Origin: Alicyclobacillus acidiphilus NBRC 100859
GTDB lineage: Bacteria; Bacillota; Bacilli; Alicyclobacillales; Alicyclobacillaceae
NCBI RefSeq assembly: GCF_001544355.1
Contig: NZ_BCQI01000024.1
Coordinates: 1-43,177, forward strand
Length of the DNA: 43,177 nucleotides
Direction: 5' to 3'
Shown here in pieces: positions 1-43,177 of the stretch; position 1 is the first letter of the stretch, and each line of letters opens with the position of its first letter. The notes under the pieces are model-generated. The model did no database searches. It saw nothing but the letters and a program-made list of their open reading frames with translations, and was not told the DNA's origin. A program made the translations under genes and the position numbers.

Positions 1-85
1 TGCGGAGTTACGGAGATTAACCGTACTGAAGGGTAATGTTTACCAAGCTTCAATGGAGCCGCAGGCGATCCCTGCGGAGTTACGG
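1..85 (-). CRISPR. Leader-proximal edge of a CRISPR array
   Basis: The 13 bases at 1-13 recur exactly at 73-85, a period of 72 bases that fits a 37-39 base repeat plus a 33-35 base spacer. The complete copy (about 47-85) contains a stem, CCGCAGG / CCTGCGG, around a 5-base loop. On the minus strand the repeat ends in ATTGAAGC, which resembles the 8-nucleotide 5' handle (AUUGAAAC/G type) of type I and III crRNAs. I therefore read the array as transcribed leftward, with the spacer at about 14-46 and the leader to the right of 85. Only one full and one partial repeat are inside the window and no cas gene is visible, so the call rests on period, stem and handle. Confidence 0.7.
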
Positions 86-838
86 CGGCGTTCTCATCCC
101 AGACGCGGCGCGACGAGTTGGAGCGAATGCGCGAACCCGCGCATATGTCGGTCCTGCGGCGAATACATCCAATCGAGAAACAATTCAAATTCGCCAATTC
201 GCGCTGAATTCGCCATCCGAGAACCCCCCGCCCCTTTTGCCATCATTTTCGGTTCGCGCGGTGCAATCCATCGACAATCGCGCTGCAATCAAGTCCCATT
301 TGTTCGGCCCGAACGTATTCTGCCCCGGCTCCCCTGGTCTCTTGCTAATACCTTCACCCGGCCGGCGAGTGTCACGCCATTTGCCACCTTGACTTTGCCA
401 CGTCGACGTTATTCTATCATGGATGCGCTGGTCTGTTGACGCTCCGCGAATACATTTGTTCCGTCGGCTTCTGTCGGCAGGTTTGAAATCCATCAAAAGT
501 ACTGATGCCCCCGGCTACTGATGCCCCCGGCCCGCGAATCCCTCTCGAAGCCCACTGTCGCGGAACAGGGTTCGAATATCCGGATGAAGTGTCCCTGTTG
601 AAGTGCCGCTTTGAACGCGGATCGACCAAGTCGAGCCGAAACCGCACCGAAGCCGAACCGCAGTTGGACGACGCTTAACCAGTTCCAGCTCCTTACATGA
701 GCAGCCTGTCGACTGCAACTCCCTCCGTCACCGCGCAATAGGCCGCTCGCCCGCCGCCAATGTTTGTGATTCTTCATCTCGCCGATCGCGACAGCCATAT
801 CGCGGCAGCCATATCTTGCAGCCGAATCCCGCCGACAC
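86..838. other. Non-coding stretch with probable CRISPR leader at its left end
   Basis: No reading frame here has a convincing ribosome binding site or protein-like composition, although several overlapping frames are open because of the base composition. The part next to the array (about 86-400) is where the leader and promoter of a leftward-transcribed CRISPR array would lie. A 16-base tandem duplication is at 500-531. I see no RNA gene or mobile element. Confidence 0.4.
500..531. repeat. 16-bp perfect tandem duplication
   Basis: The unit TACTGATGCCCCCGGC occurs twice head to tail (500-515 and 516-531) in an otherwise featureless stretch. It is probably a replication-slippage product; no function is evident. 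Confidence 0.8.
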
Positions 839-1156
839 CTACGCCACTATCCTGTGCAACGTCAACATCAAAATAACGCGACTGACGACGATTTGAATGA
901 CCACAAGCCCGAAGGTCACACGTCCCAATGTGCGCGTGAGCTTTGAATAGTCTGCTCGGGCGGGAAAAGCAGCGCACCATATGACGGTTAGGAGGCCGAG
1001 ACTTTCTGCAAACCCCATGACATCTTGAACGGGAATCAACCAGACCGCCCGGATCACGTGAACCACTTCCGTCAAAATTTGAAAGATGACGTTGACTCCC
1101 CATGTCACGGACAGGACGATGAAGGCACATGTAAGAATGATTTTCTTGGTTCGCAA
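839..1156 (-). CDS. Small hypothetical membrane protein
   Basis: A protein of about 105 residues with three likely membrane segments: residues about 6-28 (IILTCAFIVLSVTWGVNVIF), about 33-62, and about 82-102 (VVIQIVVSRVILMLTL). The start is a TTG codon placed about ten bases after a clear GGAGG, which is the main reason to accept it over the frames overlapping it. I recognise no family. It stands alone, divergent from the small gene at 1313. It could be a minor inner-membrane protein of unknown role. Confidence 0.6.
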   Translation of the reverse strand: MRTKKIILTCAFIVLSVTWGVNVIFQILTEVVHVIRAVWLIPVQDVMGFAESLGLLTVIWCAAFPARADYSKLTRTLGRVTFGLVVIQIVVSRVILMLTLHRIVA

Positions 1157-1312
1157 ACGTATTCCGCCTCCAATCGAGTCGACTAGCTACGATCCATTCT
1201 CTGCTGAAGCAACCAATACCTTCTTGCCGCGTTCACTCTGGGCATCCGCCCTCGTCAATGGGCGATATTCACCCATACACTGAAGTACCTTGAAGCATGA
1301 GGAGGGATACGC

Positions 1313-1636
1313 GTGGCCGAATGTACGGATGTGACAACGGGTTACGTTGAAATTCCAAACGAAGATTACATTCGAATTCAGCAGACGGTTGATAGAGGGA
1401 GAAATCTGTGGAGGCTGGATCCAATCCGCACCGCGCAAGTCGTTGGGAGATTGTTCGGATTGTACGAGACGGATAGGTATACTTTAGTTCAAAAATACAC
1501 GGAACGCGGTTCCGGATTGCGGCATGCGACCGTACGGGTCGAGCACGGCCCATGTTCGTTCTTGCTGGATCTCTATCAACCTGTCGACCAAGGCCCGAAG
1601 GGAATTTGGGTGCTGCAGAACATTACACCTTTATGA
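1313..1636 (+). CDS. Hypothetical protein, about 107 residues
   Basis: The frame opens with GTG six bases after a strong GAGGAGGG ribosome binding site, so translation is likely. The product is soluble, with no signal peptide or membrane segment, and ends in a motif rich in hydrophobic residues (GIWVLQNITPL). I do not recognise the family. It lies about 420 bases upstream of the two-component system, with a probable promoter between them, so there is no strong reason to place them in one operon. Confidence 0.6.
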   Translation: MAECTDVTTGYVEIPNEDYIRIQQTVDRGRNLWRLDPIRTAQVVGRLFGLYETDRYTLVQKYTERGSGLRHATVRVEHGPCSFLLDLYQPVDQGPKGIWVLQNITPL

Positions 1637-2054
1637 GCATGGTCCCCGGTATCAACCAGCAGCCTGATTTGTCGGGTTCGCCCTGATCGCGTCGGCGACG
1701 GCACCCTTCGAACTAGGCAGCCATGTCCCTCGATCCCGACGACAACATCGGCCCAACGCCCGAAATGAGGGCACTCGAAAGCTGTCGGGATCGCAGGACC
1801 ATTGGATGGATCGCGCACACTGAAGCGGCCCTCGCCACCTTGTCCGCCCATCTCCCCCGTCCCAACCACGCCGCCTTATCCGCCCCTGCACAATCATCGA
1901 CTCGATCTTCAGAAAACCTTCAGAATTTGCTCCCCTCGTTATTAAGAAATGTCCACTACACTATAGACACGCACACGAGGTTCGTCCTACAATGGTCGTC
2001 CTACAATGGTCGTGCGAGATCGGAATGTCCAGGAACGGCCCAGGAGGTGATGTC
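1637..2054. other. Intergenic region before the two-component system
   Basis: No real gene is visible. The right end holds a 14-base tandem repeat with two TACAAT boxes (1988-1993 and 2002-2007), then the ribosome binding site AGGAGGTGA just before the GTG start at 2055. The promoter of the regulator gene probably lies in the last 100 bases, but no clear -35 box matches either TACAAT. Confidence 0.35.
1982..2009 (+). repeat. 14-bp tandem duplication carrying two -10-like boxes
   Basis: TCGTCCTACAATGG occurs twice head to tail, 45 to 73 bases before the start of the response regulator. Each copy contains TACAAT, a good match to a -10 hexamer. The sequences 17 bases upstream of each are poor -35 boxes, so the promoter assignment is tentative. 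Confidence 0.55.
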
Positions 2055-2762
2055 GTGGACTCGCAATGTGTGCTCGTGGTGGACGACGACAAGGAGATTC
2101 GGGAGGCTATCGAAATCTACCTGCGAAACGAAGGACTGCATGTGCTGCATGCGAAGGACGGCCTGGAAGCTATGGAGTTGCTGCGGTGCCATACGGTGCA
2201 CCTGATCGTCCTGGATGTCATGATGCCAAAGCTCGACGGGATCGCGGCGACTTTCAAAATTCGCGAGGCACAAAATATCCCGATTATTCTGCTCAGTGCG
2301 AAGAGCGAAGATGCTGACAAGGTGCTAGGGCTGCAAATTGGCGCGGACGATTATATGACCAAACCGTTCAATCCGTTGGAGTTGATTGCCCGTGTAAAGG
2401 CGCAGCTGCGCCGATACATGAGTCTGGGCACGTTCGAAAGTGAAGACAAGGAACGTGGAGACAAGGTCGTTCAATTGCACGGGATCACGTTCGATCCTGT
2501 CGCTCGCCAGGTCACCGTCAACGGCGAACCTGTCCACTTCACGCCGATGGAGTACAAGATTTTTGCGTTGCTCGCGACGAATGCCGGACGCGTGTTTTCG
2601 ATTCGGGAAATCTATGAACGGGTTTGGCAAGAACCTTACTACAATGCGGACAACACGGTCGCCGTGCACGTGCGCAAGATTCGGGAAAAAATCGAGATCG
2701 ATCCGAAGAATCCAAGACATTTAAAGGTGGTGTGGGGCGTTGGCTACAAGATGGAAAAGTGA
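2055..2762 (+). CDS. OmpR/VanR-type two-component response regulator
   Basis: A 235-residue transcription regulator with an N-terminal receiver domain (residues about 1-120) and a C-terminal winged-helix DNA-binding domain (about 140-235). The acidic pocket (VVDDD), the phosphoacceptor Asp54 (IVLDVMMPKLDG) and the conserved Lys in MTKPFNP are present. The wing region reads VAVHVRKIREKIE and ends GVGYKMEK, as in OmpR proteins. The GTG start at 2055 was chosen because AGGAGGTGA lies directly before it; an in-frame ATG at 1992 has no such site. The partner kinase follows after one base, so the pair is co-translated. The kinase type and the adjacent penicillin-binding protein suggest a role in cell-envelope sensing, which is inference. 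Confidence 0.93.
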   Translation: MDSQCVLVVDDDKEIREAIEIYLRNEGLHVLHAKDGLEAMELLRCHTVHLIVLDVMMPKLDGIAATFKIREAQNIPIILLSAKSEDADKVLGLQIGADDYMTKPFNPLELIARVKAQLRRYMSLGTFESEDKERGDKVVQLHGITFDPVARQVTVNGEPVHFTPMEYKIFALLATNAGRVFSIREIYERVWQEPYYNADNTVAVHVRKIREKIEIDPKNPRHLKVVWGVGYKMEK

Positions 2763-2763
2763 C

Positions 2764-4233
2764 GTGCAAAAAATAGGCTGGTTGTTTCTGTTTACCTTTG
2801 GATTGACCGGTGTACGCCCCCTGTTTGTCAGCAGCTACTACGAGAATCCTCTCGTGCTGTACGCGTATACGGCATGCGGTTTGGCGGCAATTGCCGCGAG
2901 TTTGTACACGATGGTGAAGGTGGGCGTCATCGAGAGCCTCAATTATCGGCCCTGGAAGGAGATTTACAACAAAGTGCCGCTCGACGTGCGTGCGCTGGCG
3001 CTGTTCATCTTTGTCATATGCACCTTGGCCAAATTGAACATCAATCTCTCCGCCATCCAGTTCAATGTCGTCTACTTCCTGCAAGCGCTTGTCACGTCTA
3101 CCGTGCTCGTCCTGCTGACCATGGTGCAAATCATCTTCCTATACGATGTGATCCGCGAACCAGCCGAGTGGAACATCGCTTGGCGTGGAAGTGTCATGGT
3201 CCGCTGCGCCTGCGCAGTCCGCGATTCATTTCTGTACCGGAGCCTCGGTCTGCAATTGTTCTGGACGCTCGGCGTCTTCTTCGCATCCGGCTTCGGCCTC
3301 ATGGTCGCCCTGTCGTATTCAGGAGCGTGGGCCTTGTACGTGCCGCTGTTCGTCATATTCACCGTTCCTACGCTGATTGCCGCTTGCAGGCGTGCGGGAC
3401 GACTCAACCGCATCACCGAGAACACGTCGATGCTGGTTGCCGGATTGATGCCGCCTGATTTGGCCGCGAAGGGTTCTTCCACACTGGCCAAGCTGGCAGG
3501 CAACGTCAACCGGTTGAAGCGCGGCGTCGAGTTGTCGCAAGCCGCGCAAGCGAAGAGCGAGCGGCTCAAGACGGACCTCATCACCAACGTCAGCCACGAC
3601 CTGAGGACGCCGCTGACCTCCATCATCACCTACACGGAGTTGCTGAAACAACCCGATCTCGATGAACAGGACCGGGCCGCGTATGTGGACGTGATCGATC
3701 AAAAATCGCAGCGCCTGAAAATCCTGATTGACGACCTGTTCGAAGCTTCCAAAATGGCGAGCGGCAACGTGGAACTCGTCAAGGAGCGAATCGATATCAC
3801 ACAACTGTTGCAACAAACGTTGGCCGAGCGCGACGAAGCCATCGTCGAATCGCATCTCGACGTTCGCGTGTCGAAGCCGGCCGAGCCCGTGTACTGCGTC
3901 GTCGACGGGCAAAAGATGTGGCGCGTGTTCGATAACCTGATTGGCAACATCCTGAAATACTCCTTGCCACACACGCGAGTCTACATCTCGGTCGAGACGA
4001 ATCCATCGACGACGACGTTGATCTTCAAAAATATCGCAAAGTACGAACTGAACGGCGACATCGACGAATTGTTCGAACGCTTCAAGCGAGGAGACGAGTC
4101 GCGCCATACCGAGGGTTCCGGCTTGGGGCTGGCGATTGCAAAATCGATTGTCGATCTCCACGACGGCTCGCTGCAGATCGGCATCGACGGCGACTTGTTC
4201 AAAGCCGCCATCTCGCTTCCGAACGGAAACTGA
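2764..4233 (+). CDS. Membrane sensor histidine kinase, VanS-like
   Basis: A 489-residue kinase that should autophosphorylate at His278 (NVSHDLRTPLTS) and pass the phosphate to the regulator encoded just upstream. The first 220 residues contain about six hydrophobic segments and no large extracellular loop, so it probably senses a signal within or at the membrane. A linker and the DHp helix follow, then the ATPase domain with an N box (DNLIGNILKYS) and a G2 box (GSGLGLAIAKS). The usual DxGxG G1 box is replaced by a stretch reading FKNIAKYELN, a variation I associate with some VanS-like kinases. The GTG start follows the regulator stop codon by one base; a TTG at 2740 is in frame but inside the regulator gene. 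Confidence 0.9.
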   Translation: MQKIGWLFLFTFGLTGVRPLFVSSYYENPLVLYAYTACGLAAIAASLYTMVKVGVIESLNYRPWKEIYNKVPLDVRALALFIFVICTLAKLNINLSAIQFNVVYFLQALVTSTVLVLLTMVQIIFLYDVIREPAEWNIAWRGSVMVRCACAVRDSFLYRSLGLQLFWTLGVFFASGFGLMVALSYSGAWALYVPLFVIFTVPTLIAACRRAGRLNRITENTSMLVAGLMPPDLAAKGSSTLAKLAGNVNRLKRGVELSQAAQAKSERLKTDLITNVSHDLRTPLTSIITYTELLKQPDLDEQDRAAYVDVIDQKSQRLKILIDDLFEASKMASGNVELVKERIDITQLLQQTLAERDEAIVESHLDVRVSKPAEPVYCVVDGQKMWRVFDNLIGNILKYSLPHTRVYISVETNPSTTTLIFKNIAKYELNGDIDELFERFKRGDESRHTEGSGLGLAIAKSIVDLHDGSLQIGIDGDLFKAAISLPNGN

Positions 4234-4278
4234 AACGCCTGTGCAACCGCGCAACACCCGCGCCCACCCGTCGCAAAG

Positions 4279-6435
4279 TTACCGCCCATGGCGGCCTCGT
4301 CCCCATCCCGCTCCACCGTGGCCAAACCACGGACCGTTCCACGGCACGGGTGGGTTTTGCGATCCCGGTCCGTTCGCTCCGGCCTTGGAACCATGCGGTC
4401 CTCCTTGCGGACTGACTGGCGGGATCGCGGGCAGCTTCGGACTCGATGGCGGCGATGAGACCGTTCCCGTCGTGTCGGGCAGAAGCTGAAAGCTCTGCGG
4501 TTTCTCACCCCGCAACGCCATTTCCAAAACGTCGCGGAAAATCAGTTCGCAGTAGTGATTCGGTTCCGAATTCCAGTTGAGATGGTACGTCGTGCTTCGC
4601 GGATCGTCGTAGCCAATGTAGATGGAACCGACGATATTCGGCGTATAACCGTCCCACCAGGCTCGCGAGATCCAATTCGGATGAGCGCCTGACAGACCCT
4701 CGTCGAATTGCACGGTTCCTGTCTTCCCAGCTGTGTCCCAACCGGGGATTTGGGCGTCTTGACCGGTTCCGTCCTTGACGACGTCCATCATCAACCTCGT
4801 CATCGTGCTTGCCGTTTGCGCGCTCATCACTGTCTTGGAGACAGGCTTAAAACGATAGATGGTCTTCCCGTTCGCGTTCACAATCCGCGTGATCAAGTGC
4901 TCCTTGTTCTGCACACCGTGATCGTCGAATGCCTCGTAAGCCTGCGCCATCTCCCACGGCGTTACGCCTTTTTCCATGCCGCCAATGGCGATGGAGAGGT
5001 GTTGTTTGTCCCCCGCCGTGAACGAAATGCCATCGCGCTGTGCGAATTGAATCCCAGCGTTCATGCCAATTTGCTGCAACAACCACACAGAAGCGACGTT
5101 CTCCGAGTTCACCAAAGCATATTGCAGCGTTACCCAATCTGGCGCTGCGGAATCGTTCTGTGGAACGTAGCCTCCGCCAAAATCGTGCGGCGTATTGTCG
5201 AGTATCGAGGCAGGCGTGAATTTTCCGCTTTGAATCGCCGCACCATATTCCAGTACCGGTTTAATCGACGATCCCGGCTGACTATACGCATACACCCTGT
5301 CGAATCCATCTGGAGAATAGTCCGATTTTCGGCTTCCGGCAGCGCCAAGCACCCCGCCCGTCTTTGGATCCACGAAAATTGCCGCCGCGTCGACGGGCTT
5401 GCCTGCCACAGGAGCGGGAAAGGCCGAATTGTACTTGGTTCCCCAAAAGACTGCGTTGACGGCCTTCTGTACAGATGGTTGAATCGTGGTGTAAATCTTC
5501 AGGCCGCCTTGAAATAATGTTTGGCGGGAAAATCCCAGGTTGGCGTACGAGTCCAACAAAAAATTGGTGAACAACGGATTCTTATCCCAAACATTATCGG
5601 ACAAGCTATGATACTTCACACCAAGCGGCGCTTTCTGCGCAGTCCGCGCCTGGGCTTCGGATATGTATCCGTACTTCGCCATCGCCTCGAGCACCTGGTT
5701 GCGTCTCGCGAGAGCTTCCTTGGGATGCCGAATGGGATCGTACTCACTCGGCGCTTGCGGCAATCCGGCCAGCAATGCGGCCTGCGTCAGGCTGAGCGTC
5801 TGCCCCTTCGCCAAATTGACGCCAAAATACCGTTCGGCTGCCTGTTCGACGCCGACGCAGTTCTCGCCTAGGAAAACCCGGTTCAAATACTGAGTCAGAA
5901 TCTCCTGTTTGGTGAAATCGCGATCGATCTGCAGACCATAGATGATTTCCTTGATCTTGTATTTGAACGTCTTATCGTCCGTCAGGTAGACCATCTTCGC
6001 CAATTGTTCTTCAATCGTGCTGGCGCCTTCGGATCGGCTGTTCGTCAACAAATCGTGCCAAGTCGCACGAGCGATTCCCCGAATATCCAGCCCCTTGCGC
6101 GTCCAGAATGTGTGGTCCTCGATGGCGACAACCGCGTTCTGCAAATCTTTAGGAATGTGTTGGTATTTGACCTGATTGGGGCCTCCGACTGGCGGAATCC
6201 GCATGTAGACCGAGCCGTCTCCCGCGTAGATCACGGTAGCCTGAGCCTCTTTGGGCTGCTTTTCCAAAGGAGCCGGGTTGAACGTCGCAGCCGTCAACAT
6301 CCATTTGCGTGCGCCGTACAGCACCGCCGACAGGATCGCCGCGTATACCAGCAACCCACCTGTCCCATACAGGATCCAGGTTCTTCGCCGACGTCGGCGC
6401 TCTTCAGGCTTCCGATCTCGATGATCAGATTTCAC
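4279..6435 (-). CDS. Class A penicillin-binding protein (glycosyltransferase/transpeptidase)
   Basis: A bifunctional enzyme of about 718 residues that polymerises lipid II and cross-links peptidoglycan outside the membrane. After a basic cytoplasmic N-terminus there is one membrane anchor (about residues 20-42). A GT51 domain follows with EDHTFW (catalytic Glu), GASTIEEQL and KYKIKEI motifs, then a transpeptidase domain with SSIK (active Ser in QPGSSIKP), SEN and KTGT. The C-terminal 70 residues are a Pro/Gly-rich tail. GTG at 6435 follows a good AGGTGA site; an ATG nine codons upstream (6462) has a weaker site. The gene converges on the kinase gene with 45 bases between stop codons. Adjacency to the envelope-type two-component system fits a cell-wall module but does not prove regulation. 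Confidence 0.92.
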   Translation of the reverse strand: MKSDHRDRKPEERRRRRRTWILYGTGGLLVYAAILSAVLYGARKWMLTAATFNPAPLEKQPKEAQATVIYAGDGSVYMRIPPVGGPNQVKYQHIPKDLQNAVVAIEDHTFWTRKGLDIRGIARATWHDLLTNSRSEGASTIEEQLAKMVYLTDDKTFKYKIKEIIYGLQIDRDFTKQEILTQYLNRVFLGENCVGVEQAAERYFGVNLAKGQTLSLTQAALLAGLPQAPSEYDPIRHPKEALARRNQVLEAMAKYGYISEAQARTAQKAPLGVKYHSLSDNVWDKNPLFTNFLLDSYANLGFSRQTLFQGGLKIYTTIQPSVQKAVNAVFWGTKYNSAFPAPVAGKPVDAAAIFVDPKTGGVLGAAGSRKSDYSPDGFDRVYAYSQPGSSIKPVLEYGAAIQSGKFTPASILDNTPHDFGGGYVPQNDSAAPDWVTLQYALVNSENVASVWLLQQIGMNAGIQFAQRDGISFTAGDKQHLSIAIGGMEKGVTPWEMAQAYEAFDDHGVQNKEHLITRIVNANGKTIYRFKPVSKTVMSAQTASTMTRLMMDVVKDGTGQDAQIPGWDTAGKTGTVQFDEGLSGAHPNWISRAWWDGYTPNIVGSIYIGYDDPRSTTYHLNWNSEPNHYCELIFRDVLEMALRGEKPQSFQLLPDTTGTVSSPPSSPKLPAIPPVSPQGGPHGSKAGANGPGSQNPPVPWNGPWFGHGGAGWGRGRHGR

Positions 6436-6585
6436 GATGGTCACCTCGCTGAGTAACTTCATACAGCCCTGTGACCGTCAGTGATCACATGTACTCGATT
6501 CCATCCCTATATACTCTTCGATACGCGTACTTACCTTTTGACCACGAACCATGCGCGCTGGGATGCGACCATGGAACACACGTGA

Positions 6586-6633
6586 AAAAGGACTGTTCTC
6601 AAATCCAACGACCTGGACTTGGAACAGCCCTTG
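6586..6633 (-). terminator. Rho-independent terminator of the first ABC operon
   Basis: On the minus strand AAGGGCTGTTC pairs with GAACAGTCCTT (one mismatch). An inner stem CAAGTCC / GGATTTG extends it, and it is followed by a run of T. It lies about 255 bases after the last permease gene and before the penicillin-binding protein gene. Confidence 0.7.
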
Positions 6634-6715
6634 ATATGACAAAGTCTTGACAAAATAGAAACCGTGCCCGCCGCACGTCGACTACATGGGTATTTAAGTG
6701 GTGTGTGGTAGACTC

Positions 6716-6741
6716 GCCGCAAGCCCTGCCTCTCTTGCGGC
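6716..6741. other. Perfect 8-bp inverted repeat without a T run
   Basis: GCCGCAAG and CTTGCGGC are separated by ten bases in the 3' untranslated region of the first ABC operon. No T-rich tail follows on either strand, so it may be an mRNA-stabilising hairpin rather than a terminator. Nothing else is recognisable between 6640 and 6887. Confidence 0.5.
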
Positions 6742-6887
6742 CATGTGGCTCCAATGACCACGCCTGATGCAATCTATATCCTGCCGCGTTGAATACTTTG
6801 CAATGGGACTACAACCAGCGCACAATTCACGAAATACCAGCTTTATCACTTCCATTATACACAAATTTGGGGCGCCTGTCTTCTTCG

Positions 6888-7769
6888 CTATTTGCCAAAA
6901 CCGGCAAACATGCCGCGGAGAAGCCAGCGCCGGCCAAAGATATAGGCCAAGATGAGCGGCAAAGCGGACAGGATGACCGCGGCCATCGTCACCGGCACGT
7001 TCATCGTATACTGCCCTTGAAAGCTCACGATCGCCAGCGGCATGACACGGGAATTCGTGCTTTCTGTGAGCACGAGCGGAAACAGAAAGTTGTTCCACGC
7101 TTGAACAAAATCGTAGATAGAGACCGAGACGAGCGCTGGCGTAGCAAGCGGCAGCACGAGATGGCGGAGTATGCGAAAATCGCTGGCGCCATCCATACCC
7201 ATGGATTCGTAGAGCTCGTTCGGAATATCCCGGACGAAGTTAACCAGAATCAGCACTGTGAGCGGTAGGCCAAACGCCACAGAAGGCAAGATAATACCAA
7301 TCAGTTTGTCGTACAGCCCCATGTCCGTGATGAGAATGTAGATGGGGATGATGGCCGCCTGAATGGGCAACGCCAATCCCACCAAAAACACGTTGAAAAT
7401 CACTCGGACTGCCCGATTTCGGCTGCGCACGACGACGTAAGCGCAGAGAATGGAGCATCCCACAATCAGGATAACCGAACAAAGCGACACGATGATACTG
7501 TTGAGAAAGAAGTGGGCAAATCCCGCCTGTACCACCGTGGCATAATTCTCCAGCGTCGGGTGCAAGGAAGGCAGCCAGGGAATGCCAAGCAAATATCCTT
7601 GTTCCGAGCGCAAACTGGTCATCAGCATGTACAGCACCGGATAGAAAGCGATGATCAACCAGATGAACCCCAGAAAGGTGAACAATGCGTTGTACCACGT
7701 CGGCCCGCGGCGAAATCGCGAGTTCACCGCAGGGGCAGTGTCCAAGTTGGCGGCATTTGTCGCAAGCAT
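6888..7769 (-). CDS. Carbohydrate ABC transporter permease, MalG type
   Basis: A 293-residue inner-membrane subunit with six predicted membrane segments. The ATPase-contact (EAA) loop reads NELYESMGMDGAS, typical of the MalG/CUT1 family. It should form the channel with the permease encoded upstream and take substrate from the lipoprotein encoded at 8727. The ATG at 7769 overlaps the stop codon of the upstream permease (TGATG) and follows GGAGGG, so the two are translationally coupled; the open frame extends further upstream without a start site. No ATPase gene is nearby. Substrate cannot be told from sequence; an oligosaccharide is likely for this family. Confidence 0.92.
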   Translation of the reverse strand: MLATNAANLDTAPAVNSRFRRGPTWYNALFTFLGFIWLIIAFYPVLYMLMTSLRSEQGYLLGIPWLPSLHPTLENYATVVQAGFAHFFLNSIIVSLCSVILIVGCSILCAYVVVRSRNRAVRVIFNVFLVGLALPIQAAIIPIYILITDMGLYDKLIGIILPSVAFGLPLTVLILVNFVRDIPNELYESMGMDGASDFRILRHLVLPLATPALVSVSIYDFVQAWNNFLFPLVLTESTNSRVMPLAIVSFQGQYTMNVPVTMAAVILSALPLILAYIFGRRWLLRGMFAGFGK

Positions 7770-8659
7770 CACATACCCTCCAATTGACTCTCCATGCGAT
7801 TGAAACCGGTAAAGCGCAACGTCAGAATGGACAAAACGACGCCAGCCACGGCCAAAATCACGGCGAGCACGCTTCCGTATCCAATGTTCTGGTTGGAAAA
7901 TGCCTGTTTGTACATATCCATGGCGAGCACCGTCGTCGAAGTTCCAGGTCCACCGTCGGTGAGAACGTAAATTAAATCGAAATACGTCAGCGATCCTGTA
8001 AGAATTAAGACCGACGAGGTAACCACGGTATATTTCAATTGAGGTATGGTGATGTGGAAAAACGAACTCCAAGGTCCGGCCCCATCGATCTTCGCGGCCT
8101 CGTACAAGGAATCCGGAATTTGTTTAGCACCGCTCTGATACAGGAGCGAATGGAATGGAATGAACTGCCATGCGATGATCATGCTGACGACGAGCATCGC
8201 GATATGCGTGTTGCCAAGCCAGTTTTGTTCGCCGTTGCCAATGCCCACAGCCTTCAACAGCGCATCGACCAATCCGAAGTTGGGATTGAGAATATACGAC
8301 CATGTGACGCCAATCGCTACAGAGGAAAAGAGCAGTGGCACGAAGTAAAACACGCCAAACACAGCCCGATGCTTCTGGCGGCCAGCCAGAAAGACGCCTA
8401 TCAACAGGCTGATGGGGGTCTGAAAGACCCAAGAGAGAACCATCAGCTCCACCGTCAACCTGAGCGACATCAAGGCCTCGCCATCAGAAAACAGTTCCGC
8501 CCAGTTTTGTCCGCCTACCCATTTGGCTATCCCGATGCCGTTCCAATTGAGCCCACTGTAGTACACCGCGACAATCATCGGGAACAATGCGAAGACTGCG
8601 AAAAAGAGAACAGCTGGCGCGACCATGACCCAACGTTGCCAATTCATGCCTGTTCCCAT
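7769..8659 (-). CDS. Carbohydrate ABC transporter permease, MalF type
   Basis: A 296-residue membrane subunit with six predicted membrane segments and an EAA loop (DSLYEAAKIDGAGPW). The GG before the ATP-contact loop and the segment LTDGGPGTSTTV are characteristic of MalF/UgpA-like permeases. It pairs with the permease encoded immediately downstream. I chose the ATG at 8659, eleven bases after GGAGG; a TTG six codons earlier overlaps that ribosome binding site and is less likely. It follows the binding-protein gene after a gap of 67 bases that contains a strong hairpin. Confidence 0.92.
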   Translation of the reverse strand: MGTGMNWQRWVMVAPAVLFFAVFALFPMIVAVYYSGLNWNGIGIAKWVGGQNWAELFSDGEALMSLRLTVELMVLSWVFQTPISLLIGVFLAGRQKHRAVFGVFYFVPLLFSSVAIGVTWSYILNPNFGLVDALLKAVGIGNGEQNWLGNTHIAMLVVSMIIAWQFIPFHSLLYQSGAKQIPDSLYEAAKIDGAGPWSSFFHITIPQLKYTVVTSSVLILTGSLTYFDLIYVLTDGGPGTSTTVLAMDMYKQAFSNQNIGYGSVLAVILAVAGVVLSILTLRFTGFNRMESQLEGM

Positions 8660-8688
8660 ACCTTCACGCTCCTCCAAACGATGTTTGG

Positions 8689-8717
8689 CTGGGCGCCCCC
8701 AAACACGAGGCGCCCAG
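8689..8717 (-). other. Intercistronic hairpin between binding protein and permease genes
   Basis: CTGGGCGCC and GGCGCCCAG form a perfect 9-base stem with an 11-base loop, starting ten bases after the binding-protein stop codon. There is no T run. Such stems often protect the binding-protein part of the mRNA or limit read-through, giving more binding protein than permease; that role is inferred. Confidence 0.7.
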
Positions 8718-8726
8718 ACGCGAAAC

Positions 8727-10076
8727 TCAGGACATGTGTTTATTCATGTCAGCCGATAGCTGCTGCGGCGTCATTTGGTTGAGGAACAGCTTGCTCAGAT
8801 CCGTCAACAGCTCCTGCGCCTCAGCCGGAGGCAGCGCCTGATCCCAGGACGCTTGGAAGTTCGGAGCGTTCTTGACCATATTGTAGGTGAACGACAAGTA
8901 GTCGCCGTAGGTCGCTTTCTTCAATTCCGAATCGATGCCTTTGACCGGTGGGACGTCACCGATGCTAATCCAGTCCTTGACGTTTTGCGGGCTCAGCACG
9001 GCGTCTTTCAAGAATGTCACATCCGCCTGCTTATTCTTCGATACACTGGAAATCGAATAGTAGTTCGACGGGTTTCCGGCGATATCGTTGACATTGCCTT
9101 TGCCACCCTGAACCTTCGGGAACGCGAACCAGCCCAAGTTTCCTTGCTGAATGAAACTCTTGTCATCCGAAAGCACGGACGCGAAGCCCCAACTGCCCAT
9201 CAGCCACATCGCGGCTTTTCCTGTGTACAGCAGCGCAGCGTCCTCGCCTTCGTTCGAGCTCACGGAACTAAATCCCGGCTCAAATGCGCCTGCGTTGACC
9301 AACTGCTGAATCATCGTGTTGGCTTTGATAAACGCAGGATTCGACCACGCGTTTTTCTTACCGGCGATGACGTTGTCAAACACCTGCGGCCCGCCGATCC
9401 GATCGACCAAATATTCTTCATACATCAGATCTGGCCATTCGTCCTTGCCGCCCAACGAAATGGGCGTGATGTTGTGACTCTTGAAGATCTTGACGTCGGC
9501 CAGCAACTGGGTCCAAGTCTTCGGCGGCGTAACATGGTACTGCTTGAACACCTGCTTGTTATAGAACATCATGACCGGCTGCACGCCATCGTTGGGAACG
9601 CCATAAATCTTCCCGCCGATTGTAACCGGTTTCATAACAGACGGAAGAAAACGGTTTTTCCAAGCCGGATCGGCATTCAGCGCAGAAGTCAAATTGTACA
9701 CGTCTCCTGCTTTGACATACGCCGCCAATGTGCCGCCGCCCCAACCAGTGAAGATATCCGGCGGATTGTGCGCCCCCATGGCGATTTGGATTTTTTGCTT
9801 ATACGGATCGTTCTCGAAGAATTGCACCTGCGAGAGAATGTTCGGATGCGTTTTGTTGAAATTATTGGACATATTTATAACCACTTGTTGCGACGCGCCC
9901 GTCTGAATATCCCAGATGGTGATCTTTTGCTGAGGCGATGAACTCGCCGCACCCTGCTCGTCAACATTGGCATTGTTTGCCGATCCCGTCTGCGCCGTCG
10001 CGCATCCAGCCAGCAAAGCGCCTGTGAGAACTACCGCACTCGCCCCTGTCATCCACTGAATTGTTGACTTTTTCAC
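8727..10076 (-). CDS. Sugar-binding lipoprotein of an ABC importer
   Basis: A 449-residue extracellular solute-binding protein (family 1). The N-terminus is a lipoprotein signal with a lipobox (ALLAGC; Cys at about residue 25), so the mature protein is lipid-anchored outside the membrane. A short polar linker precedes the binding domain, which begins ITIWDIQTGAS. Features such as DIFTGWGGGTL, GVPNDGVQPVMMFYNK and MWLMGSWGFASVL are typical of CUT1 oligosaccharide binders. The GTG start follows GGGGG by seven bases. It is the first gene of an operon with two permeases. The ligand is not predictable; some relatives bind xylo-oligosaccharides, but I have no direct evidence for that. Confidence 0.93.
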   Translation of the reverse strand: MKKSTIQWMTGASAVVLTGALLAGCATAQTGSANNANVDEQGAASSSPQQKITIWDIQTGASQQVVINMSNNFNKTHPNILSQVQFFENDPYKQKIQIAMGAHNPPDIFTGWGGGTLAAYVKAGDVYNLTSALNADPAWKNRFLPSVMKPVTIGGKIYGVPNDGVQPVMMFYNKQVFKQYHVTPPKTWTQLLADVKIFKSHNITPISLGGKDEWPDLMYEEYLVDRIGGPQVFDNVIAGKKNAWSNPAFIKANTMIQQLVNAGAFEPGFSSVSSNEGEDAALLYTGKAAMWLMGSWGFASVLSDDKSFIQQGNLGWFAFPKVQGGKGNVNDIAGNPSNYYSISSVSKNKQADVTFLKDAVLSPQNVKDWISIGDVPPVKGIDSELKKATYGDYLSFTYNMVKNAPNFQASWDQALPPAEAQELLTDLSKLFLNQMTPQQLSADMNKHMS

Positions 10077-10168
10077 CTTGCATCCCCCTTATTATTAATT
10101 TGAATGTTAAACAAAGATATTGAGTTATTCGTAGATGGCACACAAAATCCTGCGGGTACTTCATGGTT

Positions 10169-10196
10169 TTCATATGCAAAAAGTTGTCTTTATCAA
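10169..10196 (-). promoter_or_regulatory. Possible promoter of the first ABC operon
   Basis: On the minus strand TTGATA (10196-10191) and TATGAA (10174-10169) are separated by 16 bases, about 95 bases before the GTG start. The match is moderate and no operator is evident. Confidence 0.3.
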
Positions 10197-10313
10197 TATT
10201 TTTCGCACCTTGGTACGGCAACCGGACTTTGGCGTCCTGTGAAGCCGTATCCACTTTGTTTATTCAATGGATTTTGAAGACTGGTGGAGGTTCAGTGCTG
10301 ATTGGAGGATGGC

Positions 10314-10352
10314 GTGCCAGGCAGGCACAGGAAGACCCGCGCCTGCAGGCAC
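10314..10352 (-). terminator. Hairpin downstream of pmbA, possible terminator
   Basis: GTGCC pairs with GGCAC and GCAGGC pairs with GCCTGC, with small bulges and a 14-base loop. It starts 22 bases after the pmbA stop codon. There is no T run on the minus strand, so termination is uncertain. Confidence 0.4.
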
Positions 10353-10374
10353 CGTTTTATATATCGATCTCTGA

Positions 10375-11730
10375 TCAAGTTTCCACCGTGATACTCAGTT
10401 CCTGAATCACGAGTGACGGCGCTCCGACTGAACCGCCTGCCGCTGGGTGAAACTCAAGATCTGCACCGATTGCTTGAATGCTTTGCAACACCGCAAAGAA
10501 ATTGCCCGCGACTGTCAATTGATTGAGCGGTTCCGCAATTTGCCCGTTTGCGATGTGGTATCCGTGCGCTGCCAGGGAAAATTCGCCCGACACCGGGTTC
10601 GCCCCCGAATGCAAGCCTGACAGACTCGTGACGAGCACGCCGTCGTCGATCGAAGCGACGAGATCGTCACAGCTTGTGTCGGAAGGCTCAATATACAAGT
10701 TGCTGGGCGCAATCGACACGGAACCGTTGAACTGGGCTTTGCGAGCGTGGCCGGTCGACTCGACACCGTCCTTTTTGGCTGTCTTTCGATTGTGCAGAAA
10801 GGACAGCAGCGTTCCCTTCTCGACGACTTTCAATTCTCGGGATGCGAAGCCCTCGTCGTCGAAATTGCGGCTGGCCAGTCCATCGGGGAGAAACGGGTGA
10901 TCGACGATGGTCAACGCATCAACGCCAATCCGACTGCCCAGCTTGCCCGCCAGCAGCGATCTTCCCTTTTGCACGTTCTCCGCTGAAAAGATGGGAACAA
11001 ACGTCGCAAGCAAAGCTGCCGCGACATCGCTTCGGAACAGCACCGGATACGTCTTGTTTGGAATCACCTTCGATCCCAACTGTCCCAGAGCCTCCTCGCA
11101 AATCTTGCGCGCAATCTCCGACGCGTTCAGCGATTCGAAGTCGATGGTCGCCTGGTACACTGATCCCGACTTCACCTCACCGTTCGCTTCCACCTTGACA
11201 CCTACAGCCACATAGATCTCGTTCTTCGCATCGCGCAACGCCAAGCCGCGAGTGTTGCGAATGCTACGCTCCTGGCTGGAACTGCCCAACGTGCAATATG
11301 GGATGCCGGTCACCCGTGGATCGTATGCCCGCACCTGCCGCTCGACATCCATGAGGAAGGCGATCTTCTCCTGTGGTGTCACCTCTTGAAGCGCTTCGGA
11401 GAGGTAGTTGTCAGCCCGATACTCCGAACTGCCTTCGAATATGTCTTCTTCGTCGTCCATTTTCAATATCAACGCGTTTTCCTTGGCATTCTCCAGCAGA
11501 TACGAAATGGCTTCCTCGTCAATTCGCTCCGTAAACGCGTAACCCATCTTGCCAGCGAACATACCGCGGAACGACAGACCAAACAGTTCGGCGGACTCGT
11601 AACTGTCAATGGCGCCCTCGAACAACCTGCACGAGAACTGCTCTCGCTTCCTCGTATAGCATTCCATGTCCGTAAAGCCCACGTTCCGTCCAGCCTCGAA
11701 CAGGCGCTCCTGAAACTGGTTGAGATCCAC
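10375..11730 (-). CDS. pmbA: TldD/PmbA family protease subunit, PmbA (TldE)
   Basis: A 451-residue protein of the TldD/PmbA (U62 peptidase) family. In well-studied bacteria TldD and PmbA form a heterodimeric metalloprotease that matures or degrades small peptides; PmbA lacks the zinc-binding HExxxH motif, and none is seen here. Family features include a glycine-rich C-terminal region (SGLHSGANPVSGEFSLAAHG) and a conserved C-terminal PAAGGSVGAPSL. The GTG at 11730 follows the tldD stop by one base and lies downstream of AAAGGGGG, so it is coupled to tldD; the longer open frame reaches back into tldD and is not needed. The native peptide substrate is unknown, and no small peptide precursor gene is visible beside it. 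Confidence 0.88.
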   Translation of the reverse strand: MDLNQFQERLFEAGRNVGFTDMECYTRKREQFSCRLFEGAIDSYESAELFGLSFRGMFAGKMGYAFTERIDEEAISYLLENAKENALILKMDDEEDIFEGSSEYRADNYLSEALQEVTPQEKIAFLMDVERQVRAYDPRVTGIPYCTLGSSSQERSIRNTRGLALRDAKNEIYVAVGVKVEANGEVKSGSVYQATIDFESLNASEIARKICEEALGQLGSKVIPNKTYPVLFRSDVAAALLATFVPIFSAENVQKGRSLLAGKLGSRIGVDALTIVDHPFLPDGLASRNFDDEGFASRELKVVEKGTLLSFLHNRKTAKKDGVESTGHARKAQFNGSVSIAPSNLYIEPSDTSCDDLVASIDDGVLVTSLSGLHSGANPVSGEFSLAAHGYHIANGQIAEPLNQLTVAGNFFAVLQSIQAIGADLEFHPAAGGSVGAPSLVIQELSITVET

Positions 11731-11731
11731 C

Positions 11732-13123
11732 TTATTCAGCCCCCTTTGTTCCGCCCACCGTGATTTCACTGACGCGCAACATGGGCTGTCCAACATTGAC
11801 AGGTATGCTGCCGCTCAACGATCCGCACATGCCAGCGCCGTGACCAAGGTTGTTGCCCACCATGTCGACCTTCTGCAAGGTCTTCGGCCCATTGCCAATC
11901 AACGTCGCGCCCTTCAAGGGCGTTGTAACTTTGCCGTTTTCGATCCGATAGGCCTCCATCACGGCGAAGTTGTAGTCCCCCGTCGCCGGGTTCACTTGTC
12001 CGCCGCCCATGTATTTCGCGTAGATCCCGTTCTCGGTGTTGGAGATGATCTCCTCAGGCGTCGAGCGTCCAGGCGCGATGAACGTGTTGGTCATGCGCGA
12101 TGTCGGCGCAAATCGATAGGATTGTCTGCGGCCGGAGCCAGTCGGGCTCATGCCCATCCGCCGCGCGTTCAACTTGTCGATGAGATAGCCCTTCAGAATC
12201 CCGTTTTCAATCAGGACGTTCCTTCGCGTCGGTTCGCCTTCATCGTCCATTGTCAACGATCCCCACTCGTTCGCAATCGTGCCGTCGTCGATATACGTGA
12301 CAATCTCCGGAGCCACCTGTTCGCCAATTCGATTCGCGAAGACCGAGTTGTTCTTCGCGACCGCCGTCGCTTCGAGCCCATGTCCGCACGCTTCATGGAA
12401 AATCACGCCGCCGAACTCGTTGTCGATCACGACAGGAAAATTGCCGCTCGGGCACGGCTCAGCGCCCAACATGGTGACGGCGATGCGGGACGCTTCCGAG
12501 GCGTAATGATAGAGATCCAGCCCCTCCAGGAATTCAAATCCCTGGTGAGCGCCCGGACCATAGAATCCTGTTTCGTACTTCTCGCCGTCGACCGCGATCG
12601 ATTGAATCGCCAGGCGGCTGCGAATCCGCTTGTCTTCGGCGAACGTTCCTTCCGAATTGGCGACAAGCACGTTTTGTTCCTCGTCAAAGGACGAAATCAT
12701 CACTTGTTGAATCTTCTCGTGGTACCCGTAGGCGATCTCGTATGCGCGGCGCATGACATCGACCTTGCGCGACTTGGCGACGTCAAGCGGGTTCCATCGG
12801 ATGGGGTGAATGGAAGGGATGGATCGATCCGCCAGCGGAGCAACCGATGCTCGTTCATCCCCTTGTACAGCTGCCGCGGCGTTTCTGGCAGCTTTCAACA
12901 TACCTTCTTTGGAAGCGTCGTTCGTATACGTATAGACACTGTTTAAACCGTGATAGACACGGATTCCAATGCCAAAATCGCGACCCGAGTTGCTGATCTC
13001 GACTTTGCCGCCTTGCAGCAACAAGCGATTACTGCGCCGATCTTCCACAAAAATTTCAGAAAAATCTCCGCCTGTGGAAAGAGCCGCTTCAAGTACTTCC
13101 TCTATGACCGATTTCGCGAACAT
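11732..13123 (-). CDS. tldD: TldD metalloprotease subunit
   Basis: A 463-residue TldD-family protein with the zinc-binding, catalytic motif HEACGHGLEA (HExxxH) that marks the active subunit. The glycine-rich region GNNLGHGAGMCGSLSG and the TVGGTKG end also fit. It should form the protease with the PmbA encoded one base downstream. The ATG at 13123 follows AAGGAGGG; the open frame continues further upstream, but that part overlaps the next gene and has unlike composition. It follows the GMC oxidoreductase gene after 20 bases, so the three are probably one operon. A link between TldD/PmbA and the oxidoreductase is not established. Confidence 0.9.
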   Translation of the reverse strand: MFAKSVIEEVLEAALSTGGDFSEIFVEDRRSNRLLLQGGKVEISNSGRDFGIGIRVYHGLNSVYTYTNDASKEGMLKAARNAAAAVQGDERASVAPLADRSIPSIHPIRWNPLDVAKSRKVDVMRRAYEIAYGYHEKIQQVMISSFDEEQNVLVANSEGTFAEDKRIRSRLAIQSIAVDGEKYETGFYGPGAHQGFEFLEGLDLYHYASEASRIAVTMLGAEPCPSGNFPVVIDNEFGGVIFHEACGHGLEATAVAKNNSVFANRIGEQVAPEIVTYIDDGTIANEWGSLTMDDEGEPTRRNVLIENGILKGYLIDKLNARRMGMSPTGSGRRQSYRFAPTSRMTNTFIAPGRSTPEEIISNTENGIYAKYMGGGQVNPATGDYNFAVMEAYRIENGKVTTPLKGATLIGNGPKTLQKVDMVGNNLGHGAGMCGSLSGSIPVNVGQPMLRVSEITVGGTKGAE

Positions 13124-13143
13124 AGCGTCCCTCCTTGTATTGT

Positions 13144-15273
13144 TCATTGTTTCACCAAATGATCGGCCGTGCGGAAGGCCAGAGCAAGGATCGTGAGCAC
13201 GGGGTTCACGCCGCCGTTGGTCACGTGTACGGAGCCGTCGCATACCCACAGATTGTCGTAGCCATGCACGCGGCCCAGTGGATCGGTGACGGATGCGGCG
13301 GGATCGGAGCCCATGCGAAGCGTCCCGGCCTGGTGCTGACCTGCGCTCAGCCCACCCCATGGCCCAACGCGCCAAACTTGGACGGCGCCAGCGGCCCACA
13401 GCCACTCCTCGGCTTTCTCCGCGAGCAGCTTGCCAGCGCGAATCGATTCTTCATGCACACTTCCCGACAATTGGGCAACGGGAATGCCAAATCGGTCTTT
13501 GACCGTCGGGGATATCCGCACACGGGCGATGGGCGTCGGGATCTCCTGAATGGGACCTTGAACGTGGCCTGTGCGCGAATACGTTTCGCGCATCGCGGCC
13601 TTGCCTGCCAACCCCCAACGCGGCGCATCGGAAGAGAGGGCGCGATACCAGTGGATGATCGGCAAACGCGTGAATTCGTTTGCCAGCATCCCGCCGCCGA
13701 CAATGCCTCCGGCATTTCCGTGCGCGAACTGGTGCGTGGCGATGCTCACGCCAGGCCCGAGCCCGTCCTGCACCGGATCGTCAAACAGCCCATAGGCGCC
13801 TGAATAGACATGGCCCTGCAGGTTTTTACCGACCAGTCCGTTGCGGTTGCCGATCCCGTCCGGCTCCTCGACGCTGGCCGAGTTGAGCAACAGCCGCGCG
13901 CTTTCGATAGCGCCAGCCGCCACCACCACGTGGCCCGCCCGAACCCGGCGTCGTTGGATCTGTCCCGACACCTCGCGGACCAGGCGAACGCCCGTGGCGT
14001 GCTTTCCTCCCTCGGTATCGATGCGTTCGACCATGGTCTCGCAGACCAAATCGCAGTTTCCGGTTGCAAGCGCTCTCACCAACATCGTGTTGTGGCCGCC
14101 GTTCTTGCTGTTGGTGGGGCAAGCGAAACCAACGCATTGCCCGCAGCGGCCGCAGGCTGGTCGGCCGTCGCGCGGGATCGAATTGATAAGCAGCGGCACC
14201 GCCCCGGCGTCCCAGCCCAGTTTCTTCGCCGCCTGGGCCAATCGATCCGCCTCCAGCGTCCGCGACAAAGCCGGCATCGGGTACGGACGCCGACGGTGTC
14301 CGCGAGTCAAGTGCGCGCCGCTATCGCCGGAGACACCGACTTCCCACTCGGCCCTGTCGTAGTAGGGTTCGAGATCGTCATATTGAATCGGCCAGTCGCA
14401 AAGTGAACTTCCGTCAGGAACACCGTAGCGCGTCGCCATCCGAAAATCGTCCGGGTGGAACCGCCACGCCTGTGCGCCGTACACGCGCGTCCCGCCGCCG
14501 ACGGTCATGGCGTTGTTGTGATAATCGTTTTCGTGCGGTTGGGTCACGCGTTCCTCGCCGCTCGGCGTGAGAAACGTTCGCGGATAGCCGGCCAAGTCGG
14601 GACCCGTGTTGTGGCCATAGCGGCTGAGACGATGGTTGCGCACGTGATCCTCGCCGATCTCGTCGTAGCGAAGCCAGCGCCCTCGCTCGACGACGAGGAC
14701 CTTCATGCCCGCTTCCGCCAGCACCGCCGCGGCGACGGAACCTCCGGCACCAGCGCCAACGATCACCGCGTCGTAGCTGTCCCGCAGTTGATCGAACGAA
14801 CGCTGCGGCAAGTCCGTCTCCGGTACGGGCAGGTCGGTTCCCGAAATCGGTCCAGGGCGAAAGCCGACCATCTTCCAGGATGCTCGCTCGCGAGCTCCGC
14901 CCTGCAGAGGGCTGCCGTAGTAACCCTCCATCGCAAACTCGAGCAGCGTCGCGAAGAAGCTTTTCGCTGAAACCGGCCAGTCCTTCACTTCTCCGTGTTC
15001 GACAGCCTGCAGCAGCGCGTCTTGTCCGTTGGTTTCCAAATGGGTAAACGGCAATCCGTATCTCGTGATTGCCTCCGAATCAAGTTGCCTGAGTCCCGGT
15101 TCTAATAGATGCATCCAAGTGTTTGGCTCCTCCTGGGCTCGATGTTCCAGGTATTCCACAACACCTTCGTCCGTCCCAGAAGGCCAATCGTCTTTGGGAA
15201 TCAGGCGATTGGCGACCGCCTCGAGAACGGATCGCAATTCCAGCAGATGATTCACGTCCGTGTCAGATCTCAT
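13144..15273 (-). CDS. GMC-family FAD oxidoreductase with gluconate 2-dehydrogenase subunit 3-like N-terminus
   Basis: A 709-residue protein. Residues about 10-130 resemble the small subunit 3 of gluconate 2-dehydrogenase (VANRLIPKDDWPSG). From about 165 there is a GMC flavoenzyme: an ADP-binding fold (DAVIVGAGAGGSVAAAVLAE), a second FAD motif (NAMTVGGGTRVYGA), a Cys cluster (CGRCGQCVGFACP), a catalytic-His region (HQAGTLRMG) and the C-terminal GGVNPVLTILALAFRTADHL. It probably oxidises a sugar, sugar acid or polyol hydroxyl and passes electrons to a membrane acceptor. No cytochrome c subunit or Tat signal is visible, which is unusual for the three-subunit enzymes. The ATG at 15273 lies 12 bases after AGGAGG; a GTG at 15282 is the alternative. 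It is divergent from the exonuclease gene. Confidence 0.88.
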   Translation of the reverse strand: MRSDTDVNHLLELRSVLEAVANRLIPKDDWPSGTDEGVVEYLEHRAQEEPNTWMHLLEPGLRQLDSEAITRYGLPFTHLETNGQDALLQAVEHGEVKDWPVSAKSFFATLLEFAMEGYYGSPLQGGARERASWKMVGFRPGPISGTDLPVPETDLPQRSFDQLRDSYDAVIVGAGAGGSVAAAVLAEAGMKVLVVERGRWLRYDEIGEDHVRNHRLSRYGHNTGPDLAGYPRTFLTPSGEERVTQPHENDYHNNAMTVGGGTRVYGAQAWRFHPDDFRMATRYGVPDGSSLCDWPIQYDDLEPYYDRAEWEVGVSGDSGAHLTRGHRRRPYPMPALSRTLEADRLAQAAKKLGWDAGAVPLLINSIPRDGRPACGRCGQCVGFACPTNSKNGGHNTMLVRALATGNCDLVCETMVERIDTEGGKHATGVRLVREVSGQIQRRRVRAGHVVVAAGAIESARLLLNSASVEEPDGIGNRNGLVGKNLQGHVYSGAYGLFDDPVQDGLGPGVSIATHQFAHGNAGGIVGGGMLANEFTRLPIIHWYRALSSDAPRWGLAGKAAMRETYSRTGHVQGPIQEIPTPIARVRISPTVKDRFGIPVAQLSGSVHEESIRAGKLLAEKAEEWLWAAGAVQVWRVGPWGGLSAGQHQAGTLRMGSDPAASVTDPLGRVHGYDNLWVCDGSVHVTNGGVNPVLTILALAFRTADHLVKQ

Positions 15274-15383
15274 CGATTCCACCATCCTCCTATCCAGTCT
15301 ATCACGACTCGCACACTGGCGATGTATGTTACACTGAAGGAAAATAGAATCGGTATGTACGAAGTAGTTGAAAAAAGGGGATT

Positions 15384-16148
15384 GTGACACTGAAACTGGT
15401 ATCGTGGAATGTCAACGGCTTGCGAGCGTGCGTCAATAAAGGATTTTACGATTACTTCAACGAGATTGACGCGGATATCTTCTGCGTGCAAGAGACCAAG
15501 CTGCAGGAGGGGCAGATCCAACTCGGGATTGGCGAGGCGTACCAGCAGTATTGGAATTACGCAGAGAAGAAAGGTTATTCCGGAACGGCCGTGTTCACGA
15601 AAATTCCGCCGCTTTCCGTGCGCTATGGCATGGAGGCGGAGAGCGAGCCGGAAGGACGCATCATCACGCTGGAATTTGAGTCGTTCCATCTGGTGACCGT
15701 GTACACGCCAAACGCCAAGCGCGATTTGTCCAGGTTGCCGTATCGGCTCGAGTGGGAAGACCGTTTTAGGTCGTACGTGTCGGAGTTGGACTCGAAAAAG
15801 CCAGTGATTCTATGCGGCGACTTGAACGTCGCACACCAAGAGATTGACATCAAGAACGCGAAGAGCAATCGCGGCAATTCCGGCTTCACGGACGAGGAAC
15901 GTGAGAAGATGACCTCGCTGCTCGCTTCCGGGTTCATCGACTCGTTTCGCTATCTGTACCCGGATCGGACCGACGCGTACACGTGGTGGTCCAACATGCC
16001 GAGGGTCAGGGAACGAAACATCGGCTGGCGGATCGACTATTTTCTCGTTTCGTCCCGCCTGCAGTCCGCCATTGTCGGGGCGTCCATCGAATCGCACGTG
16101 ATGGGCAGCGATCACTGCCCTATCGTGTTGGAATTGAACGCCCTGTAA
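15384..16148 (+). CDS. exoA: Exodeoxyribonuclease III
   Basis: A 254-residue AP endonuclease/3'-exonuclease of the ExoA (XthA) family, acting in base excision repair. The conserved motifs are in order: SWNVNGLRA, VQETKLQ (metal-binding Glu), YTPNAKRDLSRLPYRLEW, CGDLNVAHQEIDIKN, TWWSNMPRVRERNIGWRIDYF and the terminal GSDHCP with catalytic Asp-His. The GTG start follows AAGGGG. It is a single-gene unit divergent from the GMC operon with about 110 bases between starts. Its 3' end overlaps the end of the convergent hydrolase gene by 37 bases. Confidence 0.95.
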   Translation: MTLKLVSWNVNGLRACVNKGFYDYFNEIDADIFCVQETKLQEGQIQLGIGEAYQQYWNYAEKKGYSGTAVFTKIPPLSVRYGMEAESEPEGRIITLEFESFHLVTVYTPNAKRDLSRLPYRLEWEDRFRSYVSELDSKKPVILCGDLNVAHQEIDIKNAKSNRGNSGFTDEEREKMTSLLASGFIDSFRYLYPDRTDAYTWWSNMPRVRERNIGWRIDYFLVSSRLQSAIVGASIESHVMGSDHCPIVLELNAL

Positions 16149-16951
16149 GTCGTGAGGATTCGCCCGGTTTGCCTGCGCTCTCTCAACCACGTCCGCGTCT
16201 TGTCAAGCAAGGCGCTGACGGCTGGTTCGCCGGAAAATGTGTGATCCCCGCCGGCGATCCTATCGACCACGTAGTCGCCGCGGGAACGAGGCGCCAACGC
16301 CTGTTCGTACAAGACGGCATTGCCAGGAGATATGTCGTTGTCGGCGGATCCATGCAACACGAGCACATCTCCTGAAAACTCGCGAACCTCGCGATATGGG
16401 TGGAATTTCGCGAGAGAGCGAAAGAAGCCAAGGCCGAGTCGATAGCCCAGATAGTCCGCGCTGCCTGTCCGAACCGCTTCTTCGTAGGTCGAAATACCGG
16501 TGATTTGAACGATTTCCTCGAACGGGTTGCCGACTGCGGACCACAGGACGAGATTCGACACTCGGGGATCGCGCGCCGCTGCCCGAATCGCGACAGGGCC
16601 GCCCAGACTGTGGCCGATCAGCGTGATCGACGATATGGGAAATTCCACCCGCTCGACGATGGAATCGATGACAAGCAACGTCTCGTCGACCATCGCGTCG
16701 AGTCCGCCGCTGCCGTACTCTCCGGTGCTCTCCCCGCAACCGCTGAAGTCGAACCTGACCACGCAGTGCCCAGCTTCGGCGAATGATCGTGCGGCTTTGA
16801 CAAAGATTCGATTTACGCCGATTCGATTCCCAACGAACCCATGGCATATCACCACCACTGGGACGCCGCGCTTGCTGTCACGCCAATTCGGCAATTCGAT
16901 ACTGGCTGCGAGAACCGAATTCTCAGCGGTGATCGTCATCGTCTCTTGCAA
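16112..16951 (-). CDS. Alpha/beta hydrolase (serine esterase type)
   Basis: A 279-residue alpha/beta-fold hydrolase. The nucleophile elbow is GHSLGG, the oxyanion region HGFVGN, and the remaining triad residues are likely the Asp in HGSADNDISP and the His in GGDHTF. It resembles short-chain acyl or cinnamoyl esterases; the true substrate is unknown. The likely start is TTG at 16951, five bases after AGGAGGGG; ATG at 16939 is an alternative. It is the last gene of a minus-strand run and starts 17 bases after the phosphatidyltransferase gene, so it may act on the lipid- or alcohol-phosphate product of its neighbours, which is inference. Confidence 0.85.
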   Translation of the reverse strand: MQETMTITAENSVLAASIELPNWRDSKRGVPVVVICHGFVGNRIGVNRIFVKAARSFAEAGHCVVRFDFSGCGESTGEYGSGGLDAMVDETLLVIDSIVERVEFPISSITLIGHSLGGPVAIRAAARDPRVSNLVLWSAVGNPFEEIVQITGISTYEEAVRTGSADYLGYRLGLGFFRSLAKFHPYREVREFSGDVLVLHGSADNDISPGNAVLYEQALAPRSRGDYVVDRIAGGDHTFSGEPAVSALLDKTRTWLRERRQTGRILTTYRAFNSNTIGQ

Positions 16952-16968
16952 GTCAGCCCCTCCTCATC

Positions 16969-17712
16969 TCACGCCAACCGCTTTTGAAATTTGTACAGTT
17001 GCACGATGGGGCGATAGACGCACATCGTGAGCCCCAATACGGAGACGAACATCAATAACTGCAGTCTCAGCCCAAACATGAGAAAGACAAGCATCGCGAA
17101 GTACTGTTCACCGATGATGAAGCCACGAAATGGAATGAAGCTTCGCCATCTCTGCAATCTGGCAAATTGACTGGCTTGTTCCGCCAACAGCGCCCCGGCT
17201 TGATCAGCGTCTCTTCCACGGGCACCGACCTGTGACGCGCTGTCTGCCGACTTCAAACGGATTTGACCGAAGTATTCGAGCAGGTAGAGCGCGAAGACCG
17301 CAAGCGTCGCCCATTGCCAGGCCGACGTGTCGCCGGGATGGTTTCGCACGTAACCGTAGGCGAGGCTGAAGTAGATAGCGAATTCCTTCACTCTGTCCGC
17401 GACCTGGTCCAGCCAGCCGCCGATGGAGGAGAACTGCTGGCGGTAACGTGCGAGTTGTCCATCGGCGCAATCGAACACGTAGGCAATCTGGGTAACAATC
17501 AGTCCTGCGATCTCGTCGGTTCGCGTGCCTAGGAAAAATCCAGCGCATCCTGCCAGGCAAGTGACAAGCGACAACACCGTCACCCCGTTGGGAGACAGTG
17601 GGGTCTTGCGGATGAGGTAGACGAACGCGATAGACATCGGGTAGTACAAATAATTCGTCCAAATGTCAATCGGCCGTTTGGCACAAGCGTTGATTTTGCT
17701 CAGTTCGCCCAT
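16969..17712 (-). CDS. CDP-alcohol phosphatidyltransferase family membrane enzyme
   Basis: A 247-residue membrane protein with five or six hydrophobic segments. It carries the complete family signature D-x2-DG-x2-AR-x8-G-x3-D-x3-D in the stretch starting DCADGQLARYR and ending GGWLDQVADR, which binds the metal and the CDP group. These enzymes displace CMP from a CDP-activated alcohol to form a phosphodiester. The gene lies seven bases after a nucleotidyltransferase that could make the CDP-activated donor, so the two probably work in sequence, as in the fused IPCT/DIPPS enzymes of thermophiles. Whether the product is a phospholipid head group or a soluble phosphodiester cannot be told. The start has only a weak ribosome binding site. 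Confidence 0.87.
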   Translation of the reverse strand: MGELSKINACAKRPIDIWTNYLYYPMSIAFVYLIRKTPLSPNGVTVLSLVTCLAGCAGFFLGTRTDEIAGLIVTQIAYVFDCADGQLARYRQQFSSIGGWLDQVADRVKEFAIYFSLAYGYVRNHPGDTSAWQWATLAVFALYLLEYFGQIRLKSADSASQVGARGRDADQAGALLAEQASQFARLQRWRSFIPFRGFIIGEQYFAMLVFLMFGLRLQLLMFVSVLGLTMCVYRPIVQLYKFQKRLA

Positions 17713-17718
17713 ATACGG

Positions 17719-18456
17719 TCAACGCTCCATCGTCAATCGAGATAGGACCTCCGTAACTGCATACGTGTAGTCCTCCGGAAAATCGATTTCCACACAGGGC
17801 AATCCAGTGACATCGACTGCCCGTAGCCCATCTTTATCTGATAATGTGTCTAGAGCATGTTCAAAAAATGCCATTTCATTTCCGGGCCTCGCTTCAGCAT
17901 GGACGTTTGACCGAAACCGATCCGCGAATTCACCTGAAAATTTGCCAACGCCAATGAATTCGCCAAAACAAAGCGCAGAGTTCAAGTGCTTCCCAATTTG
18001 TGTGACCTGACCCGCCTCGACGATGACTTTCACTTCTTCGTCCCGACACTGCTTTCTGTCGACTGCCAAGTATCCGCCGTCGACCTCAGACGCGAGTCGA
18101 ACCAAAATTTCTCGGTCAAACACCACATCGGCATTCAGGTAATAGAAGTCGCCTGTGGCAATCTCCAGTGCCTGCCGCAGTGAGAACAAGGTGTTGGTCG
18201 ATTGATAGAGCGGATTCTCGACAAATTGTACGGATAGCGCTGGATAGTGATCGGCGATATGCTTTTGAATCAGGTCCTTCAGATAGCCGACGACCATGAC
18301 AATGTCGCGAACGCCGATGGCCTGAAGGGCCTGCACCTGCCAATCCAGAATCGTCCGATCCCCCAATGGCAACAGACATTTCGGCCTATCATCGCACAAT
18401 GGTCTCAAACGCGATGACATGCCCGCTGCCAAGATGACTGCCGTAGGTTGTGTCAT
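17719..18456 (-). CDS. Sugar/alcohol-phosphate nucleotidyltransferase, probably CTP-dependent
   Basis: A 245-residue Rossmann-like nucleotidyltransferase. The N-terminal signature [15 protein letters not shown] and PKCLLPLG bind the nucleotide and phosphate, and Asp in NADVVFD should bind metal. The middle part ([20 protein letters not shown]) resembles cytidylyltransferases of the LicC, PntC and inositol-1-phosphate types. With the CDP-alcohol enzyme seven bases downstream, the likely product is a CDP-alcohol. No inositol-1-phosphate synthase, choline kinase or phosphonate gene is in the window, so the alcohol is unknown. The ATG overlaps the stop codon of the SsuD gene by four bases (ATGA), which indicates translational coupling. 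Confidence 0.85.
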
Positions 18457-19601
18457 GGAGCCACACTCACCGCTTTCGGGGGAAGTATTCCGGTTGCCAT
18501 GATCTCGCCAAGCGGCCTGACAGCAGCGTTGGACTCCGGAGTCGCTTGAGCCTGCAGGTTCAGCTTCGGAAACAGCAGTTCAGCAACGCGATATGCCTCT
18601 TCGAGATGTGGATAGCCAGACAGGATAAACGTGTCGATGCCCAGCGCTTCGTACTCTTTCATGCGTTCGGCGACTTCGTCAGGCGAACCGACCAAGGCGG
18701 TCCCTGCCCCGCCGCGGACTAGCCCGACCCCAGCCCACAGGTTCGGGCCAATGGTCAACTGTGATTTATCCCCACGGTGCAGTTCACTCATCCGCTTTTG
18801 GCCAACCGAGTCCATCTGGGCATAGACCTTTTGGGCCTGCTGAATGGTTGTCTCGTCAACGTACTGGATGAGACGATCCGCCGCCTGCCAGGCCTCTTCG
18901 GACGTTTCCCGCACAATCACGTGCAACCGAATGCCAAAGCGAACTTCGCGCCCCTGGGCCTTCGCGAGCGCCCGGACCGTGTCTATCTTCTCCTTGACCT
19001 GCTCCAACGGTTCGCCCCAGGTCAGGTAGACATCGACATGCTTCGCCGCAATCTCTTGACCGATTCTGGATGAACCGCCGAAGTACAAGGGTGGGTAAGG
19101 TTGCTGAACCGGTGGAAACAGAACCTTTCCTTGCTGAATCCGAATATGGTCACCCTCGAAGTCGACGATCTCGCCGCTCAGCGTCCGCCGCCACACGGAG
19201 AGAAACTCATCCGTCACGCGATATCGTTCGTCGTGATCGAAAAACACGCCATCCGCAGCCTGTTCTGCCGGATCTCCGCCAGTGACGACGTTGATCAACA
19301 GTCTGCCGTTCGAAAGCCGATCAAACGTGGAGGCCATTCTCGCCGACAAGGTGGGGGACATGAGTCCGGGCCGGATCGCAATCAGGAATTTTAAGCGGTT
19401 TGTCACCGCGATGAGCGACGAAGCCACCACCCACGCGTCCTCGCACGACCTTCCGGTTGGCAGAAGCACGCCTCCAAACCCTAATAAGTCCGCCGCTTGC
19501 GCGATTTGTCGCAAGTACGCGAAGTCGATGGCTCGGGCACCCTTGGTCGTTCCCAGATACCTGCTGTCTCCATGTGTAGGAAGAAACCAAAATACATTCA
19601 T
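18453..19601 (-). CDS. ssuD: FMNH2-dependent alkanesulfonate monooxygenase
   Basis: A 382-residue luciferase-fold enzyme that uses FMNH2 and oxygen to release sulfite from sulfonates. The sequence matches SsuD throughout: [18 protein letters not shown] at the start, [32 protein letters not shown] and PLYFGGSS. The ATG follows AAGGGGG. Its flavin reductase partner is encoded 60 bases upstream and a YezD-like protein further upstream. No sulfonate ABC transporter is present in this cluster. The last four bases overlap the next gene, tying it to the nucleotidyltransferase. Confidence 0.94.
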
Positions 19602-19661
19602 CCCGTTGTCCCCCTTCAGTTCTGAACAAAGCGGCTGGCTGCGAATCCCGTGTCGGCCCTG

Positions 19662-20210
19662 TCAGATGGTCTGCGTCACTTTGTTCTGCACCAAGTCGAG
19701 AACCTCATCGACGCTGCTGTCCAATCGACGCTGAAACGATTCCTCAAACGATACGGATTCGTCCGCATGCGAGGTGACTTGCGAATCGAGGCCATACACG
19801 CCTCCGCAAATGGCCCGCGCGCCCAATGCGTACAAAATGGGTTTCAATGCGTAGTCAATCACGAGCAAGTGGGCAGGCGATCCGCCTACCGCGATGGGGA
19901 GAACCGCTTTCGAAGCCAACGCGGTCTGGGGAAGCAAATCCAAATATGATTTCAACAGCCCCGTATACGACGCCTTATAGACAGGCGTAGCGATCACGAC
20001 GGCATCCGATTCTTCAATCCAATTCACGCTCTGTCGTATTTCCGCGCTCTCAAAATTGGCGTGCAGCAAATCTTCAGCGGGGAAATCCCTGACGGAGATC
20101 CAGCGCGTATCCACCCCGGCTTCTTTCAACCTATTGTCGAGATAGGTCAATATCTTTGCACTCGTTGATTTCTTCGACGGACTTCCATAGATCAAGGTGA
20201 CCTTAGGCAT
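19662..20210 (-). CDS. ssuE: NAD(P)H-dependent FMN reductase, SsuE type
   Basis: A 182-residue flavodoxin-fold reductase. The FMN phosphate loop is LIYGSPSKKS, and TPVYKASYTGLLKSYLDLLP is the typical family motif around the flavin. It should supply FMNH2 to the SsuD monooxygenase encoded downstream. The ATG at 20210 follows AAGGGGGG by six bases; the open frame upstream of it has no site. A second enzyme of this broad family begins at the right end of the window. Confidence 0.92.
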   Translation of the reverse strand: MPKVTLIYGSPSKKSTSAKILTYLDNRLKEAGVDTRWISVRDFPAEDLLHANFESAEIRQSVNWIEESDAVVIATPVYKASYTGLLKSYLDLLPQTALASKAVLPIAVGGSPAHLLVIDYALKPILYALGARAICGGVYGLDSQVTSHADESVSFEESFQRRLDSSVDEVLDLVQNKVTQTI

Positions 20211-20321
20211 GGTTCTCCCCCCTTCAATACAAATGGAGACCCCTCTACAGCGCATGCCAAGGCAGCGCAATATCGGTGGTCTCCAGCGGTCTGGTCGACA
20301 TATTTCATTTATAATCGGCTA

Positions 20322-20525
20322 TTAGAGCGCAGTCGGACGTCTCCTCGGACTCGATTCCTTCGTTGAAGATGGCCCGAGGGAAAATCGCTGCTTCTCAATT
20401 CGATCAATCTGCGTGATTTGTGCGTCATGCACCGTGATGTGGACCGATCCATACTCCAATCCATCCAGTGCTTGAACGATTCGTTCAATCATATCTCGTC
20501 CATAAGCGCCCGCACGTTCCAACAT
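20322..20525 (-). CDS. yezD: YezD-family small protein (DUF2292)
   Basis: A 67-residue protein whose core (ALDGLEYGSVHITVHDAQIT, then QIDRIEKQRF) matches the YezD/DUF2292 family, small proteins found beside sulfur-assimilation genes in Bacillus relatives. No enzymatic function is known to me. The ATG follows AGGGGGG. Its place directly before ssuE and ssuD supports a role in sulfur limitation. The last 15 residues are basic and Ser/Pro-rich and may be an unstructured tail. Confidence 0.85.
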   Translation of the reverse strand: MLERAGAYGRDMIERIVQALDGLEYGSVHITVHDAQITQIDRIEKQRFSLGPSSTKESSPRRRPTAL

Positions 20526-20669
20526 CAGTCCCCCCTAGCTGTTCGGAACCATTGAATCCAAGTATCCAAATCGGTTTAATTCCTTATGAACAACACTATA
20601 GGGGACCCAACGAATGAGCGTCAATGAAAAAACAGATAATACAGGACCAAATCAAGGAATCGTGTATAA

Positions 20670-20679
20670 TGTTATAACA
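20670..20679. promoter_or_regulatory. Perfect palindrome resembling a HutC-type GntR operator
   Basis: TGTTATAACA is a perfect 10-base palindrome whose core GTTATAAC fits the GT-N-TA-N-AC pattern of HutC-subfamily operators. It lies 11 bases after the stop of the HutC-like regulator gene and about 145 bases before yezD. That places it where the regulator could control the downstream sulfonate genes. Confidence 0.45.
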
Positions 20680-20689
20680 ATCAAATTCC

Positions 20690-21421
20690 TCACACGTCTC
20701 CCCTGGTCAAGTTCACATTGTAGTGATATCTGCTTGAAGGATACCTGACCTCCGAGAATTCCACGGGCGTGCCCGTGTCGTCCGAAGTCACGCGCTGAAC
20801 CACCAAAACGGGTTCGTCAAATCCGATATTCAGTTCCTGGCTGTCGTCGTAATTGGCTCGCTCCGCGTAAATTTCTTGTTTGCCATAGGCAATTCTGACA
20901 CCATGGCGTTCAAAGAATCCGTAGATGTGGTTGTGCAATTCCGGGTGATTCACCAGTTCCTCGAACGCCCCCTCCGTCGGTGGCAAAAGAAACGACGTCT
21001 CTCGAAACACAGGCAGGTTGTCGACTGACGCCACACGCGAAATTCGAATCAACTTCGTGTCTTCGGGCACTTCCAATTGTTTAGAAATTCGTTCTGAACA
21101 TGCCACCATCTGAACATGTTTGACAGTAAGGGCCACGTCTTTCCCGCTCGTCCGAAGTTCTTCGGCAAATCCTTGAAGCCGCGATACGGCGACGGAAGTT
21201 CGGCGCTTCGCCACGAACGTTCCTTTCCCCTGATGCCTCACCAAATAGCCCATCGACACCAAGTCGCTGATGGCCTGGCGGACGGTAATGCGACTGACGC
21301 CATGTTCGACAGCCAAATCCGCTTCTGACGGTATCTTATCGCCAACGTTCCACTTGTTCGATTGGATGTCTCGAATTAAATCACTCTTTAGCCGGTGATA
21401 CAGCGGTACGCTCGTCTTCAT
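20690..21421 (-). CDS. GntR-family transcription regulator, HutC subfamily
   Basis: A 243-residue regulator. Residues about 5-75 form the GntR winged helix (DKIPSEADLAVEHGVSRITV, then RQAISDL), and the rest is a UTRA-type effector domain (RLQGFAEELRTSGK, FRETSFLLP). HutC/YvoA-like proteins bind small metabolites such as sugar phosphates. The ATG at 21421 follows a GGGGA; an upstream in-frame extension of 54 residues lacks a site. It heads the minus-strand run containing yezD, ssuE, ssuD and the CDP-alcohol genes, and a matching operator-like palindrome follows it. Confidence 0.88.
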   Translation of the reverse strand: MKTSVPLYHRLKSDLIRDIQSNKWNVGDKIPSEADLAVEHGVSRITVRQAISDLVSMGYLVRHQGKGTFVAKRRTSVAVSRLQGFAEELRTSGKDVALTVKHVQMVACSERISKQLEVPEDTKLIRISRVASVDNLPVFRETSFLLPPTEGAFEELVNHPELHNHIYGFFERHGVRIAYGKQEIYAERANYDDSQELNIGFDEPVLVVQRVTSDDTGTPVEFSEVRYPSSRYHYNVNLTRGDV

Positions 21422-21634
21422 TTCTGGTTCCCCATCTCTCAAAGGTCGATGCTCCGTATTTTCAAACCATAATACCACTTTATCCATCGGATTAATATGC
21501 TTATTAGTCGGCGTTGACTGGACAATGCAGCAAAGACATGCCCGACCACGGACATGCCTCAACTTGAAATCGAGCTTCGTCAATCATGCGGCGACGGCCA
21601 GCCCCTTGCGGTGCTCACCTTCGGGAATCCGAAT

Positions 21635-22192
21635 CTAGTTCGAACTCTCATCGATCCCGACGGACGGCTGCTGCGTCTCCAACGCCTTCGCCTTGCGAAG
21701 CAAGAATGTGAAGTAACCAATGTAATACGCCACCAACAACATAAAAATGCCTGCCGTCCACGGATCGGAAAAGCTTTGGGCGGACACTCCATTTTGACCC
21801 GAACCACGTTGTTGCTGAAGTTCGCCGACCTGTTGAGATAGTTCAATGAATCGGAACGCCAACCGGCCAATGAATAGAACGATGAGACCAATGCCAATCC
21901 ACATGTGCTGCATATATCCCCACCGCCCGTTCCTCATCTCAAATCTCGTGGTGCGAGCGGAAACGTAGGCGATCACGCCTCCAATCACCAGACCAAGCGC
22001 ATCCGACGCATAGGACAGCGGATTGCTGATACCGGCGGCTAGGATCACGACAGCCAGGATAGAAAATATCACCACGCGGGTGGTCAGTCGGCCGCGAACC
22101 AAGTACTGAAAGCCGACCGTCCGACGGACTCGTCGATACATTCCAAAGAGAACCAAAGCAATAATGATGATGATAGACACGTAGTGTTGCAC
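21635..22192 (-). CDS. Multi-pass membrane protein, possibly CcdC/DUF1453-like
   Basis: A 185-residue protein with four or five membrane segments: about 5-18, 38-58, 63-80, 96-113 and 146-164. The basic patch MYRRVRRTVGFQ after the first segment followed by a second basic loop (RGRLTTRV) recalls CcdC/DUF1453 proteins, but I am not certain. A soluble loop rich in Gln (VGELQQQRGSGQNG) lies between the last two segments. The GTG start follows GGAGG by six bases. It stands alone between the regulator gene and the decayed locus at 22311. Confidence 0.65.
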   Translation of the reverse strand: MQHYVSIIIIIALVLFGMYRRVRRTVGFQYLVRGRLTTRVVIFSILAVVILAAGISNPLSYASDALGLVIGGVIAYVSARTTRFEMRNGRWGYMQHMWIGIGLIVLFIGRLAFRFIELSQQVGELQQQRGSGQNGVSAQSFSDPWTAGIFMLLVAYYIGYFTFLLRKAKALETQQPSVGIDESSN

Positions 22193-22310
22193 AAGGGGCC
22201 TCCTTTGAGGTTACATGACCTCCGCCATTCGAACGATTCGCCTGCCGTTAAAACGTCTGCCAACAGTGGACGACCACATCGGGTCCGCTTCATCATTGTA
22301 ACGGATTCTT

Positions 22311-22827
22311 CACAATTCGTCGTCTATCTGCAGATGGTTGAGAATCTTCCCATGCGCATACATGGTGCAATTCGATCCCCCAGACAGGCAAGCAGCCGTC
22401 ACCGCGCCATATTTTCGCATGAGACGGACGAGATCCTGTTGCGAAGGCCCGATATCATGGCTGCCAGTCGCGAAGCGTCCGTCCGTTTCGATAAATATCA
22501 GAGTCCCAATTGCGCTTTGACCGATGACGGTTGACGCGTTTCAACCGATATTCGAGGTTGGCGCGACGGACTCGTTTCCGACGACCAACCTTCCCTGTTT
22601 GGTCAGTCCGATCACAGTACGCTCATTCGCCGAAAGGTCTTCCCACGAACCGTTTGCGACGACGTTACCGCGATGCATGGTGATCCCCAAGGGTTCATCA
22701 TATGCTGAACTATCTGAATCGCCAGCATTTACCGTCGCAATCGCGTGATATTCCTCGCAATGTCACTTACAGTTTGCCCTTCCTGGCCGAGCGTGGACGC
22801 GAGACCAACCTGCAACTGTTCGGTGCG
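22311..22827 (-). pseudogene. Remnant of a phosphodiester glycosidase (NAGPA-like) domain
   Basis: Translated on the minus strand, this stretch reads as the NAGPA/exopolysaccharide-type phosphodiester glycosidase domain, in pieces. The first piece follows the TAA of the anti-sigma frame and reads LQVGLASTLGQEGQTVSDIA. A frameshift near 22750 leads to YHAIATVNAGD, PLGITMHRGNVVANGSWED and GLTKQGRLVVGN. An in-frame TGA near 22545 is followed in the same frame by GTLIFIETDGRFATGS, LVRLMRKYGAVTAA and CLSGGSNCTMYAHGKILN, stopping at 22311. Order and spacing match the family, where the last motif is usually LDGGGSSTM. One premature stop, one frameshift and the preceding TAA show it is broken. It was probably joined to the zinc-finger/membrane part upstream. 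Confidence 0.75.
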
Positions 22828-23145
22828 TTACGGTTGATTGGCGCAAGTGGTACACGATAGAGTTGTGATGGCCTCTGACATACATGCCCCCACAACGACG
22901 CAAGCTGTGGCTGCCAACCCGGCAGCAAATGTGGAGAATTTGGACTGCCACGTGCTCGCACTTGTGGATAATCGCGCCCGCTGCATCTCACGTCGGTTCG
23001 GCAACATCTGGCGAGTTGGATTCAGCACCGCCTTTTGCCCGTAGTACGCGGTGACAGCACCAACCATGTCCGCTTCAGCGCGACAAACCGGGCACGTCAT
23101 GACATGTTGCTCGACATCGAGATCGATCTCCTCACCTGTCCACAC
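22828..23145 (-). CDS. Zinc-finger anti-sigma factor fragment
   Basis: A 105-residue frame with an anti-sigma zinc-finger core (EEIDLDVEQHVMTCPVC, giving H-x3-C-x2-C) and one membrane segment (about residues 72-90). It follows the ECF sigma gene and overlaps its end. The GTG start has no good ribosome binding site. A strong GGGAGGGG with an ATG at 23174 lies just upstream but is in the sigma frame, where it encodes MVCDRVIDAL, the expected start of such a protein. A -1 shift at GCTTTG (about 23148) would join the two parts into a normal anti-sigma N-terminus. I therefore think this gene is frameshifted, or uses programmed frameshifting, and may be non-functional. Confidence 0.5.
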   Translation of the reverse strand: MWTGEEIDLDVEQHVMTCPVCRAEADMVGAVTAYYGQKAVLNPTRQMLPNRREMQRARLSTSASTWQSKFSTFAAGLAATACVVVGACMSEAITTLSCTTCANQP

Positions 23146-23672
23146 AAAGCATCGATTACCCTATCGCAAACCATCGAACATCCCCTCCCGAATCGACTCG
23201 AACGTTGCAGTTTTTCGCGTATCCGAAACAATCTTGTCTTGACGTTCGAGATCGTTAGATTCATCGCCTCGGCGATTTCCCGGACGGTCAGTTCGGAGTG
23301 AAATCGCAAGGTGAGGAGCATTCTGCTTTCCGGGTCCAAGGATTCTAAAATCTGTTCCAAAGTCATTCTGGCAATCGCGGCCGATTCAAACAATTGACCG
23401 ACAGCGACTGGCTCCAGCAGGACTTGCGAGGATGCGGTCACGCGCTTTCGATACATGTCACGAAACGTGTTGACCACAAGCGCGTAAACCCAACTGTGAA
23501 ATGAACTATCTTCGCGGTAGGTCGAGAGCTTGCTGCAAATCTTGTAAAGCACTTCTTGGGTGATATCCTCGGCATCCTGTTGATGCCTGGCGAACTGATA
23601 CGCAAGTCGATAGACAAGTGGTTGAATTACCTCAAGCAGTCCGCGTAGGCGGGAGGGGGCTCCATCATCCAT
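23097..23672 (-). CDS. ECF-type RNA polymerase sigma factor
   Basis: A 191-residue extracytoplasmic-function sigma factor. Region 2 contains YQFARHQQDAEDITQEVLYK and SFHSWVYALVVNTFRDMYRK; region 4 contains LLTLRFHSELTVREIAEAMN and SNVKTRLFRIREKL. The ATG at 23672 overlaps the stop codon of the FeoB-like gene (TGATG), so it is co-translated with a metal transporter, which is unusual. A GTG one codon earlier is the alternative. The last 26 residues overlap the start of the anti-sigma locus and may be extended by the frameshift there. If the anti-sigma protein is lost, this factor may be constitutively active or controlled only through transcription of the operon. Confidence 0.88.
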   Translation of the reverse strand: MDDGAPSRLRGLLEVIQPLVYRLAYQFARHQQDAEDITQEVLYKICSKLSTYREDSSFHSWVYALVVNTFRDMYRKRVTASSQVLLEPVAVGQLFESAAIARMTLEQILESLDPESRMLLTLRFHSELTVREIAEAMNLTISNVKTRLFRIREKLQRSSRFGRGCSMVCDRVIDALCGQVRRSISMSSNMS

Positions 23673-25315
23673 CACACAATGCTATGCAGGAGCAGTGGCG
23701 TCCAGGCCAGCGCGAGACTGCTCACGACGGAAGTCGCCGCTTGCCTTCCTGCCATGCGCAGGGCATACCGCCAAGAGAATTCTCTACCAATAGTCCACAA
23801 CGTAACCATGCACGCCGACAATGTCGAGGCGAGATAGACAACGACAAACAACTGGCTAATCGAGAGCGAATCCAGTACATCTGTCTGATTGAGCACCAAC
23901 ATGCCATCTTTGCGGATGGTGGAAAAGATCACTGCTGGCGCTACGGAAGAAGGTAAATGAAACAGGATGAAGACAGGCGACGTCACGTGCGCAACCCAAT
24001 TGACGACGTGAAAATAGTCCAGCAGCGCTGCAACAAAGCATATGATGACAAATGTTGGCATGGCTTGCAGCAGAAATTGCTTGACGACCGAGCGCACGCG
24101 AAAGCCAATCCCTTTCCAAGTTGGTTGCTGCAGGAAGGTCCGCCGCCTTTCCGCAAGCGGTGTCGCGCTGCGGTTGAAAATGCGCGTATGAATGGCTCCT
24201 ACAAGAAAGACCACGCTGATATATGGGAGAAACAATAGCGGGTGGTGTGCCGAACTGAAGAGCGAGAGCGACGCACCAATGGTGTAACTGCAAGCCGATC
24301 CAAACGCGATAAGGGACACACACTGCGTGCGCGTGCACTGACCGCAAGCACGGCTTTGCAGCACACCGACGACATTGCAGCCAAAACCGGTCAACACAGG
24401 GATCAAGTCGCGGCCCTCGAGTCCAATTTTCTGGAGCCACGGATCGAGCGAATCCGCAATTCGATCTTTGAGCCCGCTCTCTTCGGTGACGGCAACGGTG
24501 ACTCCAATCAACAAGACAACCGGGAACGCCCAAAGGAATGAGTACGGCCCCAGGGTCAGCACGCCGTAGTCGCCAACCGTGAGGGCCCGGAGCCATCCGG
24601 GAGCCGTCTGAAAGGCATGACGAAGCGGATCGAGAACAAATGCATCCAAATACGGCTGAGTGACGTTCGCAAGCAGATAGGCGGCCAAAACAGGCAATCC
24701 AAACAGCAAGACAATGAAAAGCAGCGACACCCACGGGCCAATCCGATTCAGATCAAAAATGGTAGCCGGAGGTTCAATTTCGGATAGTTCCAAGTCGAGC
24801 AGTTCGTGAAACGGTCGACTTGGCCGCTTCGCCTTGCGGACAGACGCCACAGCCGTCTCCAGTTGGTTGCCCGCGAACGTTCGAGCGTTGACGGAGAGAA
24901 AGGAAATACCGTAGACGCTGCAAAATCGCTCAATGGCCTCCCGAATCTGAAACGGCGTTTTGTCCTCAAAGGTGAAAATGACAGCCACTCGATTCTCCAG
25001 GTGGCCCACGATCCGTGAAAGCAGGTTTAACTCCGAGACCGCATGCGTCCCCCGGACAACGAAAACAATGACATCCCCGCGCTCGACTTCATCGAGCGCC
25101 ATTGCTGTCGTGCGACTATCCGCCTGTTGGCGGATCCCCGGTGTGTCGACCAATACAATGTTTGTTCCATGAATGCTCCCGCGCCGACAAACGACTGTGG
25201 AGCCGCGAAAATTGGTTTCTTCACCCGTGTGGTAATGCGTCAATTTTGCAAACACGGTCGATTTTCCCGCCGACTCCATCCCCACCAGAACTGCTGTCAA
25301 CTCCGCCTCTAGCAC
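23672..25315 (-). CDS. FeoB-like GTPase metal transporter
   Basis: A 547-residue protein with an N-terminal G domain (residues about 1-165) and about eight to ten membrane segments. The P loop is GMESAGKST and the switch motif DTPGIRQQ; a clear NKxD box is missing (FTFEDKTP stands there). The gate region reads LTGFGCNVVGVLQSRACGQC, as in FeoB (GFGCNVPAIMATR), but has extra cysteines (CGQCTRTQC). It is shorter than canonical FeoB, which has about 650-770 residues. The GTG start overlaps the end of the flavoprotein gene by seven bases. With a Zur-like box upstream, it may carry zinc or another divalent metal rather than ferrous iron; this is inference. Confidence 0.85.
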   Translation of the reverse strand: MLEAELTAVLVGMESAGKSTVFAKLTHYHTGEETNFRGSTVVCRRGSIHGTNIVLVDTPGIRQQADSRTTAMALDEVERGDVIVFVVRGTHAVSELNLLSRIVGHLENRVAVIFTFEDKTPFQIREAIERFCSVYGISFLSVNARTFAGNQLETAVASVRKAKRPSRPFHELLDLELSEIEPPATIFDLNRIGPWVSLLFIVLLFGLPVLAAYLLANVTQPYLDAFVLDPLRHAFQTAPGWLRALTVGDYGVLTLGPYSFLWAFPVVLLIGVTVAVTEESGLKDRIADSLDPWLQKIGLEGRDLIPVLTGFGCNVVGVLQSRACGQCTRTQCVSLIAFGSACSYTIGASLSLFSSAHHPLLFLPYISVVFLVGAIHTRIFNRSATPLAERRRTFLQQPTWKGIGFRVRSVVKQFLLQAMPTFVIICFVAALLDYFHVVNWVAHVTSPVFILFHLPSSVAPAVIFSTIRKDGMLVLNQTDVLDSLSISQLFVVVYLASTLSACMVTLWTIGREFSWRYALRMAGRQAATSVVSSLALAWTPLLLHSIV

Positions 25316-26505
25316 TCACATTTCACCTCGCAGCAACTCAGATCGTCCAGATACATGTTGTTTGCCCGATAGTATTCAATCACCGCGTCGTTTATCGAAA
25401 CTCCAAGACGGTGCGCGATTTCTTCGGCGATCACGGCGAACCGCTGCCGAAATTTATAGATAAAGCATAGGATAACATCGCCATGTCGAACGTTTGGCCC
25501 GACCACGAACAGCCCTTCGCTCTTCGTCGATTCATCTTTCAGGCTCAAATCAACCGATCCGTCGCTCAGCCAATCAAAATGTTCCGCAATCACAGACAAT
25601 CCTCCAGCGAATCCAGTCGCGCAAATCGGCCTGGTTGGCTGAAGCAGCACCTCACCGTTGGCCAAGTGAACGACATATCCGTCCGTATGTTTCTCGACGC
25701 GCACAACGGAACAGTTCGCCGTGATCGACAAACGTCCGGTTTGCATTACTTCCTCCATCCTTTGGTATGTAAATGGGGACAACGTGAGGCTGGGGTCGAC
25801 CGCATCGTCGTCTTCAGCCAGTTGATTCTTGCCCGCTGTGACGATCTTCACCTGCTTACCCATGCAAACCAACTGGTACGCCGCGTCCATCCCGCTCTCG
25901 TTACCGCCGATCACCAGGAAAGAATCGCCCTCCAACTCCGCCCAACTGCGCACGCGGCTGCTGTGTAAACAATGTTCACCGCCCTCAAAGGAAGCGTCCT
26001 GCGGGTACTGAAATTCCCCTGCAGCCCAAACCAGGTAACGGCATCGTACAGTTCCGTTGCTCGTCTGCAGGACAAAAAACTCCCCCTGTTTCTCCACGCA
26101 GGTCACATCCGTATATTCAGCGACAGGGACCGCAAAGTGCTCAGCAATGGCTTGTAGATATTCAGCGTACTCCTCACCGGAAAGATGTTCCCTCGCGAAC
26201 GTGTAGCCCGGTGAGCTGTCTGGGACGATGGCGTTGAGATCCAATGCTCCAAAGCCCTGGCCTGGAAATGACGGCGTGATCAAGCGCATTTCCTGAGGCC
26301 ATTTTTGAAACGAGGACCCGATTGTTTCACGTTCAAGGACAACGAAGTTTCTCACATCAAGCTGGGCTAGGACAACGCCAAGTCCTATTCCAGAAGCGCC
26401 GGCGCCCACCACGGCGACATCGTACGCTTTTTGAATCGAATGCTCTGTTTGCAATTCATCCACCCTCCAGGGTTTGTCGGTGTAGCCACGGCCAATTGCA
26501 TTCAT
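25309..26505 (-). CDS. FAD/NAD(P)-binding oxidoreductase with Cys-rich C-terminus
   Basis: A 398-residue flavoprotein of the CzcO/flavin-monooxygenase-like group. The FAD fold is VAVVGAGASGIGLGV, followed by ERETIGSSFQKWP, and the NAD(P) fold is FLVIGGNESGMDAAYQL; a further FAD motif is GLFVVGPNVRHGD. The end of the protein, DLSCCEVKCEC, has four closely spaced cysteines that could bind a metal ion. The ATG at 26505 was chosen over a TTG at 26538; its ribosome binding site is weak (GGA). It overlaps the FeoB-like gene by seven bases, suggesting a metal reductase or chaperone role with that transporter. The real substrate is unknown. Confidence 0.83.
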   Translation of the reverse strand: MNAIGRGYTDKPWRVDELQTEHSIQKAYDVAVVGAGASGIGLGVVLAQLDVRNFVVLERETIGSSFQKWPQEMRLITPSFPGQGFGALDLNAIVPDSSPGYTFAREHLSGEEYAEYLQAIAEHFAVPVAEYTDVTCVEKQGEFFVLQTSNGTVRCRYLVWAAGEFQYPQDASFEGGEHCLHSSRVRSWAELEGDSFLVIGGNESGMDAAYQLVCMGKQVKIVTAGKNQLAEDDDAVDPSLTLSPFTYQRMEEVMQTGRLSITANCSVVRVEKHTDGYVVHLANGEVLLQPTRPICATGFAGGLSVIAEHFDWLSDGSVDLSLKDESTKSEGLFVVGPNVRHGDVILCFIYKFRQRFAVIAEEIAHRLGVSINDAVIEYYRANNMYLDDLSCCEVKCEC

Positions 26506-26559
26506 AGTTTTTCCAACACATCCAAAATGGACGAGCAATTGTGAACGAAAGACAACAAA

Positions 26560-26574
26560 TCGTAATACTTACGA
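26560..26574 (-). promoter_or_regulatory. Near-consensus Zur box
   Basis: TCGTAATACTTACGA matches the Bacillus Zur 7-1-7 consensus TCGTAATNATTACGA at 13 of 14 defined positions. It sits inside a 19-base sequence (26558-26576) made of perfect 8-base inverted repeats around TAC. It lies just downstream of the -10 box of the flavoprotein/FeoB-like/sigma operon, covering the probable transcription start, an ideal repressor position. Confidence 0.7.
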
Positions 26575-26580
26575 TTCATC

Positions 26581-26609
26581 ATTGTATTCCAGATTTACAC
26601 ACGTGTAAA
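26581..26609 (-). promoter_or_regulatory. Promoter of the flavoprotein/FeoB-like operon
   Basis: On the minus strand TTTACA (26609-26604) and TACAAT (26586-26581) are separated by exactly 17 bases, a good sigma-A-type match. The start codon is 76 bases downstream of the -10 box. Confidence 0.65.
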
Positions 26610-26610
26610 T
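26593..26610. promoter_or_regulatory. 8-bp inverted repeat over the -35 region
   Basis: ATTTACAC-AC-GTGTAAAT is a perfect inverted repeat that overlaps the -35 box and spacer of the operon promoter. It could be a second operator for an unidentified regulator. A degenerate Zur-like 21-mer (26607-26627) with an intact right half, TTGCGATTT, lies next to it. Confidence 0.4.
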
Positions 26611-26734
26611 AATTATTATTGCGATTTACAAGCAAGTGTTTGTGCAAGACTCTATCGGAGCAGAACAATGCAGGGAATTGGAGGGGAAACGCAACAACAG
26701 CTTGGATATCATCGGGGTGATGAAGGAACAAAGA

Positions 26735-26781
26735 CATCTTGCCGCTCACGTTTGGTTCACCCTTTGGTAAGCGGCAAGATG
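26735..26781 (-). terminator. Strong hairpin terminator of the isomalto-oligosaccharide operon
   Basis: CATCTTGCCGCT and AGCGGCAAGATG form a perfect 12-base stem with a 23-base loop, starting 16 bases after the alpha-glucosidase stop codon. On the minus strand a T-rich TCTTTGTT follows. It separates the sugar operon from the Zur-type promoter. Confidence 0.7.
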
Positions 26782-26797
26782 GTTCATCTGTTTTTAT

Positions 26798-28492
26798 TCA
26801 AACATCCACGCGTCCGCTGGCGGGTGACGCGATAAACACGCGGGCTTCGTACGGACGCAACGACAACCGTGTCGGAAGATTTGCGTCGCCGACTTCGTAA
26901 TTGGACAGAACCAGCTCAAAACCCTTTGGGCAAAGATGCTCCGGACATAGAAAGACTTGCTGCTCGTCCGTGAAATTTAACACAGTCAGCAGCGCGGCGT
27001 TTCCCAATTCGCGGACAAACGCATAGATTTTCTCGTCCGCCGGATAGAGCAAATCGTAATTGCCGTACACCATCACCGGATGCCGCTTGCGCAACTGAAT
27101 CAGCCTGCGGTAATAGTGCAAGACGGAATCGGGATCGGCCAATTGTTGCTCAACGTTGATCTCGCGATAGTTTTCATTCACCTGCAACCACGGCAGTCCG
27201 TCGGAAAATCCGGCATTGTGCGCGGAGCTCCATTGCATGGGAGTGCGCGAATTGTCCCGCCCCTTCGCGTGGATGCTCTTCACGATCTCGTCCACTGACC
27301 GCTCGCCTTTCGCCACCTGCTCGTTGTACCAGTTGATAGTCTCGATATCCCGATACTGATCGATCGAATCAAAGTGGACGTTGGTCATCCCTATCTCTTC
27401 ACCTTGGTACACGAACGGCGTGCCTTGCAATGTATGCAACAAAGTGGCCAGCATCTTGGCCGATTCGATTCGGTACCTACCGTCATTTCCAAAGCGCGAT
27501 ACGAGTCGCGGTTGATCGTGATTGTTGAGGTAAAGACTGTTCCAGCCACTGCCCGCCAGAGCAGTCTGCCAGCGACTGAAAATCCGCTTGAATTCGCTGA
27601 GTTTCCAGGACTTTAAGTCCCATTTTCCACCTGGGCCAGCGTCGATATCCATCATTTCGAACTGGAAGACCATGTTCAATTCCGCTCTATCGAATCCCAC
27701 ATACTCCAGGGCTTGTTCCGGTGTGACAGAGAGTGTTTCTCCCACAGTCATCACATCGTAGCGCGACAGCACTTCCGTATGCATCTCTTTCAGATATTCG
27801 TGAACGCGCGGGCCATTGAGAAAAAATGCACCTCCCCATGCCAAGCCGCCCTCTCCCGGTGCGTCTGGAAGACCGGGAACCTTGGAAATACAATTGATGA
27901 CGTCCATCCGAAAGCCGTCGACGCCCTTGTCCAGCCACCACCGCATCATGTCGTAAATCTCCGACCTGACCTTCGGATTCTCCCAGTTCAGATCCGGCTG
28001 TTTGCGCGAGAAGAGATGCAGATAGTACTGGCCTGTCCGTCCGTCCAGCTCCCAGGCGGAGCCGCCAAAGAACGACGCCCAGTTGTTGGGTCGATCTCGC
28101 CAAATATAATAGTCGCGATAGGGATTGTCCCGGGACGCCCGCGATTGGACGAACCACTCGTGCTCGTCGGAAGTATGGTTGACAACGAGGTCCATGACCA
28201 GTTTCATGCCGCGCTCGTGGATGCCCACGAGCATTTGTTCAAAGTCGTCCATCGTTCCGAACTCGTCCATAATCGCGCGGTAATCGCTGATATCATACCC
28301 CATATCGTCGTTCGGAGACTTGTAAATCGGGCAAAGCCAAATCACGTCGACGCCGAGCCATCGCAAGTAATCGAGTTTACCGATGATCCCTTTCAGATCT
28401 CCGATTCCATCACCGTTTCCATCCATGAAACTTCGTGGGTAGATTTGATAGACTACCGCTTCTTTCCACCACGCGTTATGTTCCGTCTCCAT
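26798..28492 (-). CDS. GH13 alpha-glucosidase, oligo-1,6-glucosidase type
   Basis: A 564-residue cytoplasmic GH13 enzyme. The calcium-binding loop is DGNGDGIGD; the four GH13 regions are DLVVNH (101-106), GFRMDVIN (nucleophile Asp197), GET (acid/base Glu252) and NNHDQPR (Asp326). Valine right after the nucleophile (Val198) is the residue linked to alpha-1,6 preference in isomaltases and oligo-1,6-glucosidases. No signal peptide is seen, so it should cut imported isomalto-oligosaccharides to glucose. The ATG at 28492 follows GGAGGT. It is the last gene of the operon and is followed by a strong hairpin terminator. The alpha-1,6 assignment agrees with the GH66 gene upstream. Confidence 0.93.
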   Translation of the reverse strand: METEHNAWWKEAVVYQIYPRSFMDGNGDGIGDLKGIIGKLDYLRWLGVDVIWLCPIYKSPNDDMGYDISDYRAIMDEFGTMDDFEQMLVGIHERGMKLVMDLVVNHTSDEHEWFVQSRASRDNPYRDYYIWRDRPNNWASFFGGSAWELDGRTGQYYLHLFSRKQPDLNWENPKVRSEIYDMMRWWLDKGVDGFRMDVINCISKVPGLPDAPGEGGLAWGGAFFLNGPRVHEYLKEMHTEVLSRYDVMTVGETLSVTPEQALEYVGFDRAELNMVFQFEMMDIDAGPGGKWDLKSWKLSEFKRIFSRWQTALAGSGWNSLYLNNHDQPRLVSRFGNDGRYRIESAKMLATLLHTLQGTPFVYQGEEIGMTNVHFDSIDQYRDIETINWYNEQVAKGERSVDEIVKSIHAKGRDNSRTPMQWSSAHNAGFSDGLPWLQVNENYREINVEQQLADPDSVLHYYRRLIQLRKRHPVMVYGNYDLLYPADEKIYAFVRELGNAALLTVLNFTDEQQVFLCPEHLCPKGFELVLSNYEVGDANLPTRLSLRPYEARVFIASPASGRVDV

Positions 28493-28549
28493 ACCGTACC
28501 GACCTCCCTCACTCGTTTCTCTGTTTCGCCGCATCAGCCGCATCATGGG

Positions 28550-29602
28550 TCAGTCGATCTCGATCCATTTCCCGCATTCAAAGGATTCCTCGATGGCATC
28601 CAAGGCTTTTTGGTTGAAGACGCCGTCGTCAAGCGTCGCGTTTAGGCCGTCATCAACCCCGCGAACCAAGTCAAAGAAGCTTTGCATCTGGTCCTGATGG
28701 AATCGAGCCGGTATCGGCACCTCCACGAACTGGTGGCTCTGCTCGTACACCGAACCGATACAAACCTCAAGAGAATCGTCGGCTTCAAGCGAATAGACGA
28801 GAGCCCCCTTGTCCCCATAAATCTCAAGTCGTTGGTAGTTGCCGCGTCCATACGCAAATCGAGAAATGCTGAACACACCAGAAATATCCGATTCAATGGT
28901 GGCGAGGAAATGCACATAGTCATCGACATCCACCGTGGATTGCGTATCACTCCCTGGATTGCGACGGGCACCGACCAATATGCCAGCATTCCCCGTGACC
29001 CGTTTGATGTCGCCGACGATGAATCTGGTCAAATCGATCACGTGGGAACCGAGATCGCCCAGCGCGCCGGAACCGGACATAGCTTTGGAAAATCTCCACG
29101 ACATAGGAACATCAGGCTTGGCCCACGATTGCAGATATTGCCCATAGACGTGGTAAATCCGGCCCAACTGCCCCTCCTGGACGAGCGAACGAGCGTATCG
29201 AACGGCTGGCTTGTAGCGGTAGGAAAAGCCGATCATGTTCGGCACATTCGCCGTCCTGCAGGCGTCACGAAGTTGTTCAGCCTCCTTGGCGTTGAGCGCA
29301 ATTGGCTTCTCCAAACAAAATGGTTTTTTCTGCCGGACAGCCTCCATCGCAATCGGAAAATGAAGCATGTTAGGTGTACAAATCGATACCGCGTCGACGA
29401 AGTCCGCACCAATGAGCTCGGCGAATTCAGAAAACCGCCGTTGCGCGGGGATTCCGTACTTATCCCCTGTCGCCTGCAGCAACTGGGCGTTGGTGTCGCA
29501 GATCGCAACCAACTCGGCGTCAACACTGCGAAGAATTCCTTGGATATGGACGTTGGAAATGCCTCCGAGTCCAACGACACCCATGCGTATCTTGGCTTTC
29601 AT
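28550..29602 (-). CDS. Gfo/Idh/MocA-family NAD(P)-dependent oxidoreductase
   Basis: A 350-residue dehydrogenase with an N-terminal Rossmann fold (MGVVGLGGISNVHIQGI) and the catalytic Lys in the CLEKPIAL motif, followed by a mixed alpha/beta C-terminal domain with GALGDLGSHVIDL. It should oxidise a hydroxyl of a sugar or polyol. The ATG at 29602 follows GAGGAG; an in-frame codon three positions earlier is the alternative. It sits between the GH66 and GH13 genes of the isomalto-oligosaccharide operon, with a gap of 12 bases to GH66. Its place there is odd, since glucose release needs no such enzyme; it may act on a modified glucan or a side product. Confidence 0.88.
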   Translation of the reverse strand: MKAKIRMGVVGLGGISNVHIQGILRSVDAELVAICDTNAQLLQATGDKYGIPAQRRFSEFAELIGADFVDAVSICTPNMLHFPIAMEAVRQKKPFCLEKPIALNAKEAEQLRDACRTANVPNMIGFSYRYKPAVRYARSLVQEGQLGRIYHVYGQYLQSWAKPDVPMSWRFSKAMSGSGALGDLGSHVIDLTRFIVGDIKRVTGNAGILVGARRNPGSDTQSTVDVDDYVHFLATIESDISGVFSISRFAYGRGNYQRLEIYGDKGALVYSLEADDSLEVCIGSVYEQSHQFVEVPIPARFHQDQMQSFFDLVRGVDDGLNATLDDGVFNQKALDAIEESFECGKWIEID

Positions 29603-29614
29603 CGTTCGCACTCC

Positions 29615-31279
29615 TCACTGACCGTCATAGGGGATAAAAATCATCGACCAAACGTCGAACGAAGGAACAGCCACGCGAATCGCTTCACCCCGCACGTGCT
29701 GTGTCCAGCTCCAATCCGCTTTTGTCCAGACACCATCTTCGGACCGCTGCACCCATGCGTCCTCGACCTGGTGATTCCATTCGATGGACACATCGAGCGG
29801 CGGCACCGCCGTAAACGGTTCGTCGTGAATCGCGTTCCACTCGTCATGATGGGTCCAGAGCAGATTCACCAAATGGATGACCAGTCCGCGGGCTGTCGTC
29901 GTGACACGGACCCAAACTGCGCCCGATTCTGGTTCAACGGATATCGGGGCTCCGTCGACGAGAACGTGATCGTTGATCCCGCCGACGAAACTCCAGGTCA
30001 CATCAACCACATCGGCTCCCGAGAGCAAATCGGCGTCTGCCGTGACGATGTCGTACATACGTCGCAGCGGTTCCACAAGGTGCGGCACCATCGGCACATA
30101 ATCTGGGTAGTAGGGTTCCGTGAGCATTCCCTCGGACTCGCCCAGCACCAGATGGTAGCCCCCGCTCGCGCAGATCACTGCCGTAACCAACAAGGCGCTG
30201 CGAGCGACCGCGACGGGATCGGCGTCCCGTTTTTCCCGAAACGGCTTGAGGTACGCAGCCAAAATGATCTGCTTTTCTCCACCCGACGCACTGCGGGCTC
30301 GCTCGATAATTTCGAGCAGATGACGGTAACGAACCATCGGCGGCCAAACTTCAATATATATGACGTCTTGGGCCGCCTTCCCAACCGAGTGAATGGGATA
30401 ACTCGATACAGCGTTGAAAATCAGCCCAGGTTCGTCTCCGAGCTTCGCCCGACACGCATTAATAAAGGAAGGATACGCTTCGTCCATCCATACGGTCGAT
30501 CCGTCGAATCGCCGAGCGGATTTGGGGTAGCCGTACTGGTCCAGGTGCAACCCATCGAAACCAAACTCGATCACGCGCGAAAACTCTTCTAAAATGTGCT
30601 CTCTCCACGTGGACCCGGTTGAAATGTCCATCAAGAAAAAGCGATCAATCAGCGAATACTGTACACCTTGGTTATCATACAGACCTTCCTCGGGATGCGT
30701 ACGAGCGTAGTCGACCAGCGAAGCATACACCGCAGCATAGCCGATAGAAGTCGTCCCAATGTCCCTCATTGCCGCGATCCGGGACAAAATACCTTCTGTT
30801 GCGACTTTTCGTCCCATTGGATCGACAAACTCTGGCGTTTTCGGCACGAGCGCGTCGTGCCGTTCCATCCAATCGTAAAACTGAACGACATTCAGGTGAA
30901 ATTTCAGGAAGAAGTTCTGGATGACCTGATAGGAGCCCCTCGGCCCATAGTCGCTCAAGAAGCTGTAACGAGGCGTTTCACGCCAGTGTTTCCGTACATC
31001 AAACGCGGTTTTCGCCACCCGCATGCGCTCCGTATGGAGTGTGGCGACCACTCTGTAGCCGCCGTCGTCGAAGTTCCCCAATGAGACAACCATGCGGTGT
31101 TCCCGGATTTGGCCAACCGTCCTGGACACGGCTTGAACCATTCGCTGCCGCTGGTACACTTCGATCTCGACGGACGCTTCATCCGTGCAACCCGTCATCT
31201 CGACGTTCAGATGTACTTCCTGACCCGACCCGAACTGTGACTGGGTCGGATAGATATCAAATAGATTAGCCGGTTCCAT
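29615..31279 (-). CDS. GH66 dextranase/isomalto-oligosaccharide-acting enzyme without signal peptide
   Basis: A 554-residue glycoside hydrolase family 66 protein, the family of dextranases and cycloisomalto-oligosaccharide glucanotransferases, which act on alpha-1,6-glucan. The catalytic-barrel motifs are HLNVVQFYDWMERHD, GFDGLHLDQYG and DVIYIEVW; by motif the nucleophile is Asp242 and the acid/base Glu310. Their spacing of 68 residues equals that of Asp385 and Glu453 in Streptococcus mutans dextranase. The N-terminal 100 residues look like a beta-sandwich. There is no signal peptide, anchor or carbohydrate-binding module, unlike secreted family members. Within a transporter operon it most likely works in the cytoplasm on imported oligosaccharides. 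It lies 10 bases after the permease gene. Confidence 0.88.
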   Translation of the reverse strand: MEPANLFDIYPTQSQFGSGQEVHLNVEMTGCTDEASVEIEVYQRQRMVQAVSRTVGQIREHRMVVSLGNFDDGGYRVVATLHTERMRVAKTAFDVRKHWRETPRYSFLSDYGPRGSYQVIQNFFLKFHLNVVQFYDWMERHDALVPKTPEFVDPMGRKVATEGILSRIAAMRDIGTTSIGYAAVYASLVDYARTHPEEGLYDNQGVQYSLIDRFFLMDISTGSTWREHILEEFSRVIEFGFDGLHLDQYGYPKSARRFDGSTVWMDEAYPSFINACRAKLGDEPGLIFNAVSSYPIHSVGKAAQDVIYIEVWPPMVRYRHLLEIIERARSASGGEKQIILAAYLKPFREKRDADPVAVARSALLVTAVICASGGYHLVLGESEGMLTEPYYPDYVPMVPHLVEPLRRMYDIVTADADLLSGADVVDVTWSFVGGINDHVLVDGAPISVEPESGAVWVRVTTTARGLVIHLVNLLWTHHDEWNAIHDEPFTAVPPLDVSIEWNHQVEDAWVQRSEDGVWTKADWSWTQHVRGEAIRVAVPSFDVWSMIFIPYDGQ

Positions 31280-31289
31280 GGTTCGACAG

Positions 31290-32117
31290 TCACCCCTTGA
31301 CAGCGCCCGCCATCAGACCTTTGACGATGTGCCGCTGGAATACGATAAATATCGCGATAATCGGAACAATCTGAATCACTGAGGCTGCAAACACCATACC
31401 CCAAGCGCTGCTGTGTTGACCCTGGAACAGCTGCAGGGCAATCGGCAGGGTCCACTTGTTTGGGTCGTTGATAAACGTCAACGCCATCGTGTAGTCGTCC
31501 CAACCGCCCATGAAGTTGAATAAGACAGCCGTGACGAGAGATGGCATAGCCATGGGCATCATGACGCGCCAAAACAGTGTCCACTTGCCACCGCCGTCAA
31601 TCATCACCGCATCCTCCAACTCCACTGGAATGTCGTCGAAGAACCCCTTCATCAAAAATGTGGTGAATGGGATCATTCCGGCCGTATAGACGAGGATCAG
31701 CCCGTTCAGGCTGTTGAGCAAATGTAGGTGTTCCATCTCTTTAAACTGTGGAAGTATGAACGTCATGCTGGGCACCATCATGGACCCGAGAAAGATTCGG
31801 TAAATCAGCTTTCGTCCGAAAAAATTGTAACGCGAAACGACGAACGCGGCCCCGCAGGCAATGATGGTGCCCAGCACCGTCGAGATGATGGACACCCAGA
31901 TGCTGTGCAGGAAATAGAGCTGGAAATCATTCGACTGCCAGGCCTCGACGTAATTGCTGAACGTAAAATTGGTTGGCAACAACTGCGGCGGGTATTTCAG
32001 CGTCGCATTGTTCGGGGAAAACGAAAGCACGACCATGAAATAAAATGGAAACACCATCACCAGAGCGAACAGTCCAACGACGATGAAGCGAGTCTTGTTG
32101 CCTCCGGAATTAATCAC
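31290..32117 (-). CDS. Carbohydrate ABC transporter permease, MalG type
   Basis: A 275-residue membrane subunit with six predicted membrane segments and an EAA loop (VELEDAVMIDGGGKWTLF). It pairs with the permease encoded five bases upstream. The GTG start follows AAGGAGG placed at the end of the preceding gene. In this operon it should import isomalto-oligosaccharides captured by the lipoprotein at 34376, an inference from the GH66 and GH13 genes downstream. Energy must come from an ATPase encoded elsewhere. Confidence 0.92.
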   Translation of the reverse strand: MINSGGNKTRFIVVGLFALVMVFPFYFMVVLSFSPNNATLKYPPQLLPTNFTFSNYVEAWQSNDFQLYFLHSIWVSIISTVLGTIIACGAAFVVSRYNFFGRKLIYRIFLGSMMVPSMTFILPQFKEMEHLHLLNSLNGLILVYTAGMIPFTTFLMKGFFDDIPVELEDAVMIDGGGKWTLFWRVMMPMAMPSLVTAVLFNFMGGWDDYTMALTFINDPNKWTLPIALQLFQGQHSSAWGMVFAASVIQIVPIIAIFIVFQRHIVKGLMAGAVKG

Positions 32118-32122
32118 GACGT

Positions 32123-33064
32123 TTAGGCCTCCTTCGCGCCGCGCGGTTTAAAGATCAGGAACTGAATCACCGTGAGAACGATAATGATGCCGGTGATAAT
32201 CCAAGAGAACGCGCCCGCGTAGCCAAAGTTGAGGTTGGTGAACGCCTGTTGGTACATCCACACGAGAGGAACCTGAGTCTCGTTCGCCGGCGCCCCTCCG
32301 GTCAAAATGAATACTGATATGAACACCTGGAACGAGCCCATTACCAGCATAACCGTGACGAAGAAGAACGATCCGCGGATCATCGGCAGCGTGATCGACC
32401 ACAAACGCTGCCATTTTCCAGCACCGTCGATAGCGGCCGATTCGTACAGTTCGTCCGGCACACCCTGCAAACCCGCGAGGAATATCATCATCGCCCAGCC
32501 GATGCCTTTCCATCCACCCAAAATGGCTGCGGCGGTCAGCGCCGAATAGCGATCGGCCAACCAAGGGATGGCCGTGTGAGTAATATGAAGGGACTCCAAC
32601 ACCCAATTGATAATTCCGTAATCCGTATTGAACAGATACTCGAACAGAAGTGTGACGACAACCCAGGAAGTGATAACCGGAATGTAATACATCAGACGAA
32701 ACACCGCACGCCCCCGCATGGGTCTGTCGAGGCCAATTGCCACAAGCAGCCCCAGAACGACCTGAATTGGCACCGAGACCACCATGTAGAACAAGGCGTT
32801 GACGAGCGACGTTCCGACAACGGGATCGTGCAGGACCTGACTGTAGTTTTGCAGCCCAACAAACTGGGACGAACCGTAGACCGGCCAATTTGTAAAACTC
32901 TTGATAAACGAATAGAGAATTGGATAGACGGAGAAGACAACAAAGAAAGCGATGGCAGGCAACAGGAACAGGTAGATCCCCGCGTGGTGCAGCAGACTTT
33001 TGCGAAGTTTACTGCGCTTTGTGGAGGCGACGGAAGCCTTTCCGAGAACATCTGCCTTGATCAT
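32123..33064 (-). CDS. Carbohydrate ABC transporter permease, MalF type
   Basis: A 313-residue permease with a basic cytoplasmic N-terminus (STKRSKLRKS), six membrane segments and an EAA loop (DELYESAAIDGAGKWQRLW). It forms the heterodimeric channel with the next permease. I chose the ATG at 33064, which follows GGGGGTGGG; a start six codons earlier overlaps that site. It begins 18 bases after the ROK regulator gene ends, so the regulator is inside the operon it probably controls. Confidence 0.92.
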   Translation of the reverse strand: MIKADVLGKASVASTKRSKLRKSLLHHAGIYLFLLPAIAFFVVFSVYPILYSFIKSFTNWPVYGSSQFVGLQNYSQVLHDPVVGTSLVNALFYMVVSVPIQVVLGLLVAIGLDRPMRGRAVFRLMYYIPVITSWVVVTLLFEYLFNTDYGIINWVLESLHITHTAIPWLADRYSALTAAAILGGWKGIGWAMMIFLAGLQGVPDELYESAAIDGAGKWQRLWSITLPMIRGSFFFVTVMLVMGSFQVFISVFILTGGAPANETQVPLVWMYQQAFTNLNFGYAGAFSWIITGIIIVLTVIQFLIFKPRGAKEA

Positions 33065-33082
33065 TTTCCCACCCCCATACAT

Positions 33083-34294
33083 TCAACTTGCAAACGGAAC
33101 TTTAAAGAATTCCTCCACGACAAGGGCAGCCGCGCCTTGCAGCCAGACATCTTCACTGCCGTCATCCACGACGATTTCGACGTGATCGGCCAGATGCGGA
33201 AACGAATACTTGTACGCGATCTCGCGCGTCGTCTCGATGAAGAAATTCGCAGCGACTGCACCCTCGCCGCCAATCACGATTTTGTCCGGATCGAACAGAT
33301 TAATCAGATTCGCCACGCCACATCCCAAGTTTCTGCCCAATTCACGGTAGATGTCCCGCACGCCTTCGTCACCCGACTCTGCCGCAAAGAGCAACGAAGT
33401 GGGAGACAGATCTTTATCCTCGCTCATCATCTGCAGGATCGAAGACTGTCCAGACGAGACCAGTTCCCGCGCACGGGCAAGCAGAAATTGATCTGACGCC
33501 AATACTTCCAGACAGCCCTGGCGTCCGCAGGAGCAGAGCGGTCCATGCTGATCAATCGACATGTGACCAAACTCTCCGGCACCGCCGCGGCTCCCTCGAT
33601 ACAATGACCTGTCCAAAATGATCCCCGCGCCAACACCTGGGCCCGTGGTGATGCAGATCATGTTTTTGATCGACATATTCGGTTCGTGCAACAGCATCCC
33701 GTACGCGAACGCATTGACATCATTTTCGACCATGACGTCCAGCTTGCTCGATTGGCCCAAGATCTGCTTGATGGGAATGTGCTCCCATTTCAAAATTGGA
33801 CTGTAGACACAGGTGCCGCTTTCTGCATCGATCAGTCCCGATGTGCTGACACCAATGCCTAGCACATCTCGCCTCGGAATGCGGTGTTTCTTGCGCAAGC
33901 GTTCAATCACCGCTGTCGTCTCTGACAACACGACGTCCGGCGAAGCCGTTGGCGGGAAACTAAGTTCTTCGACATCGACCGGGCGGATACGCAGATCGAA
34001 CAAAGCGACCCAAACGTTACCCGGACCAATTTTGACGCCAAAGGTGTAACGCGCGGATTCGTTAATATCCAATAAGCTGGGACGACGTCCTCCACTGGAG
34101 TCACCTTCGCCGACATCTCGAATCAGTCGGTTTTCCAACAGCTCCCCTACGATATTGGAAATCGTCGACAAACCGAGTCCTGTTTGCTCCGCCAGGTCAG
34201 GTCGTGATATGGGGCCGTTGACACGAATAAGTTGAAGAACATGCATGTTATTGATCTCTCGCATCAATTTGCGATCTGCCTTCGCAATTCCCAT
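33083..34294 (-). CDS. ROK-family transcription regulator (XylR/NagC-like)
   Basis: A 403-residue ROK protein with an N-terminal winged helix (residues about 10-75; GPISRPDLAEQTGLGLSTIS) and a sugar-kinase-like effector domain. The ROK signature with zinc ligands is CSCGRQGCLE, and the ATP/sugar region reads TTGPGVGAGIILD. Such proteins repress sugar operons until a sugar or sugar phosphate binds. The ATG at 34294 follows GGAAGGG; an ATG six codons earlier has no site. The gene lies between the binding-protein and permease genes of the operon, so it is probably autoregulated. The effector may be isomaltose, glucose or a phosphate ester. Confidence 0.9.
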   Translation of the reverse strand: MGIAKADRKLMREINNMHVLQLIRVNGPISRPDLAEQTGLGLSTISNIVGELLENRLIRDVGEGDSSGGRRPSLLDINESARYTFGVKIGPGNVWVALFDLRIRPVDVEELSFPPTASPDVVLSETTAVIERLRKKHRIPRRDVLGIGVSTSGLIDAESGTCVYSPILKWEHIPIKQILGQSSKLDVMVENDVNAFAYGMLLHEPNMSIKNMICITTGPGVGAGIILDRSLYRGSRGGAGEFGHMSIDQHGPLCSCGRQGCLEVLASDQFLLARARELVSSGQSSILQMMSEDKDLSPTSLLFAAESGDEGVRDIYRELGRNLGCGVANLINLFDPDKIVIGGEGAVAANFFIETTREIAYKYSFPHLADHVEIVVDDGSEDVWLQGAAALVVEEFFKVPFAS

Positions 34295-34326
34295 AGACAA
34301 CAACCCTTCCATCCAATCTAAAGAGG

Positions 34327-34354
34327 GGGGCCGAAACCTTTCGGAAACCGCCCC
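34327..34354 (-). other. Intercistronic hairpin after the second binding-protein gene
   Basis: CCGAAA-CC-TTTCGG is a tight stem flanked by GGGG and CCCC that can extend it with a bulge. It lies 22 bases after the binding-protein stop codon and before the ROK gene, as in the first ABC operon. It probably sets the relative amount of downstream message. Confidence 0.55.
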
Positions 34355-34375
34355 ATCAGTCCCGCGCTGTGGAGC

Positions 34376-35680
34376 TTATTCTGCCAGAAGTTCGTTCGTT
34401 TCTTTCGTAGCATTGTCCAGTGCTTGTTTCACGGTCTCTTTGCCCTGAATCGCCTTCGTGACTTCGGTTTCAATGTCCTGCTCAATTTGAGTGAACTGCG
34501 GCACGGACGGACGAGCCTTCGCCGTCGCCAACTGCTTTCGGAAGATGTTGAAATAATCTAGACCTTTCAACAAATTCGACTGCGGTAACGTCTTCAGGAC
34601 GGACATTTGCCCAACCGCCTGCATCTGGGTCTGTGCTTCTGTCGACAGCATGAACTGTTCAAATTCCCAGGCAGCCTTTTCATGCGCAGGGTCCGTATTG
34701 AAGATGCCAATATCCTCGCCGCCTACAACTTGCACAGATCCAGCTGGTCCGGCTGGCCACAGGCTCATGTTGTATTTCACCTTCGGATAAGTCTGGGCCA
34801 TCGAAGGAACATCCCACGGTCCTTCGTCGATAAACGCGTACTCACCCTTGGCCAGGCCGTCCATATCACCTGTCGCTCCTGGCAGTACGCCGGTAATGTC
34901 GCCCGCCTTATAAAGGCTCACCAGCGTGTTGATGGCCTGATACGTCTTTGGCCCATTCAGATAACCAGTCGCCGTTTTCATATTGGGACTGAGCACCGAA
35001 CCGCCGTAGGAATCGATCCACGGCACCAGATTCCATAAGCTGTCTCCCCCGATGTCATAACCGTAGACGCGATTTTTCCCTGTCCCGCCAGACACCTTCT
35101 TGATGTCCGCGATGAACTGCGCCATGGTAGCAGGCGGCTTCTGAATGCCATGGGCCTTCAGCACCGCAGGATTGGAGAATAGCACTTTCGTATTCGTGTC
35201 AAGCGGCAAACCATAATATTGGCCATTGTAATAATTCGTCGATAGAGAACCCGGAAACACTTTCTTGCTGAGCGCCGTCCACCCAGACAACTTCTGCTGC
35301 GGCACCAAGACACCCAATTTGGCCAACTGAGGCATCCAGATGATATCGAGACGCGCCACGTCCGGCAATTGGTTGCCCGCAGCGGACGTCAACAGCTTCT
35401 GCTGCATGTTGCTGTAGGGCAGTGTGACGTTTTGCACAGTGATTCCAGGATGCGTCTTTTCAAACTCCGGAATGATTTTGTTGACAATGGTCTTTTCCTC
35501 ACTATCCGTTTCGGAATACGCGTTCCAAAATGTGATAGTGATAGGAGCGACACTCGCATTGCCCGTCGAAGCGGTCGAAGTATTCGTCTCCGATCCCGAT
35601 TGGGCAATCCCGCAACCAGCGAGCCCTCCTCCAATGGCTACCAGTGCTCCTGCCACGCCGATCAATCGACTTCTTTTCAC
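34376..35680 (-). CDS. Sugar-binding lipoprotein (probable isomalto-oligosaccharide receptor)
   Basis: A 434-residue extracellular solute-binding protein (family 1). The signal peptide ends in a lipobox (GGGLAGC), so it is lipid-anchored; a Ser/Thr-rich linker follows, then the binding fold starting ITITFWNAYSETDSEEK. Typical family segments are DVARLDIIWMPQLAKLG and GLPLDTNTKVLFSN. GTG at 35680 was chosen because GGGGGG lies about seven bases before it; the open frame extends 13 codons further without a site. It is the first gene of the seven-gene operon. The ligand assignment rests on the alpha-1,6-glucan enzymes downstream. Confidence 0.92.
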   Translation of the reverse strand: MKRSRLIGVAGALVAIGGGLAGCGIAQSGSETNTSTASTGNASVAPITITFWNAYSETDSEEKTIVNKIIPEFEKTHPGITVQNVTLPYSNMQQKLLTSAAGNQLPDVARLDIIWMPQLAKLGVLVPQQKLSGWTALSKKVFPGSLSTNYYNGQYYGLPLDTNTKVLFSNPAVLKAHGIQKPPATMAQFIADIKKVSGGTGKNRVYGYDIGGDSLWNLVPWIDSYGGSVLSPNMKTATGYLNGPKTYQAINTLVSLYKAGDITGVLPGATGDMDGLAKGEYAFIDEGPWDVPSMAQTYPKVKYNMSLWPAGPAGSVQVVGGEDIGIFNTDPAHEKAAWEFEQFMLSTEAQTQMQAVGQMSVLKTLPQSNLLKGLDYFNIFRKQLATAKARPSVPQFTQIEQDIETEVTKAIQGKETVKQALDNATKETNELLAE

Positions 35681-36245
35681 GCCAAATCCCCCCAATTTGT
35701 TTTGCGTTGTAGCACACATCCAAGCAGCTCAACTAAACCATGTTTTTATGTTTCGAAACTTTACTACATTCATCGAATAAAGTAAAGCGTTTTCATAGAT
35801 GCCGATAAAGTGTGTGAAATAGGACTATAATCCTTATGTATCAGCAATTTAGGGATTAGCTTCCAAGCTTTCAAAAAACCCAACTAAAAATCTATTTTCC
35901 ATCTTTATTTCTTCAGTGAATATTGTTTATGGTGAATCAGAGCCGATTCTGGGTGTTCTGTATTCCGCCTTGGACATCGTTGATTCGAAACCAAAGCGGC
36001 GTGGGTTGGAATTCAGAAACAGGCTGACTCGGGGGTTGATAGCAGGGGTGTCGGTAAAATACTTGAGCGTTTCGAAGAACGCGAACATACGAATCGATTT
36101 GCATTAAACAGAGCGATTGACCGGTATAGCCATCGGTCCAATCGACTCACATCGAATTCCCGTACGGTTGTGTCGTTTGCTGCGCTTCGCCCCGAATGGG
36201 GATGGCGATAACGATGGCTATCGCTAAGTCCAAGCAGCACAGTCG
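35681..36245. other. Upstream region of the isomalto-oligosaccharide operon
   Basis: An AT-rich promoter region (35681-35920) followed by unassigned sequence. GTTTCGAAAC at 35750-35759 is a perfect 10-base palindrome and could be a repressor site. On the minus strand a weak promoter can be drawn from TTTACT and TAAAGT with a 17-base spacer, next to the cre-like sequence. I see no gene between 35920 and 36245. Confidence 0.35.
35782..35795 (-). promoter_or_regulatory. cre-like CcpA site upstream of the second operon
   Basis: On the minus strand TGAAAACGCTTTAC matches the cre consensus TGWAANCGNTNWCA at 12 of 14 positions, failing only at the last two. It lies about 100 bases before the binding-protein start and overlaps the possible -35 box. 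Confidence 0.4.
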
Positions 36246-36522
36246 AAATAAGCGGCCCGCAACCGTCGCCCGTCACCGGGATCAGACTACCCTACCATCG
36301 CGATCACGCCGCAGATCCCAGGATCACTGGCGAAATAAGCGGCGCACGGCCGCTTAAGTGTGTCGAATTATCTCATTCGGCCAAAATAAGCGGCCGTGGA
36401 CCGCTTAAAGGGACTCGCGCCCCGCCGCTTCGGCGCCGCGATCGACAAATAAGCCGCCCAGGGTCGCCTATTTGCCGACCATCCGACCCTTTCCCGCAAA
36501 TAACCGGCCCACGGCCGCTTAT
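36246..36522. repeat. Array of short palindromic repeats built on AATAAGCGGCC
   Basis: Five related units lie at 36246-36257 (half unit), 36333-36356, 36384-36408, 36447-36473 and 36498-36522, spaced 51, 63 and 51 bases for the last four. Each full unit is a small inverted repeat of the form AATAAGCGGC-N4-5-GCCGCTTA; the arms are intact in the second and have one or more changes in the others. They fill the gap after the third operon and resemble repetitive extragenic palindromes known from some Paenibacillus-like genomes. The last unit can also fold as a hairpin at the 3' end of the dehydrogenase transcript. Confidence 0.75.
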
Positions 36523-36562
36523 CTGCTCCACGGCTCCTCCGCCCGCCGCGCTTGCAACTTTG

Positions 36563-37585
36563 TTAAAGCAACACCTTTTTGCCTGAACTTGCACTCTCAA
36601 TCGCGCCAAACACCATCGCCACACTCTTGATGTTGTCGGTGCAATCCGTTTCCGCCGGTCGGTCCTCGTCGACGGATTTGAACATCTCATCCAGGCAGCC
36701 CCAATGTCCCTCTCGCCCTATCCAGTCAACGGGTATCTCAACCGTCTTCGTGCGGCTGATAAATCCTCCCGGTTGGGCTTCGTCAACGATCTCGCACACT
36801 GGATCGTCTTTGCCGTTCCAGAGGAGCGTGCCGCGCTGACCAATTGCTCTCCATTCGGATTCCCAAGACGTGTTGAAGCCTTCCGCACACCATGAACCTC
36901 GATAGCAGAAGACCGAACCATCGCTCATCTCAAAGATGCAAACTGCGGATGCGTTGCCCTGATACCAAGATCCAACTGGATTAAACTCGTGACAGTAGAC
37001 GGAGACCGCGTCGGCGCCCAGAATAAAGCGCGCTTGATCGAAGGTGTGAACGGCCATATCAAGGATCAATGGATGGTCCATCGCATCGCGAAATCCACCA
37101 AAGTGAGCGCCAATGAAGAAATCGGCGTAAATGGATCCAACGGGACCAATCACGTTGTTGCGCAAGGTCGTCTGAACTGCGCGTATTTGTTTCAAATACC
37201 GTCGATTTTGCATGACGGAGTACCGCTTTCCGGAACGTTCCGCAGCCGACAACATAGCCTCCGCGTCCTCCATCGATTTTCCCATCGGCTTTTCTCCAAA
37301 CACGTGGCATCCAGCCTGAAGCGCGGTGGTCACAATCTGCCGATGGCTCTCCGGCACCGTAATGTCAAAGACCAGATTGGGAGCCGTTTGGCGAATGGCC
37401 TGTTCCAAGTCGGTAAATGTCGGTACGGATAATCCACGTCGTTGCGCCATCGCGTTCGCGCTGTCGATAGCAATGTCGACCAAGCCAACGATCTCGATAT
37501 CTTCCCGTTGCGCCACATAATCCAGCCAAGTGTTGGACATGCCCCCGCAACCAGCAACCACCACTTTATGTTTGATCACGGTCAT
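36563..37585 (-). CDS. Gfo/Idh/MocA-family NAD(P)-dependent oxidoreductase
   Basis: A 340-residue dehydrogenase with a Rossmann start (VVVAGCGGMSNTWLDY) and the catalytic-Lys motif FGEKPMGKS; His in LDMAVHTFDQAR is the likely proton-transfer partner. The second half is the typical beta-sheet domain. It should oxidise or reduce a sugar, inositol or sugar acid. The ATG follows AAGGAG. It is the last gene of the third ABC operon, 29 bases after the TIM-barrel isomerase gene, and the two probably act on the same imported substrate. It is not closely similar by eye to the dehydrogenase at 28550. Confidence 0.88.
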   Translation of the reverse strand: MTVIKHKVVVAGCGGMSNTWLDYVAQREDIEIVGLVDIAIDSANAMAQRRGLSVPTFTDLEQAIRQTAPNLVFDITVPESHRQIVTTALQAGCHVFGEKPMGKSMEDAEAMLSAAERSGKRYSVMQNRRYLKQIRAVQTTLRNNVIGPVGSIYADFFIGAHFGGFRDAMDHPLILDMAVHTFDQARFILGADAVSVYCHEFNPVGSWYQGNASAVCIFEMSDGSVFCYRGSWCAEGFNTSWESEWRAIGQRGTLLWNGKDDPVCEIVDEAQPGGFISRTKTVEIPVDWIGREGHWGCLDEMFKSVDEDRPAETDCTDNIKSVAMVFGAIESASSGKKVLL

Positions 37586-37614
37586 CGCTCCTTCATGTTG
37601 GTATCGAGCTCATG

Positions 37615-38520
37615 TCACGACGGATTGGGGACAAAATCACCGCCTCGACACTGCTTCAAATACTTGAGCGCGTGCACTTGCCCTGTCATTTCCAATTCAT
37701 CGCGATAAACCGGATCATGGAATCCTTCAATATCAATGGATCCTCCGTACCCATGCTGACGCAGAATCGAGATCACGTCCGTCCAATTTGTATCGCCAAA
37801 GCCCGGTGTACGATGCCAAACGAACTGTTTCGGCCCGTGGATCCCACACTCCCGAACAATATCCCAAGCAATGGTTGCGTCCTTCCCATGAACATTGAAT
37901 ATTTTTCCTGTCGATAACCATTTGCGCAGTTGAGGAATGGGATCGATCAGGCTGACCATCTGATGGCAAGGCTCCCATTGAAGTCCGATATTGTCCGCTG
38001 GAAGCGCATTGAACATCATCTCCCAAGCTGCCGGGTTATGAGCGATATTCCAGTCGCCTTGATACCACGTTCCTCCCATATCGCAGTTTTCGAACGCTAG
38101 ACGAACGCCTTTGTGTGTCGCCCGTTTCGACAACTCACCAAACACTTCCCGATAGCGAGGGATGGAGTCTTCGATAACCCCAGGCAATCTTCCCGTAAAG
38201 CCGGTTACCAGATCTGTACCGAACTCTTCGGCAACGTCGATCAGCCGTTCCCAACTCGCGTAAGTGTCCGAATTTGTCCCTTCACCTGTGAGCGCATTTC
38301 CGAAGATAGATAGACTTGAAATCACCACGTCATGTGGTTCAAGGATTTCTCTAACTTGCCTGGCCAACTCTCGCAAATCTGTCGTTCCGGTCGTTTGCCA
38401 AAACGTTAAGCTGTACGATTCGAATCCATATGGCGTAATCTGCGGGAGCACCCTCACCGCATCACGACCAGCCACCAAGGTGCCAATCCGAATGTGTTCT
38501 GTCTTCTGTACAGTCCCCAT
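37615..38520 (-). CDS. Sugar phosphate isomerase/epimerase-like TIM-barrel protein
   Basis: A 301-residue protein of the xylose isomerase-like TIM-barrel (AP endonuclease 2) superfamily. Likely metal ligands are the Glu in AFENCDMGGTW, the His in WEPCHQMVSL and NVHGKD, and the Glu in SIDIEGFHDP. Members isomerise or epimerise sugars or act as inosose dehydratases; the exact reaction is not predictable. The ATG follows GGAGG by seven bases. It lies between the permease genes and the Gfo/Idh/MocA dehydrogenase, a combination common in operons for inositol or rare-sugar breakdown. Confidence 0.87.
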   Translation of the reverse strand: MGTVQKTEHIRIGTLVAGRDAVRVLPQITPYGFESYSLTFWQTTGTTDLRELARQVREILEPHDVVISSLSIFGNALTGEGTNSDTYASWERLIDVAEEFGTDLVTGFTGRLPGVIEDSIPRYREVFGELSKRATHKGVRLAFENCDMGGTWYQGDWNIAHNPAAWEMMFNALPADNIGLQWEPCHQMVSLIDPIPQLRKWLSTGKIFNVHGKDATIAWDIVRECGIHGPKQFVWHRTPGFGDTNWTDVISILRQHGYGGSIDIEGFHDPVYRDELEMTGQVHALKYLKQCRGGDFVPNPS

Positions 38521-38612
38521 CGTCCAACCTCCAATTTCAATGTCATATCCTGGGGTACCCGAAGCGTGAACCCAGCGATTCGTTTGCCCGCGACAGCGCG
38601 CCCCGCACGCGG

Positions 38613-39458
38613 TTAGCCCTTGACGCCAGACAAGCTAATCCCTTCGATAAACGCTCGTTGAGCAAAGAAGAATACAATGAGCATTGGCAGCAAAGTGATT
38701 AACGCCCCTGCCATGATCAACTGCCAACTGGAGGTATATTGGCCCATGAACGACTGGAGTCCCAATTGCAGCGTCCACAGCTTTTGATTGTTCAAGTACA
38801 ACATGGGATTGAAATAATCATTCCACGTTCCCATGAACGTGAACACACCGACCGTCACCAAGGCGGGTTTTGACAGCGGTAGAATGATCTTTCGATAGAT
38901 GGTGAAGTAATTCGCGCCATCCATGAACGCGGCTTCGTCGTACTCAATCGGGATGGTCATATAGAACTGCCTCAACAAGAAGATAAAAAACGCGTTCCCA
39001 AAAAACGAAGGCAGCGTCAGCGGCCAATACGAATTGTACGCGCCAAGTTCTTTCCATCCTATGAATTGTGGTATAAACATCACAATCGATGGAATCATCA
39101 TCGTCAGTAACACACACGCGAACCAAAAGTTCCGGCCTTTAAACCGGATTCTCGCAAATCCAAACGCGATAAAACTATTGCTGAAAATCGCCCCTATCAA
39201 GTTGACCGCAACCAGAAAAATGGTGTTTCGAAAATACAACGCGAACGGCGCGTCCTGAAACGTGTCCACGAAATTTGACCACAGCAAATGTGACGGCCAC
39301 CATTTCATTGGAACGGAAAAGATTTCGCGTGAACTCATAAAGGCGCTCCGCAACAGCCAATAAAACGGAAACAGCATCATGATGGTGCATATGATCAGCA
39401 ACGCATAGAGTCCTATCTTGCCACCCAAGTTCTGTCGACGACGAAACTCGACCATCAT
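38613..39458 (-). CDS. Carbohydrate ABC transporter permease, MalG type
   Basis: A 281-residue permease with six predicted membrane segments and an EAA loop (IEYDEAAFMDGANYFTIY). The ATG at 39458 overlaps the stop of the upstream permease gene (ATGA) and follows GGGAGGGGAGG, so the two are translationally coupled; the open frame extends upstream without a site. It belongs to the third uptake system with the lipoprotein encoded at 40456. No ATPase gene is present. Confidence 0.92.
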   Translation of the reverse strand: MMVEFRRRQNLGGKIGLYALLIICTIMMLFPFYWLLRSAFMSSREIFSVPMKWWPSHLLWSNFVDTFQDAPFALYFRNTIFLVAVNLIGAIFSNSFIAFGFARIRFKGRNFWFACVLLTMMIPSIVMFIPQFIGWKELGAYNSYWPLTLPSFFGNAFFIFLLRQFYMTIPIEYDEAAFMDGANYFTIYRKIILPLSKPALVTVGVFTFMGTWNDYFNPMLYLNNQKLWTLQLGLQSFMGQYTSSWQLIMAGALITLLPMLIVFFFAQRAFIEGISLSGVKG

Positions 39459-40405
39459 GCCTCCCCTCCCTCGTAGTAGATCCAACGATTTGAAAATCGA
39501 AAAATCAGCCCTACGCAAATGGCGACGATAATGAACAATACCCAGGCCAAGGCGGCGGCGTATCCCATGGCATTGTTGGTGAACGCCTGATTGTACACAT
39601 TCAGGATGTAAAACAGACTTGCGTTGTTTGGGCCGCCGTCCGTCATGATCTGGCCTTGAGCGAATGTCTGAAGGCTATTGATAAAATCCGTGATAAAGTT
39701 GAAGAAAATCATCGGACTGATCATGGGCAGCGTAACATTCCAGAATCTCCGCCACGCACCCCCGCCGTCGACATCGATAGCCTCATAGAGATGTCTCGGC
39801 ACCCCTTGCAACGCGGCCAAGTAAATCACCATATTGTTTCCTGCTCCCCACATGCTCATGACAATCATGGCTGGGATCACTAACCGAGCATTGTACAGCC
39901 AATTCTGGGGAGGAATGTGAAACAAACCAAGGAGCGAGTTCAACAATCCGTATTCCGGATTGTAGATGAACGACCAAATCACGATAGCTGCAATCAAAGG
40001 TACGATCGTAGGGATGTAGAACACCGTGCGAAAGAAGCTCTTGAATCGGATCTTGGCATTGAGCAACGTTGCCAAAAACAGCGCCAAAATGTTGGTGAGG
40101 ATGACACTTGCTATGGCGTAGTAAAAAGTCACGCGCAACGACTGATAAAACAGCGGATCGGACGTAAAAATTTTCTTGTAGTTGCTCAGTCCAGCCCACC
40201 GCATAGGAGTAATGATGTCCCAGTGCGTAAAACTGATAATCAGGCCAAACACAACCGGGGCCAACACAAAGACACACATCCCGAAGATGGTTGGGGCAAT
40301 GAAGACATATCCCCACTTCAAACGCGCCTTTTCTTCATGAGAGATCTTGCGTCGAATCTTCTTTGCCAAAGACCGGTTTAGAACGGCTTTCTCCAACAAC
40401 GACAT
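39455..40405 (-). CDS. Carbohydrate ABC transporter permease, MalF type
   Basis: A 316-residue permease with a highly basic N-terminal cytoplasmic segment (NRSLAKKIRRKISHEEKARL), six membrane segments and an EAA loop (RHLYEAIDVDGGGAWRRFW). MTDGGPNNASLFYILNVYNQ is typical of MalF/UgpA proteins. The ATG at 40405 closely follows AAAGGAGAG; the longer open frame runs into the upstream gene. It pairs with the permease that overlaps its 3' end. Confidence 0.92.
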   Translation of the reverse strand: MSLLEKAVLNRSLAKKIRRKISHEEKARLKWGYVFIAPTIFGMCVFVLAPVVFGLIISFTHWDIITPMRWAGLSNYKKIFTSDPLFYQSLRVTFYYAIASVILTNILALFLATLLNAKIRFKSFFRTVFYIPTIVPLIAAIVIWSFIYNPEYGLLNSLLGLFHIPPQNWLYNARLVIPAMIVMSMWGAGNNMVIYLAALQGVPRHLYEAIDVDGGGAWRRFWNVTLPMISPMIFFNFITDFINSLQTFAQGQIMTDGGPNNASLFYILNVYNQAFTNNAMGYAAALAWVLFIIVAICVGLIFRFSNRWIYYEGGEA

Positions 40406-40455
40406 CTCTCCTTTCCGTTTGAATGCGACGAAACAGCCCAATGTACGACATGCCC

Positions 40456-41823
40456 TTACTGATAGGCACCCTGCAGCAACGATTGAAGCTGCGGCGCGGC
40501 ATGAGTCAGGGCCTTCTGGGCGGTCGTCTTGCCAGTCCATACGCTCCCTAATACTTGATCTAAGGTGTTGGTAATTTCTTGATTGTTCTTGGCCCAGATA
40601 TAGTACGGAGATTCAGCGATCTTGGGGTTCGTTACGGTTCCTTTGACCACTTGCATGTAATTGCCGCCATGAATGGGATTGTCGGCCCATAATTTCGTGT
40701 ACTTCGGATCGGTATACCAACTCGTCAACGGAGGAATCCAGACACCCGTCTCATACATGTTTAAAATATTTTTCGGATTCAATAGAAAACTAAGAAGCTC
40801 CCAATCTTCCTTTTGGTACTTACTGCTCTTAAAGATGGAAATACCCGCGCTCCACACCACATCCTTCGGCGTTTTGAACATCGGAACCGCCGCATATCCC
40901 GGCGTGTATTTGTCTTGATAAAAGGTCCCAACATCGTATTGACCGTCCAGCAGCATCGCCAATTGCCCATTCTCAAGCATCGTGGGACCGGAAGGCATCG
41001 TCGACGTCGCGGTGGGCGGCGGTGCGACGTGATCGCTGAGAGCCAGGTCCGCCTGCGCCTGGACGGCTTGAATCGAGGCGGGTTGATTGATCAACAGGTG
41101 CTTGCCATCTCTGGAGACCACGCCTCCTCCATTGCTTTGCGAGAGAAACTCCCAAGCTCCAGAATTCACTTCAATTCCATACGTCTTGATTTTCAACGGC
41201 TGAAAACCTGGCTCTCCTGGATGTTTGCCATTTTCGTCGACGGTCAATTTCTTGGCGGCCGCAAGTAACTGGTCCCAAGTCCACGGGTGTGCCGGGTCCG
41301 CCGACGGAGGTTGAATACCAGCCTGTTGAAATAAAGTTTTGTTGTAGAAGAGCATTTGGATTTCGGGACCAATCGAGACGCCCCAATCATGCCCTTTGTC
41401 CTTGAAGATCAGACCAGGAAGAAACCCGTTCCCACTCTTTGTGTAGTTAATTCCTTTCATATTCTCAATGTCTTGGGTCAAATCCGTAAGTTGCCCCTTT
41501 TCGCCATACAGCTGAGGGTAATCCATATAGGCGATATCCGGAGCGGAACCGGCAGCGACGAGTGTCGAGAGCTTTGTCTCGTAGTTTGCGTTTTGAACCA
41601 CATCTGCCTTGACCGTGATGTTTGGATGGAGCTTCTCAAAATTCGAAAATGCCGTTTGCAGCGAAGTCAATTCCTGACCAGACGCCCACGTCATGAAATT
41701 GATGGTGATCCGTTTGCCTTGTACATTCCCGCTCTGATTTCCGTTGCCCGTCCCGCAACCTCCCAAAACAAACGCGGCACCAGTACTCACAGAAAGACAG
41801 GTCGCCAGAATACGCCTCTTCAT
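40456..41823 (-). CDS. Sugar-binding lipoprotein of the third ABC importer
   Basis: A 455-residue extracellular solute-binding protein (family 1) with a lipoprotein signal (AAFVLGGC lipobox). The mature part begins ITINFMTWASGQE and has family features such as GSAPDIAYMDYPQLYGE and GPEIQMLFYNKTLF. The ATG at 41823 is preceded by GGGGGCGAGG; another ATG six codons upstream overlaps that site. It is the first gene of a five-gene operon with two permeases, an isomerase-like protein and a dehydrogenase. A perfect cre match just upstream implies glucose repression. The ligand is unknown, probably a polyol, inositol or rare sugar. Confidence 0.92.
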   Translation of the reverse strand: MKRRILATCLSVSTGAAFVLGGCGTGNGNQSGNVQGKRITINFMTWASGQELTSLQTAFSNFEKLHPNITVKADVVQNANYETKLSTLVAAGSAPDIAYMDYPQLYGEKGQLTDLTQDIENMKGINYTKSGNGFLPGLIFKDKGHDWGVSIGPEIQMLFYNKTLFQQAGIQPPSADPAHPWTWDQLLAAAKKLTVDENGKHPGEPGFQPLKIKTYGIEVNSGAWEFLSQSNGGGVVSRDGKHLLINQPASIQAVQAQADLALSDHVAPPPTATSTMPSGPTMLENGQLAMLLDGQYDVGTFYQDKYTPGYAAVPMFKTPKDVVWSAGISIFKSSKYQKEDWELLSFLLNPKNILNMYETGVWIPPLTSWYTDPKYTKLWADNPIHGGNYMQVVKGTVTNPKIAESPYYIWAKNNQEITNTLDQVLGSVWTGKTTAQKALTHAAPQLQSLLQGAYQ

Positions 41824-41844
41824 AGTTTTCCTCGCCCCCATACC

Positions 41845-41858
41845 TGTTAGCGCTTTCA
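41845..41858 (-). promoter_or_regulatory. Perfect cre site (CcpA) before the third operon
   Basis: On the minus strand TGAAAGCGCTAACA matches the cre consensus TGWAANCGNTNWCA at every position. It lies directly downstream of the -10 box TATAAT and covers the probable transcription start, where bound CcpA would block initiation. Confidence 0.75.
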
Positions 41859-41863
41859 GGGGT

Positions 41864-41869
41864 ATTATA
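41864..41869 (-). promoter_or_regulatory. -10 box of the third ABC operon
   Basis: TATAAT on the minus strand, 41 bases before the start codon. The best upstream hexamer, TTGTAA, is at a short spacing of 15 bases, so activation by the divergent AraC protein is plausible. Confidence 0.55.
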
Positions 41870-41967
41870 TGACCCGTCTACTACTTACAATTAGCCATAA
41901 ATTACTCTGAAATCGACGTATCTTATCATGTTGATGGTTCGTGCCACATACAGGTATGGAAACTAGG

Positions 41968-41995
41968 CTGATATGGATGGTTGCTTGAGTATAAT
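41968..41995 (+). promoter_or_regulatory. Possible promoter of the AraC-type regulator gene
   Basis: CTGATA (41968-41973) and a perfect TATAAT (41990-41995) are separated by 16 bases, 53 bases before the GTG start. It faces away from the operon promoter at 41864, giving a divergent control region of about 225 bases. Confidence 0.5.
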
Positions 41996-42048
41996 GACGA
42001 CATGGAATTCCGTGTAATCGGTCAACGTCCTAGGGAGGATGTGATTTT

Positions 42049-42966
42049 GTGGAAACCAGGTTGAGAGAGTATACGGAGTTGCGGGACGAGTCGTTTCCTA
42101 TCAACGTCTTCATGCTTCAGCACAAGAGTGATTCGTTTCAAAACTACATGCACGTTCATTGGCATGAACACCTAGAACTGGTGTATATCATGGCTGGTTC
42201 CGCAACCATGCAGATCGACACCACATTCGCGAAGGTATATGCCGGCGATGTCATTTTTGTAAATTCGAAACAGATTCACTCGACGACCAATGAATCGCCT
42301 GACACCGTGATTGTGGCGATCGTGTTCAACCAACGCCTTATTTGCAATGGAAACCTCGATCTAACAGAATACCGATATATTCAGCCCATTTTGAATCAAG
42401 AATTTAGGCTATCAAATTTCCTGGATCATCGGCACTCGTTGAATCGCGAAGTGGTAGCTTCAATCGAGCGCCTCGCCAATGAATTTTTTCTAGAGCCTCT
42501 CGCTTATGAGTTGTCGGTAAAATCAGAGTTGTTTCGCATCCTCTCCAATGTCGTTCGATATTCGTTTCAAGACACGCGAAGTGCCGGATTCGCGCAACGT
42601 CGCACATACACTATCCATCCACTAGATGGGATTTTGCAGTATCTACAGGACCACTTGGACCAAAAAATCACAGTTCCAAGTCTAGCCAACCAGTACAATG
42701 TTAGTGCAAGTCACTTCTGCCGTCTTTTTAAAAAACTCACAGGGAATACCTTAGTCCAATATGTAAACCGAATCCGTATCCAGCAATCGGAACGGCTGTT
42801 GAGGGAGACCGACATGCCTGTCGCCGATATCGGAGAAAAAGTTGGCTTCAGCAATATCACGCACTTCGAGCGGGTCTTCCGAAAAATACACAAGACGTCC
42901 CCGTCCAAATATCGATCCAACCTGAGAAATCGCATTTCTGAGCATTCTCCATCCCTGTCCTTTTGA
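42049..42966 (+). CDS. AraC-family transcription regulator
   Basis: A 305-residue regulator with an N-terminal cupin sensor domain (YMHVHWHEHLELVYIMAGS and AGDVIFVNSKQIHS) and a C-terminal pair of helix-turn-helix motifs (residues about 195-295; VPSLANQYNVSASHFCRLFK and VADIGEKVGFSNITHFERVF, ending PSKYR). The GTG start lies ten bases after GGGAGG. It is divergent from the third ABC operon and is the obvious candidate activator for it, with a sugar as ligand. It has no membrane segment, so the sugar must be sensed inside the cell. Confidence 0.92.
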   Translation: METRLREYTELRDESFPINVFMLQHKSDSFQNYMHVHWHEHLELVYIMAGSATMQIDTTFAKVYAGDVIFVNSKQIHSTTNESPDTVIVAIVFNQRLICNGNLDLTEYRYIQPILNQEFRLSNFLDHRHSLNREVVASIERLANEFFLEPLAYELSVKSELFRILSNVVRYSFQDTRSAGFAQRRTYTIHPLDGILQYLQDHLDQKITVPSLANQYNVSASHFCRLFKKLTGNTLVQYVNRIRIQQSERLLRETDMPVADIGEKVGFSNITHFERVFRKIHKTSPSKYRSNLRNRISEHSPSLSF

Positions 42967-43094
42967 CACCTTCCGCTCATTCCATTTCTTGCACACGATT
43001 CTTTGCTATGGCGGAACGATGAGACACAGACGCACGATCTCGAATGAATCGCGCTGTCGAGAAATCTTTACAACACCTTTGAGGGTTATGCAAA

Positions 43095-43177
43095 GTGGCA
43101 AACGTGGGTATTATCGTGGGAATCTTACGAAAGGAATCGTTCTCGAACAACCTGGCACTGTATGCGGGCAGCTCGGG
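43095..43177 (+). CDS. Start of an NAD(P)H-dependent FMN reductase-like gene (partial)
   Basis: A frame beginning with GTG after GAGGG encodes VANVGIIVGILRKESFSNNL, the characteristic first strand and flavin-phosphate loop of NADPH-dependent FMN reductase/azoreductase-type proteins (usually VGSLRKxSF). The window ends after 27 codons. Ile in the loop where Ser is usual is notable. It lies about 130 bases after the AraC gene, in the same direction. Confidence 0.7.
   Translation, partial: MANVGIIVGILRKESFSNNLALYAGSS

Follow-up and report, generated by a model that had tools for sequence, protein, structure and literature searches.

A FeoB-like membrane protein and a cysteine-tailed flavoprotein as a probable Zur-controlled zinc-starvation module

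The flavoprotein and FeoB-like genes lying side by side in the window (the whole stretch of 43,177 nucleotides from Alicyclobacillus acidiphilus NBRC 100859 that was analysed) probably constitute a Zur-repressed zinc-starvation module, in which the FeoB-like protein would most likely be an importer of Zn(II) and the flavoprotein would most likely act at its inner face, with the neighbouring ECF sigma factor outside the mechanism. The unit formed by the two proteins is probably a zinc uptake system. The initial annotation had suggested that zinc control of a FeoB-family gene would point either to a FeoB-type system for zinc or to a metal switch that also produces an alternative sigma factor. 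Judged from sequence comparison, the first of these proposals is well supported by a conserved box, zinc-starvation neighbours and a separate protein clade with extra cysteines. The metal specificity proposed for the FeoB-like protein is derived from this regulation and these cysteines.

The features of the locus are collected in Table 1. The initial annotation had described three coding regions overlapping by 7 and 3 bases; the overlap of 7 bases between the flavoprotein and FeoB-like genes stands, while that between the FeoB-like and sigma genes is of 4 bases with the GTG start or of 1 base with the next ATG. A fourth open reading frame, anti-sigma-like, was absent from that set of three, and the proposed operon (22311-26627) is too long, as its region begins with a broken glycosidase gene that lies outside it.

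Table 1. Features of the locus, with positions in the window
Feature	Position	Strand	Basis
Zur box, 13/14, palindromic 7-1-7, at likely transcription start	26560-26574	-	pattern scan; orthologue conservation
Sigma-A-type promoter TTTACA-17-TACAAT	26581-26609	-	consensus scan, 10/12 matched
Flavoprotein, FAD/NAD(P)H oxidoreductase, Pyr_redox_3; ATG start, alternative TTG at 26538	25309-26505	-	
Flavoprotein C-terminal cysteine tail CCEVKCEC (C391, C392, C396, C398); 392-398 predicted disordered	25312-25335	-	
FeoB-like membrane protein, 547 aa; G domain about residues 5-160, two Gate regions	23672-25315	-	
Extra C-x2-C-x4-C signature (C324, C327, C332), after GFGCN pore motif of FeoB-like protein	24320-24346	-	
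ECF sigma factor; overlap with FeoB-like gene here only; outside conserved system	23097-23675	-	
Anti-sigma-like ORF, HxxxCxxC and one hydrophobic stretch, probably damaged	22828-23145	-	
Broken NAGPA glycosidase, not in operon	22313-22762		

The scans used motifs for Zur, Fur, PerR and gammaproteobacterial boxes. The combination of a Zur box with a good promoter at the start point, reported in the initial annotation, was confirmed, as the sequence TCGTAATACTTACGA differs from the Zur pattern TCGTAATNATTACGA at a single position and starts 6 bases downstream of the -10 element. Across the 3.86 Mb genome it is the only match with at most one mismatch, with 15 further sites at two mismatches and no matches to the backwards pattern used as a control. 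The chance of one such match per genome is put by our own estimate at about 0.6, which is not improbable alone, and within the window the one site with at most three mismatches represents no excess over shuffles (mean 1.5). Since a single match is expected fairly often by chance, the proof of the box lies in its conservation. Both same-genus orthologs carry the box with one mismatch, in a similar layout of promoter and box (read by eye), contrary to the absence before close orthologs that the initial annotation had named as a refutation. A palindrome of 18 bp covering the -35 element was also considered and rejected, as it is not retained in these two orthologs. The 15-base form of the Zur box was not found in print in the parts of the literature examined.

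The pair extends well beyond this genus. At least 43 other loci (41 distinct) were found, in Bacilli, Chloroflexota, Verrucomicrobiota, Enterobacterales and a haloarchaeon. Among genome contigs, the single FeoB-like protein as a query found no relative; an alignment did, in the best 80 of at least 593 stretches matching two patterns, a procedure that misses members without those patterns. A flavoprotein of the family adjoins the FeoB-like gene in all 43 other loci, in one of them (L074) with an S14 gene in between. The distribution is patchy, with the pair in 3 of 41 genomes of the taxonomic family and 24 of 398 of the class, the source genome included. Plasmid records matching the FeoB-like protein amount to 581, of which 522 cover at least 80% of the protein and 499 are from Klebsiella; ordinary FeoB accounts for the weakest matches, with values near 24%.

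Of the 34 distinct Bacilli loci, the window included, 31 have a Zur box with two mismatches or fewer in the 3 kb preceding the flavoprotein gene, and 24 have one with no more than a single mismatch, against 0.5 and 0.05 respectively in shuffles and none with the reversed pattern. These loci are not independent, many being from related staphylococci. L097 and L099 were dropped from this count as duplicates of L059 and L067, and are still counted among the 43 loci for the cysteine tail and the neighbours. In the same upstream regions, no Zur box was found in L101, and L062 and L093 carry three-mismatch boxes only. At the same tolerance of two mismatches, a Fur box was found in 1 and a PerR box in 6 of the 34 loci, both scans being without shuffles. 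Additionally, a palindrome resembling the Zur box stands where the flavoprotein gene begins in three enterobacterial loci, in a scan that had no shuffle control.

With regard to the FeoB-like protein, whose structure model has a pLDDT of 85.6, its G domain, two Gate regions and GFGCN motif are shared with the canonical FeoB of the Feo system (TIGR00437, FeoB_N and Gate). All 32 aligned family members match TIGR00437 (best E 1.3e-36), but the protein of the window scores 95.6 bits, below the cutoff of 315.65. A tree of the 32 family and 61 canonical sequences divides the two sets by one long branch with a support of 100/100, albeit with a warning from the tool that long branches meet at this split. 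The cysteines of the extra C-x2-C-x4-C signature are invariant in 32 of 32 family sequences and found in 0 of 61 canonical ones; the full pattern GFGCN...CxxCx4C occurs in 29 of the 32, the remaining three having GYGCN with the same cysteines, and the archaeal protein lacks the third cysteine of the signature. Cys313, Cys342 and Cys502 are also invariant in the family, and the Gate core and pore residues are strictly conserved in the alignment. Furthermore, the G domain is missing from those staphylococcal members that measure about 450 aa. By alignment and phylogeny, the FeoB-like proteins form a clade of their own, new to the FeoB superfamily. Both the 50 Foldseek matches listed for the model and the best 60 of 114 matches of a PDB sequence search fall on the G domain or on small GTPases, with no full-length FeoB template among the matches listed.

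The alignment comprises 32 of 44 family sequences, the window included; L025 and L061 (broken), L065, L067, L069, L070, L097, L099 and L100 (copies or close relatives) and L072-L074 were omitted. The canonical set comprises 61 of the 62 loci L102-L163, classed as canonical by a drop in identity, and omits L157, which is 38% identical, is cut by a contig end and has a visible pore motif of the canonical type.

The flavoprotein (structure model pLDDT 86.1) carries a tail of the form C-x3/4-C-x-C at its very end in 42 of the 43 other loci, the exception being L091, which has no cysteine tail. It matches PDB 3d1c over its full length, C-terminal cysteine tail included (E 9.8e-153), and 3d1c is, on this similarity, a member of the flavoprotein family. 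The name of that entry, flavin-containing putative monooxygenase, gives a putative function only, and the context of the pair provides one to test. The best NCBIfam model for the flavoprotein is that of YpdA/bacillithiol disulfide reductase (Bdr), likewise an FAD/NAD(P)H protein, and the family profile matches the YpdA/Bdr structure 7a7b (E 2e-27), but the flavoprotein scores 72.5 bits, far below the TIGR04018 cutoff of 339.9. YpdA/Bdr has a cysteine motif, GxGPCG, and is not known to carry a CCx3CxC tail.

The neighbours of the pair also point to zinc. COG0523 GTPases are found nearby in 28 of 43 family loci versus 0 of 61 canonical FeoB loci, and any zinc-type gene in 29 of 43 versus 1 of 61, in a comparison whose queries were drawn from family loci and may miss distant kinds of COG0523. 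The surroundings of the pair also contain zur, paralogues of S14, cysS and hisI, and a gene resembling that of dCTP deaminase. By similarity and position, the source genome appears to encode Zur: its homologue L020 is 40% identical to the Zur inside the L057 regulon and is divergent from znuA, with two Zur boxes of three mismatches only in the intergenic gap. None of the 14 two-mismatch sites (out of 15) viewed by eye was recognised before a zinc gene in this genome.

From these elements, a mechanism can be proposed. When zinc is sufficient, zinc-loaded Zur would bind at the start point and block transcription, as the conserved box suggests. Under zinc shortage, the flavoprotein gene and the FeoB-like gene, which overlap, would be expressed together. 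The FeoB-like core, with its three invariant cysteines and the extra signature, would most likely import Zn(II), while the flavoprotein, supplied by NAD(P)H and FAD, would most likely act on the inner side of the transporter. The flexible cysteine tail of the flavoprotein may keep the transporter thiols reduced, or receive the metal and pass it on, in many genomes perhaps to a COG0523 chaperone. The sigma factor would be a local neighbour with no part in this. A broader proposal, which is put forward tentatively, is that the pair represents a further dedicated class of prokaryotic zinc importer common to bacteria and archaea: a FeoB-descended channel with selectivity altered by the added CxxC(x4C), whose opening or metal release would be driven by an NAD(P)H-flavoenzyme, with the cysteine tail receiving the metal for COG0523 chaperones. 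In the staphylococcal branch, where the G domain is lost, the flavoenzyme rather than GTP would then supply control.

Regulation by Zur does not by itself make a protein a zinc carrier: yciC, a COG0523 gene, was initially considered a zinc transporter on account of its repression by Zur (PMC2770081). The pair could also import, under Zur control, an ion other than zinc, whether Fe(II), Mn(II) or Co(II), which would replace zinc or rebalance metals in zinc shortage, a reading that seems unlikely. Fe(II) is the substrate of canonical FeoB, and manganese transport has been reported for some FeoB proteins; the GFGCN pore motif is common to canonical FeoB, which also has a cysteine near the place of C342, and at L100 a perfect Fur box accompanies the Zur box, both in the gap shared with the opposite gene. 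However, no canonical sequence has the extra cysteine signature, and L100 is the only one of the 34 Bacilli loci with a Fur box of at most two mismatches. The pair further differs from the Feo system in having a flavoprotein partner, a Zur box in place of a Fur box and no FeoA partner seen: in the source genome the only FeoA-domain match is a 229-aa protein read as a DtxR/MntR-type regulator, no stand-alone FeoA was seen, and none of the Gate-domain matches reads as a canonical FeoB. That the pair is no transporter at all and serves in zinc sparing or thiol redox, with a low-molecular-weight thiol or a metal-thiolate as substrate of the flavoprotein and an anchoring or sensing role for the FeoB-like protein, is quite improbable. 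The best NCBIfam model of the flavoprotein, that of YpdA, the loss of the G domain in staphylococci and the zinc-sparing paralogues among several neighbours would suit such a role, but the strict conservation of Gate core and pore residues is as expected of a transporter, and the flavoprotein, besides its low YpdA score, has GAGASG at the position of the YpdA cysteine.

The switch of the initial annotation, in which zinc shortage would also yield the ECF sigma factor and activate a second gene set in this strain, appears very improbable. The sigma gene may be co-transcribed in this one genome, given that its overlap with the FeoB-like gene leaves no space for a terminator and that a consensus scan of the same strand found no promoter-like site before it except that of the operon. 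Nevertheless, in none of the 43 other loci does a sigma relative (E <= 1e-6 to 1e-8) lie next to the pair, on which ground the switch is rejected as a conserved feature, and the other 40 genomes of the taxonomic family have no close orthologue, their best relatives being 31-37% identical. In L054, one distant ECF gene (29% identity) is found at 2.3 kb from the pair, on its far side. The anti-sigma-like frame, followed by a broken gene, is probably damaged because its usual first part falls in another frame; it matches zf-HC2 below the cutoff and at positions 23-35 of 35 only.

A Zur-regulated cluster on the Klebsiella plasmid pLVPK is named in a figure legend by Haas et al. (2009, PMC2770081), in whose main text neither 'feo' nor 'flavo' occurs; on another Klebsiella plasmid, a similar zinc island with COG0523, cysS, hisI and zur contains the pair. 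No description of a Zur-regulated FeoB-flavoprotein pair was found in the literature searched, which included the accessible parts of PMC6867894, PMC8754117, PMC5786701, PMC9164220, PMC2770081, PMC5007448, PMC4324032 and PMC10647171, with regulon databases and subscription papers outside its scope; look-ups in parts of PMC10957091 and PMC8000910 gave no occurrence.

FeoB-like proteins are by default annotated as iron transporters, and if this clade is under Zur, many genomes hold a mislabelled system that is probably related to zinc. The orphan structure 3d1c would gain a testable function, and both metal selection by the FeoB core and the reason for a flavoenzyme partner would become directly testable, with a bearing on the zinc starvation imposed by hosts and soils.

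A box matching the Zur pattern is conserved upstream of the gene pair encoding the flavoprotein and the FeoB-like membrane protein. In the window, the Zur box lies six bases downstream of the promoter (TTTACA-17-TACAAT) and reads TCGTAATACTTACGA on the plus strand. The palindrome spanning the -35 box is not palindromic in either of the two same-genus orthologs.

Features of the window and of related loci (L-numbers; plain coordinates refer to the window)
Feature	Location	Strand	Match, motif or remark
Flavoprotein	25309-26505 (ATG start), or up to 26538 with TTG start	minus	Pyr_redox_3
FeoB-like membrane protein	23672-25315	minus	Gate and FeoB_N matches
ECF sigma factor	23097-23675	minus	
Anti-sigma-like ORF	22828-23145	minus	HxxxCxxC
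NAGPA glycosidase remnant	22313-22762	minus	two pieces
Perfect 18-bp palindrome	26593-26610		ATTTACAC-N2-GTGTAAAT
Orthologous operon, inactivated	L025 6247-10297		genome G003, same genus
DUF3024 protein	L053 5317-5718		Pfam match
DUF3024 protein	L072 5667-6002		existing annotation
DUF3024 protein	L086 6667-6999		Pfam match
dCTP deaminase-like gene	L056 8798-9328		PF22769
dCTP deaminase-like gene	L057 4142-4693		
dCTP deaminase-like gene	L101 6020-6619		

In a genome-wide pattern scan, the operon box is the sole match with up to one mismatch in the host genome. Since we estimate that base composition alone would yield about 0.6 such matches per genome, the box had to be tested by conservation. 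The initial annotation had proposed orthologous operons as the place to look, and there the box is indeed retained: both same-genus orthologs carry a one-mismatch box, 21 bp upstream of the flavoprotein ORF and downstream of a similar promoter. One of the same-genus loci, L025, retains its box in an inactivated operon, with the FeoB-like gene split in two by a transposase ORF and the flavoprotein spread over two frames. Among 34 distinct Bacilli loci (window included, two duplicates removed), which are not independent cases because many are staphylococci, the 3 kb preceding the flavoprotein contain a Zur box in 31 with up to two mismatches and in 24 with up to one, versus 0.5 and 0.05 in dinucleotide shuffles and none with the backwards pattern. 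Narrowing the search to 400 bp leaves 21 of the 34 loci with a box, where shuffles give 0.3. Where the box is distant, COG0523, an S14 paralogue or other zinc genes often intervene (e.g. L053, L056, L072 and L088). L062 and L093 have only 3-mismatch boxes, and none was found within 3 kb at L101. With regard to control by Fur or PerR, boxes with up to two mismatches occur at 1 and 6 of the 34 loci, respectively, as raw counts, the shuffles having been applied to the Zur box only; at L100, a perfect Fur box and a Zur box share one gap with a gene on the opposite strand.

The gene neighbourhood also distinguishes the family from canonical FeoB loci. With identical queries, drawn from the family loci, a COG0523 gene was found in 28 of 43 family loci (two being duplicates, both without a match) and in 0 of 61 canonical loci, and any zinc-type gene in 29 of 43 versus 1 of 61, the mean locus length being 12.0 kb and 9.3 kb, respectively. 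The pair in Klebsiella lies inside a zinc island: COG0523, a Fur-family gene, cysS pieces, the flavoprotein and the FeoB-like gene are followed there by a small gene, COG0523, hisI and zur. In Halocatena, COG0523 is adjacent to the pair and an S14 gene lies between its two members. Three enterobacterial loci carry a GTTATGTTATAACGTAAC-type palindrome at or immediately upstream of the flavoprotein start, with 2-3 mismatches, as a raw match with no shuffle background, to the gammaproteobacterial Zur motif; at L073 and L085, a similar element is also present between hisI and zur. Downstream of the pair in Paenibacillus-type loci, a small DUF3024 protein is a possible extra member of the zinc regulon, and several Bacilli have a dCTP deaminase-like gene among their clustered zinc genes (5 of 43 loci), possibly a zinc-sparing paralogue.

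The sigma factor, which the initial annotation had included in the zinc-controlled system, is not supported as a conserved part of it. At the 43 other loci, the pair has no sigma relative directly beside it, and the nearest relatives in genomes of the host's taxonomic family are 31-37% identical; at L054, an ECF gene of 29% identity lies 2.3 kb past the pair, beyond an opposite-strand gene. The downstream ORF carries an HxxxCxxC motif, as zinc-binding anti-sigma factors do, and its expected first part is found in a different frame, that of the sigma gene, through damage or a sequencing error. The phosphodiester glycosidase remnant (PF09992) has a stop between its pieces, which match with E 0.0019 (below the family cutoff) and E 2.2e-13. 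Lacking a conserved counterpart, and lying beside an apparently damaged anti-sigma ORF and a broken glycosidase, the sigma gene is therefore a local neighbour, perhaps co-transcribed with the pair.

The host genome encodes four Fur-family proteins. One of them, L020, shares 40% identity with the Zur located inside the L057 regulon and is divergent from znuA, with two 3-mismatch Zur boxes in the gap. As read from frame lengths, no canonical FeoB is present among the Gate matches of this genome; its sole FeoA-domain match, a 229-aa protein, is read as a DtxR/MntR-type regulator, and a cobW search gave two weak matches only.

The FeoB-like proteins form a separate clade with extra cysteines. The window protein scores 95.6 bits against the canonical FeoB model TIGR00437, under the cutoff of 315.65. 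C324, C327 and C332 are invariant in a 32-row alignment, as are Cys313, 342, 426 and 502, and the resulting C-x2-C-x4-C follows GFGCN in 29 rows and GYGCN in three, whereas canonical FeoB has GFGCN in 61 of 61 sequences and C-x2-C-x4-C in none. The Halocatena protein, outside these rows, keeps the CxxC and misses the third cysteine. The predicted model (pLDDT 85.6) places C324, C327 and C332 at the turn joining helices 314-323 and 326-339. In a tree of 32 family and 61 canonical cores, the family makes up one side of a branch with support 100/100 and itself coheres as a clade; that branch is long (3.63 and 1.05 either side of the midpoint root) and the tree program warns of meeting long branches, therefore placement relative to canonical FeoB is loose.

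A flavoprotein with a cysteine tail is the constant partner of the FeoB-like protein; a flavoprotein of the same family sits next to the FeoB-like gene at each of the 43 loci (read as two ORFs at L087). Its C-x3/4-C-x-C is the extreme C-terminus in all but L091 (42 of 43), and Cys347, 392, 396 and 398 are invariant in a 30-row alignment. The window flavoprotein (Pyr_redox_3, E 6.7e-90) has predicted disorder at residues 392-398 and a full-length match, tail included, to PDB 3d1c, a "putative monooxygenase".

Counting the host, 3 of the 41 genomes from the taxonomic family were found to carry the FeoB-like gene by protein search, and 24 of the 398 from the class by a search with an alignment. 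A second collection yielded at least 18 loci with organism names, two repeating loci already in the set, from Paenibacillus, Cohnella, Bacillus paralicheniformis and sonorensis, Metabacillus, Exiguobacterium and Staphylococcus and, beyond Bacillota, from Chloroflexota, Superficieibacter, Erwinia and Verrucomicrobium. Plasmid records added loci from Paenibacillus, Klebsiella aerogenes and the archaeon Halocatena. No description of the pair was found among the literature matches listed, and earlier mention in subscription papers or regulon databases is possible. A Zur-regulated cluster on the Klebsiella plasmid pLVPK is named by Haas et al. 2009 (PMC2770081), the main text of which contains neither 'feo' nor 'flavo'.

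Taken together, the pair is probably a zinc importer: Zur would repress it, its cargo would be zinc and the flavoprotein would serve in redox or metal hand-over. The G domain is missing from FeoB-like members of about 450 aa, including staphylococcal ones (L062, L064-L070 and L098-L101, the last four from Staphylococcus); in the same family, L063 and L071 retain it. The naturally shortened members could show whether the core functions without a G domain.
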